The notes under the pieces were generated by a model that worked only from the letters and a program-made list of their open reading frames with translations, was not told the origin of the DNA and searched no databases. From Plicaturopsis crispa FD-325 SS-3 (Eukaryota; Basidiomycota; Agaricomycetes; Amylocorticiales; Amylocorticiaceae), in contig KN832564.1 in the NCBI GenBank assembly GCA_000827205.1, forward strand, positions 756,682 through 820,681: a stretch of 64,000 bases of DNA, read 5' to 3'. Of this stretch, positions 1 to 64,000 are shown piece by piece; within the stretch, counting starts at the first letter, position 1, and every line of letters starts with the position of its first letter. A program made the position numbers and the translations under genes.

Positions 1-517
1 CGGATGGATGGGGAAGGTAGGCAGCTACTCGGTTGAGTACTGAACACGGATGGGGCACAGATGGTGCAGATGGGACACTGATGGGACACTGATAAGGATA
101 GTGGGCGCGGAGAACTCACTCAACGCAGCTCGCACAGACACTGATAGACACTGATAGACGTGCAGAGAGGTAAAGCGCAGACGGGGGCTCAATAACCTGT
201 AGGAATATCCCAGAGAAGCAGCACGGAAACAAACGAACGTAGTGGATTGAATGCAGAAAGGATACAGGAAGACGCGCGTACAATACGAGTTGTTTGTACG
301 TGTTAGGATCAGATGGCGACGGTGGCGAGACTCACACCAATACCGCCGAATATTCCAACAAGTATGACAGCAAATGATAAGATAAGTAAAATACCATGTG
401 GTACGAGTCGTTCGTATCACGATCCGGATAATCCAACATCTCGCTGAGCTCTCCTTATAATCCTCTCCTTATAATCAGAATTCGGTACATACTTCGTACG
501 CTCGTCTTTTTGGCAAT
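1..517. other. Intergenic, no supported gene
   Basis: No recognisable protein or RNA gene. A 131-codon minus-strand frame exists but its translation is compositionally random. A short repeated phrase (GATGGGACACTGAT and relatives, about 58-95, and ACTGATAGACACTGATAGAC, about 139-160) gives local redundancy only. Confidence 0.5.
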
Positions 518-1107
518 ATGACACTGACCATTCATTCAAACGCTCGCCTCTCCTCCGGTAGGTCATCCCTTCTATAATCGATGCGCTGAGCCAGCCGTTG
601 ACAGACCGTTTCCCGATGCAGGATACACCATCCCTTTGCTCGGCTTCGGCGTCTTCAGGAACTACGACGCTACGCCATCTACCCTCGAGGCATTCCGCGT
701 CGGCTATCGGTGTGTCGAGCGCACAGGCCGTGGATCCGCTTTTCTAACTGATCAGTTACTGTGTGACATATGCATGTTGACTCTGCGCAGACGTACAGGA
801 ACGAGGCCCAAGTCGGAGACGCTGTCAGGCGAAGCGGGCTCGACCGAGCTGATATGTTTATCAGTGAGTATCATATATGTCACGAAAACAAGCGCCTGCG
901 GTGCTGACAGTCGGGCGCAGCGATGAAGTGTGTGAGCCATGATCACGGATACGAGAGCACATTGCGAGGTGTCGAAGACAGTCTGCGGCGATTTGGTTTT
1001 GACTATAGTGCGTCTTTTGTTTGCTGAGTGGACTGCAGCGATCAGGTGTAACTGTGTATCTGATAATGTATCCTCATAGTTGACTTGTTCCTGATCCACG
1101 ACCCAAT
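518..1107 (+). pseudogene. Aldo/keto reductase N-terminal remnant
   Basis: Pieces on the + strand read as the first third of an aldo/keto reductase (AKR). An ATG at 518 encodes MTLTIHSNARLSSG, followed by an intron. The next piece has the family N-terminus IPLLGFGVF (about 635-665), then QTYRNEAQVG (about 790-820), HDHGYESTL with the K/V region before it, and FDYIDLFLIHDP ending near 1107. The last three parts are linked by good GT-AG introns, and the final block carries the active-site histidine. Two things argue against a working gene. The join between GYR and QTYRNE keeps neither the HVDSA block nor a normal GT donor, since GC stands where GT is expected. The protein also stops after about 100 of roughly 280 residues, with no barrel half following before the neighbouring gene's 3' end at 1261. 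This is the family's usual N-terminus seen directly; loss of function is my inference. Confidence 0.72.
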
Positions 1108-1260
1108 GTCCCTTGTAAATCCGCACAAAAAATGTATCAAATACGATGTACAAATATCACACTTGCCTATATACCCATTCTCTCCTAGTATTACAATGTG
1201 CATGAGTTGTGAGAGTCGGGTGGGCCGCTCCCAATCAGTAGTAAGTAGTGAGATTCACAG

Positions 1261-2737
1261 TCAAGCATACTTTCCCTTTGCGCTCGCAAAATTCCCGCCA
1301 ACCTTTTGCAGCAAGAAATCCCCGTAGATAACTAGCGGGTACAGCAGCTGGGCCTTGTCCTCGTTCCCTTCCGTTGTATTGGCATCGTAGTTTTGCAGCC
1401 GCAAAGCTGCGGCGAGCGGCTTCACCTCCGCGCTGAAATTCGGCTCGAAGAAGAACGGGATCGAGACACTTGCGACAATGCAAAGATGAAGACGAGAGGA
1501 CGCGACAGTAGAGCATGGGGGAACGTACCGGTAGTTAGTGCCGCGGTGCACGACGCGGTGCAAGGTGCTCTTGTAGAGTCCGTTCGTCCACGTCTCCCAC
1601 ACTGTGTAGCGGGTAAAAATGAGCGGACGAGAAAACCTTCAACGCCGACGAGGTTCTCTGGACGCACTTTCACCGATGTTGACCACTATGCAGCCCTCGA
1701 TTGGATCTGCGGAGATATACCTGCCCGCCTCCTCGGTAGATGCTTGTACATTGGCGCTTATCTCGCCGAGAGGGGCAGGGCGGAGGAACACCTCAAGTGC
1801 ATTCGGAGTAGGATCTGCGTATAGGAAAGTCAGGCATCCGTAATCTCTGCATATATGGCATGAGTTTGGGTATGGTCAGGGTAGGCACTATGAAGGAGAC
1901 CACTGACTTGTGTGCACCGCAGGAGAATCCGTCGTGGTCATCCGGAAGCTGAGGATATCCTGCAGGAAACAACATATGAAGGGGCGTGATGAGTGACGAA
2001 GGGAACGACACGTACCGATGACGCGGAGGACCCAGAAGCTGTCATCGACTTGAGCACGCAGCTCAGACCATTCTTCAGGTGTCATGCCCAGGCCCACAGC
2101 CATCCTTTTCCGCGACTTCAGTGCCCTGGGTAGTACAGATGATACTGAACTCACGCCTCCATAACTATCAGACCGAGCGCCTTCATTTTGTTTATCCATT
2201 CCTCGTATTTGGCACGGAAGGTGGGGACGGCGGGCCACTGATTCTCTCCCCATAGGGGTCTCGTCTTGTCTGGATTCTCTACGGGACGGTAGAAGTCTGT
2301 GCTGCGCCCATACGATCCCCCGTCAGCGGCTTTAGAATATTTGTCGGTGTAATTGTCCGGCGCACCTATGCCCTCGTGGTTATCTGCCTTTCCGTTCGTC
2401 ACATTCTCATGTAACCTCGCATATCCTGTGTACGCGATTCAGCGTGTCCGAGTAGACGCAGACTGGAGCGTATAAGACGGTACCTACCTCGAGCACCATC
2501 CTCATTCTTCAGCGCGATCCGGTCCTTCTCCTCCTGCGGCAGCTCGAAGAACTCGCGCGCCAACCGCGTGAGCTCGTCGGTCTCAGCTTTGGACGCATAG
2601 GCGCGGATGTCTAGGTAGAAGAAGCCGTAGTTCAGGCATGCGTCGTGCAGGGCCGCGGACGTTGATAGACGGCCTTTGGTCTCGTGGGGGTCGAGGTATG
2701 GTGCGATATCGATGATGGGGAGTTTATGGGCCATCAT
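1261..2737 (-). CDS. 2-oxoglutarate/Fe(II)-dependent oxygenase (IPNS-like)
   Basis: A non-haem iron dioxygenase of the isopenicillin-N-synthase-like superfamily, which oxidises a small molecule with O2 and 2-oxoglutarate. The N-terminal DIOX_N block (LPIIDIAPYLDPHE) starts a few residues in, then FFELPQEEKDRIA and a VTNGKADNHEG block. The core has all expected ligands. HxD is formed across an intron as GAH-K-DYGCLTF, the distal His is in STLHRV, and the cosubstrate-binding R-x-S is in YRVSIPFFFEPNF. At least five introns are readable. The first ATG of an ATG-ATG pair is taken as start; an upstream acceptor at about 2760 suggests a 5'UTR intron or a short extra exon. The substrate cannot be told from sequence. 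It converges on the AKR remnant, and the two could once have been neighbours in one catabolic or secondary-metabolite pair, which is speculation. Confidence 0.88.
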
Positions 2738-3428
2738 GCGGACGTCCGAGTCGGGCACTGTATGAGAGTACCGAGTACAGAAAGCAGACGGTGCTGGCCG
2801 TGCTACGAAGTCTGACTTTGTGATGTCAGTAAACAGCGCTAGCAAATAGAGTAGAGTAGATTTGGTATTGATGTATCCTTGGGCGATAAGATTTGAAATT
2901 TGAAAGACGAATCAGCCACGCGGAGTAAGAACGATAACAAGTCCCCATTTCCTCCGAGTCGTTTCCTCGCTCTCTTCATTGGAAAAAAGCCTTGTAAATT
3001 CGTGTAAACGGCCCTCGATGTGCGCGAACGTTTAACGCTGAAGCCATCATATGTATCGCATTGCGCAAAATGGCTATTAATATTCACTGAGGGAGGTGAG
3101 TACGTTGATCATATGTATAATGAGGGGCATCAGTCAAAATCAGCCCATCATCGACCGACCCTCTCTTCGAAGTCAATGAAATTCGCGAATACGCCGTCGC
3201 TGACCGCGGTTGAACGTTGATTCCTATCAATCACACGCCGATTGTTGGTAGGTCGGTGAGTAGCGAGTACGTCGTGGCCGAGGATTGAAATATTGATAAA
3301 GCGGATGCAACGAACAGCGGCACACAAAGTCCAACTCCTATATCCTGCCCAGTGTTAGTGAGTTTTGAGCCGCTTTAGAGCTTGGAAGTACTGACCTAGG
3401 AGAATGTGTATAGACCCACTCACCGATA
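2738..3428. other. Intergenic promoter region
   Basis: It lies between the divergent oxygenase and first GFA gene and probably holds both promoters. I see no coding signal, only short frames without family resemblance. Confidence 0.5.
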
Positions 3429-4013
3429 ATGTCTACCGATATAGATCACTCTGACAAATCCAAGCCCTATATCCCCCGCTCTAGCGCTGCCACCGACGGA
3501 TGGTCGAAAGACGGTGAAGCGACCGCCACCTGCTATTGTGGTGCCGTCCAACTCGCATTCGTAAGTTGCTCGTGTCGATTTCCACGAGAATATCACTAAA
3601 ACCGCGTATTTCTTCAGCCCACCGAACGCCCCGCCCTTGTCGATACCTTCATCTGCCACTGTACGGACTGCCACAAGGTCAGCGCGTCCATGTTCGCGAC
3701 GAACTTCGCTGTCCTGGACACGCACCTGAAACATCTGCGCGGCCGCGAAAACCTGACTTCGTACGCTCAAACGCACACCATCGCCTCGGGGAACGTGATG
3801 ACGAACCACTTCTGCACTACATGCGGTACGCTCATGTACCGCACTGGCCAAGGCTTCCCGGGAATGACTGTCATGCGTCTCGGCACCGTGGACGATTTCC
3901 ATCTGCACGAGACCAAGCTCGTCCCACGAGTCGAACAGTTCACTAAGGATAGAGTGAGCTGGTTGCATGGTGCAGAGGGCGTCCAGCAGGTTGAAGGCAA
4001 TGCTTACGCTTAG
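3429..4013 (+). CDS. GFA/CENP-V-fold zinc protein, copy 1
   Basis: A 175-residue protein of the glutathione-dependent formaldehyde-activating enzyme (GFA) / CENP-V family, built from two exons (3429-3560, 3618-4013) with a phase-0 intron. The zinc-binding cysteines are all visible: CYCG near residue 36, CHCTDC near residue 59, and CTTCGTLMY later, with conserved GNVMTNHFC before it. Family members bind structural zinc, and a few bind S-hydroxymethylglutathione. Most fungal paralogues have no proven reaction, so formaldehyde detoxification should not be assumed. The next gene downstream is a close paralogue with the same intron position, showing tandem duplication. Start choice is clear: the ATG opens the frame and the N-terminus aligns with that of the paralogue. 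Confidence 0.93.
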
Positions 4014-4635
4014 ACCATCTCTGGTTTCGGTGTTTTAGAAATGAATGTACTACATCTAAGAGATGGTTCAGGATGATCATCAAGCGTCGTCACTGTGCAT
4101 CATGATACACACCAAGTAGTGGCCCATCTTGGCGCAGTGCACGCATATTAACGAACGCTCTAGGCGGCGCACCGCATCGTCTGCGCACAAACCGTACGAC
4201 TTGAGTTCTCCGGCGCAGTGGACGAAGTGGTTCCTTAAACGCTGGTGCATTTCCTAACAATTCAATATTTTGTTAAGCCGGGGACCTACTATTGACCGAT
4301 TAAAACATGCTGGCGCTATTCGTCAAGCTATATGCAGTCAGTGCCAGTCACTGGAAGCCAGAAGTCCAACAGAAGTCAGTATCTATATAGAACGGACAGT
4401 CAGCACTAGCGCTTGTCAGCACTCCCCTTGGTCAGCTCTTTCGCCACCTGTCCGTTGATCCCCGTAGTACGAGCGCTTCTTGGGAGAGGCGTCCGTATAT
4501 AAGTAATGCCAACAAGAACGAATGGAAAGCAGAACCGCTCCAATCAATCCTGCTCTGTACTTCGTAGGTTTCCAGCCAGATTCAGTTCCAAGCCCTCCGA
4601 GTACTGAAAAACGAAATTGCAGACACTAGCTCGTC
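4014..4635. other. Spacer between the two GFA copies
   Basis: Carries the 3' end of copy 1 and the promoter of copy 2. A TATATAAG sequence near 4475-4482 is a candidate TATA element about 155 nt before the ATG. A short reiterated CCAGT/CAGTCA tract (about 4333-4400) was noted. No gene is supported. Confidence 0.5.
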
Positions 4636-5237
4636 ATGGCCACTACCGTACCCACCAACAAGTCAGAACCCTATATCCCCCTCGCAGGTTCCGCCACCGA
4701 TGGCTGGTCGAAAGAAGATGAGGCGACAGCCACATGCTTTTGTGGCGCCGTGCAACTTGCATTCGTAAGTTTGCCCGTATCAGTGTAACGGTACACCAGA
4801 GGTGTTCAGGCTCTCGCTAACATCATGGCGTATTCCCCCAGCCGACCCAAGCCCCAGGTCTAGTCGACACATTCATCTGCAACTGCACGGACTGTCGCAA
4901 ACTCACCGCGTCCATGTTCGCATCCAACTTCACCGTGCTCGACACCCACTTGAAGTACCTGCGCGGCCGGGAAAACTTGAAGACGTTCGGGCAGTCGCGC
5001 ACTATCGCCTCAGGCAACATGATGACGAACCACTTCTGCTCGACGTGCGGTACGCTGATGTATCGCGTCGGCTCGGCATTCCCGGGAATGAGCATCATGC
5101 GCATCGGCACCGTGGACGACTTCCACCTTCACGAGACGAAGCTCTTCCCAAGGATCGAGCAGTTTACTAAAGACCGTGTCAGCTGGCTGCATGGCGTGGA
5201 GGGGGCAAAACAGGTTGAAGGCAATGCTTACACGTAG
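4636..5237 (+). CDS. GFA/CENP-V-fold zinc protein, copy 2
   Basis: A 174-residue paralogue of the preceding gene, with exons 4636-4764 and 4842-5237. The intron falls after the same residue (QLAF) and in the same phase as in copy 1. Zinc ligands are intact: CFCG, CNCTDC and CSTCGTLMY. By hand alignment the second exons differ at about 30 of 131 residues, roughly 77% identity, while the ends (RVEQ/RIEQFTKDRVSWLHG) are nearly invariant. Both copies keep every cysteine, which suggests both are under purifying selection. Divergence is concentrated around the mid-region (NLTSYAQTH versus NLKTFGQSR), which could alter ligand choice. The reaction is unknown. Confidence 0.93.
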
Positions 5238-5344
5238 GCAATGAATATCTGAAGGACAGGAAAAGAGGCGTTCAGATAATATAAGCTCAGAATTTGACGA
5301 CGCAAAGTTGCTGGTACAATACAATACACACACCGACAGGGTAG

Positions 5345-6638
5345 CTACCGCATTGTCTGCGAGTAAATCGTGCGACCCGGATTCTGTGATGCATTTCTGT
5401 ACGGTTGTAGAAAGGCGCTGGCGGGCCCTGTAAACTGTCCGGGCCAGCTCTCCTCCCGACCAAGACCCATGACGCCTGTTGCTCCATCGACCTCTGGCCC
5501 CACAGTCGGGCCGTTCATATGGCCGTTGAACACGCTCATCGAGCCCGGGTAATCCGGGCGCGAGTCAAACGAGTGACTCGGTGCAGGAGGGATAACGGGC
5601 TCCCAGTCATCGCCGCGGGATCGCCTCGAGCTCCGACTGCGGGCGGGCCTGGCACTAGTATGACCCTCCGGTGCATGTCCGTTTCCGTTGGTTTGGCCTT
5701 GGCTGTACCGTCCCTTGCCGTCCCTCTTGCTTCTGCTCCTGCTACTCGTGCCCTCTTTTCCGTTCGATTTTTCGCGTCCGTTTGTCGACGCGCGCGATTT
5801 CCCTTTCGAGCGGGAACTCGAGGCTAAGAAGCTAGGCCCAGCGGACGGCGCAGCGAAAGAGGTGGAGGCTGGGTGTGTGGGTGGGGGATATGTGGCTATT
5901 GCTGGGTTGTCTTCTATGGTGGCTTTTTCTTTCTCTTCACGGCGCCTAAGAGCTTCAGATATCGGAATAGGCTCGGGAACCGTCTCTACAATGCGCAGAT
6001 TAGTATCGCGCCACACGTCGCTTAAACACAATGTATGAATCACCTTGAAGGAACATGAATTCTTGGTACTGTTGAGTCGCCAGCGCTGGGGTATGTTTGT
6101 GTCAATTGACGCCTGACATTCATTGGACAGAACGCACCCATATCTCGGTAATTAACTTGCGCTCGTCGTTCCATCCCAGAATGCTGCTGGCCAGCTTGGG
6201 CCATACGTTTTATAAATTCTTCCTTATGGTTTATCAATGTCAATGTGTGCCATAGAGGAGCATGCGCCACGAAACGCTCACCGTGGCTACAGACAGAAGA
6301 AACTGCGCCTCTTTTGACATGGACAAGCTGCCGGTCACTCCTAGTAGACACCTGGCATAAAAGACGAATACCAGCGGTAGGGATACGGTAGAAAACGCAC
6401 CGTCGGCTTGCATGATGTTTTCTACCCTAACGGCGGGCAGTAGCGTCGTTCCGGGCATTCTGTGTATGGGACCTCCGTTCTCCTGCCCGCCGTCATCAGA
6501 CTCGGGCTCGGAGGAGTCCAGTTCATCGACCTCCTGCTCCTCGAGTTCGTCTACTTCAGAATCATCGTCGGTGAGCCGCGAAGGCAGGTACGCAGGCTCG
6601 ACCGGTGCGTAGTCGCCGGGAGATTCGGTGTAAGACAT
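5345..6638 (-). CDS. Histone-fold protein, Dpb3/POLE4/CHRAC-type
   Basis: A CBF/NF-Y (histone-fold) protein resembling the small subunits of DNA polymerase epsilon (Dpb3/POLE4) or the CHRAC/ISW2 complex. After an acidic N-terminus (SEVDELEEQEVDELDSSEPE), the fold spans several exons: SLSMSKEAQFLLSVAT, EEFIKRMAQAG, RRAQVNYRDM, ALATQQYQEFMFLQ, then ETVPEPIPISEAL. The last junction uses a clean TACTAAT branch point with its acceptor just before ETVPEP. A long C-terminal tail of about 200 residues is low-complexity, basic and serine-rich (SRSRSKRDGKGRYSQG). The start at 6638 is the first ATG giving the acidic tail. Which complex it joins cannot be settled from sequence, but the nuclear histone-fold call is firm. 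It is transcribed divergently from SEN1. Confidence 0.86.
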
Positions 6639-7023
6639 TATGGGGCTCCTAGCGCAGATATGTGAGAAAGCAAGCGCAAGAGCGGGGAAGATGCCAACGT
6701 TTTCTTGGGAGTGTATTGCGTAAAGGAAAAACCCGAACCGCAGACGAATTCGCCGTTGATGGACAAGGGGAAGGGGAAGAACGAGGTTTGGCCGTATACG
6801 TGATCGGACGCGACGCTGTTTGACGCGTCGACATTTTCTGTCAAGGACCATCGCATCTCTTTCTCTTTCTTTCTCTGAACTTAGGCCACTCGTAATTTCT
6901 GGACTGGGATTTGGACACTCGAATAGATACGCATAGGAATCCTGTATGTTTTCTTCTTACCTGTCGCGTTTACCTGAAAGAACTGCCGGAGCACTAACAC
7001 CGTCGTCCACCAGCTTCATTTAC

Positions 7024-10000
7024 ATGACAGCTCCGACCAGTCGTGCTAGCCTCGAATCACTCTTGAAGGGCCTGCGGGATACGCCTATAGCCACTGAAGG
7101 ATCTGACGATGCCCTCGCCAAGATATTCTCGCATCTCATGGGTGTACCCTCCGGCACCGATGGCGTATTCCATTGGTTTTGCGACCGCGCCGATCCGGTG
7201 ACAGTCGAAGCTGCAGTGTTCTCGATCAGATTATTCGCATACGACAGCGAGAAGGTCGAGAGATGGAAAGAGCGGATGAACTCGTGTCTCGGAAAGTGTT
7301 GCAGTTGTGTGCAGAGGATGGAGGCAAGTAAAGTCACGTCCAGGCATACGTGAGTCAATTCTTGTTGAAGTCGGTGCAATAGCGGGTGGTCGTTTAGATC
7401 ATCGCTAATTTGTGCGCTTGAGGTATTAGGTACTAAATCATTATTTCAACTAGTTACTTTGGCGCATTTGCGGACGAGGTGCTGCAAGCCTTCTACGAGA
7501 CCGTTGACGCTTGGGAGACAGAAATGGTTCTGGGAGAGCTGCGACGCATAGGATTGTCCCCAGACCCTAGTGCAGCTACTCCCGGACGCACACTGGCGGA
7601 CGCACCCTCAGCTGTTGTCTACCACGCTGTCACAAACCTCTCGATCTTCCAGAACCCTCAAGTCTCCTCGATGTTACACGCTCACATACCGCCGAATGCG
7701 ATCGCAGATTGGCCATGCGACCCGCCGCCTCCAGGGTTACTCATGCTGGCCATGGACGCCGACGTCCAAATGCGACGGTGGGCTGAAAGCCATGTGTCGA
7801 AATGCACGAAAGTGCCGATGTCGAAGGAAGACTTTGGTCGCCCATATCAAAAGGCGTTGCAATCAATCGCCCAAGTCCTGACGCAGGCTTCTTTGACCTC
7901 AGCATCATCTGGCGCGGTCTCCTTATCTACGTTTTCCTTCGCGTCCGACCCAACCGACTTGTGGTCTAGTTTCTGCGCCGTCGTGTTTCGCACGATTCCC
8001 GTCGAGATGTTGACGTTGATAATCAACAACAACACGGATATTCGCCGAGTGGTTACTGGGCATTTGCATGATACAGGGCCTCGTCAGTGGATTTCTTCTT
8101 TCCTGCGATTCGTTTCGTTGAACGGCGTGTTATATTCCTACCCCCCGAATTCCGCAATCGTCGCATTCTTTGTTTTGGGTCATCTGGGAACGATGCCACA
8201 GAATTCGTCCCCATCCTTCGATGCTTCATTCTTCTTCTGAAGCGGCTTGGACACAAGCTTTGGGATGGCGAAGGACCTGAATATCCCCAGATCATTTTCG
8301 ACTCCGTCAAAGACAACCCCGCGTATTCTGAGCTTGTTCTCAAGTTGGACCTCTCTGCCGAGCCGCCGTGGTTCCTGCTATGGTTTGAGGACTTCCTGCT
8401 CTCGATACAAGACCAATCCGCGTACAAGGACATACTTGCGAAGTTCGTGGACCTCATGTGTGAAGAACTACAGCATGAGCGATTTGGCGCGAGTCGACCT
8501 CCTGTCATGCACATCGCAACACGAGTGAGCACATTCGTATCACTTGCCAGATTGTGCACAGCTGCTAACTTGCATCGAAGATCATGTCCTCGATATCCCG
8601 AAAATCGACAACGGCAGAAACCTCTCATCGAAATCTGGCGCTCACGGCGGTGTTAGATATTCACGTTGGGACTTTCGTAGACGTGGCCCTGGCACGCACG
8701 CACAACGGTCCCGTGTGGGAAAGCGCCCGCCGATCCGCTCGAGACCTCATCGCCATCGCATTCAAAATGGACGCAGAAGACATATTGCATACACTGAAGC
8801 AGTTATGCAATTTTCTTTTGAAACCCGACCGTGTTGTCTCCGCACCTTCCATCCGACACCAATTGTGGAAGAAGGCGTGTGAAAGTCTTCAAGCGGCCGA
8901 CAAGGATGGCGCAGCGATGCTGATTGCGGAAGTGGCGCGTTCGGCTCATATGGACGCGTTGAATAGGCCATCATTCGCGGCCGTGCTGAATGACCCTTCT
9001 GCAGAATCGGCTTTCCAGGGAATAAACCAAGGTCTTGGATATATGCGCGCTGGTGTCCCCGACGCGTTGTCGAAATTTGCCACCTACAATGGCCCCACCA
9101 CTCTCCTCGAACTTCTGAGCACCCCGGGCGTCGTCAAGAATGTCATGGTGCTCATGTTATCCCCCCTCGATAATCTCCAAGTCGCCGCGCAGACCCTTGC
9201 AGGGCAGGCTTTCGACGTCGACGTCAGGATCGATTGCTTTCGCGCTCTACTGTCGAATTTTCCGGACGCTGCCCTGGACGGTATCTTCACATTCCTCGAA
9301 TCGTTTATCACATATGCACCCTCCGTTCCCGAGGCCTGCTCCCTGTCGAAATCGCTTGTACGATGTTTTACAGATGTTATCGAGGTGCTTTGTTCAAGCC
9401 TCGATGGTCTCCTCCGCAACGAGCAGTTTCTCAGACCGCATGATAAGAATGGGCCCGCTTCGATGTGTCCCAAGCTTTGGAGCCTCATGTGCAAATCGAT
9501 CACAATCATCTTCAAGCGCACGCCGTCCTGGGCTAATTATTTCGAATCGTCGGACATGATTGTCTGGATGCGAGACGCATTGATCTTCGGTCGGGATCTG
9601 CTCGCCGAGAGGAGAGTCATAGAGACTGCGGCCTCGAGTGTAGAGAAGGACCTATCGGGGCGGTCCAAACGCTCAACCATGTCCGATGTGGGGAAGAAGA
9701 TGATGAACGAACTACAGGCTATGTTGCCCGAATTGACACGGTGGCTACGTCTTACGGATCGCGAGCTATTGTTTCAATCATTTGCACTCCTACAGTCACT
9801 CTTGGACTGCTTCAGGGAAAACCATCTACCCCTGCCCGATGTCGCACTTAGCAAGCTGCAGAAGCATATTCGCGATGCGCGTGCTAGCGACCCAACGCGC
9901 CCTCAGACACGATTGGATTCCACACGGCTATCGCTGTTGGAAGATGCACTCCGCTCTTTCACTGAAGATGACGACGACGACGAAATTCAGATCATATCTC

Positions 10001-13000
10001 ATACCGTTGCCCCGCCCCGCGAAAAGCCGCCAGCGAAGACGACGCAAGTCAAAAAACCTGCACCGAAAGCTCCCCCGCCGGATAATCGTAAACGAGTAGC
10101 GCAGCGATCTTCTACTGCACAGTCTTCATCGTCTCGGTTCACCGCCGAAGATCAACGGAAGCTAGATGCTGAGGGTTCCTTGCCGACATTCCGTAAACCT
10201 GCGACCTCCACTTCCACAAAAGTTGCAGGGAAGATGCGTGCCGTCCAGCCCAAGGACGAAACTCTCACCAGGAAACCAGAATCCTCAGACAGCTCGAGTG
10301 AGGAGTCTACGAGCGACGAGGAGCCTAAGGCAGGTCTGGCATCTCTTGGCAAATTCCAGCGGTCGCCAAAGATCAAGAAACCGGCCGAACGTCGTACGGT
10401 CAAAATGATGGAGGATACGGTGTCCCGTGCCCGACAGACTGCTGCTGCCAATCTCTTGAGGCAGCGTCAGGAAGAGGAACGTGCAAGACTTCGACTCAAA
10501 CCGAACGTTACAGAGCTTCATCGAATTATCCTGTCTTGGAATTACGATCATCAAGGCACTGCGCCCCCAGCGAATAGCTCGAAACCGACACCAATCACAG
10601 TTCCCGAAACTTTTGACGACCCTCGCCACTACTATCGCGTTTTCGAGCCTCTCCTGATAATGGAGTGTTGGGCCCAAGTGATCAAATCGAAGGACGAGAA
10701 ATCTGATTCCTATCATTTCAAGGTTTCCGGGAGACAATTCGTTGATAATTGGCTTGACCTCGACATCGTATTCAACGACTCGGTCGCCAAAGACTGGTAC
10801 CTTACAGAAAGCGATATTGTGCTTCTGAAGAATGATACCCAAGGCGCCCGCAAAAGTGTTCTTGCGAAAGTCCAATCGTATCGCGCTGCGTACAAGGGAA
10901 TTGAAGCCCATCTACGCTGCCTGGGTAATTACGATCCAGGATTGCAGACGAATAGCGTTTGGATTATAAGCAGGGTCTTTAGGTACGCAACAAGAGGCTT
11001 TCGCATTCGATCCATTATTTATTATATTTTCAATCTCTAGCTTAAGCACAGTCCATCGCGAATACTCTGCGCTCGTCGCATTGCCATATTATGATTTGTG
11101 CGAAACGATCTTAAAGCCGCGTTTATCCGTCGCTGGTCCAGTAAACCAATCAGACGTACAACAGGCGATGACCACCTATCGCGTCAATGAGCCGCAGGCA
11201 AATGCTATTTTGCGCTCCCTCTCTACAGAAGGGTTTTCTTTGATTCAAGGGTGAGTAACAGCTAATTCGTTATTTCTGTATCATTGGATAAATGGGACCT
11301 CAGACCTCCCGGAACTGGAAAAACCTCGACGATATGTGGGCTTGTCGAAGCATTTCTTTCCAAGCGCCCGCGCCCAGCCACCGCAATCAATCCCGGGCGA
11401 TCGACTGGACCTGTGGACAAGACTCCCGTCAAGAAAATTCTTATATGCGCCCCGAGTAATGCTGCCATAGACGAAGTTGCTCACCGTATACACGACAATT
11501 TCAGGAACCCTACTCGCCGAGACACGACTTTCAAGGTCGTGCGTACCGGTGCGGATAAAAGCGTCAACGCCAGTGTCAAGAATATCACTCTTGACGAGTT
11601 AACGAAACAGAAGATGGAGAAGGGTAACCCTAATTCGTCCAATGATACCAGCAGCGAGATCAAATTACTGCTCGACGAACTCGACACTGTCAAGCGCCTT
11701 AAACTGCGAGCGCAGGAGGAGATTTCAAACGTACAAAACAACGTATCCCGGGTCGTAGCACTACAGGACGAAATTAAGAAGCTCGCCGATCGCCGGACCA
11801 ACCTAACTCAACGAATCGACAAGGCCAAAGACAAGCAAAGATCGGACAACCGCTCTATGGAGGCGGCGAAACGCAAATACCGCGCCGAGATTCTTGAGGA
11901 GGCCGATGTCATATGCACTACCTTGTCGGGCGCCGGTCATGACTATCTCGAGATGCTCGATTTCGAGATGGTCATAATTGATGAGGCGGCGCAAGCTGTA
12001 GAGTTGAGTTCATTGATACCATTGCGATACAAGTGCAAACGTTGTATCATGGTCGGAGGTACGATGGCGACTGTACCCTCGCGATTGCATCTAATCACCG
12101 CTCGCAGATCATGAGCAGCTTGCACCCACTGTGCTTTCGCCCGAGGTTATTCAATCCGCCTTTTTGTACTTTTGGCAGCAATACTCAAACAAGTCACGTT
12201 CATCAGGCTAGCAAATTCTCCTATAATCGGTCGCTTTTCCTTCGTTTTCAATTGCAGCAACCGGATGCTATACATTTGCTCAGGTATGCTGCATACACTG
12301 CTTGCATTTGCATCGCTTACCTCGAGAAAATCCGCAGTATACAGTACCGGATGCATCCAGATATCAGCGCGCTCCCGAGTCGCATATTCTATCAGGGTCG
12401 TTTGCAAGATGGACCGGGCCTGGATATCAAGACTAAACAGCCCTGGCACGACAGCCCTACATTTGGAACCTATCGATTCTTCAATGTTTTTACTGGTCAA
12501 GAGAGAGGGCAAGTAGACGGGCACTCGATGCAGAATGCTGCCGAGTGTCAAGTTGCCCTAGCTCTGTACATGCGACTTCGGAACGAATTTTCTCGCGTGG
12601 ATTTCGATTACAAAGTCGGCATCATCAGTATGTATCGTGGCCAACTCAACGAGCTGCGCCGTATGTTCCAGGAGAAGCTAGGCCGTGACATCGCAAACAA
12701 AGTGGACTTCAACACGGTGGACGGATTCCAAGGACAAGAAAAAGACATCATCATACTCTCTTGCGTTCGGGCTGGGCCTGGGGTACAGTCTATCGGGTTC
12801 TTAGCTGGTGCGCATTTTCTTGTGTTTTTTGTGCTTACCGGGTCTTACAGGGGCAACAGACTCACGACGTATGAACGTCGCTCTTACCCGTGCGAAGTCG
12901 TCACTCTTCATTCTCGGCAATGCGGCAACACTAGGGCGTAGTAGTCATGTCTGGAAGGATATCGTAACTGACGCGCAGTCGAGAAATCGATTGGTCGAGG

Positions 13001-13558
13001 TATGTCGCCGGTATCTAAGCTGTTATGTATGCTACAAGGATATTCTCTAGGTGACTGCACAGTACTTCACCGCACCAGCAGTAGCTCGTTCATTTGTGGA
13101 GACGAGGGTCGTGAAAAGCGAGGCATCTATCCAGCCAGCAACCAGTCAAGCTCTGCCGCCCGGCCTTTCTACACCGCACGAGCTGAAGGCCTCGGTGGAG
13201 AAGGCTACAGCTGCGCCGACCATGAGGGCGCAGTCTGACAATAATGGCCAACCGAGCTTCCCCCAGACCGCCGCAACGCCTCACGCTGAAGGATCCCGTA
13301 AACCATCTGCTCAAAAAAGGCCATTACCAGCGGATGGCCAGGATGGCTCCGAGTCCAATCCTGATTCATTGTCTAAAGAGAAATCGGACACAAAGCCACG
13401 GCCCAAAAAACGTCCCAAAACCAAACAACCCCCGGCCATCTTTATGCCTGTCAGAGTGTGTATCCTTGTTTCATTCCGATACTGGTGTCTGTCGTTCTGA
13501 TTACTTTCTTTTCTTGTAGCGTCCGGATGGAAGTGCAGGTCCATCTATGAGAAGATAA
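7024..13558 (+). CDS. SEN1: Sen1/senataxin superfamily 1 RNA-DNA helicase
   Basis: Large multi-exon gene of roughly 1,950-2,000 residues. The N-terminal half is the helical Sen1 N-terminal domain, including ADVQMRRWAESHV and LWDGEGPEYPQIIFDSVKDN. A low-complexity basic/acidic linker follows at about 9960-10450. The SF1B helicase core starts with VNEPQANAILRSL. Walker A (GPPGTGKT) is completed across an intron at about 11250-11306. Then come ICAPSNAAIDEVAHRI, motif II VIIDEAAQA, motif III GDHEQLAPTVLS, motif IV region SIQYRMHPDIS, motif V VDGFQGQEKDIIILSCVR and motif VI MNVALTRAKSSLFILGN. The tail is basic and nuclear-localisation-like (KPRPKKRPKTKQ), and a last mini-exon ends at 13558. Sen1 unwinds R-loops and terminates RNA polymerase II. 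The start at 7024 follows the first good frame. The gene ends 151 nt from the stop of the convergent ECM16. Confidence 0.95.
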
Positions 13559-13709
13559 TTCGTGTTTGATCTCGCTCTCAACTTGTCGGACATAGCATAT
13601 TTCACTGATCTCTACCCATACCAGCTCATTACCTATATCCTGCATAGAGTTCCTTTCCACACCATACATTCCGTACATTACTACATACACTGGCGTACTA
13701 TATGCTTAT
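13559..13709. terminator. Shared convergent 3' region
   Basis: Only 151 nt separate the stop codons of SEN1 (+) and ECM16 (-). Both mRNAs must be cleaved here or overlap in their 3' ends. No distinctive terminator sequence was identified, so the label rests on position. Confidence 0.4.
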
Positions 13710-17944
<4,235 letters not shown>

Positions 17945-18223
17945 GGTCCTAAGAACGAGACCGCAGCCTCCCGGGCAGAGGAAATTAGAATAGAGCTTTG
18001 AGCAGGTTTTGATCTAAAAAGTTTCGCGATTAACGAGGCACGGACTCGGAGAAGAATCAATCGGGAATTCTCGCGGGCTTTGAATCCTGCTCTGCATTTG
18101 GCTCCGTTCAAGTTCAGTTTCTTCCGATCGTCCATCGCAGTTTGCTCTCAATTCCTCATTCCCGTCTCTAATCACTACTGTTCCTGTGAATATTAGGTCC
18201 TTGTCGGAACGATATTTGTGTAC
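17945..18223. promoter_or_regulatory. Divergent promoter ECM16/SGF29
   Basis: A 279-nt gap between the ATGs of two divergently transcribed nuclear genes, so both core promoters must lie here or in the 5' ends. No clear TATA was seen. Confidence 0.45.
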
Positions 18224-19585
18224 ATGGATAGACGGAGAGGCATTCCGAGCCGAGCACCGTCCTCTGAAGGTCAGTTTACAATCACTGCGTACAGCATAAC
18301 ATACCCAAGAGATGAACACTGATTACTATCGCCCACCGTAACAAAACAGAGTTAGAATGCTGGTCACATGCGGCCAAAGCTCTTTCAAGCCTCTCGGAAA
18401 TTTATGCGGTATCGTCATCTCAAGAGACTATCGGGCGGGTCAACCGGCTCATCGCCGCATGGCCCACCGAAGAAACACCAGCCGAGCGCTTTGACGATGT
18501 CGCTACTATATACAAAAAGCTCTCGGGCGGCCTCAAGGAGATTGTTACTATCTCTGACATAGACGCAAAGTGGGTATCTGCCAAGTTCGTGGGGTGGCGT
18601 ATAATTTTTTTCTCACACGCACTTTTATTTCTAGGGCGCTAGATGTTGCAATAGAACAGCTCAGTGTGCTCATTGCTCTCAGGAACGCCGCAGAGGAAAC
18701 GCCCCCTGGTAAGGCCTTTCTCGAGTCTCGAAAGGCATCTATATTGATGTATCGGGCTACCCTAGAAAAACGGAACAAGCGGCCACGACCGCCCTCTCCG
18801 ACAGGAGGCATTCCCACGCCTCCGCCTACCGTTCGCGCTGCTCCCTCTCTGGCGGCTGCTCGCGCTTCCGTCGTGCCAGTAGCAACACCTTCTCCTCTCG
18901 TCTCGAATACACGTGATCCCAAGTCGCGCCGCGAGGCCCTCGCGAGGCAGCTCCCCCTTCAGGAAGGCCGGAAGGTCGCATTTCATCCACCAGCTGGCAA
19001 ACCAGGTGACGAGGCAGACGAAAATACATGGATATTGGCAGTCGTCACAAAGTGCATAGACAAGAACCGGTGCGTGAGCCGCCCGTATATTTCCATACGT
19101 CAAAATGGCTGATATCGGATATAGGTATGAGGTTCAAGATGCAGAACCTCAGGAAGATGGGCAACCTGGACAGTACGTCATACCTAATGTGCCTCTGCTG
19201 TTGTCTCGGCGCTAAATACTGCTGAACAGATTTTACAATACGACTCTTCGGGCCATTATACCACTGCCAGACCCGACCGCACCTCCTTCCAGTCCCGCAC
19301 ATCTCAATGCGTACCCGGAATTTCCTCCTCGCTCAGTCGTAATGGCACTCTATCCAGACACAAGTTGCTTCTATCGCGCGGAAGTAACTGCCTCGCCAGG
19401 GAGTTCTCAGACACGGGTATGCGACCTTCAGTGCATGTATAAGACTCGCAACTGATGGTTTGCCTATTAACTAGGGTGCACCGTCTGCGAAACATGCGCC
19501 AACGTACAAACTAAAATTCGAGGACGACGACGATCAAGAACATTCCGTTGCCGCGCAATGGGTCGTTGAATGGCCTGGAACATAG
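18224..19585 (+). CDS. SGF29: SAGA-associated factor 29 (tandem-Tudor H3K4me reader)
   Basis: An H3K4me2/3 reader that docks the SAGA/ADA acetyltransferase on promoters. The first exon encodes MDRRRGIPSRAPSSE. A helical N-terminal part follows (ELECWSHAAKALSSL ... IDAKALDVAIEQLSVLIALR), then a proline-rich linker (RPRPPSPTGGIPTPPPTV). The SGF29 C-terminal double Tudor starts at GRKVAFHPPAG and runs WILAVVTKCIDKNRYEVQD, YNTTLRAIIPLPD, PPRSVVMALYPDTSCFYRAEV and TYKLKFEDDDD, ending VAAQWVVEWPGT. The aromatic and acidic residues of the cage region (YPDTSCFYRAEV) are present. At least five introns use consensus GT-AG sites. The length of about 340 residues suits fungal orthologues. Confidence 0.93.
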
Positions 19586-19910
19586 TTAGTCAGAAGCTAT
19601 CATCTAACTTCTCATCTGTCAGGTCTACAACCTACACCCTCATCTTTCTACCTTATCTCACCGGGAACGTCACGTCGTCTTGTATTTCGCATCTACATTT
19701 GTAATCTTACAACTCACCAACATGGATATCCAGTTTTCTGTCTACAATTCTCTTTGCAGCCCTGCCAGTCTCCGGACTAGACAATATATATGGGATCCGT
19801 CATATGTTAGGTTAACAGCTTGCGCAGACCTTGCGCCAAGAGTCTACTGGAGTCTCGAATCAGTCGGAGTGCTTCCATTTCGCAGCGATGTCGCACTGTC
19901 AACTTGTCGC

Positions 19911-19923
19911 GAATTTTCCAGAA
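19911..19923. promoter_or_regulatory. Heat-shock element, three perfect repeats
   Basis: GAA-TT-TTC-CA-GAA is an exact nGAAnnTTCnnGAAn array, the binding site of trimeric heat-shock factor (Hsf1). It lies about 285 nt upstream of the HSP20 start codon and about 190 nt upstream of the TATA box. Confidence 0.8.
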
Positions 19924-20065
19924 AATGCTCAGCCATCTCCCTGGAGCCCGCGTTAGGCCGTCCAAGTACGAGATGTATGACGAAAGAGCTGGGTGAACGT
20001 ACACACGGGACACGTCGACTGACACTCTTTATCACCTCTGACACGCAGGGCAGTCGTTGCGCGAT

Positions 20066-20078
20066 TTCGAGAGATTTC
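20066..20078. promoter_or_regulatory. Near-consensus heat-shock element
   Basis: TTC-GA-GAG-AT-TTC is an alternating three-unit array with one mismatch (GAG for GAA). It lies 31 nt upstream of the TATA box, the expected place for a promoter-proximal Hsf site. Confidence 0.6.
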
Positions 20079-20108
20079 GACGCCTTTCATAGTTGGAGCC
20101 CTCCCACC

Positions 20109-20116
20109 TATAAAAG
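20109..20116 (+). promoter_or_regulatory. TATA box of HSP20
   Basis: TATAAAAG, a strong TATA element 92 nt before the ATG. Downstream is a leader rich in CA (ACACAAAACAATCTAACACA), typical of highly expressed stress genes. Confidence 0.75.
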
Positions 20117-20207
20117 CAGCACCCCCTCGACGGCTGGAGGTCAAGCAATCATCAACAACTCACCCACACAAAACAATCTAACACATACCACACACTACCA
20201 CATCGCC

Positions 20208-20830
20208 ATGTCCTTGACACACCTTCTGCACGAGTTCCGCCCTCTCTTCCGCACCCTCGAGGACCCCCTCTCGCGCGGCGTCGCTCCCACATTCTATGCG
20301 CCCGCCCGCTCTCTCCTCGAGCACCCGTTCTTCCAGAGTCCCACCCAGTCGGGCGTGGATCTGACGGAGGAGGGCGACAATTACATCGTCGAAGCCGAGC
20401 TCCCTGGCGTGAAAAAGGAAAACGTCAATATCAGCATCGGGGACGGCGGACAGAGCGTCAAAATCGAAGGAAAGGTAGTTCGGCGCGGACGCGAGGCCAT
20501 CGAGGGATGGCAGAGGCAGGCCATAGAAGGCGGACAGACCGACAAAAAGGCTGTCACTGGGCAAGCCGCCGAAGGTAAGCAAACGATGTCGCTGGCGCAT
20601 CCCGCGTGCGTACCATACTGACGTTGTACTTTCCAGGCCAAAAGGCTCCTACCGAGGCTGAGCCGCAGGGGGCGGAGACCGCTCGATACGAGTCGTCTTT
20701 CAGCCGCACCGTTTGGCTTCCGCGCCCGGTCGTCGCGAGCAAAGTGCAGGCTAAGCTAGTCGATGGGATTCTGACCGTCACCATCCCGAAGGCGGCCGAG
20801 GCCCAAGACGTTCGTGTTCCCATCGAGTAG
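20208..20830 (+). CDS. Small heat-shock protein, HSP20 family
   Basis: A 186-residue alpha-crystallin-domain chaperone that holds unfolding proteins, built from exons 20208-20574 and 20637-20830. The N-terminal arm is MSLTHLLHEFRPLFRTLEDP. The crystallin domain begins at SGVDLTEEGDNYIVEAELPG with VKKENVNISI, and is interrupted by a charged insertion of about 50 residues (REAIEGWQRQAIEGGQTDKK). It resumes with ESSFSRTVWLPRPV and closes with KLVDGILTVTIPK. The C-terminal V-x-I tail (VRVPIE) that docks neighbouring subunits is intact. The intron falls inside the insertion. Two heat-shock elements and a TATA box upstream support stress induction. Confidence 0.95.
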
Positions 20831-21145
20831 ATGCACATATATGGGGTTTCTTCCAAAACGTCGACTAGCCAAGCTTTGTAGGAGAAAGACATGCATACGG
20901 AGGAATCGCAGCGTTGCATTCATGTACTATTAGGGAATTCAAATCGTTGACTGTATAACAAAGCCGGTTAGGTCTCTTTGTCAAGCGTTAGGGAGTGGCG
21001 AAACACACCCACCATGTTAAATTTTAGCGTAGGAGACGATGCGCTACAACGATACAAGATATAGAAATACACCAAATAGCGTGGAATGAGAATAATATAG
21101 ACTTCACAGCTCGGTCGGTTGCCGCTGGATATTGCTGGAGTCGAC
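20831..21145. other. Convergent 3' region
   Basis: The HSP20 and translin stop codons face each other across 315 nt. It holds 3'UTR sequence and nothing else that I can identify. Confidence 0.45.
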
Positions 21146-22190
21146 TCAAGAGGATCCAGAAGCTGGCGGCCCAACGGTCTTGGGCGTTGTGAGTTTCCGC
21201 AGAGACACATCGTATACGACTAGAGAACAATTGGCTAGTGATCAGCGACATATCCACTATTGAACTCTCAAAAAGTTGACCTTCTTCGATTTTCTTGATG
21301 TCGTATTTGAGACTGTCGAATCTTCGCCTCAAGGTGTCGTTTTTAAGATTGAGCTACAAGATAACTCGTAAATAAGTTCGTGGGGAAGGACAAGCAGGGC
21401 CAATAGACTTGCCATTGAGAAGCCTGCAAACAGCCCCTTTACAAATAATGAGATGCGTATGGGCTCCTCAAAATCACCCATGGTCACAGCATTCACTGCG
21501 AGACGCGACTACGGTCACAGAGAGTTGATTAGCAATATATCTGTATCATCTTCTTACCGAGACGCACCAGCTCGTTGACCAAGCTGATAAGACCGTGTAG
21601 ATAATCCTCCGCGGGAAGCGCAACACGGTCTTTCCACTCCGGGTTTACTAGATCACATCCGTCAGAGGAGGGAACAAGGGCTCTAATAGACGATGCTGAC
21701 TTCCTAAGACCTCGCTGACTTTCGGCAACGGGAGCAGCGTTCCACTTGTGAGGTATTCGACGAGGGCTGCCGAAAAGACTGCCGTTCGCAGTGAGTTGCT
21801 CCACATGTCTTTCCAGCGCCAGAACTGGTTGGGAGGGACGAGCTCTGCAAGGGCGGCAGTCGTATCTTGACAACTTTTGAGGATGGGGCGAACGGTGTCG
21901 ACGAGCGCCGGTACTGTGGGAGGGTAAACAGATGACTTGAAAAGGCCGATCACAAGGGATCAATGTAATTTAATATCTAACTCGAGTTGGAAGGCGTCGA
22001 GTGGATTTTGTTCAGTATGCCGACCATTGTACGCGCTTTCTTGTCTAGTTCTGTGATTTGTTCGCGTAATTTCTAACGTGCGGGCCTCAGTGGTGTACCG
22101 AGCAGTCGAGAAATTGCATATGCGGACCTCTCTGAGTTCTACATCGTAGTCAAGCAGTCCATTGATAAGTTCCAAGTCTTGTGGATCCAT
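21146..22190 (-). CDS. TSN: Translin
   Basis: A nucleic-acid-binding protein of about 230 residues. Translin forms an octamer with TRAX (the C3PO nuclease) and takes part in small-RNA and tRNA-fragment processing. Seven exons read MDPQDLELINGLLDYDVE, KLREQITELDKKARTMVGIL, NKIHSTPSNS-IPALVDTV, WRWKDMWSNSLRTAVFSAAL, DRVALPAEDYLHGLISLVNE, VNAVTMGDFEEPIRISLFVK and NDTLRRRFDSLKYDIKKIEE, then VVYDVSLRKLTTPKTV. The blocks VALPAEDYLHG and LRRRFDSLKYD mark translin rather than its partner TRAX. One acceptor was chosen at 'cccacag' so that the frame continues from HSTPSNS to IPALVDT. Its partner TRAX is not in this window. Confidence 0.92.
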
Positions 22191-22411
22191 TGTGCAAAGG
22201 AAGAAAGCAGTTTACTCTGAGTTTACTGATTACAGGCAGCACGATGGAGGAGACAAGGGAGGAGACGACAAAATCATTATCGACGCCACGGAAAAACCAC
22301 GTGGGAGAACTTCTTGCATCTGAGATGCGCTCACAGCTGAGCCATACGATAGAAATTAGAATGCCACACGATGAAAAGTCGGAAACAGATAGCAATTGTA
22401 CAGCAGTGAAT
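22191..22411. other. Short spacer
   Basis: 221 nt between the FCF2 stop and translin start, both on the minus strand. It must contain the FCF2 3'UTR and the translin promoter. Confidence 0.4.
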
Positions 22412-23469
22412 TCACCATTTCCTTTTCCTGAGGGCCATTTTCTGTGCCAGCGTCCCCCTCCCCTTCGCGCCCCTCACACTTTGTAGCTCCTCGAATTTTC
22501 GTTTTGCGTACCGTTTAGCCTCGGCATCGTCTACGAGCTCGTCCACTAGCGTACGTTTGCGGGCCGCCCGAGTCAAGTTATCCCCTGAAGCGGTCCCGAA
22601 GGGTGTACTGGAGGGCACAACGGTGCCGATCTACAGCGCGATATCCTTTAGTGGCCGAAGATGAGCAGTGCATAAAGAAGAGAGACGTACCGCGAAGAAC
22701 TTGGGGAGCCCTTTGATGCCCTTGCCCTCGCCCTCGTCTTTCCGGTAGAACCGCTTTGGATCTAGTTGGTTTCGCAATCGCAGGGCTTCTACCTCGCGGT
22801 ATAGTCGTGGGAGATCAGCCTCTGCGGGTGCAGGCAGATCAAACCAGTCTTTTCCGGCCGTCTGGTTCTTTAGCTATGTGATAATGCAGCTCAGTCTGCG
22901 TCGGCGGTCAAGTAAGTTGAAAAAACGCACGGCTTTCTTCTCCTTCTTTGTCAGCGTTTTCCCAGACTTCATGAGCTCTGGTGGGGGTATTGGAGCAGAA
23001 GGCTCTGCGATAGACGAGGCTACTTTTTGAGCAACCAGGATATCGGGGTCGCGGATGGACGACGGCCCAGCATGACGAGAATCGCCAAAATCAAAGTACG
23101 CTGGAGGTAGCGAGCCAGGTTTCAGAGGCGGCAACTCTCTACAAACGCGGGAACTGTTGAGAAATGATGGGATGGCAACATGTACATCGAAACGTACTCG
23201 TTTTCTAGACCAGCGCCAAGCGTGATGACTTCTTCCTCTCCATCGGGTCTTTCACTCGCTTTTTTCGCCCGAGCGGCGGCACGCGCCTTGTCAAGAAGAG
23301 ACTCGAGGTACTCCGGGGCTGCGACGTCTGACTCTGAATCAGACCCTGAGTCTGAAGCCGACGCACTGCTCTCCGAATCCGAATCCGAACCAGACTCTGA
23401 GCGCGAGCGTGAGCGGGAGACGGGTGGTGTGGCTTTCCCCTTTCCCTTGTTGAGAGATGCGGGAGACAT
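22412..23469 (-). CDS. FCF2: Pre-rRNA processing protein Fcf2 (DNTTIP2-like)
   Basis: A nucleolar factor needed for early cleavages of 35S pre-rRNA in the small-subunit processome. The N-terminus is a Ser/Arg and Ser/Asp/Glu tract (SRSRSESGSDSDSESSAS) followed by YLESLLDKARAAARAKKA. Exon-linked pieces give a KTLTKKEKKA-LKNQTAGKDWFDLPAP core. The Fcf2 domain continues LRLRNQLDPKRFYRKDEG, KGLPKFFAIGTVV and KRTLVDELVDDAEAKRYAKR, and ends LAQKMALRKRKW. These blocks (DWFDLPAP, LRxxLDPKRxY, RKRTLVDEL) are the family signature. Start: the ATG at 23469 opens the frame. With ECM16 it makes two U3/SSU-processome genes within 9 kb. Confidence 0.92.
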
Positions 23470-24226
23470 TGCTGTTCACGGGAGTACAGGAGTCCGAGGC
23501 AGCAGAAGGTCGCGGGGGTAAGAACTGAAATCTGCAGAATAATTTTGATCGGTGCGGTTCCCGATTTGGGAATTTTCGTGCTACTCAACGCTTCGCCTTT
23601 TTGGTGCGGAGGTGTGCTCAAGAGAGAGGCGCCAACGTGGTGACTACAGCTGAACTGTGCATGAACTTCGAACAAAATGACAGTCCTCACGGCTGCTTAG
23701 CTATACGCACTCGGTGGTATGTATATTTTGTCGGCATTGCAATAAATACGCCGCCGAAATTAGTACGTGCCACGGCAAAGTAGTAAGCAGTGGCAGCAAC
23801 AGAGATGAGAGTGGTTTAGTATATTATGGAGCATGCATGCAAAGGGGCAAACCCAGCGCATTCCGGCGCAGACGTGTATAGCCTAAAATACGAGGATTAC
23901 AAGGATGGGGATGAACGATACCTACTAAAGCTACATGAACCGATTGCCAGACGGAAAGGTATCACCAAAAGAATCCAGGAAAGCGCGAGAGAGAAAAAAA
24001 ACAAAGCGGTGCTAAAGTTGCAACAATCAGCGGCGGGCAAGCAAGATAGAGAGGACTAGGATGATGAGACAGTTCTTGTAGCGTGAATAACAAGGGCGTG
24101 TCCAGGGATAAATGGTAAGTAGTAGAAATGAGTGGGATGTGCGCAAATTCGTCGTGTATGATGCGTTAATAGTCGATTAGAGAGAGAACCTCCGTAAAAT
24201 GCGTGTGTCGTAAACGTGATGTCCTA
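23470..24226. other. FCF2 promoter and YTH-gene 3' region
   Basis: 757 nt without a supported gene. A 77-codon + frame at 23826-24059 (MEHACKGANP..., ending in a lysine/glutamate-rich run) has no family resemblance. It sits where the antisense YTH 3'UTR is expected, so I do not call it a gene. Confidence 0.45.
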
Positions 24227-27200
24227 TTAGTCCCTTACCGTGCGCGGTATGCGTGCCGCTGCGGGCGGCGCGGGGGTTGTTTTTGAAGGACCGGCGCTCG
24301 GGCGCTTCGCGGGCGAACTAGCCGAGCGCGCAATGGTGCCTACATTGGCCTGCGGTGACGACGCCTCGGCGGCGAGGCGCTCCCACTCGTCCAGCAGCCG
24401 CTGGCCGACGCTGGGCTCCAGCTCGGTCCCGTCCCGGGATACTTTTACTTCGCGCTCGTGGTTCCACGGGTTCCGCAGATGGCGCGTTTGGAAGAAGGGC
24501 AACCGCTTGGTGCACACCCATTCGATTTTGAAAGACTCGCCCCACCCCTCCTCTCGCGCGTCCCCCTGCTCCTCCCCTTCGGGCGCTTTCCCGTCGCTGT
24601 GCGGCATCTTCGGCAAGGATGCAGAAGAAGGACCCGCCTCGTCCTGGTGGGAGCGTACAGCACGCGACGGCGCGTCCTCATCGAGGTGGAAGAACTCCGC
24701 GCGCTCACTCTCGGACCGCTCCAGCTCCCCGGGCTGCATGATATCCGTGAAATGACGCGTTTGTGGCGTCTGCATAGTCAATTTATGGCGAGGCGCCCCA
24801 AGCTCGGGGGGCGCAGACTGGTGCTCGCGCTCGTGGGTCGCCATCAAGGACGAGCGGTTTCGCGGCGGCTTGCGCACGGCCGGGGTGTTCCCCGGGGACA
24901 TGGGCAGAGGCGACTTTGCCACCTGCCTATGTTGGCCCGGTGAAAAGAGCATGCCGCCCTTCGCGTGCGCCGGCGGGTGGGTGGGACTCTCTGGCTCTTC
25001 GGGAATGGTCTCCGATTGTATGGAGCTGCGGGTGGCAGGCGACGACAAGGAGGCGCTCGACCCGGGAGACGACTCTGCCGTACGCGTGGCCCAAGACACC
25101 TTCTGCTCGCCGCGCAGCACCGGGCCAGCCATCCTAAAATGACCACGTCAGCGCGCCGCGTGAATAGAATAACAATCTCCGCATGCTCACCTCGCATACC
25201 CATAAAACTCTCCGCTTTTGTTGACACCAAAAATGAGGAACACATCCTTGCTCGTCCGGTACGCCAGATCGAGCACACCCTCGTTGTGCTTCTGCGTCGC
25301 CCACAGGCCCTTCTCGACGCTAAGATCAAGGTCGAACTGCCCACCCACGGATGAGCTCAACTCGTACAACGCGGCGGGGGATACGCACCTGGCTCAACGA
25401 CTTCAGAATAAAATACCGCTGCGGGAAATATCGCGTCAACACGCTCGAGTTCGTCGACGCATACGAGCCGGAGCTGCTCGACGAGCCCTTCACCGCCCTA
25501 TGCAAATCGTCCTCGCTGCCCACCGACATGCGCGCCGCCCGCGCCGCCAACGAGTCCGCCGACATGGACTCCACGCGCTGCTGCTGCTGCTGCTCCTCCT
25601 TCGCCTTGTCCTTCTGGTCCTTCACCCAGCGCATGTGGATGCCCATACCGCGCTGGCCGCCGACGCCCGCCTTGAGGTCGTCGTCCTTGCTGCGCACGCG
25701 GCACACGAGGTTCGGGCACCGCGGGTCGTCGCTACGCAGCGGCACGTTGTTGAAGCGCGCGATCGCCTTGCGCAGGGCGTCCTCCGAGTCGAAGTTGATG
25801 AACGCGCAGTTTGAGCGCGCGATGAGGAAGACGGAGAGGACGCCGTTGTTCTCGGAGTCGCTGGACGAGCCTTCTTGGCTTGCGTCTGCGGGGCCGAACG
25901 CGGAGGGCGGTGGGCGGCTGAAGAAGTTCCAGAGCTCTTCTCGGGTCGCGTCAGACGGGACGTTACCAGCCCACATGACCCACTCCGAACGCTGAGCGGG
26001 GGAATTTGGGTGGTACGGGCGACGGACGGGCACTTTATCAGGTCGAGAATCAGCTGGGGGTGGCCTTGGCGGTGCAGCACTGGGGTTGGCAGTCGAGGCT
26101 GGAGGGGCGGTAACTAGAGTAGATGAGGACGATAGTTGTGAGTCGCTAAGTGGGGCCCGTGCATATAAGGGCTGGTGCGAAGGAGATCGCAGGAAAGGCG
26201 ACGGTGAAGACGTAGGCGACGTAACGGAGGACCCAGATGGACTAAACGTCGTCTCGGACTCGCTCCGGTGCCCCATTTGAGGGTACATGGGATAGTGGCC
26301 CTGGTACTGCGATTGTATACCTTCGTACGGTCGATTGGGGTGTGCCCCGCCCGAGGGAACGTACCACCAAGTCCCCTGCCCCTCCTGCTCGCCGGGAAAT
26401 TGTTGCGCATAAGGCGATGGACCGTATTGGTGGCCCTGATACATCGGCGAGCTGTGGGGAGGATACCCGAACTGGGGGCCGCCCATTGGCGGCGAAGGCA
26501 TGTGTGAACCGAACGGCGTTGTCGCCTGACCTGGATACGATGCCCCCATGTTCAATGGATGCGATGGCATTGGCGACTGAGGCGAAGGTGAGGGGTTCCC
26601 GTGCGCGTACATGGCGTGATTTGTAGGCGTAGCGTAGGGTGTGGGGTGAGCAGTGGCGCCTTCTGGAGAATGCCGCTGATAGTGGTAGAGCGGGGGCTGC
26701 ATCATAGCCTGATAACCAGAGACGTTTTGTGGAGTGAGCATATTTGGATCGGACGCGCCGTGTATCGCGGAGTTGTAGCCGGGTGGAAAACTATAGTGTG
26801 CTGCGGGATGGCCCATGGAAATGGGGGGCGACGGTGATACCGTGTATTGACCAGCGTAGCCACTCATTTGACCGTAGGACGCAGGATGTTGGGGGTACTG
26901 AGGGGGAGGACCATGGATGCCAGGGGAAATTGGAGAAGGACGGTGGCCGCTGTCGGGCGACTGTGGGGGCGCGGGGAAGACGCGGGGAGCAGGATTGGGT
27001 GGGGGCCGTGCGGGAGGTTTGCGAGAGGGACCCGGCTGGGACTGTTGTGCTCGCTTGGAGGAGTTCATACCGATAGGATGGCCACGATCCGCTATGTTTG
27101 ACTGCAGAAATAAATCCGATAGTCTACTTCCAGGTTCATCACCAGATGTTAAAGAGTGTTCGACGCCGACTTTGCCGGCAGATGGGAGGGCCTGGCGAGC

Positions 27201-27257
27201 TGCGACGGAAGGATTGTGGAATTCCGCTGGTTGCGCGGGGTCATAAGTATCTGGCAT
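24227..27257 (-). CDS. RRM plus YTH-domain RNA-binding protein
   Basis: A predicted m6A reader. A long proline/serine-rich N-terminus holds many short PPQ and HPxxY repeats (residues 1 to about 420). An RRM follows at about 420-545, with WVMWAGNVPSDATREELWNF and RNP-like NCAFINFDSEDALRKAI. The YTH domain begins at RYFPQRYFILKSLS. After an intron come DLDLSVEKGLWATQKHNEG, AYRTSKDVFLIFGVNKSGEF and, after the next intron, YGYARMAGPV. WATQ carries the first tryptophan of the methyl-adenine cage. About 170 disordered residues then separate this from the last YTH strand-helix, FKIEWVCTKRLPFFQTRHLR and NPWNHEREVKVSRDGTELEP. In animal YTHDC1 this gap is only about 15 residues. The start at 27257 (MPDTYDPAQPAEFHN) is chosen over an upstream non-ATG extension. 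Confidence 0.9.
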
Positions 27258-29015
27258 ATGGGTAGGCCCAGGAAGCCAAGAGTCAGCGATTCGAGCAGGA
27301 GAACTGCGGCGAGAAAGAAAGAAAGAGAAATCACCGAGAGAGATGGAAAGAGATAGATGGCAAGACCAAGAACGAGTTCGTCTAAGGGAAAAATAAAACG
27401 GAGAACATGGCCGGAGCCGTGGGTCAAAACATCGAAAGCAGAGTAAGTGGTGAAAAATAAAGGGGAATCCAAGGCAGCGAACGTCGACCAAGCTAAACGA
27501 GACGATTCGCGCAAAAAAACGAGTCCAATTGCCACGTGCTCACTCACCTATCGACGTAGTTGGAGTTCCGGACTCCGACTTGGGCCTGGGTGTCCTCGTC
27601 CCTTCCCGCTCAACCGCGACGTCAAAGCCCTGCGCTTGCATCTTGTCTTGCGTCGTCTCTCTTTTCTAATTATACCTGCAGATGGCAGTGTATCAGAACG
27701 GACAATGGATGTGCCGTGCAACAGCATTTCGGATTTTGTCATGTCGCGTACAATAATACGTTGTGTGGGGTATAAGTACAGTGGAACCACGAACCTTGCT
27801 TGCCTGTTCGTGTATGCGGGCAGTGTGCTCTCTTCCAACGCTTCTGTTCAAAAAGCGCAGTCGTTCGTGGAGTGGGGCAGTTGCGTCAAAAATGAGCCCC
27901 GCTTGTTGGCCCCCTCGCTATAAGGACCTGCCTTGTCGCACCGTGGGAAAAGTGATGTCATGGCGCGGTGCTCAGTGTCTCCAATCTGCTAGCAGGTTCG
28001 CGCAGAGGCAGGCACGGCGGCACCACACGATGTCAGCGGGCTCGTCTTTCCCAGAACGAGGCCCCCGCGCCAATATTTGCGAAATCGTTAGCATTTCGAC
28101 ATCTCTTCACTCATTCGTCCGCCTGGGTGGCTGCTTACCGGGGTACTGATGTCAGTCTACACGACGCGACTGGCCCGCACCAATGCCGTTCGAAGCTGTC
28201 GAAAGCACTCGAGGCGCGTGTCATAGGACGGGCAGTCGACCTGGGCCCGTCCATCCAGTCCCCATCGACCGGAAAATTGTCTCACGCGAGTATTTCGGAC
28301 ACGAATATTGCCAGCAAAGAGTCAATCGAGGTCGAGGGCAGGTCGTCTCGTCCGGCGAGCCCGACACTTCTGCGCAAAAATCTGACCAGTTTCCCGGGAA
28401 GCCTTGACGACCCTTCTCAGTTGCCATATCTGGTCTTAGCCCCTCTCTTCACAATACCTCTCGAGTCTCCATTCTTGCGTGCGTTCTTCATTGTCAATCG
28501 GTACATTACTACATATCATACACCGTACATCACATATCAAATAATAATATCGAGTACCTCGATAGCAGAAACAACGCCCCCAACAACCCCGCATCCTGGC
28601 CTGCTAGCAGAGGAGTCTCCCCGCCACCTCGCTTAATTGTTAGGTTACCCACCCCTTGGCGTACCCTTCTCCCCCACCCTGTCATATGGCGCGTGCTTTC
28701 CTGGATTCCTGAGGAGACGGAAGACCTTCGTCGAAAAGCGAACCCGCAAAGAGCTGCGAGGAGTAGAACTCGCGAACTCGCGAACTCGAAGAGTGGCGAG
28801 CGAGCACTGCATGAGCAAATCCTCCAACCAAGAAGATGCACCCTCCAACCAAGACGCACGGGACCACCATATGACAACACCCCATCCTCCAACGGCGCGG
28901 CGATTCAATTCGTCACTTGGAAGTTGGAGCGCGGAATCCGGATTATCTCCCCGTGGCTTCGGCTCCGGGCTCTCCAAATTCTTGATTACTTGAAGTTGAT
29001 GCCAATCGAGACACC
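27258..29015. other. Long intergenic region, no supported gene
   Basis: 1.76 kb containing the YTH-gene promoter and the GH71 3'UTR. A 222-codon + frame (27968-28636) and several minus frames overlap one another, and none resembles a family or has good splice partners. Small tandem features are present: AACTCGCG repeated about 28768-28790, and a near-duplicate CCAACCAAGA(A/C)GCAC phrase about 28827-28858. A TATAAGTA occurs at 27771. Confidence 0.45.
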
Positions 29016-30964
29016 TCACGGGCTCGCGGCAACGAACGCATTAAAGTTATACGCCCCCGGCTCGCCCTCGAACACGAACCCCTCCGCAGCCGCTTCCGCC
29101 ACCACCGCGCCCCCGCGCTCGATCGTTCCGCGCATCCCATCTCCGGGGACCAGCCCAACCGAGAGCTTCGACACCCCCGCGGGGACGCTGAACGTCTGCG
29201 CGCTGGATGCGGAGGTGGTGAGCGTGACGGTGGAGGGGGCGGTGGTTAGGGCGAGGGCCCAGAGGGTGTCCTGTGTCTGGGAGCAGCAATCAGGATGAGG
29301 ATGAGGAATGGGGTGGGCACGATGAGATGAATGAATGATATTGAATGTACGTACGATTTGCGCGTTCGCCGGAAGGCCTACGGGGTCCGGCGCGTTGGCG
29401 TTGGCGGGGTGGGGCCGCGCCCACATTATTATCCTGTCCTCCGTGATCTGGGGGTACGAACCGCTCTTGAACGCCGCAGCGTAGTACGACGTCAGCGCCA
29501 GCCAGCCTACGGAGCATGTGCATGAGGGACCGGCGGCAACGCAGATGAGATGAGTAATAATGCGTATGCATACCGGTATGGTCAAACCCGTCGACCCAAG
29601 CCTGGCTGTTCGGCTGCGCGCCCTTGATAGGGCCGATATAGTGCGATTCCCCGTAGTCGTTCCACGTCACGATCTCGACGATGTCGATCTTGTCGCGCGT
29701 GGACACGAGGTTCTCCCAGCGGGTGGCGTATAGGTGGTTATCCGTGAGGTAGATGAACTGTGCATACTAGGCGTCAGCGCTAGTTGTTGGCAAGGTGGAT
29801 GCAGGGGGCGTACGTTTTTGTTGAACGTGTCTTGGCCGTAGTGCGTGAAGAACCACGGGGAGACTGCGGCCATGTATGTTTTCGCGCCCGCGTTCATTCC
29901 AGCGAGGGCGGAAATGTGTTGTGTATCCGTGTCCGTCGATCCGACGAACTGCCCGAGGGCCTGCTTTGCAGTAGGGTTCGCAAAAAGGCTCGACAGCGCA
30001 GCGCCGACCGAGCTCAGCACGGACTGGGCGAAGGAGGTGGTGACCTGGATCGGCCACCCAGAGTTGAACTGTAAGTAGCCGACGTGAGTGGCGCGTTCGC
30101 GTGTACCGCAAGCATCAAAGACCTACGTTGAAATCGCCATCCATGACATCGGCAAACGTATTGAACGTAGCCGGGTCGACGAAAAAGCTGGGCACGAAAT
30201 GGACTGCGTTCTGTCCGCTCAGTTCAGGATGTTTCGTGAATTGGGAGGACCAGCCCTGGGGGACAGAGGACTGTCCGAAGGTGCACGATTCGCCAGCGAA
30301 GGTAGACGCAAATACGCTGCCGCCGTATTTAAATTGATTAGGGTGCGTCGCGTATGTCGTTATGTATGTGCGGAGAGTTTGCGCATCATCAGCCGAGGCG
30401 CATGGGAGGGAGCTGTGACCTTGTCAGTACGGAAGTACGACACGAATAGCACGAGGGGGCGACGCACGACATATCAAAGGACATGAACAACTTGAAGTCA
30501 GTGCCGGACTGGGACGCTGCCTGGTAGCTATAAAGTGAGCAGTCGCGAAAAAAGTCAGTTCCTGCGTCAGTGTCCGGGACCTTGCAAGGATCATCTTACG
30601 CGTCCGCCACCCTCGCGGGCTGCCAATCATCCCGCTCCACGTTCAACGCAAAAGCATCGATGCCGGAAGAATGCGCTAGCGCAATGTCTGCTGCCCAATC
30701 GTCGATGGTGTATGGAAATGTATTGCCGACCATGTGGTGTGCTACGACATATTTCTGGGAAGTGGTACTCGTGGGTACTGCCTGTGCTACGGACGTCTGC
30801 GTCGGTGTTTGCGTTGGAGTAGACGAATTACTAGATGAGAGGGCGTCGTCCCGTTTTCGCCACCACTTGGGCGAAGGGAACGCGGAGGTCATAGTTGGCC
30901 TGAGAGGTAAGGAATTAGCACCGGCAGAAAAGAGCGCAAGCACGAGGAGTGTAATTGGAAGCAT
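29016..30964 (-). CDS. Secreted GH71 alpha-1,3-glucanase (mutanase)
   Basis: A glycoside hydrolase family 71 enzyme that cuts alpha-1,3-glucan of fungal walls, probably for wall turnover or attack on other fungi. A signal peptide (MLPITLLVLALFSAGANS) is followed by a Ser/Thr-rich linker and the catalytic domain, with KYVVAHHMVGNTFPYTIDDW, IALAHSSGIDAFALNVERDD, FKLFMSFDMS, AVHFVPSFFVDPATFN and FADVMDGDFN (split by an intron). It continues YMAAVSPWFFTHYGQDTFNK and IDIVEIVTWNDYGESHYIGP, a hallmark of the family. Acidic residues in DGDFN and WNDYGES are candidate catalytic or binding residues. The C-terminal beta-rich part (TLTTSASSAQTFSVPAG) is the usual DUF-like tail. A minus-strand TATAAAT at about 31082-31088 lies 120 nt upstream of the ATG. 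Confidence 0.93.
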
Positions 30965-31918
30965 CTTGGAACCAGTCCAGAAAAAAGAGCGTCGGACGGA
31001 AACGAGGGACACAGGCGCAGCCTCGGAGTATAGCAGGTCGAGCGGTAAGGTGAAAGCCATCTCTATCCGGGCCCGTTGCAATTTATATCTGCCAGACAAT
31101 AGAACACACCTGATTCAATGCACAGAAAGCGCGCACAATGTACTCCCTGGGTGCCCTGGCCTGGAACAACGCCGGACGCGTCGTTGTTGTCCACGACGAC
31201 GGAGCACAATGGCGAACGTCATCAGAATGGACATGGCCCGTGCGCAAGGAATCGACATTGTGATTTGTCAGCAATGGTGGCTGCGTCCGAACAAACTGCC
31301 AAGTTCCCCCAGTAGAGTGAACGATTCGGATTAAAATATTGTCTTCACTCTTCAAAGGGGTTGCCTACGAGAGACTACCAAGTTCCAGCAGCTTCGCTTT
31401 TGTATGGGGTTCACATGTGAGGTTGCTAGATATTATATGCGCGTTTAGCATGCATGTACAGATGAATTTTACTTCAAAACAAAATATCAGGCAACCTCGG
31501 GTGACGTTCACAACGCTCGCAGGTCTACATCAGCAACTTGTAATTTCAATGTTACAAAGTCTATAACGTACACATCCCAACTGCGGGCACATAACTAATC
31601 GGAAAGGAAAGATGGACGCAATATGTGTATATGGGCTGCATATCGCACGGGAACACCAAGCCCGGAAAGAAAGAGGGGGAAGCGAGGCGAGGCGACAGAA
31701 GCGTTCTTCAAGATATTACACAGAAGGTCAGACAGACGACAGGACGAGTCCGCAGTGGAGGGATACATGGGCTAGTCCAAGATGGCTGGTTCCAAAAAAG
31801 CACAGAAAAAAATAGCAGTCGGATGCGTGTTGTGCAGCAGCAAAGGGGCGTTGGGGGGAATATGTCTGAATCGTGAAACCGTGAGCGAGTGAGTGAGTGG
31901 CTGATTGGGTGGGAGCGT
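30965..31918. other. GH71 promoter and neighbour's 3' region
   Basis: 954 nt. It includes the minus-strand TATAAAT at about 31082-31088 serving GH71. Nothing else could be supported; the frames here are short and unrelated to known families. Confidence 0.45.
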
Positions 31919-34138
31919 TCATGTGAGATCCATGGGCGGGGAGTGCCCGGAGGGGGGAGACACGATGGAGCCTCGGCGGCTCCGTCCGATGCGCGGCGAC
32001 TGGGAGGATTCAGCGTGCTTACCAGCGTCGCGCGGTGCATGCCCCGAGCGCGACTGGGACATTGCCGGCCCTTGGCCCATGCGCTGAGTCGACGGGGTGC
32101 GGGTTATATCCGGGCGTTCTGGGAGGGCGTGTGCAGGCTGCGGTGGAGTGCGCTTCGCAGGTGCTGTGCTTCTGGGATAGGCGCTAGGAGGGGGCGGAAG
32201 CGACGGCGCGTTGAAAGGCGGGCGGCTCGACTCGGGCTGGGGTCGGGGAGGGTCGAGGCGCATTGCGGACACCGATATCCGTCGCGAATCGAATGGCGCT
32301 GGGGAACCGTTTTCAGAGGCGGGGCCCTCCCGGTCATGATCGCGTCCCCATCCCGGCGACGATGCATGTCTTGCAGGTTCAGGCCTCTGACCGTCCAGGG
32401 GGTGGACGGGAGGGAACGCGTATGAGGTAGGCACATTGGAGACACTTATGCTGCTCCTAAACCGGCCACCCTGGGAGGGATCGATACTCCCGCGACGGCT
32501 CGATGACCCTGTGACGACACGAAGCGCCTCCTCGAGCTCTTCTACCCGTCGACGCAATCCGCTAACTTCCTCCAACACCGGTCCCATTTTCTTCTCGACT
32601 AGGCGCTCGATATGCTCGTCCATATGCTCTTGCTGGGCGGTGAGAGTCTGCATGAGTGCATTGGATTTCTGCATTTGCTCTCCAAGCCAAGTTTTCAGCT
32701 GCTTCGAGTCATTCAGCGCGTCGTAGAATATCTCGAACGGCGCTAGAAACGCGGACTTCGAGCCGGAATAGCTCGGGTGGTGCAAGGAGCTAGGAGTTGG
32801 GGGTATCAGAGTCGTTGCAATCGGAACCGACGCAGGAGGAGACCCCCTAGTGCCGCTAGGACCTGCGATTCCCAGATTCGACGAATCAGATGGGCCAGCG
32901 AGGCCCGCGCGTTGCATAGCAGCAAGCCGTGTCGGAGTGGGAGGAACCTGACTCGCAGGTATTTTTCGGGCGCTCTGCTCCGCACCCATGTTGAAGGGGA
33001 GGCGTGGAAGCGCCATTGGGAACCTACCTGCGTGCGGAACAGGGGGCGCACTCTGTATGGATGGAGCTAGCTGTTCGGCGGTGTGCGCATCGCGGGGGCT
33101 GATGAGGATGTCTGCGGGCTTCTTCTTGAGCGTGCCGAGCTTCGTGGCGCGACGGCGAGCGAAGCTGATGGGCGGGGGCGGGAGCGAGGCTGTAGGCGTT
33201 GATTGCGCTACGGGCTGTTGGCTAGGGACGGGCGGCTCCGCTGGACTGGGCGGGTGAGGTTCTGGCACATTCTGAGTGATGGGTGGCGCAGCGATGGACA
33301 CGCGCCTACTGCCAGGCATCGGATGCCCTGAATTGGGGCTTTGACGCTGCGCTGGCCGGTCATTGGGTGCATTCGCTGACCCGGACGTGGCCCCGAGGTT
33401 ACTCGGGCCATTTGACGTAGGGGTTGTCATCATGACACCGGCAGCGCTGCCCCTGCGCTGCTCAATGAGCGCCTTCTGCTTCTGCTTGACTGTGATCATG
33501 GACCGGACCTGCTGGAGAGCCTTGGGGTCATCAGGCATGAGCGTGAAGCCCATGACGGCCGGTGATATTGGAGTGGTAGCGCCCTGATCATTAGCTTTTG
33601 TGCGCAGATCAGTGTCGAGCGGGTGTGGTGCGCCACTGATGGTGACACGCCGCCGCTTGTTCGAGGGCGTGGGTCGAAGGCTAGAGGGAGGGGGTGCGCT
33701 ATACTCCTGTGTCTGCCTGTGTTTCGAGGTGTCCTCCTCTTCCTCCTTTATTCTAATGAGTCTAGGCGAGTGGTGACTGTGATGAGGGTGTGCAATGATT
33801 AGTAGGCAAATGGTGACTTCATGGACAAGCACTGACTCGGAATCAGAAGCATCGTCGTCAGCAGCAGAGGCAACCTCCTGCAGCGACCGTTTCCTAGCGT
33901 TAGAGGTCGTACCAGCATCTGTGTTGGTTCTAGTTCGTGTGCGCTCCTGTCGATGTCCTGCAGGTGAATGTGAATGGATTCGAGGAGCGTTCTCCTGTGA
34001 CGAGTGTCGTGACTGTATGGGCGGCAACGAGTTGTTTCCTGCCGATATGCTATTGAACGACGAGGCACTGAAGGCCTGGGCAAACGAGGGCAGCGACTGT
34101 GGGATTTGGGTTGCCATATTATCGTGGTTGATAGCCAT
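31919..34138 (-). CDS. Unrecognised disordered protein with a coiled coil
   Basis: An uninterrupted frame of 739 codons, not recognised. The N-terminus SLPSFAQAFSASSFNSISAG is followed by a basic/acidic stretch (NARKRSLQEVASAADDDASD). Long proline- and serine-rich low-complexity segments follow. One block, FARRRATKLGTLKKKPADIL, looks conserved in style and basic. A predicted coiled coil lies at about residues 466-545 (FEIFYDALNDSKQLKTWLGE, then EHIERLVEKKMGPVLEEVSG and LRRRVEELEEALRVV). The C-terminus is rich in PPRP and SRSG. A TACTAAT-like branch point near 33800 hints at an intron there, but no GT-AG pair I tested keeps the frame, so the unspliced reading stands. Possibly a nuclear or scaffold protein; the function is unknown. 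Confidence 0.7.
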   Translation of the reverse strand: MAINHDNMATQIPQSLPSFAQAFSASSFNSISAGNNSLPPIQSRHSSQENAPRIHSHSPAGHRQERTRTRTNTDAGTTSNARKRSLQEVASAADDDASDSESVLVHEVTICLLIIAHPHHSHHSPRLIRIKEEEEDTSKHRQTQEYSAPPPSSLRPTPSNKRRRVTISGAPHPLDTDLRTKANDQGATTPISPAVMGFTLMPDDPKALQQVRSMITVKQKQKALIEQRRGSAAGVMMTTPTSNGPSNLGATSGSANAPNDRPAQRQSPNSGHPMPGSRRVSIAAPPITQNVPEPHPPSPAEPPVPSQQPVAQSTPTASLPPPPISFARRRATKLGTLKKKPADILISPRDAHTAEQLAPSIQSAPPVPHAGRFPMALPRLPFNMGAEQSARKIPASQVPPTPTRLAAMQRAGLAGPSDSSNLGIAGPSGTRGSPPASVPIATTLIPPTPSSLHHPSYSGSKSAFLAPFEIFYDALNDSKQLKTWLGEQMQKSNALMQTLTAQQEHMDEHIERLVEKKMGPVLEEVSGLRRRVEELEEALRVVTGSSSRRGSIDPSQGGRFRSSISVSNVPTSYAFPPVHPLDGQRPEPARHASSPGWGRDHDREGPASENGSPAPFDSRRISVSAMRLDPPRPQPESSRPPFNAPSLPPPPSAYPRSTAPAKRTPPQPAHALPERPDITRTPSTQRMGQGPAMSQSRSGHAPRDAGKHAESSQSPRIGRSRRGSIVSPPSGHSPPMDLT

Positions 34139-35663
34139 GCAGGGGTTTTCGTGAGCTCGTCACACTTGGGGAGCTCTGTTCGTCAAGTACACTCCGCACC
34201 ACCAGCTCTGCCAGAGAGCAGGGCCCCTTGCTGTCTTTGGTTGAAGCGAAGATGATGATGAGCAACCGGTGTTTGTAGATAAGTGGGCCAACATATCGAG
34301 CACTCACCCCTAGCTATTGAACTCGGCCCAGCAGCTACTCGGCTATGGCGTTAGCAGGCTGCAGATTCCTCCAAGATCGTTGGGCAGGATACAGGACAGC
34401 TGGCAAGCCAGAGATGGCACGACCGTAGGGTGGAAAGGAGAAACGCGGACAGCGCGGTCGGGGAATATGCGAGCGGAAGCGTGAATTAATTATTTCAGGA
34501 AGAACTTCCATCAGATTCAGTCGATGTCGCTCGAGTCGCCGTCTTTTCTCACTTGCCATGTCCTGAAACACTTGCAATTGGTCCCTTTCTGACACCGACG
34601 ACAACGAAATGCGATAGTGTTACACCAGCCATATAGGCATCCGAAACGATACAGCAGGTGCACATGGCCTGGCGCATGCCAATACTGGTGATTGACTGGA
34701 CTAGGCCTCAGAACGCGAAACTGACAGAAACGTATTCCACGCAGGTGTTTGCTCCAACCGTATCGCGATGCCATTCTTCTGCTCGTAGCTTCTGCTCGAG
34801 GAACGGTGTATCGATGCGATTTCCATGATACTATGAACGTCACAAACGGTCCGACCGCAGTGCATACACTCGTTCGGGACATGGGAACAACCTCGCCAAG
34901 TTCATCCCACCATCCAGTCATACCCTGTGAAGCTGGAAGACAGACAATGAAACGCGGGCATCAAGCTCGGCTTGTTTCAGCAGGAGGGGGCTAGACTTTG
35001 CTACACTGCGAACGCTTCGGACACGATGCAGTCTGCCGCATCCATGACGAGCGTCAAGATATTGAGGGCCATCGTAAACGTCGTTCTCTCCATAATCTTG
35101 ATATATAAACTATAGCGATGCCAATACCAATCATCCCACCTTGATCGAGTCCTGCCCTATCATTCAAAGCGGCGTCAAAAGCATACTTGCCACGACGGAA
35201 ACATCGGTGAGTGCGTCTATGCCATCGGGCGCATGGGAGAATGATTACAGGCTTACGAAGGTTTTGGGCGGCGTCGCAGGCTGTATACACAAGGTTCAAC
35301 GGTGACCCAGGTCATCGACGCATTCATCGCACACCGTCCGGCGGTACTTCTCTAGGTACCTACAAGGATCCAATGGGATGCGTTGCAAAACGAGAGAACT
35401 TTAGGGCCCCGTCGCCCCTGGTAGGCTGCTTCCGACTTCATCGTGTGGGCCGCGAAACATCAGCGTCCAATTGCGCTGCACCTTGTAATCCTCGGCTTAC
35501 AGCCTACTCAGCTTCCAGAGGCTGCACAAGGTGCGCGGAAAAGCCTTCGGTGTTTCAGCGGCAAAGAACTGAGCGTCTCCTAATGTCCCCTTGTGATAAG
35601 TCAGCGATCAGGGCCTAAGAACAGATATCGAATCAGCGCCAACTCACTCTCAACATACAGTAC
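34139..35663. other. Unexplained 1.5-kb gap
   Basis: It lies between two minus-strand genes. I tried both strands. The minus strand has a few donor/acceptor-like sequences (for example near 35100-35150 and 34570-34630), but joined frames gave no conserved block. A + frame of 135 codons (35211-35618) is cysteine-bearing but irregular. I cannot support a gene. Confidence 0.4.
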
Positions 35664-37193
35664 TCAGGCTTCGGGCTTTCTTTTCTTCTTCCGTGCCGCC
35701 AACACAGTCACTTTCGGCTTCTCCGCACCCGCATTCCCATCTGCAGCAGTACCGGGCTTCGGCCCAAGGGGCGGATTGCTCACGCACACAGAACCATAGA
35801 TATAGGAACGGTACGTCTCCAGGCTCGCGACGGGCTCTGGAAAAGGATTCGGCGAGACATCTGGCAGCTCTCGTTTTCCGTTCACGAGCCGCGGTGGGGG
35901 CGTGCGTGGAGGTGGCGGCGCGAGGGTGGTTTCCCGCTCCGGTGTAACGTCGCGCCGCTTGGACTTCGGCTTGCTTCTCGGTGGCTCGAGAATGGGCTCG
36001 AGGCCGTCGCACAGTCCCTCGATAGCTTTCTCCAGGACGCCGGTGGCACGAATGCACAGCTCGGCCGTGGCGAACTCGTGGTTGTTCATGAGCGAGGAGA
36101 GGATGCGTTTCGTCAGGTTCGACGACACCTGGCCCGGTTGGGGCGCTAAAGGTGAAACCGCCGAGCGCGGCGCGTCGTCGTCCGCAGGCAGCATCGATAT
36201 GCCCATGGTGAAGAAACCGGTGACGGCGCCTGCGATGCATTCCTGTCGAAACGACATGCGTTCCCAAAACTCGTCTGGTGAGACAGCGCCGAGGTCGCCC
36301 TTTAGCCGGTCGCCGCGCTCCTTCGAACTCGGAGGTTTCGAACTCTCATCGTGCTCGCTCTCCCCTTCCAGCAGCCGCTGGCGCTTCCGCTCGGGGGATC
36401 TGACGCCTTCTGCTTCGGTTGTGTATGCGATTTCGTCCATGAAGCGTGCCTTCGGGTCGTCGTCAAAAGTGGGGATGAAATGCCCAATATTGCGATCAGG
36501 GCCACTGGGCTTGGGACACGGCAGAGGGATATCAGACTGCGAATATGGGTGGCCGTAAGTCCATGACAGTTTGGTGTTCTCTGCCGGAGGCGCTGCAAAT
36601 TGTAGTGCATGCGACGCCTCGAATTCGCTGAGTCCGGCAAGAATGTAGTATAATCTTGACATGGCTTTATTGGTGTCGATTTTCATAGCAACGTCGCTGA
36701 ATACTCGTTTCCACCACGCACAGAGCTTTATATCTCCTAGAGGCCGTTTCCCCGGATATTCTGAAGAGTTCGGAAAGAGGTATTGATTCTGTGCCCTCGC
36801 GAAAAGTTGTATCCATATATGCTTCGCCGATATTGGCCGAGTGGTAGGGTCGGCGTAGTACTTTAGCAGAGCACTCACAAGCGCAGAGGTGGGCGAGGGA
36901 GACATTCCTTGGCCCGTTGAGTCGACTTTTGAGACATATAGGATCGCTGAGTCCGTGGTCGGTACATTGTAGACCGAAGCCTCGATGGCTGAGACGAATT
37001 TTCTGGGCGCGTCTGGGGTTGACTGTTCAGAGAGGAGGACAAGTATATCCTGTAGGTAGCTCCTCGGACGCGGTCTAGCGAATGGATAGAGGGCAGAATA
37101 TTTTCTGGGGGCCGAGAGGAGGACGTGAAGATGAAATTCGCGGGAACCTGGCAAGTCGGTGAGCGCGGCGAGGAGTGCGTCGCGCAGGTTCAT
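35664..37193 (-). CDS. RTT109: Histone acetyltransferase Rtt109 (KAT11)
   Basis: A 509-residue intronless gene for the fungal H3K56 acetyltransferase, which acts with Asf1 and Vps75 on new histone H3 during replication. The fold starts at MNLRDALLAALTDLPG with HLHVLLSAPRKYSALYPFAR. It contains YVSKVDSTGQG (about 86-96), a PTSALVSALLKYY helix and KLCAWWKRVF at about 156-165, the tryptophan pair matching the acetyl-CoA pocket. FDDDPKARFMDEI (243-255) is the conserved DDPK-R-F motif that includes the autoacetylated lysine. From about 265 a charged, disordered segment carries KSKPKSKRRD, and the C-terminus is basic (ARKKKRKPEA), probably for nuclear import. The start ATG gives the conserved N-terminus. 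Confidence 0.95.
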   Translation of the reverse strand: MNLRDALLAALTDLPGSREFHLHVLLSAPRKYSALYPFARPRPRSYLQDILVLLSEQSTPDAPRKFVSAIEASVYNVPTTDSAILYVSKVDSTGQGMSPSPTSALVSALLKYYADPTTRPISAKHIWIQLFARAQNQYLFPNSSEYPGKRPLGDIKLCAWWKRVFSDVAMKIDTNKAMSRLYYILAGLSEFEASHALQFAAPPAENTKLSWTYGHPYSQSDIPLPCPKPSGPDRNIGHFIPTFDDDPKARFMDEIAYTTEAEGVRSPERKRQRLLEGESEHDESSKPPSSKERGDRLKGDLGAVSPDEFWERMSFRQECIAGAVTGFFTMGISMLPADDDAPRSAVSPLAPQPGQVSSNLTKRILSSLMNNHEFATAELCIRATGVLEKAIEGLCDGLEPILEPPRSKPKSKRRDVTPERETTLAPPPPRTPPPRLVNGKRELPDVSPNPFPEPVASLETYRSYIYGSVCVSNPPLGPKPGTAADGNAGAEKPKVTVLAARKKKRKPEA

Positions 37194-37727
37194 GTCGGGT
37201 ACCTTTGTGAGCGTCGGTATACTGCGTAAATAAAGCAGAATAAATCAGCATACGCGCATTACTTAGGACTCACCTGCCAGAGTCTTTGCGGAGAAACTTG
37301 GAAGTCTTGAACCAAGGAGGTGTTCGCGTGCGAGCGTGGCGTGGCGCGGTGGCTGAGCGCACGCGAGCAGCCGGCCACGTGGGAAGTATGTACGAAACAT
37401 AAGTGCCGCAATTTAGCGATGTCTGATCTCCTGGAGCGAGTCGGCGCCGACAACCGCCAGAGGGCTTATCCTTGTTTTTCTCATTTCTGTTCTCCTTGTT
37501 GCTGTCGTCGTCGAGGTCGCTGTCGGCCTGTCTCCCAGTTCTGTCCGATAATCTTGGCTTCGTACCCTTCGTTTTCCGTTCACTAGACCGAACCAGGTCT
37601 TGTCTGTCTTTACTGTAACAAATACACCGAGGTGAGTACTTGCGTTCACGCGAAAGCCACGTCTCTGTGTACTGAACTCGTCTCCGACAGTCTCTATAGT
37701 CTACGTTGCGGTTTCGTGGTTTTATCC
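37194..37727. promoter_or_regulatory. Divergent promoter RTT109 / SH3 membrane protein
   Basis: 534 nt between two divergent start codons. It contains a good donor (GTGAGTACTT, at 37632) and an acceptor (CTCCGACAG, ending about 37690) ahead of the ATG at 37728, so the + gene has a probable 59-nt 5'UTR intron. Confidence 0.55.
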
Positions 37728-39836
37728 ATGACGCACGCTACACCTCCTCATCTAAATAAGCGTGCGCCTGGTGCCAAGGCACGCGAACCATCACTACTCA
37801 ACATCCCCGTGGTGGGTGACATCGTCGATGGACTTCCCGTCCTCGGTCCTGTCCTTAGCCCAATTATTGGTGATAATGGAGTAACATCCACTATCACCGT
37901 AACGGCGACCGGCACCCAGACCCAGACCCAGACCCAACAGTCCACGCCCTCACCGACACAGACAGGCGGCAGTGGAAGTGGCAGTGGCAGTGGCAGTGGC
38001 AGTGGCAATGGTAGCGGAGACGGCAATGGCGGAGGCGGAGGAAGCTCCCAATCTACTTCCACCAGTGGAAGCTCCCCTGCGACTTCCACCGGCAGTGGCT
38101 CATCGACCAGCGGGTCAGGTTCCAACAATGGCTCGAACAATGGACCTGGGTCCAACGGAGGGTCGAACACCCCTTCAGACTCTGGCTCCACGGCCACTGG
38201 AACCGGCACTGGCACTGGCACTGGCACTGGCACTGGCACTGGCACTGGCACTGGCCTGGGCTCCTCGAGCTCGAGCACGGGGACGTCAAATCCGTCCGCG
38301 AGCACTGGCGGGGCTAGCTCATCAACTGGTAATACCATAAACCCTACGCTCAGCTCGGCTACTAGCTCCACTACTGTCGCCTCGATCGGGTCCTCGGGTA
38401 GTGCTGTTGGTGGCATCACCGGGACATCATCTTCCACTTCCGGCTCCACTACGAGCTCAGGAAATGGCTCGGGGACCAACACCAGCGGGAACGCGAACAA
38501 CGCGTCCTCTGGACCTCACATAAATACCGCTGCGCTCGCTGCAGTAGTCACCATTCTGGGTGTCTCATTTATCGCACTCGCGCTCTGTATCTATATTCGC
38601 CGCCGCCGCCGTCGCAGAGCAGAGGTTCGCAACGCCTGGTGGGCTAACACTTCCTATGCTGTGCCTGGTGATCCCGTTTCGTCGTCGAACGGAAGCCATG
38701 GCGGACGCGGTAGTGCCCGTAGCAGCTTCGCTACCACGTACGACAACGGATCTGTCGAACGCGCTCACAGCCCCGTGCCGCCCACCCCTCCGATGGATTT
38801 CATGACAGCTGGGAGTACTGCCCTTCCAGAATTCCCCCCGATGGCCGAAGTACGCCACGCCCCCCTCAGCGCTCGTGGCGGAGAATATGCCAGCATGCGC
38901 GACCAGGCTACAGTGGCGAAGCGCTCCTCGAATTCAAGCCTTGAAAGCGGGACTGTTGTCGGAAGCACAGAGCAGGCCCGTCCTAGAGGGGTGCAGCCGC
39001 CACTTCTGGTTGTCCCTACTGAGACCGGTAACGGAGGCGAAGGCACGTCACCGATGAACGTCCGTCCTTTCTCTGCTAGTGAGAGCTTCTCGTTCCCGAA
39101 GCCTCCCAGTGCCGAAGGCCACTCGAGCTCAGACACGCACGAGAGGCCTGCCAACACGCCAGATAGCGCGCAATGGCTGTACCGCTCGATGTCCCCCAAC
39201 TCTCCGAGGCCCGACTCAGACATACTTCAGGACTACTATAGGCCGGGCACGCATTCGGTAAGCCCGTCGTTGAGCGCCGTGGGCTCACAGCCGGCGCAAT
39301 TGAACCCGTTCGAAGATGGCCACGCAGAGGGAATGCATACCTCAGTACCTGGACCCACAGCGTTCACCTATACTCCCCCCACTTTCCCTCCTGCTCCCGT
39401 GTCTCCCCATACACCCACTGCGCCGCTGACCCCTGCCGCATCTTCTCCCGCAACCGCTGATCCCTTCGCCGACCAGCACGCCGACCAGCGCTCCTCGTTC
39501 ATGTCCATGGGCTCCACACACTCTGTCGCACCCATTGAGACCATCCGCCGCCCATTCGCGCCGACTCTATCTGACGAGCTTGCTGTCATGCCCGGAGAGA
39601 CGGTCCGCGTCGTCTGTGCATACGACGACGGATGGGCCGTAGTTGAAAAAGTTCCTGCACCCCACAAGGGCAAAGGAAAGGCGAGATCTAGCGTCGGGAC
39701 CGAAGAGGGTATGGAGATAGAGGCCAGGGGACTCATCCCCATTGACTGTATGCGGGGCAAGGGCGAGAAACTGCCCTCGTTCTTAGCTAACAAAAGGGTC
39801 AGCAGCCAAGGCATGGGACAGGCCGTCGCGATATAA
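37728..39836 (+). CDS. Mucin-like single-span membrane protein with SH3 domain
   Basis: A 702-residue protein. The outside part (about residues 60-265) is an extreme Ser/Gly/Thr/Asn low-complexity mucin-like stretch made of repeats. One membrane span follows at about 268-290 (AALAAVVTILGVSFIALALC) and ends in a strong stop-transfer, IYIRRRRRRRAE. The cytoplasmic part is about 410 residues, rich in Ser/Pro. It ends with an SH3-like domain at about 607-680 (APTLSDELAVMPGETVRVVC, AYDDGWAVVEK ... RGLIPIDCM), which has the ALYDF-class pattern of acidic and tryptophan residues. The layout resembles fungal Sho1/Msb2- or Fus1-type surface sensors that use an SH3 domain to bring in signalling proteins, but orthology is not shown. 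I saw no clear signal peptide at the chosen ATG, so the span may act as signal-anchor. Confidence 0.8.
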   Translation: MTHATPPHLNKRAPGAKAREPSLLNIPVVGDIVDGLPVLGPVLSPIIGDNGVTSTITVTATGTQTQTQTQQSTPSPTQTGGSGSGSGSGSGSGNGSGDGNGGGGGSSQSTSTSGSSPATSTGSGSSTSGSGSNNGSNNGPGSNGGSNTPSDSGSTATGTGTGTGTGTGTGTGTGTGLGSSSSSTGTSNPSASTGGASSSTGNTINPTLSSATSSTTVASIGSSGSAVGGITGTSSSTSGSTTSSGNGSGTNTSGNANNASSGPHINTAALAAVVTILGVSFIALALCIYIRRRRRRRAEVRNAWWANTSYAVPGDPVSSSNGSHGGRGSARSSFATTYDNGSVERAHSPVPPTPPMDFMTAGSTALPEFPPMAEVRHAPLSARGGEYASMRDQATVAKRSSNSSLESGTVVGSTEQARPRGVQPPLLVVPTETGNGGEGTSPMNVRPFSASESFSFPKPPSAEGHSSSDTHERPANTPDSAQWLYRSMSPNSPRPDSDILQDYYRPGTHSVSPSLSAVGSQPAQLNPFEDGHAEGMHTSVPGPTAFTYTPPTFPPAPVSPHTPTAPLTPAASSPATADPFADQHADQRSSFMSMGSTHSVAPIETIRRPFAPTLSDELAVMPGETVRVVCAYDDGWAVVEKVPAPHKGKGKARSSVGTEEGMEIEARGLIPIDCMRGKGEKLPSFLANKRVSSQGMGQAVAI
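37968..38009 (+). repeat. GGCAGT-type coding minisatellite
   Basis: About seven units of GGC-AGT, some degenerate, encode (Gly-Ser)n followed by GNGSGDGNG inside the mucin-like ectodomain. It is in frame, so unit gain or loss changes length without frameshift. Confidence 0.85.
38205..38254 (+). repeat. GGCACT hexamer array, about eight copies
   Basis: A perfect tandem GGCACT array encodes (Gly-Thr)n in the ectodomain of the SH3 membrane protein. It is the cleanest simple repeat in the window and prone to slippage in 6-bp steps that keep the frame. Confidence 0.9.
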
Positions 39837-40476
39837 ATTCAAGATTGACGAGGTATGTAGTCACTCCGTTCGTGCTTCTGATACTAGTATTTACTTCGTC
39901 GTTGTCCCAGGTGAAACAAACCTCGACACGGCGGTGACCTCTGCTTGCACCTGTCACCAGTATACCGTCCGCCCGGTCAGCCACTCTCAGTGCGGATCCC
40001 AATCAAGTCTTATATTCGAGAGCCTCTGAACTTCATATATCCTTATATCATATTCTACCGGTGCCTACATGCCGACATACCTTTTTACTTTCTATATCCT
40101 TCGTCCCTGTTTTCCATTTCCCCGCGTACAACCTTACCCTTGCTTTCAAGTCGTATACGCCCTCTTACTTACATATACCATTGCGCGGATCGGGATCTGA
40201 CTTGCTCTACTTACTGTAGCATATCTATCCATTGCGTTTATTCAACCATTCAACCATTCATTCTGTCCTTACATGTGCATGAAGCCCTCTCCTCAGTTGC
40301 ATGCGTAACGTCACCGCACCTGAAATGAGTAACTTATGTCGTATATGTTTCCATGAGCAGCTGTTTGGGCCGTACGAGTTGCAATAATCAGTGTTCGTCG
40401 ACGTGGTTACATACTACAAGTACAAATAAGTACATGTCTTGTCGGCTCGTCAATACTAAAATTATCATTGACATAA
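39837..40476. other. Convergent 3' region
   Basis: 640 nt between the SH3 gene stop and the permease stop. It is pyrimidine- and AT-rich in its middle (39995-40230), consistent with 3'UTRs. No gene was seen. Confidence 0.5.
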
Positions 40477-42769
40477 TCAAGGCTCGGAAGACTTTGCGTC
40501 TTTCTCCTCGTGGACATCCGTGTTCGCAACTTCTACGCCTGCATCAACGATCTGGTTCGTAGCATCCTCCCCGTCGAATAGTGCGGCGGTCTCCTCCAGC
40601 GTCTTGTTCTTGGTCTCCAGAACGTAGAACCAGACGAAGCCGGTCTCAAATGCAATCCAGCACACGTACACGATCTACATGACCGGTCAGACCGACGGTT
40701 GTACTGTGCTCAAATTGATAGAACTCACGTAGTATTTCCAAGCGATATGGTCGAGAGCGATAGGGTTGACATATTGGTTGAAGATGAGGCCGACCGACAC
40801 GGTGAAATTGAATACGTTGAAGCCCTTAGCACGAATGGCGAAGGGCAGGATCTCTACCGTGTATGACACGATCAACGGAGAGAATGCGATACTAACGGGT
40901 GCCATGTCCATCAGTAAGACTAAAGAGGAACACTGAACAGTTAGACTCACTCATAAAACGCATAGAATATGAACAGGAACGCAATGACCGCATGCGCTGC
41001 AGCCTCGCTGCCATGGATGGCGAATTGTGCGGAGCATACTGTTTGCAATAGGAAGGCAACAAGCATGCCTACACAAGATGTCAAGAAGAGTACCCGGCGT
41101 CCCACTCTGTCGACGAGAGAGGACGCCAAAAGGGCCCAAAAGAGATTCCATATTTGCAGAATGGCATTGATGAGCAGCTACCAACATCAACGGTCGTTAA
41201 TTGTACGCGACGAGAGACGCTCATCGGCCGCTTACCTGAATGGTGCTATCTGTAATCCCAATCGAGTCGAAGACCTTGTTCAACTACGTAGTCGACGGTA
41301 CACCATTATAGTCGGCCGGTCGGACAAGATAAATGACCGACTCACATAATATGAAACTAAACCATTCCCCGACCATTGGGAGAAGAAAGCCAGTGCGACG
41401 ATGATGCGCATGCGCCTCCTGTTTCCGGGAGTAGCGACTAGCGCTTTCCATCCGACGTTTGAGGCCACTGCACGGGTGAATTCGATGTGAGTACGAGATT
41501 AAAACATTGTTAGAAAGCTCTACGGCTATACCTTGTCGGTCGAGATCGATCGCGGTTTTGATCTCTTCAAACTCGTATTTAATCAACGGGTCCTCCTCGT
41601 CGCCGTCGGCGTGATAGTACGCCAGAGTCTTCAATGCTTGCGCGTCGCGGCCTTTACTGATCAGCCAACGGGGAGACTCCGGGACGAACCAGATCAAAAA
41701 GATCTGTAACACAGACGGGAGGCCTTGGAGAGCAGAAGGGGCGCGCCATGCCCAACTGTTGTTTAGTTTGAACGTCCCAAAGGTCACCCACGCCGCTCTG
41801 ATAGAACATGTATCAGCAAATGACGGTAAGTGTAAGTGACAGCGGCTGACATGATGGAGCCCGAATACCAGAGTGAGTTGTAGGCAGAAGTTAGTGGGCC
41901 ACGACTTGTCGGATACGCAATTTCCGTAACCTACAGAGGAACGTTCAGCAATAGAGACGATCGATAGGCATGCAGTCTGTGACTTGCCAGCATGGGTGCT
42001 GCATTCGCCGCAAACGTTAACCCAAAGCCAATGAGAAAGCTACGCTACAACGTATGAGGCACGAACTAAAGGAAAGGCATTTCTCTTACCGCGCGCCAAT
42101 AAACATCCCCACAGATTGCGACGCAGTCTGGATAATTGTGGCAGACGCCATGATTGCCGCACCAACAAACACGGTCAAACGACGACCAATCCCGTCAGAG
42201 AGGTACGGGGCGAACGGATATGCTGCTAGAGATCCAATATTCTGAAGCCGAAAATTCAGCACGGCTTTTTAGTGTAAACGGTTGCCTCGTCGTACCATGA
42301 TTGCACTCAGCAGGCCCAATTTTTGGCCAGTGGGATGGTTGAAATCATTCTGCCACTGTGGCAGAGATTGCAGCCCGTTCATCATGCTGCAACCATAATT
42401 CGCTCAATTTCAACGGTGGGGACCAGTCTTGCTCCACCTTACCTTCCATCGAAGCCGTTGGTCGACGCCGTTATGAGACTAATTATAAACCGTATGAGTG
42501 TTGTACCCAAGCACTGCATGCAGAAACTCACAGAAGAACAATCCATCCATTCAATGCAATGAGTCTAGATGGATGTGCACTGAAGTCAGAAGCGAGCATT
42601 CAACTACTTAGTAGATGCATGTCCAACCGGCGGTTGTTGTACCACTGAAAACTTGGTAAATTACACATGCTCGATGCAAGATTAAACGGTCAGTCACCTT
42701 TCTTCTGCCATCGATGAGATCCACATATGTTGGATCCACACTGCTAGTGATTACAGCTCCTCCACCCAT
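40477..42769 (-). CDS. MFS sugar transporter (lactose permease type)
   Basis: A 12-span major-facilitator sugar porter of the fungal LAC12-like group, with many introns. Visible hallmarks are LSAIMNIGSLAAYPFAPYLS, the loop motif DGIGRRLTV between spans 2 and 3, ANAAPMLVTEIAYPTSRGPL, the central PESPRWLISKGRD, and a second-half DRVGRRVLFL. FAIRAKGFNVFNFTVSVGLI and a C-terminal VLETKNKTLEETAALFDG also fit. The start at 42769 (MGGGAVITSSVDPTYVDLID) is preferred to an upstream ATG at 42841, because a minus-strand TATA-like ATATATGC at about 42863-42870 would put the transcript start beyond 42841. It likely imports galactosides or other oligosaccharides by proton symport. No glycosidase gene lies alongside. 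Confidence 0.9.
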
Positions 42770-43962
42770 GGTATCTAGTATAGGACGTTGAGTATGGGGA
42801 CGGGAGCTCGACAGAAACCGAGTCGAGAAGCTCGGAATCATCGTGCGCTCTTATAGTCCAGCGCATATATGCTTGGACGCCCTGGAATGCGACCGGTGAC
42901 GGACGGTGAACCTTGATTGCTTCCCCAGGTTTCTCCGATGCGTCTCACTCTGCCGCTAGAACGGCCCGCACCTGGGGAATTTGCGTTCTTGATCCGCGTG
43001 CGTTCATCCCAGAAGTTGAATCGTTTCAGGAATGCGTAGATGTTGTATGGCAGGACTAGACACCGCCGATAGAGATCATGACGACCCTTCAAGAATCTAG
43101 CCACGAAATATAGTGAGGTTGACGCGTGCGTTTAACGCCCAGGATGCGAAGGAGTTACACGGGTGAGACTCGTGAGCCACTGCATGTGAAGCATAGCGCC
43201 GCGTCAGCTCCAACCTGTCTAAAAGTACGCAAAGGCCTCAGCGATAGTACGGACATCCAAGAAACCAGAGTTCCCATGCTCACCCCGGCTATTCTTGCGG
43301 GTTGGCGCTGATCAGCGCCACCGCTCGACAATTAAGGATTGTACACAGGAGAGACGCATCACAAGATGCAACTATTCTTGAAATCTCCGCGGTAAAAGCC
43401 CGGCGCCTCCCAGAGGAGACGAAGGCAAGGTGCTGGTCCATGTCGTCAGTCAATGGAACCCTTGTGATCGATAGCATAAAAGATGTTTTGTGTCAGTTGA
43501 GCGGCGTTCTCACTATATAGTAGGCTGGTCTGCAGACACACCAGGATCCGAGGCTCTCACGCCGCGCGCATGATTCCGGACTGGCTAGGCTGATTCCTAG
43601 CAGAATAGGCATGTGTTCGAGACGACGATAGCCGACCAGAGCATTGTAAAGCGTTGTCCTATGAACCGCCGTGACTCTACCGGGCACATAACACAGGGTG
43701 ATCATGCAGAGGCGTTCTATGTGTTCAATGATTGCAGGAAAATTTTGTGCACGATGGGGCATTGGTTCTGGGACGCGAAGACGATCTACATAGAGGTGTG
43801 ACTGTCAGAGCGCGAACATGGACAGAGTTTACAATCATGAGTCATTGCGTCATAGTCGTACAAAAATACTTCAAAGAAAAAGCATGTAAGCCTCTACAAA
43901 CGGTTGGCCAGCGGCCCCGCAAATGTCACTCGCCTAATTAGCACACCAAGACGGCGCGACTA
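42770..43962. other. Intergenic, no supported gene
   Basis: 1.19 kb upstream of the permease and downstream of the oxidoreductase. It includes the TATA-like sequence serving the permease (about 42863-42870). Short overlapping frames only. Confidence 0.5.
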
Positions 43963-45212
43963 TTACCGCCCCGCTAGCCCCTCCGTCTCCGCGATCCGAT
44001 ACACCAGTTTCTCGCCGTGCACCTTCCCACTCTTGAGCAGCTCCATGCCCTCATCGACACCGCCGAGCCCGCCGGGGACGATGCGCACGCGGTTCGGCTT
44101 GAAGGTGCCATTCTCGACGAGCGGGGACAGCGCCCGGAACCTGCACCAGTCGCTGAGCACACTTGAACAAAGAGAGGACGGAGGCGACGCACATCTTTGC
44201 AGCGAATTCAGCGTCCTCGCCGTACGCCGTGCGCGGCTGAAAGGTAGCGGTCAGATCGGGTTAGTGCAGGCAAGATAAACAACCCACCCCCGCGCGCTCC
44301 GTGCGGACATTGTCCGGCACCGCCACGCCCTCCGGGATGCTGAGCACGTACGCGTAGCACCCGCCGGTCTCGCGCAAGAGGTCGATACCTATCTCAATCG
44401 TCTCCCCCTCGCTGACCGCATCGACTACATACAAACACGGTCAGCCAGGGACACGCGCACGTCAATGACCCACGCACAGACATGATGCAGCTCCCCGTGG
44501 CCCTGCAAAGCAGCCTGCACCTCCAGCACAATGTCCGCGGGCGCCTTCCCGCGGTAGTCAACGACCACATCGGCGCCGAGGCTGAGCGCGACGTCCGCGC
44601 TCGCGCCTGCAATGCCGACGACGTACAGTCCCGAGAGCTTCGCCAGCTGCACCACGTACGCGCCGACGCTGCCCGCCGCGCCATATACCACGAGCGGCGC
44701 ACCGTCCGCGGCAGCGCCGTCCGTGAACGCGGGCAGGCGCAGATACTTATAGAGCCCGAAGAACGCTGTGGCGGCGGCGAGCGGGAGCGTCGCAGCGGCC
44801 TCGAACGGAGTGCCGGGCCCGAGCGGGAATGTCGTGTGCGCGGAGGCGGTGGAGTACTGCTGGTAGGCGCCCCACTTTGGGTTTGCCTGATGCGTGCGGG
44901 TGAAGGCCGCCACCTGGAGGCCTTCAGACTCATAGATAGACTGAGCATGCCATGTGTACACACTTTGTCCCCCTTTTTGAACTCGCTGACCCCTTCGCCG
45001 ACGGCCTCGACGTAGCCTGCGACGTCGTTGCCCTCGACGGTCTCGAGGCCGGACAGAAGGACGACCTTCCAGTCCTTCGGGTTAGACGCGACGGCTACGT
45101 TTTTTATAAGGACTTCGCCTGGCCCAGGGGGCACGACGTCGAATTGGCGGAGGGTGCGCGAGGTCCGCGTGAAGAAGACACCGAGCTGTTTAAGTGGTAG
45201 CGGCACGGACAT
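43963..45212 (-). CDS. Medium-chain dehydrogenase, quinone-oxidoreductase-like
   Basis: An NAD(P)H-dependent medium-chain reductase (zeta-crystallin / trans-enoyl reductase class). The N-terminal GroES-like part reads LKQLGVFFTRTSRTLRQFDV, VLIKNVAVASNPKDWKVV and VEGNDVAGYVEAVGEGVSEF. After an intron the domain continues VAAFTRTHQANPKWGAYQQY and FEAAATLPLAAATAFFGLYK. The Rossmann dinucleotide site is VVYGAAGSVGAYVVQLAKLS. Next comes SLGADVVVDYRG, then an end with GTFKPNRVRIVPGGLGGVDE and KSGKVHGEKLVYRIAE. There are no zinc-ligand cysteines of classical alcohol dehydrogenase type, so it fits the zinc-free enoyl/quinone reductase class. The substrate is unknown. The start at 45212 gives MSVPLPLKQLG. 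Confidence 0.9.
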
Positions 45213-45687
45213 GGTGAGCGGCTGGAGTGGGTGTAAAGTGTTGCGACGCACCGTTTATATGGGACTCGGGCATCCAAGTGGATTCAAAATGCAGCTGGGC
45301 AGACCCACAGTGCTCTCCGACGTGCGAGAAAATGAGCACAGTGTCATCTGGCACAGTCTTCACTTCTGTACTTTGAGCGTTCCAGTCAGGTTGGAGTCGG
45401 TAAAGCCGTTCGAGACAAGTTCGAGCACAACTCACATAAGTATAGACTCGATCCCAGATATAAAGGTCACCCGCTGCAGTACCGCCGTAAGCACTGGATC
45501 AAAGGTACCAGCTTGGTACTGTACCAGCTTCGACTTGGGTGACTTGGACGCGGGGTTTCTTGGTGCGTCTCGGTCAATCTCAGTCATAATGCGTCTTGCT
45601 GCTCGTCTGACATATGAAAACACTTCCTGCACTTTGCACATATCATAACAGCTACTATCTGTTTGTGCCACTCACGTCGAGATCGAA
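45213..45687. promoter_or_regulatory. Divergent promoter region
   Basis: 475 nt between the divergent ATGs of the oxidoreductase and the nucleotidyltransferase-like gene. A weak palindromic TACCAGCTTGGTACTGTACCAG phrase lies near 45508-45530. No gene. Confidence 0.45.
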
Positions 45688-46604
45688 ATGGGTGGCAAGG
45701 CGTTCCAGCAACTGGGTCTTTCTCTCAGCGCCTTTCCGCGTCTCGCCCCCGCCGTATATCTAGCGCTCAAAGCGCGATTCCAGCCCTCTCTTTCCCCTCT
45801 CTTCTCCCTCGTTGGCGTCCCAGCAGAAGCCCCGGAGAAGCGCGACCACGGTGATATTGATTTCATCGTGGCAGGCCCATCGGAGGGTGTCGGGCACTTG
45901 CAGGTAGCGCAGGCGCTCGGCGCGGTGCACAGATTGGAGTTCGAGGTCACATCACACTACGCAGTGCCATTGAACGAGGAGTGGTGTGTAGGCGTCGGAG
46001 AAGAGGAAAGGTACGTGCAGGTCGACGTGCATGTCTGCCAAGACAAGGATGAATGGGAGCGCGTCTTATTTTTCCATGGCTATGGGGACCTGGGAATGAT
46101 GATGGCTGCGCTCGTGCGCCCACACGGGATGTCTCTTGGTACCAAGGGACTCAAGGTAAGTCGCACAATAGCTTCGTATCTGTCCATGCAGTTTTACACC
46201 CGTACACTGTTTCTGGCACGCGAATAATAGCAATGTTGCAGATTTCCCCGATGCCGCACACGCTCCCGCCCTTCCATCTGTCTGATAAACCTTCATCGAT
46301 TCTCGCATTCCTGGGCCTTGCACTGCCGAGTGCTTTCAAAACGCAGCGCGCTGCGTTCGAGTGGGCTGCCACGTCGTGGCTATTTGATCCCGCGCGGCTG
46401 GAGAAGCCCAAGGACTTTTCTCCTGCGACTCAACTTAGCCAGGGTGATCAATCTGAATCAGCACTGCCCACTTCAAATGCCAAATCTCGGTCAAAAGAGG
46501 CACGAGGGATGTATCAGGCCTTTCTCCGCTGGGCAACACACCAGCCACGCTCCAGCACCACTTGCCCACTACCATCCGTCGACCTGACTGCCGACCCCGC
46601 TATC

Positions 46605-46743
46605 TGGCCGAACTCAGACGTGACTTGTCCCTGTGAGTTCGGGGACTCAAGATGCGTGCAGGAGGGTGACTAAGCACCCAGCCTCTTGTTCTCGTACTAC
46701 AACAATCTCCCCTATTAATCGTCCTCCCGACGATTCGCGTTTT
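46605..46743 (+). repeat. Ngaro split repeat A1
   Basis: 139 nt, starting TGGCCGAACTCAGACGTG. It is apparently identical to the copy at 49199-49337 (A2) and is the left terminal repeat of the element. Confidence 0.9.
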
Positions 46744-47751
46744 GCCGACGCCATCATTCGCATCTTCGAGTCGTACGGAATCCGCGACATCCTGAAGTGG
46801 GTGGACGATTTTGTCTTCTTTCGGTCTCCTTCCGATCGTGTGGCGGGAGGGCACGGCTACAATATTCGTGCGCGCCAGATCTTTGAGATCGCGGAGCGCC
46901 TCGGCTGGCCATGGAATCCGGCCAAGCACACGTCGTTTTCGAATGAGTTCACATACATTGGCTTTCTGTGGAATATCTCGGCGCGATCTGTCGAGATAAC
47001 TGCAACAAAGAAAGCGAAGTTCCTCGTTAAACTCGACTGCTGGACGGCGTCCGCCAAAGTGTCCCGGAAGGACTGTGAGTCCTTGGTGGGTACTCTTAAC
47101 CACTGTTGCTATGCAGTGCCCTCCGGACGTTCCCGCATGCCCTCGCTCTATCGTCTCACGTCTTCATTTCACTCAAGCACATCTACATTCATGCGACACC
47201 ACATCCCTCGAGACGCTCTGCGCGATGTTGAATGGTGGCGCGAGGTTCTGTCGAAACCGTTCTGTGGCCACATCCTCCGCTCTCCTCTGCCGGTGACTCC
47301 GCTTTCCATATTCGTCGATGCCTCTACCAGCTGGGGAATCGGTCTGGTCATTGAAGGGAGGTGGTTTGCTTGGCAGCTTCTGCCCGGGTGGAAGACAGAT
47401 GGCAGGGACATCGGCTGGGCGGAGATGATCGCTGTCGAGCTTGCTGCGCGGTTCCTGGTCAGTTCTGGATACCACGACTGTCACTTGCTTGTTCGCTCCG
47501 ACAATCAAGGTGTCATCGGAGCTCTCAAGGGTGGTGTCTCTCGCAATGCCCAGCAGAACTCGTCCTTGCAGCGGATTACGAGCCTCCTGTTTGGGGCATC
47601 GCTGCAGCTGTCTTGTGAATATGTTGCGTCTGCAGTTAACTGTGCCGACGCGCCGTCCCGAGGAATCTTCCCGCATGCCAACCTACGTCTCAAGCCTGTG
47701 TTTGACATTCCGTCTCGTCTTGCTCCGTTCTTGCGTACATACCACCCTTAA
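46744..47751 (+). other. Reverse transcriptase/RNase H region of the element
   Basis: Partial polymerase region of the Ngaro-type copy. RT signature WVDDFVFFRSP is followed by thumb-like sequence, then an RNase H domain with IFVDASTSWGIGLVIEG and LLVRSDNQGVIGALKGG. It belongs to a broken element, and no product is implied. Confidence 0.85.
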
Positions 47752-47886
47752 CGTGTATATGGCTTATTTTCGAGACTCTATCCTTAGCGTATATGTTTTT
47801 GTAACTATTTGTTCGCGGACACATCTTATTGAGTGCCCTGCAATGGGCTGAACTGAAATATAGACCGTCAGCCGCTAGTCTGTATT

Positions 47887-49021
47887 GTGTCGTCGCGGGC
47901 ATGCCCGCTGCCTCCTGAAGTCATGACGAGCTCCATCATTGCCCTGAACTCCTTCCAGAGGGATGTGCTGGGCACTCGCGTCTCTACCGGCCTCCCTATT
48001 CGCACAGAGCGCACCGTTCAGCACCGGTTTGCTCCAATGCGCCGTACTTCGAGGCCAATCCACCAAACACAATCGAGGGTCGACGGACCATCTCCCTTCT
48101 CTTTACCTGCAAGTGTCCTGCTGGCTACAGAACTCGTCATCAAAAAGTCCTGGGCGGGCGACACTCTAACCGGGTACTCTGCGGGGGTCAAGGCCTTCTC
48201 TGTGTTCTGCGATGCGTACGATGTCCCGCTCGCAGACAGACTCCCGGCCTCCGAAACACTTATCTGCGCGTTTGTCGCATCCCGTGCGGGAAAGTACAAA
48301 GAGACGTCTACTCAGAATTGCGTGTCCGGCGTCAGGGCTTGGCATATCACCAACAATGCGCCGTGGGTCATGGGTCTCCGACTTCGACAAACGCTTCGCG
48401 GTGTGCACGCGCTTGCTCCCAAAGGTCTGCCCCCGCGTCCACCAGTCACCAGCGACATGCTGGTGATACTTGCGCAAGAACTCGATCTCTCGAGCCCGCT
48501 CGACGTCTGCGTCCTGGCTGCGGCTACTTCGTCACTGTGGGGCCAGGCGCGCTTGGGCGAGTTATTCTCGCCGTGGGCTAATTCTTTCGACGGAGGGTAC
48601 ATACCCTTGCGCTCGAGTCTCGGCGGACCGACGACGGAGGACGGCTCGCGGCCCCTCCATCTCCCTTGGACGAAAACTCGGAAAGCCGCAGGCGACGTAA
48701 TCATGATATGTCGTCAGAACGGCGCGTCTGACCCCGTCGACGCGCTCGAGCGTCACCTGCTAGTCAACAATCCGCCCGCAAACATTCCTCTATTCTCCTA
48801 CAAGTCCGAGGCCGGTTTCACCTGTCTGACGAGAAAGCGGCTGCTTCTGGTCTGCAACCGGATTTGGGAGAAACACGGATTCGTGCGCATTCAGGGTCAC
48901 TGCCTGCGCATCGGCGGGACGACTGAGCTGCTCATGCGCGGAGTCAACCCGGAGATCGTCAAGTCTATGGGCCGTTGGTCCTCGGACGCGTTTCTTCTTG
49001 CCTCTGCCTTCTGGGTTTGGG
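47887..49021 (+). other. Tyrosine recombinase region of the element
   Basis: The core of a lambda-integrase-like recombinase. There is a helical N-terminal part (ATELVIKKSWAGDTLTGYSA), then SLWGQARLGELF with the first catalytic arginine and HCLRIGGTTELL with the H-x-x-R pair. This domain, together with RT/RNase H and split repeats, identifies the Ngaro/DIRS group. It belongs to a broken element. Confidence 0.85.
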
Positions 49022-49061
49022 TGTGTCTTCGCAAGGCTCGTCAGCGCCTTCGTCTTGCAGT

Positions 49062-49199
49062 GGGTTTGCCCTTCGCCTACCCTCGACACACTTTCAGGTC
49101 CTGGCACCAGCTGAGGATTCTCATGCGAAGCCAGGCCTCCCCCCAGAACTTGAGCAAATGCGTACAACAGCAGACACGAATGCACGCCCATCCTGAGTT
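49062..49199 (+). repeat. Ngaro split repeat B1
   Basis: 138 nt, beginning GGGTTTGCCCTTCGCCTA and ending CCATCCTGAGTT. It matches B2 at 49421-49558 by eye. It abuts A2 at the shared T (49199). Confidence 0.9.
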
Positions 49200-49337
49200 G
49201 GCCGAACTCAGACGTGACTTGTCCCTGTGAGTTCGGGGACTCAAGATGCGTGCAGGAGGGTGACTAAGCACCCAGCCTCTTGTTCTCGTACTACAACAAT
49301 CTCCCCTATTAATCGTCCTCCCGACGATTCGCGTTTT
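49199..49337 (+). repeat. Ngaro split repeat A2
   Basis: 139 nt, the internal copy of A1, placed between B1 and an 83-nt spacer (49338-49420) that precedes B2. The B1-A2 junction reconstitutes the sequence expected of a circularised A/B joint. Confidence 0.9.
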
Positions 49338-49420
49338 TCTGCACCCACCCACCATCCCTTCTTTTGTAGTTGTACTAGTGGATAATGTGGTTCTGTTACT
49401 GTATTCGTTTGCTCGTCTAA

Positions 49421-49558
49421 GGGTTTGCCCTTCGCCTACCCTCGACACACTTTCAGGTCCTGGCACCAGCTGAGGATTCTCATGCGAAGCCAGGCCTCCC
49501 CCCAGAACTTGAGCAAATGCGTACAACAGCAGACACGAATGCACGCCCATCCTGAGTT
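49421..49558 (+). repeat. Ngaro split repeat B2
   Basis: 138 nt, identical by eye to B1. It is the right terminal repeat and ends at the shared T next to host sequence CACAGACGCC. Confidence 0.9.
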
Positions 49559-49932
49559 CACAGACGCCATCTCCCGTCATCACTTGCGCACTCACGCATT
49601 TCTCCCTTCTACGCGAGTATGACGAGCTCTTGTTATCCGTAAGGCGCCGACTGTGCGCGAAACAGGTGTGGGGCGGAGAGCGCGTCCGCACCTGGATCGA
49701 GGAGGACATCATCGCGAACAGGGACGTCGAGGGAGACTCGGACGCACCGCCCCGATATCACTGGAGGCTCGTCAAAAAGGTGATGGATAGGGTAAGGGAG
49801 CAGCTTGGCGGCGACGAGGGCGTAGGCGCGCTGGGCCTCGAGGGAGGCGTCGAGGCGGTGAAGGGGGCCGTGATACGATGTTGGAGGGAGATTGACGCTG
49901 AGCAACGCGTCGCACTCTCGTCCGATCAGTAA

Positions 49933-50300
49933 GCAAGGTCTGTTGAGCACGTCGGTATGCGCATCTTCCTCGATCTCGTTGTCTTATTGTAGCTGTACGT
50001 CGGTCTTGAATTATATTATACAAATGCTATATGATATCCCGCAATGTCATCGCCAATTTCTATGTTGCTGCCACTGCGAAACTTTAAGAATCGAAAAGCC
50101 AACCGGTCAACCGGTCAACTGCGCCACAATTGTGACATTGGAAAGACCTCAACGGCGAGGTGATCCTCATCTATTGCCGTTGTTGTTCAGACTGCACGTA
50201 GGAAGGGCTGAATTATGTAGATTCACGAGGGTAAGGGAAACAAGTACTGGATGCATTTATTACGCTACAGGATAGTGGAAAGCAGGAGGGATAGAGAAAA
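49933..50300. other. Convergent 3' region
   Basis: 368 nt between the nucleotidyltransferase-like gene's stop and the cullin stop. A direct duplication CCGGTCAACCGGTCAAC is at about 50103-50120. No gene. Confidence 0.5.
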
Positions 50301-53056
<2,756 letters not shown>

Positions 53057-53255
53057 GGCTGGTGGTGGTAAGTGGTAGAGAGGGGAACAAGGCAGTGGCG
53101 TCGGCGCCGTCTCCTCGAGGAGCGCTTTGGCAGGTATTTGCCTTCAATTACAGCCACCGAGTCAAAACAGTCAACGCCACAATTCAGAGCAACTGTGTCT
53201 CTATTCGCAATAATTTCTACGAGGAAAGTAATGCTGTACCAAGTGTCTAGAAAGA

Positions 53256-54276
53256 TTATACCTTCACGCCGGTATGGATAGATGCGATACCACCCCAAAG
53301 GTCCGTCCATGCTGCTCCCTCAATGTCTTTCCCAGTTACGAATCCAGCATCCCTGATCAGCTGTGCAAACTCAGGTTGTGGGGGGAACTTCCGGATGGAC
53401 TCGACGAGGTACTGATACGATTCCCGGTCGCCGGCCAGTATCGTTCCCAGCAGAGGGATCATCGAAAATGAGTACTGGTCATACATCCTGCGAGTGTGAC
53501 GCATGAGATCGGTAGCTTATATATACGTAGAATACTCACATGCTCAAGAGCGGGTTGTTGACTTTGCTGAACTCGAGACACGCGAAAGTTCCGCCGGGTT
53601 TCAAGACGCGATGCGCTTCTGCAAGAACCGCAGGGATAGATGTGCAATTACGGATGCCAAAGGCAATAGTGTAGAGGTCATAGGTGTTATCCTTGAACAC
53701 GGAGGTAGGGAGCTCCTGGGCGTTCGCTTCGTGGAAAGAGACCTGTGGGGCTTGAAAGTCACGTCAGCATGCCTTCGCCGTGTAACCAGTATAGCGCGTC
53801 TTACTGTTGTGATACATCGTCTTTTTGAAGCGCCTGAAGCCTTCCTTCAGCATTTGACCATTGATGTCAACGACCTCCACAGTTGTTTCTCTATCCGCGT
53901 AATTTTCCCGCGCATGGTCCAATATACGGAGCGCGATGTCGCCTGTACCGCCCGCAACGTCTATACATCGCATCGGCCCTCTCCGGCCGGGTCTGAGCGA
54001 CGATACAAACGTGTCTTTCCACAGCCGATGCACACCAAAGGATGTCGCATCGTTCATTAAGTCGTACGAGGACGCGACGGAATCAAAGACATTTTTGACG
54101 AGGTGCTCTTTGGTCTCCTCGGGGACATCCCTGAAGCCGAACGAGGTAGTGCGTTGGGTATCGGACGACGAGGAACTTGGGGTAGAGGAACTCTGAGTGT
54201 GATTTTGCCGTAGTAGAAATAGACTAGGACGTGCTTTCCAGAGAGGAGACTTCAAGCAGCGAGACACGGACTGCAT
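53256..54276 (-). CDS. COQ5: Ubiquinone biosynthesis C-methyltransferase Coq5
   Basis: A mitochondrial UbiE/COQ5 methyltransferase that adds the C-methyl group to the benzoquinol ring in coenzyme Q synthesis. The N-terminus [20 protein letters not shown] is rich in Arg/Ser and looks like a targeting peptide. The catalytic domain has [39 protein letters not shown] (the family signature DxMNDxxSxGxHRxWK), SAM motif [16 protein letters not shown] and [11 protein letters not shown]. After introns come [38 protein letters not shown] and [14 protein letters not shown]. The end is [15 protein letters not shown]. The start at 54276 is chosen to include the presequence; an in-frame ATG at 54363 would give a longer, less typical N-terminus. 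Confidence 0.95.
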
Positions 54277-54428
54277 TGTGGTGGAACCGAAGGAGCAAGT
54301 TGGCGTCGTGGTGCGCCGGATTCTGTGAGAGCGCGTCGAAGGCGTGGGAAACAAATACTGCATCGGGGATACAGGCCTCTGGCTTTTCGATTTTGCAGCT
54401 TGCTGTTTGCAGTTTCCCGTTTACCGTC
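54277..54428. promoter_or_regulatory. 152-bp bidirectional promoter COQ5/mL58
   Basis: Only 152 nt separate the divergent start codons of two genes whose products both go to mitochondria. The two genes almost certainly share regulatory sequence. No TATA was seen. Confidence 0.6.
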
Positions 54429-55055
54429 ATGTTTGCTGTCTCGTACGCTGCGGCGCGCATCGCTGTCAGACCACGGCAGTCCTTCGTCTCGTCTATTTCT
54501 CGGTCGTATGCGACGCGACGAGAGGACAAAAAGACGCGCGCTTCGAGGGGCAACTACATAGCTCCGAAACCACCCTACCGCGCCCCAGATCCTCTCGACC
54601 CAAGCAACCCCAGTATTCCGTCAGTGGCCCTCGGCGAGGACCTCACATTTATCCATCGGCCCCCTCCTTCCATGCCTTCCCCATTTTCACTCACCGTTGC
54701 GCCCTCGTCACCTCTGCTGCGACCACCGGGAGAGCCTGTATCAGCTGATGCACCCCAACCACCTCTACTCCGGCCGTCCTCGTACAGACCCGAGCCCCCG
54801 CGTGCATCGGATGAGACAGTCGCGAAAATACGGAAGCTGCGTCGCTCAGACCCGGCCTACTATACTTGCAAGAAACTCGCCACCATGTTTAATTGCACGG
54901 AGCACTTTGTGTCCAGGATAGCATCGTTGCCGAAGCCGTTGCGGAAGAAGGTGGTGAAACAGACGTTACTGGAGCATGAGAAGGTCAGGGAGGGCTGGGG
55001 CGAGAAGAAGTTCATGGCTCGGGCTATCAGGCAGAAGCGGAGGGAGTTCTGGTGA
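54429..55055 (+). CDS. Mitochondrial ribosomal protein mL58 (MRPL20)
   Basis: A 208-residue single-exon protein of the large mitoribosomal subunit, specific to fungi. A presequence-like N-terminus (MFAVSYAAARIAVRPRQSFV, then SRSYATRRED) is followed by a proline-rich linker with repeats of PPxxRP. The conserved MRP-L20 block follows: ETVAKIRKLRRSDPAYYTCK, KLATMFNCTEHFVSRIASLP, and REGWGEKKFMARAIRQKRRE ending FW. The RKLRxxDP and W-G-x-K-K patterns define the family. The start at 54429 is the first ATG giving the presequence. Confidence 0.9.
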   Translation: MFAVSYAAARIAVRPRQSFVSSISRSYATRREDKKTRASRGNYIAPKPPYRAPDPLDPSNPSIPSVALGEDLTFIHRPPPSMPSPFSLTVAPSSPLLRPPGEPVSADAPQPPLLRPSSYRPEPPRASDETVAKIRKLRRSDPAYYTCKKLATMFNCTEHFVSRIASLPKPLRKKVVKQTLLEHEKVREGWGEKKFMARAIRQKRREFW

Positions 55056-55566
55056 AGGAGCAGTCGGTCATTGATTGGCAGGTGAATGCTTAACGTGGTT
55101 ATCATACCGTCTGCCGTTTGCGCGACTCGACTTACCTTTCGAATTCACTCAGTCTCATTCCCTGCTTGTTGCTACACGTGAAAGTTATCATGAGCTGCAA
55201 ATACGGTTATTCCAATGAAAACTCGGCCCCAAAGTGATATGCAACGGAAGCCCGAGTCTGCATAAGGAAAGTGACTTGGTTCGACAAGCATTACCCTCGG
55301 CCATTCCTTTCACTCCGGTTTCACCCTAGGCCTGTGGTTTTGCGTCTCGAAATGCAACGGATATCCCACAGAATGGACGTATGTATAGTATCTGTTCCCA
55401 ACCGCCCTGCCAGTGACTCGAACCTTAGGGGAGACCCGGCCAATGCTTTCACATGTTGAGCTTAAGCCAGGACCTTTAAATATGGTCGTACTCATCTGCA
55501 ACTTTTCATACGTTGTCTTGCACCCCCTCCACCCTTTCACTGGGACCAAGATCACACTTTCTTACC
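55056..55566. other. Promoter region of malic enzyme
   Basis: 511 nt between mL58 and malic enzyme, both on +. It holds the mL58 3'UTR and malic enzyme promoter. A TTTAAATATGG near 55475 is AT-rich and about 90 nt before the ATG. No gene. Confidence 0.45.
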
Positions 55567-57792
55567 ATGTCCGCCGTCGCTACCTTGCCGCCCCATTTCA
55601 ACAGCGTAAACCATCGCCAACGGTGTCTCCAGCAGCTCCGGTCGAAATCAAGTCCTCTTGAGCAATACATTTACCTTAACGGGCTGAAAGGTCGCGACCC
55701 CAGCCTCTTCTACGAGATCCTGCTTGACAATATACTCGTGCGTCCCTTGTTATTATCTCATTCGATGCAACACGGTCTCTGAGCAGTCGTTGTTATAGGA
55801 AATTATACCGATCCTGTACACTCCTACCGTTCGTTGTCATATTTATTACTTGCAATCTCCTCTGAACTTTCGTAATTAAGGTCGGAGATGCATGCATGCA
55901 CTATTCGCACATTTGGCGCCGTCCCGAGGGCCTCTACATATCTATCCAGCACAAGGGCCATATCCGGGATGTCATTGCATCCTGGGCGCATATCCAAGAT
56001 GCCAGAATTGCCGTTGTAACTGATGGTATGAATATGTCCGTTCTCCCTAGGAGTAATAATGGCTGACCTGGCTTGAAGGGTCACGTATCCTGGGCCTGGG
56101 CGATCTCGGCGCGAATGGCCTGCCGATAAGTCTTGGGAAGCTGTAGGTGTTTTTATCTGCCGCGTCAAATTTGAGTCTCTCAAGCCATTATATTCTTCAG
56201 TGATCTCTACATCGCAGGCGCCGGTATCAGGCCTAGCTCAACGGTGAGATCAATCCGTTCTCTACGAAGCCTCATTTCCTCATGCCCTCCGTGCTGCAGG
56301 TCCCGATTTGCCTCGACCTGGGCACCAATACCGAAAAATACCATAGCGACCCTCTCTACCTGGGTGTACGTCAAGCCAGGCCCAACGCAAATGAGGCATG
56401 TTTTACCTCTGCTTTTTCTTTGTTGGGGTCTAATCTGGGTCCAACAGATGGAAGAGTTCATGGAGGAATTCATGACAGCAATGAAGGACGTGATGCCGCA
56501 ACTCGTGGTTCAATTTGAGGATTTCTCTACGGACAATGCGTTCAAGTACTTGGAATCGTTCCGCCGGCGGTACCGGTGCTTCAACGATGATGTTCGTCCC
56601 CTCTCTTCCCATGTTGCTTACCTCGACTGACTGCTACATACGCGTTATTCAAGATCCAAGGCACTGGTGCAGTTGTACTCTCCGGTTTTATCAATGCTGC
56701 GCGCCTCGCATCCGCAGCGTCCGGTCGTCCCTTGACTGACCACAAAATACTGTTCTTTGGCGCCGGGAGTGCTGGCATTGGTGTCGCGAAGCAACTGCTA
56801 TCGTTCTTCACCCTTCTAGGTCTCTCCGAGGAAGAGGCGAAAAAGCGGATATATGTGAGTTTATGTTCGCTCTCTCTCAGAATCCTATAAATTAAAAATG
56901 CCATTATCAGACGGTAGATTCAAAGGGATTGATCACGGCTGACCGCAAAGGACTGCAAGAACATAAAAAATGTAAGCCGCCTCCTCTTGCGGTCCTTTCC
57001 AGAGTCGGACCGTCTGACGTTACAAATGGCTATAGTTTTCGCCCGCACTGATTACAATGGGCCTGCGTTGACAAAGCTTACGGAGATCATCGACTACGTC
57101 AAGCCCACCGCTCTTCTTGGGCTGAGCACCATGCGCAACGCGTTTACAGAAGAAGTCGTTAAATCCATGTCGTCTCTCAATGCGCGCCCGATAGTCTTCC
57201 CGCTCTCGAATCCCGTCACGCTCTGCGAGGTAGATTACGAAGACGCAATCCGGTGGTTCGTCAGAAGATATCTGAACTATTCATCACGGGCACTTCACTC
57301 ACACTTCTCGCAGGACGAATGGCAAAGTAATCTTCGCCTCCGGATCGCCGTATAAACCGGTTACACTAAATGGCAAGACTTACGAGCCCGGCCAAGGGAA
57401 CAATTTCTACGTGTTCCCCGGCATCGGGCTGGGCACAACCCTAGCCAAGGCTCGCCATGTCACCGATGCCATGGTCGAGGCGGGCGCCATCGCATGCTCG
57501 TCGGCCTTGACCGAGGAGGAGGTCGCTGCTGATCTTGTGTATCCAAGGATTGGACGCATCAGAGATATCAGTGCGCAGATTGCGCTTGCTGTCATACGAG
57601 CTGCCCAGACTGAGGTAAATTGGTTTAAACTTGGGTCTGGAAATTGCACTAACTCATTTGGTGTATGTGCAGGGTCTCGACGAGAATCCGTACTTGCGAT
57701 CGCTCACAGACAAAACATTGCTTGCGCGCATCCGGGAGAAGATGTGGGTACCCGCACGGTCTATAGGGCCTGTCAAGGGCAGTATGCTCTAG
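55567..57792 (+). CDS. NAD(P)-dependent malic enzyme
   Basis: Oxidatively decarboxylates malate to pyruvate, yielding NADH or NADPH. Multi-exon, about 540 residues. The malic N-terminal domain shows [77 protein letters not shown] (the family signature) and [20 protein letters not shown]. The acid loop is [20 protein letters not shown] with [15 protein letters not shown]. The NAD-binding domain follows with [18 protein letters not shown]. Then come [48 protein letters not shown] (the frame is kept by an intron before it) and [20 protein letters not shown]. Cofactor preference is not settled. It ends at 57792. Confidence 0.93.
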
Positions 57793-57981
57793 ATACATTG
57801 TATTCTTTGTCTGTGGTATCGCGGGGACTACACAGCGTTCGCGCTGCTAAGAGAGCCCCAAGTTCATTGTGGGATTGTACTTCAAGAATGACATCATCGT
57901 GTTGAGGCCACTATCTCGTATTAGGCAGCGCTTATACTATGAAGTGAAAGCCATCGATGTCGATGCATATTGATTACCACC

Positions 57982-58265
57982 ATGAAAAGTAAGTACGACG
58001 GTGTCCGTTGGTACCTCTACCTGACCTGTACGTCTGAAAGACTGAACTAAGGTCTCCTTAGCTAAGGACTTACTGACCCAAGAGGAATGTAAAACCATGT
58101 TGCATCGTTTTGGTGCGGCATGTATTAAGAATGGAGCAATGGTACAGAAAATGCGAGAGGCCATGTAAGTATTAACAAATGGACAAGGCGAAACAAGACG
58201 AGAACGACAACAGCCACATTAGGTTAGGTAGGCATTTGAAAGAAAACGAGTGTCAGAACAGATGA
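57982..58265 (+). CDS. Possible tiny three-exon gene
   Basis: An ATG at 57982 followed by a strong donor (GTAAGTAC) and an acceptor (CTCCTTAG) joins to a frame reading KDLLTQEECKTMLHRFGAAC, IKNGAMVQKMREAM. It then stops at TAA, or crosses a second good donor (GTAAGTATT) to a last exon ending at 58265, for about 50 residues in all. The peptide looks amphipathic and non-random, but I cannot name a family. It lies only 37 nt from the convergent PH-gene stop. It may equally be a remnant or the 3' part of a longer untested gene. Confidence 0.35.
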
Positions 58266-58302
58266 TGAAAAACAATATGATGCATGTAAGTGAGTCGAAA
58301 TG

Positions 58303-61300
58303 CTATATTCCAAAACCGATGGAGACTAATGAGCCTCTGCGGGAGAGAGATGGGGGAAGCTGCTGGTCATATGCGTCCTCGCATAGAGACGAGTGAGGCT
58401 CCCTGTCTGGTACGGTCATCGTTGAGCCGCGGCGAGGTGGCGGCGACAGTGGGGTGACCTCGGTTCCTTCGTGATTAATTGGTGAAGGCGGGAGATTAAC
58501 GGGTAGGATCGGTGTACCCGGACTATACATCTGGAGGAAATTTGGATCGTTCTGTTGTCTAGTAATGCGTTCGCCGATGGGCGTCGAAGGCGGAGAATAC
58601 GGATTAATTGACGATGGATGGGGTGACGATGACCTGCCTGTGAGAGGAGACCCTGACGGTGGGGGGATGATGGGTGAAGGTGCGCTGAGTATGCGGAGAC
58701 GTTGCTTGATCGATGTATGACGAGACACGGGTACCGGTGGCAGCGGCCCTGTTGGCGGCGGCAGCGGGTGCGTAGAAGGGACAGGCGAGGCAGGAATAGA
58801 ATAGAGATGCGGCGGAGTATTTACACCCCCACTATGGCTTCGACGATGGCTCTTGAACTCAGGATCATCGGGTCGAGGGGGCAGCGTGCTAGAGGGTGGA
58901 GGCTTCGGCGAGGCCGAGAACCGAAGGGCCCGATGTTTGACCGAGTCGCGAAACGATGACGACGGCGACTTCGTTGGCGGTGAGTCAGGACGTTGTTTTG
59001 GCGAAGGTGAACGCGGCGCCTCCTGCGGAATGGGAGGAGGCGCAAAGGTCGGCACAGGACGCGGCGGCGGAGGTATGGATGATCTGTGACCCGAACTATT
59101 CGTGCGAGACTGAGAGTGGGCACTACTGACCGAACTATAACTGAACGCTGAGGAACCCGATGCGCGCTTCGAGAAGGTCGACAGGCTACCAACAAGACCT
59201 CTTGAGCTAGCGTTGGATGCATTGGATGGGACAGATGATGAGCGGCTCCGTGATTGTGACTCTGCGTTATAGGGATGCTGGTTCTGCTGCATACTCTGGC
59301 CCCGCGGCGTGAGATCCGTTGGAGACGGCAGTTGCACCTGAACCTCTGTTTCCGGAACTGAAGGCGGCGGCCCGCTCGGAGGCGTCAGTCGTTTGGGCAG
59401 CAACGCCACTTGCCTCGACCACCTCTTCTTAGTCGAATTGGACCGCTCTATGCTACCATTCTCTGCCGACGCATATGTGGATACGGACTTCACAGACGCA
59501 GCCCGTGCACGCTGATCGGAGGTACTGGAGGACCGGCCAGTGGAGCTTGGGCTCGCTGGTGGACGTGAGCTCGACTCATGAATCGCTCCGACGCCGAAGC
59601 TATCGGTAATGCTGCCATTCCCGTGATGGTGCGTATACCTTCTTTGCTCCTCCGATTCGGCGGGCTGTTGTACGGATGATGTCCACGGCCGCTTCCGCGG
59701 TGGCGGATGAAGAGAGCTAACGGACAGCGTGCGGCCCACTCTGTCACGGGCGCTGGTGTCAGCGGGCGACCAGTCAACGGGCCCGCCGTCCGCGATTATC
59801 TTACGATCAAGGCCAGAATTGCTCGCCGTCGATATGACGGAAAGCCGGGGAACAGTGGACGGCGTGCGTGGCGTGGCTAATGGCGTAGAAGGACCAGGTG
59901 TAGACGTAGACGCCGAGGCGTCTGCCGTGCCATTCGCCCGGAGCATAGTGAGCAAGCTTGTGCCCATATGGCCAAATGAGTCCTCTGGTGCCGTGTCCTC
60001 GTCATCCTCAGCGGATGCGGCTGTAGAACGTGACGGGGATCGTGGGCGGCCACCGCCCGCGAACAGCCCTTTGAGCGTCGATACAGCGTTTGGCTGCGGC
60101 GCCTTAGAGCTGAGAGACAGTGAGCGCCCTGACTGGGATGATGTTGTGTCGACGCTGCCATTCTGCTCCTGTGACGCAGAAATGGTCCCGGTGGGTGAAC
60201 GAGCAGCGGCTAACTCTGGCAGATTAAATTTCGCCTGAGTGGGAGACGAAACGAGGCCCTGCGCACGCATTGAAAGCATGACGTCCATGTCGCCGTGTGG
60301 CTCAATTCCGCCGATAGTTGCTGGGATGCCGAGGCCCGCACGCATGGATCTGAGTAGAAGATGAGTGAACTAGCACGATAGTGGATTACTGAAAAGGTAC
60401 TCGCCGTTGCCCAAGAATCGCGTTCTTGATCGCACCTATCCACCTCTGCGCCTCGTTCGGATCGAGAATCTGCAGCAGCCATATCGTCCTACCACCTTCT
60501 TCATGGTTCAAGTCTTTCTTCAGCGCACCAACGTCTATCCCCCCGACCTTCACTACACTGTTCCGGCCCCCAGCCTCCTCTTCCGGTACAAACACGACGC
60601 TCTCCTCGTTAATTTCTAGGCGCTCCAGTTCCTTCTCCTCGAGAGCAGACGACTTAAATAAATGCAGATACGAAACGACGGGACCCGACGATGTGCGGGA
60701 GGTATTGACGGTAGGCGACGAGAGCGCCATGAAGCGAGCCTTCCACTGCTTGGAGAGGGCAAATATGCGCAAGGACGATGGCGGGTAGTATTTCGGGAGC
60801 GTCGCCGATATCTGCAAGAGCGGCGCGAGGACGACATGCGTCGCAGGGAAGGCGGGGAGAGGCACGGGCGTTATGGAGCGCGAGTGCCTGCGGGAGTGCG
60901 CGACGGAATGTGCCAGCGAGCCTGCGCGATGGCGGCCGTTCTGCGCCTGCGGGAGCGACGCGGAAGAGTAGCCGAGATCGACAGGGCGAGGAAGGGGCAG
61001 GTGTTCGGGCGCGTCCGTAGATTCGAGCTCGTCGACCTGCTCCTCAGAAAAGTCGTCCTCTGCGCTCTCTTGTATGGAGTTCTGGTCTTGGAGGAGGCCG
61101 TGGCCGAGACCTATCGACTGAGCGGCAACGTCACGGAGACGCTCACGCTCTTCCATCTCCTCGTCACGTCTTCCGGCACTGATTTCGAGGACATCTGGCA
61201 GGACGACGGACATGGGTTCGGGCTGGCGCACGGACTTGCGCTTGCGGCCAAATTTGAAATGCATGGCGTCCGAGGCGGCGAGTAGGATGCTGCCGCGGGC

Positions 61301-61643
61301 ACGTTTGGGCATGCCGGAGAGATCCTGCGCGTGTTCGGCAGAATTGCGGGGCTGATGCAGGTCAGAAGGCACGGCGTAACGATTAGAAAAGGACTGCGCG
61401 TCTATTACGAAGAGTTAGCGAGTAGACGGTGTTTAGACTGTACCGGGACTGACCGTCTGCTGCAGTATGTGAATCCACGCTTCCGACTGAGCCCCTGCCC
61501 TTGCCGTTGGACTTGGAGGTTGACTGCGTCGACATTCTGCGCACGCGGACATTGGACAAGAGGTCGCTGGTGCGTGTGCGAGAGCTCTCTGGGGTAGCAA
61601 AGCGAAAAGGCGAAGTTGCCTGCGACATGGGAAGCATAGTCAT
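58303..61643 (-). CDS. Large PH-domain protein, mostly disordered
   Basis: About 1,060 residues. A basic/serine N-terminus (SQATSPFRFATPESSRTRTS) is followed by an intron whose acceptor at 'cgtaatag' keeps the frame into AQSFSNRYAVPSDLHQPRNS. Residues of about 80-240 are charged and variable (KFGRKRKSVRQPEPMSVVLP; SEEQVDELESTDAPEHLPLP). A pleckstrin-homology-like domain is at about 250-400, with KQWKARFMALSSPTV, SYLHLFKSSALEEKELERLE, INEESVVFVPEE and WLLQILDPNEAQRWIGAIKN. The last helix of the fold has the usual tryptophan. The rest is a long disordered tail of Ser/Pro/Arg repeats with many SPS-like phosphosites (PPPSGSPLTGRSSS). Likely a membrane- or bud-neck-associated scaffold. It is not assigned to a named orthologue. 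Confidence 0.8.
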
Positions 61644-63145
61644 GGCTGTAAGGACGGAGGAGCAAGTGCAGGACGAGACAGCATCAGAACAGATTTGAGG
61701 AAGGGGCAGTACAGGGACCGTCAGCTCTGAGCGCTCTGAGCCTGAGAAGAGATTTGCTTACCTTTGGCTACACGTCCTCATCAACTACTGGGGCGATGCT
61801 CGAGTTTCATCGCCTGCGCATGGCCGTCCGAGTTCAAGCTTCAAGTTGCAAGACGGTGGAGAAAAGAGAGAACAAGGGCGTTTTAGTAGCCATGTTTTTT
61901 CCATTGAGCTTCGAAGCAGGGTGCCTATATTCGCGAGGTGCCTGATAATTAATTGAAGACTCGCGTATTTCAAGTTCAAGTTTGTTCGAGTTCAGGTACC
62001 CCTGCAAATCATTGTCTCTTGTGACCAGCTTGCTACTCTAATAACTTATTCTATGTAGCTAGACAGCGTGAGTGCAGCTCAGAGGTCCATTTTTGAGGCC
62101 ATAGGATGTCTTCATGGTGCTTGACAGTGACAATTTTTGGTGGAAGAAATCAGAATTCGATCAAACCTAGCGAAGAAGAGTCGACCGACGGGGCCAATGT
62201 CCTAGTCGCGTACATAGTGTTGTTGGCAGCTTTTCGCCATTTCGCCCTGCCATTCTGCCATGCCGGCAGTTGCCATCTGCCGCAAGGGTAGGTCTGGCAG
62301 AATTTGGCACAATATATGCCGGATATAGCTATTTGTACGAGGCAGTGGGTCCTCGTTCCGAAGGGCACCCCGAGCAAAACTCGAACTTGACGGTGGCGCA
62401 TACTTCAGCGACAAATATGGCCATAAAGCCTTTTTTGACCACACTTTGGCACCAAAACACGCTGCAAAAGCCATTCACGTGACTATTTTGGGCGAGTTGC
62501 CCGGTAAAATTCCGTTTTTGGACATACTTTTGACCGCACGGGAGTTGTGTCAGAAAGTCATCCAGAGATTCTGCCCGACAGCAAAAACATCGCGGGCACC
62601 GACGAAAAGCCCGAAAACAATTGTTGCAAAATCTGCCACCCTTGGCAGTTGCCGTTCTGCCGTTCTGCCGGCAGCGCAGCCCGAAAATCTTTCTGCCCAC
62701 CGCACTACGCGTACATGCACCGTCAACGACGCGTTGCTACTTAAGTATATTCGTGACTAGAACTCAGCGTGGGCATAGCTTCATTCATGGAGTGCTGCAA
62801 CATGAATAAACTAGATATAGACGCTCATGAGCATGGTTCACCATTGCCTGGAAAGCTCCGTCCGCTCTACGCATGATACATTTTGATAGAAGCAATGCTG
62901 AAGCAATTGCGTGAAACAAGCCATCGTGGATGGAATTGACATCACGGAGGAATGCGCCAGGCGTGAGCGGCCACGATGATGATGGACGGACATACAACTC
63001 GGTGATGATGAATGCATATGCATACTCATTGTCCTCGTAAGTGGTCTTCACGGATGCTGTAAACTCGAGTGTCATCGGTGTATGTCCAATACTTCCAAAC
63101 AGAAATAGCGCACCGAGAAGAACGCAGAAAGGCCAACAATGACTC
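61644..63145. other. Long intergenic region with CTGCC-rich repeats
   Basis: 1.5 kb without a supported gene. Between 62240 and 62700 the same phrase (GGCAGTTGCC followed by A/GT-CTGCC) occurs at about 62266 and 62648. The second copy also carries a GTTCTGCC doublet and a CTGCCGGCAG palindrome. It looks like a worn repeat or small element, but I found no terminal inverted repeats. The remaining sequence is AT-rich (about 61920-62060). Confidence 0.45.
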
Positions 63146-64000
63146 TTAGCCTGCGGAGCGTGCCATGGCTTTGTAAGTGCCGAAGGGACCCACACGGCCA
63201 GTCGGCCCACCCCGCAGCTCCTTCCCATGATGTATCGTCACGCCGGACAACGTGCGAGCGAGCGGAGGCGGGTTCTGATCCGGCGGGGGCGCCTCCAGTG
63301 GCGCTTGGCCCACCAGCCGCCGCAGGACTTCATTTTCCCGCTCCAACCGGGCGAGTTCGCACTCGCGCTCCAATGCCCAGTCGGACGCCGCCACGTTCGT
63401 CCATTCGTGCTCGTCATCACCGAGAGCGGGGCCTTCCGGGCGTTCGACATCCTCGCCGTTGAGGGAGCGCATGTAGAGGCGAAGCAGGTGGGAAATCTGG
63501 GCGAGCGACTGCGATAAGGAACTGCTGGAGGTGAGTTCTCGCGTTGCGTCAGCATCCTCGCGTTCGAGCAATTTGGTTTCGTATTCGCGGATGAGAGACA
63601 ACTCGTGCTCCTGCACCTCACGCTGTTGCCACAAAATATTAGCAAACAGAATGCGATACACCGAGGCATTGACAGACGCACAGCGCGATTGCGGAAAGCG
63701 CTCATTAGGTTGTCCAGCGTCTGCTCGTACTCCTTGATCAACGCGTTAAGCTGCTTGTTATCGTGCAGCAGTCCCTGATTTTCCGCGCTGATAGACGCCG
63801 TCATGCGTTCCAGCTCACTGTCGTATGCCTCTACGAAATTCCCTCTCAGGTCGCGTCAAGAGATAACCCAAGTGACAACTCACCTTGAGATTTCTCCGCG
63901 TTAAATCGGCGCAGCACAAAGCCCGTCTGCGCATGTATCGCCTGGACCTGTGGCACAGTATGAGAGTAGCACAGACGGGAAGCTTTATGGACTTACTTTG
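63146..64000 (-). CDS. SIKE/FGFR1OP2-family coiled-coil protein, 5' end outside window
   Basis: Partial; the start lies beyond position 64000 and the last readable donor is at the right edge. Exons in order read VQAIHAQTGFVLRRFNAEKS, AYDSELERMTASISAENQGL with LLHDNKQLNALIKEYEQTLD and NLMSAFRNRA, then REVQEHELSLIREYETKLLE and EREDADATREL. A variable part follows, then WALERECELARLERENEVLR and a tail GPTGRVGPFGTYKAMARSAG. The whole reads as a long coiled coil. The block ALIKEYEQTLDNLMSAFRNR next to VQEHELSLIREYE fits the SIKE/FGFR1OP2 family, small coiled-coil subunits of STRIPAK complexes (SCI1 in filamentous fungi). STRIPAK membership is inference from family. Confidence 0.8.

Follow-up and report, generated by a model that had tools for sequence, protein, structure and literature searches.

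A recently inserted, defective Ngaro retrotransposon in a predicted single-copy gene of Plicaturopsis crispa

We report that a stretch of 64,000 nucleotides from Plicaturopsis crispa FD-325 SS-3, called the window throughout, carries a recently inserted and defective Ngaro retrotransposon. The element spans positions 46605-49557 (2,953 nt) and is bounded by two pairs of direct repeats in the order A1-body-B1-A2-spacer-B2 (Table 1). Very probably it is a tyrosine recombinase (YR) retrotransposon of the Ngaro group whose recent insertion hit exon 2 of a host gene present in single copy. The kind is already known; this insertion adds a good example of it and no new kind.

Table 1. Features of the host gene and the inserted element (positions in the window).
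Feature	Position	Strand	Remarks
Host exon 1	45688-46155	+	156 codons; open frame; single copy
Host predicted intron	46156-46241	+	GTAAGT...CAG
Host exon 2, 5' piece	46242-46604	+	121 codons; interrupted by the element; joins the 3' piece via one T
A1 repeat	46605-46743	+	final 5 nt of A missing (full length 144 nt, as in the relative on contig C4); 139/139 nt identical to A2
RT/RNase H frame	46744-47751	+	335 codons plus stop; starts just before the WVDD box; N-terminal half of RT absent
YR frame	47887-49230	+	C-terminus is read-through into the repeats; catalytic Tyr absent
B1 repeat	49062-49198	+	137/137 nt identical to B2
A2 repeat	49199-49342	+	length set at 144 nt from C4; A1 matches 139 of these
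B2 repeat	49421-49557	+	right end of the element (...GAGT)
Host 3' piece with stop	49558-49932	+	single copy; its sole open frame is the one continuing from exon 2

Results

A search for direct repeats upheld the order A1-B1-A2-B2 that an earlier note had read from the letters, and the repeat pairs, described there as identical by eye, proved identical on measurement. A1 matches positions 49199-49337 of A2 at every one of 139 nt, and B1 matches B2 over 137 of 137 nt when the ambiguous last T is assigned to the host; with that T counted, the B pair (49062-49199 and 49421-49558) extends to 138 nt at 100% identity. B1 directly abuts A2. The length of the spacer between A2 and B2 depends on where A2 ends: it is 83 nt counted from the 139-nt match and 78 nt for an A2 of 144 nt, the length in the relative on contig C4. 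Within window positions 44500-52500 there was no inverted pair reaching 20 nt.

The element's RT/RNase H frame is 84% identical to that of the C4 copy; against two other genomic copies the identity is 50% and 37%. It keeps the WVDD box of the RT together with VDAS, VELA, RSDN and AD, which we take to be the RNase H motifs. The YR frame aligns with the tyrosine recombinases of other genomic copies and retains the Arg, H-x-x-R and GRW motifs; the catalytic Tyr, present in all four other aligned YR copies, is absent from it. These domain assignments rest on the motifs, on alignment to copies from the same genome and on a Pfam RVT_1 match of the C4 RT (E 2.8e-5, under the curated cut-off). Pfam gave no significant match for the window RT or YR frame, nor for the C4 YR or two C4 gag-region frames, and no match to a methyltransferase, a protease or a DDE integrase in the window frames or the four C4 frames. 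A FIGL1_N match to the window RT frame (Pfam, 0.075) lay below the cut-off and was taken as chance. With NCBIfam one of five pieces, the window YR, found a weak match (E 0.12), and PDB sequence searches returned nothing significant for the window YR (best E 0.22) or the C4 RT. In the viral contigs, the B-A junction as an exact 21-nt pattern gave no matches and no relative, and the C-terminal 352 residues of the RT/RNase H frame from C4 gave two pattern matches, neither of them confirmed. The assignment to the Ngaro type made in the earlier note stands, with split repeats and both RT/RNase H and YR frames found, but the element is not whole, a point that the note does not make.

Relatives were sought in the assembly of 33.2 Mb and 49 contigs. 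The A repeat was found by DNA search at four places (two in the window, two on C4) and the B repeat at five (two, two and one remnant on contig C11). Protein searches gave at least 11 RT and at least 11 YR matches, among them the window copy itself and one copy counted in several pieces. Among the matches listed there is one relative of the same subfamily, on C4, along with further Ngaro families. This C4 copy (C4:755105-761270, minus strand, 6,166 nt) has identical repeats (A 144/144, B 106/106), an open RT/RNase H frame of 735 codons, a gag-like part in which zinc knuckles can be made out by eye and a YR frame that changes part-way. No intact member of the window element's subfamily was seen in the assembly among the matches listed (the C4 YR is broken). 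The copy at C10:111395-117518 has A and B pairs matching at 157/158 and 141/141 nt, and the copy starting at C10:103305 at 199/199 and 280/280 nt; these two distinct Ngaro families lie less than 15 kb apart (C10:103305-117518). The remaining copies that we inspected, on C34, C7 and C6, are split or contain stop codons, or their sequence passes into N. Fully identical repeat pairs were found in three of the four measured copies, and the fourth shows one difference in 299 nt, a further listed difference lying beyond its GAGT end and being assigned to the host.

Two side observations concern these copies. At a distance of ~0.2 Mb, on the contig that also carries the window element, lies a lone B remnant of 83 nt (C11:1007443-1007525; L046:2944-3026) that is 92% like the window B and ends in GAGT. 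In addition, both of the two copies scanned, those at C4 (L005:7508-7584) and C10:111395 (L042:2021-2220), contain short tandem repeats. Their units measure 20-32 nt and are rich in pyrimidines on the gag strand, and the repeats lie within the first frame of the gag region or at its end.

The ends of the copies define where the element stops. The five right ends read GAGT/T in the window, GAGT/G in C4, GAGT/C in the C11 remnant, GAGT/G at C10:117518 and TAGT/T at C10:110377. In three of the five the next base, G or C, differs from the first T of A, so that the end is resolved as GAGT; the window and C10:110377 ends are followed by T and are ambiguous. Because the resolvable right ends read GAGT and then G or C, the T at 49558 is most simply a host base. 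This moves the end of the element, placed at 49558 in the earlier note, to 49557 as the simplest position, and a reading of the single shared T mentioned there as a feature of the element is not supported. On the left side, TGG is preceded by C, G, T, A and C in the five ends available (window, C4, C10:111395, C10:103305 and C34, respectively). The left flank of the C10:111395 copy reads GAGT before TGG, leaving that boundary ambiguous by 4 nt; here the insertion may have involved a short match to the circle joint, and the sites are so few that no rule follows. The joint AGT/TGG occurs at the B1-A2 border of the window, C4, C10:111395 and C10:103305 copies. Common to copies of three families, it may mark the joint used by the recombinase.

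When the host flanks are joined with one T, the predicted reading frame runs open to a stop at 49932, giving 401 codons with one predicted intron. In this join, exon 2 and the 3' piece together form 245 codons, 124 of them beyond the junction. A join with no T meets a stop after 148 codons and one with two T after 142, so that the claim of a same host frame on both sides of the element was borne out by the one-T join, the only one open to its end. No target duplication was seen at the insertion, as judged from this join, which bears out the absence claimed earlier. With the insertion, the predicted host protein of 401 residues would be reduced to 299, of which the final 22 are read from A1. 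Both flanks are single-copy in the genome search, and neither an empty second copy nor an empty allele of the host gene was found in this assembly.

That the two pieces belong to one gene has a good case, although not an overwhelming one short of an orthologue. The element's own end predicts the one-T join, and exactly that join stays open for 124 more codons to a stop; of the three frames of the 3' piece it is the one that is open, and its GC3 (0.75) exceeds that of the others (0.68 and 0.45). The alternative, two unrelated frames whose open join is accidental, could draw on the finding that the frame of the 3' piece stayed open by chance in 725 of 20,000 trials of a first-order Markov simulation, and on the lack of a protein relative of either piece in the libraries searched, but we regard it as very improbable.

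The description of the host gene as nucleotidyltransferase-like is unproven. Nucleotidyltransferases carry the signature hG[GS]-x-DxD with its usual Gly-Gly/Ser step. The sole motif of this sort in the host is VGVP...DHGDID (VGVPAEAPEKRDHGDID), a short G-x-DxD look-alike without that step. The host pieces gave no significant match in Pfam, NCBIfam or the PDB sequence search, the last returning none for exon 1 and a best E of 0.37, not significant, for the joined protein, and the fold predicted for exon 1, with no relatives in the input, has a pLDDT of 36.9, too poor for a structure search. A DUF7939 match to exon 2 (Pfam, 0.093) was below the cut-off and taken as chance. The neighbours are, next downstream, a cullin gene on the minus strand (window 50774-52284; PF00888, E 1.1e-71 and 8e-46 in two pieces), and just upstream, also on the minus strand, a zinc-binding dehydrogenase-like frame (window 44428-44961; PF00107, E 5.5e-7, just under the Pfam cut-off).

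Set against the C4 copy, the window element is doubly deleted. Its bases 139 and 140 correspond to C4 bases about 3.2 kb apart, and the ~3.2 kb absent between them comprise the 5 nt that A1 lacks, the 5' leader, the gag region and the N-terminal half of the RT. At the end of the YR a further ~131 nt are absent, from inside the GRWxSDAFL motif to just beyond the C4 stop codon, and the catalytic Tyr, which follows this motif in the four other aligned copies, falls in the missing stretch. Since the N-terminal half of the RT and the YR tyrosine are absent, the window copy should not, from its sequence, be expected to make a functional RT or YR. In the region of the A2-B2 spacer and the beginning of B2, the window copy has ~93 nt that are missing in C4, which is therefore an imperfect yardstick.

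We found no difference among 276 compared repeat positions, which sets a 95% upper bound of 1.08% on repeat divergence. Fungal substitution rates range from 1e-9 to 1e-8 per site per year, at which the insertion would be, loosely, younger than ~5 to 0.5 million years. The young age proposed in the earlier note is thus supported by the 0/276 differences, but the age bound is loose, with an upper limit of 1.1%. A strain polymorphism, which the earlier note raised beside a dispensable host gene, is therefore possible, though not implied, and gene conversion could be an alternative source of identical repeats.

Between the window and C4 copies we obtained dN 0.11 and dS 2.15 for RT/RNase H and dN 0.105 and dS 1.86 for YR, with synonymous sites near saturation. 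The low dN relative to dS indicates that both copies descend from lines selected for protein, and the sequences suggest that these are old, separately maintained lines. At the ends, 132 of 142 aligned bases are the same in A, 61 of 67 in the stretch before B1 and 116 of 135 in B (A1 identity was taken from BLAST, as a MAFFT gap after base 68 understates A1 in the first two intervals of the comparison). Fourfold sites are the same at 58 of 151 positions in RT/RNase H and 42 of 126 in YR. As a control we used the pair C10:103305 and C34, in which A agrees at 185 of 199 positions (93%), fourfold sites of RT/RNase H at 91 of 184, with dS 1.3, and gag third positions at 65-74%; C34 reads N before B1, and the pair covers A, RT/RNase H and gag. 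Being somewhat less diverged than the window and C4 copies, and in gag less still, it is a fair control and not an exact one.

Discussion

By analogy with the YR mechanism described for DIRS1 (PMC3266345), the RNA of the element would have been reverse-transcribed, the resulting DNA circularised through the B-A joint AGT/TGG and the circle integrated into host exon 2 by YR recombination. We slightly favour the view that both deletions predate the insertion, so that the copy would have been moved in trans by the proteins of another Ngaro. A helper of this kind is assumed because no intact copy of the same subfamily was found among the matches listed.

The main rival holds that a complete Ngaro inserted and lost its gag/RT part and its YR end afterwards. 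In its favour, only one copy with these deletions appears among the genome matches listed, and the remaining frames and repeats are otherwise undamaged, which is expected of a recent insertion either way. It needs, however, two separate large deletions within a time that left 0/276 repeat differences. Moreover, several 5'-deleted Ngaro copies without ORF1 are described for Cafeteria in PMC8547959, and deleted forms thus appear able to spread. Both points tilt us towards pre-insertion deletions, and we give the later loss somewhat less than an even chance.

A different account sees the window copy as a chimera, with C4-like ends placed on a distant Ngaro body by template switching and with the deletion points as the switch points. 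Indeed, the ends of the window and C4 copies are far more alike than the fourfold sites of their bodies, with the step at the two deletion points, and composite Ngaro elements are mentioned in PMC3783388. Yet both deletion points are borders between coding and non-coding DNA, where such a step in identity is expected, and the control pair shows the same contrast between ends and body with no chimera needed. Conserved function of the ends is for this reason the simpler reading, and we consider a chimera unlikely. Taken as a whole, the scenario in which the element arrived doubly deleted, as a non-autonomous, parasitic Ngaro keeping only its ends and moved in trans within the last ~1% of divergence, possibly as a template-switch chimera with C4-like ends, seems to us evenly balanced between true and false.

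The insertion is a sign of recent Ngaro activity in a compact genome of 33 Mb, and through it a single-copy host gene is predicted to have lost its C-terminal 124 codons. A defective copy with perfect ends also offers a natural test of Ngaro proteins acting in trans.

Among known systems, DIRS1-like elements (PMC3266345) resemble the window element in that a YR integrates them by way of a short circular junction, with no target duplication. They have inverted terminal repeats, internal complementary regions and a methyltransferase domain, and the window element differs in having no inverted repeat pair (44500-52500). The Cafeteria Ngaro type 2b (PMC8547959) has likewise lost part of its 5' side, ~2 kb covering ORF1 in several copies; the window element differs in being hit also in RT and YR and in being one copy among the matches listed. 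The order A1-body-B1-A2-B2 is that given for Ngaro in PMC8547959 and PMC3783388, the latter describing Ngaro in basidiomycetes. With these Basidiomycota Ngaro the window element shares the A-body-B-A-B repeats and, as remnants, an RT with RNase H and a YR, and the C4 relative shares a gag-like zinc-knuckle frame (by eye); the window copy differs in lacking gag, the N-terminal half of the RT and the YR tyrosine. Finally, within a cluster, alignment is described in PMC3783388 as reliable for coding DNA only, whereas here it is the ends that align better than the coding DNA.
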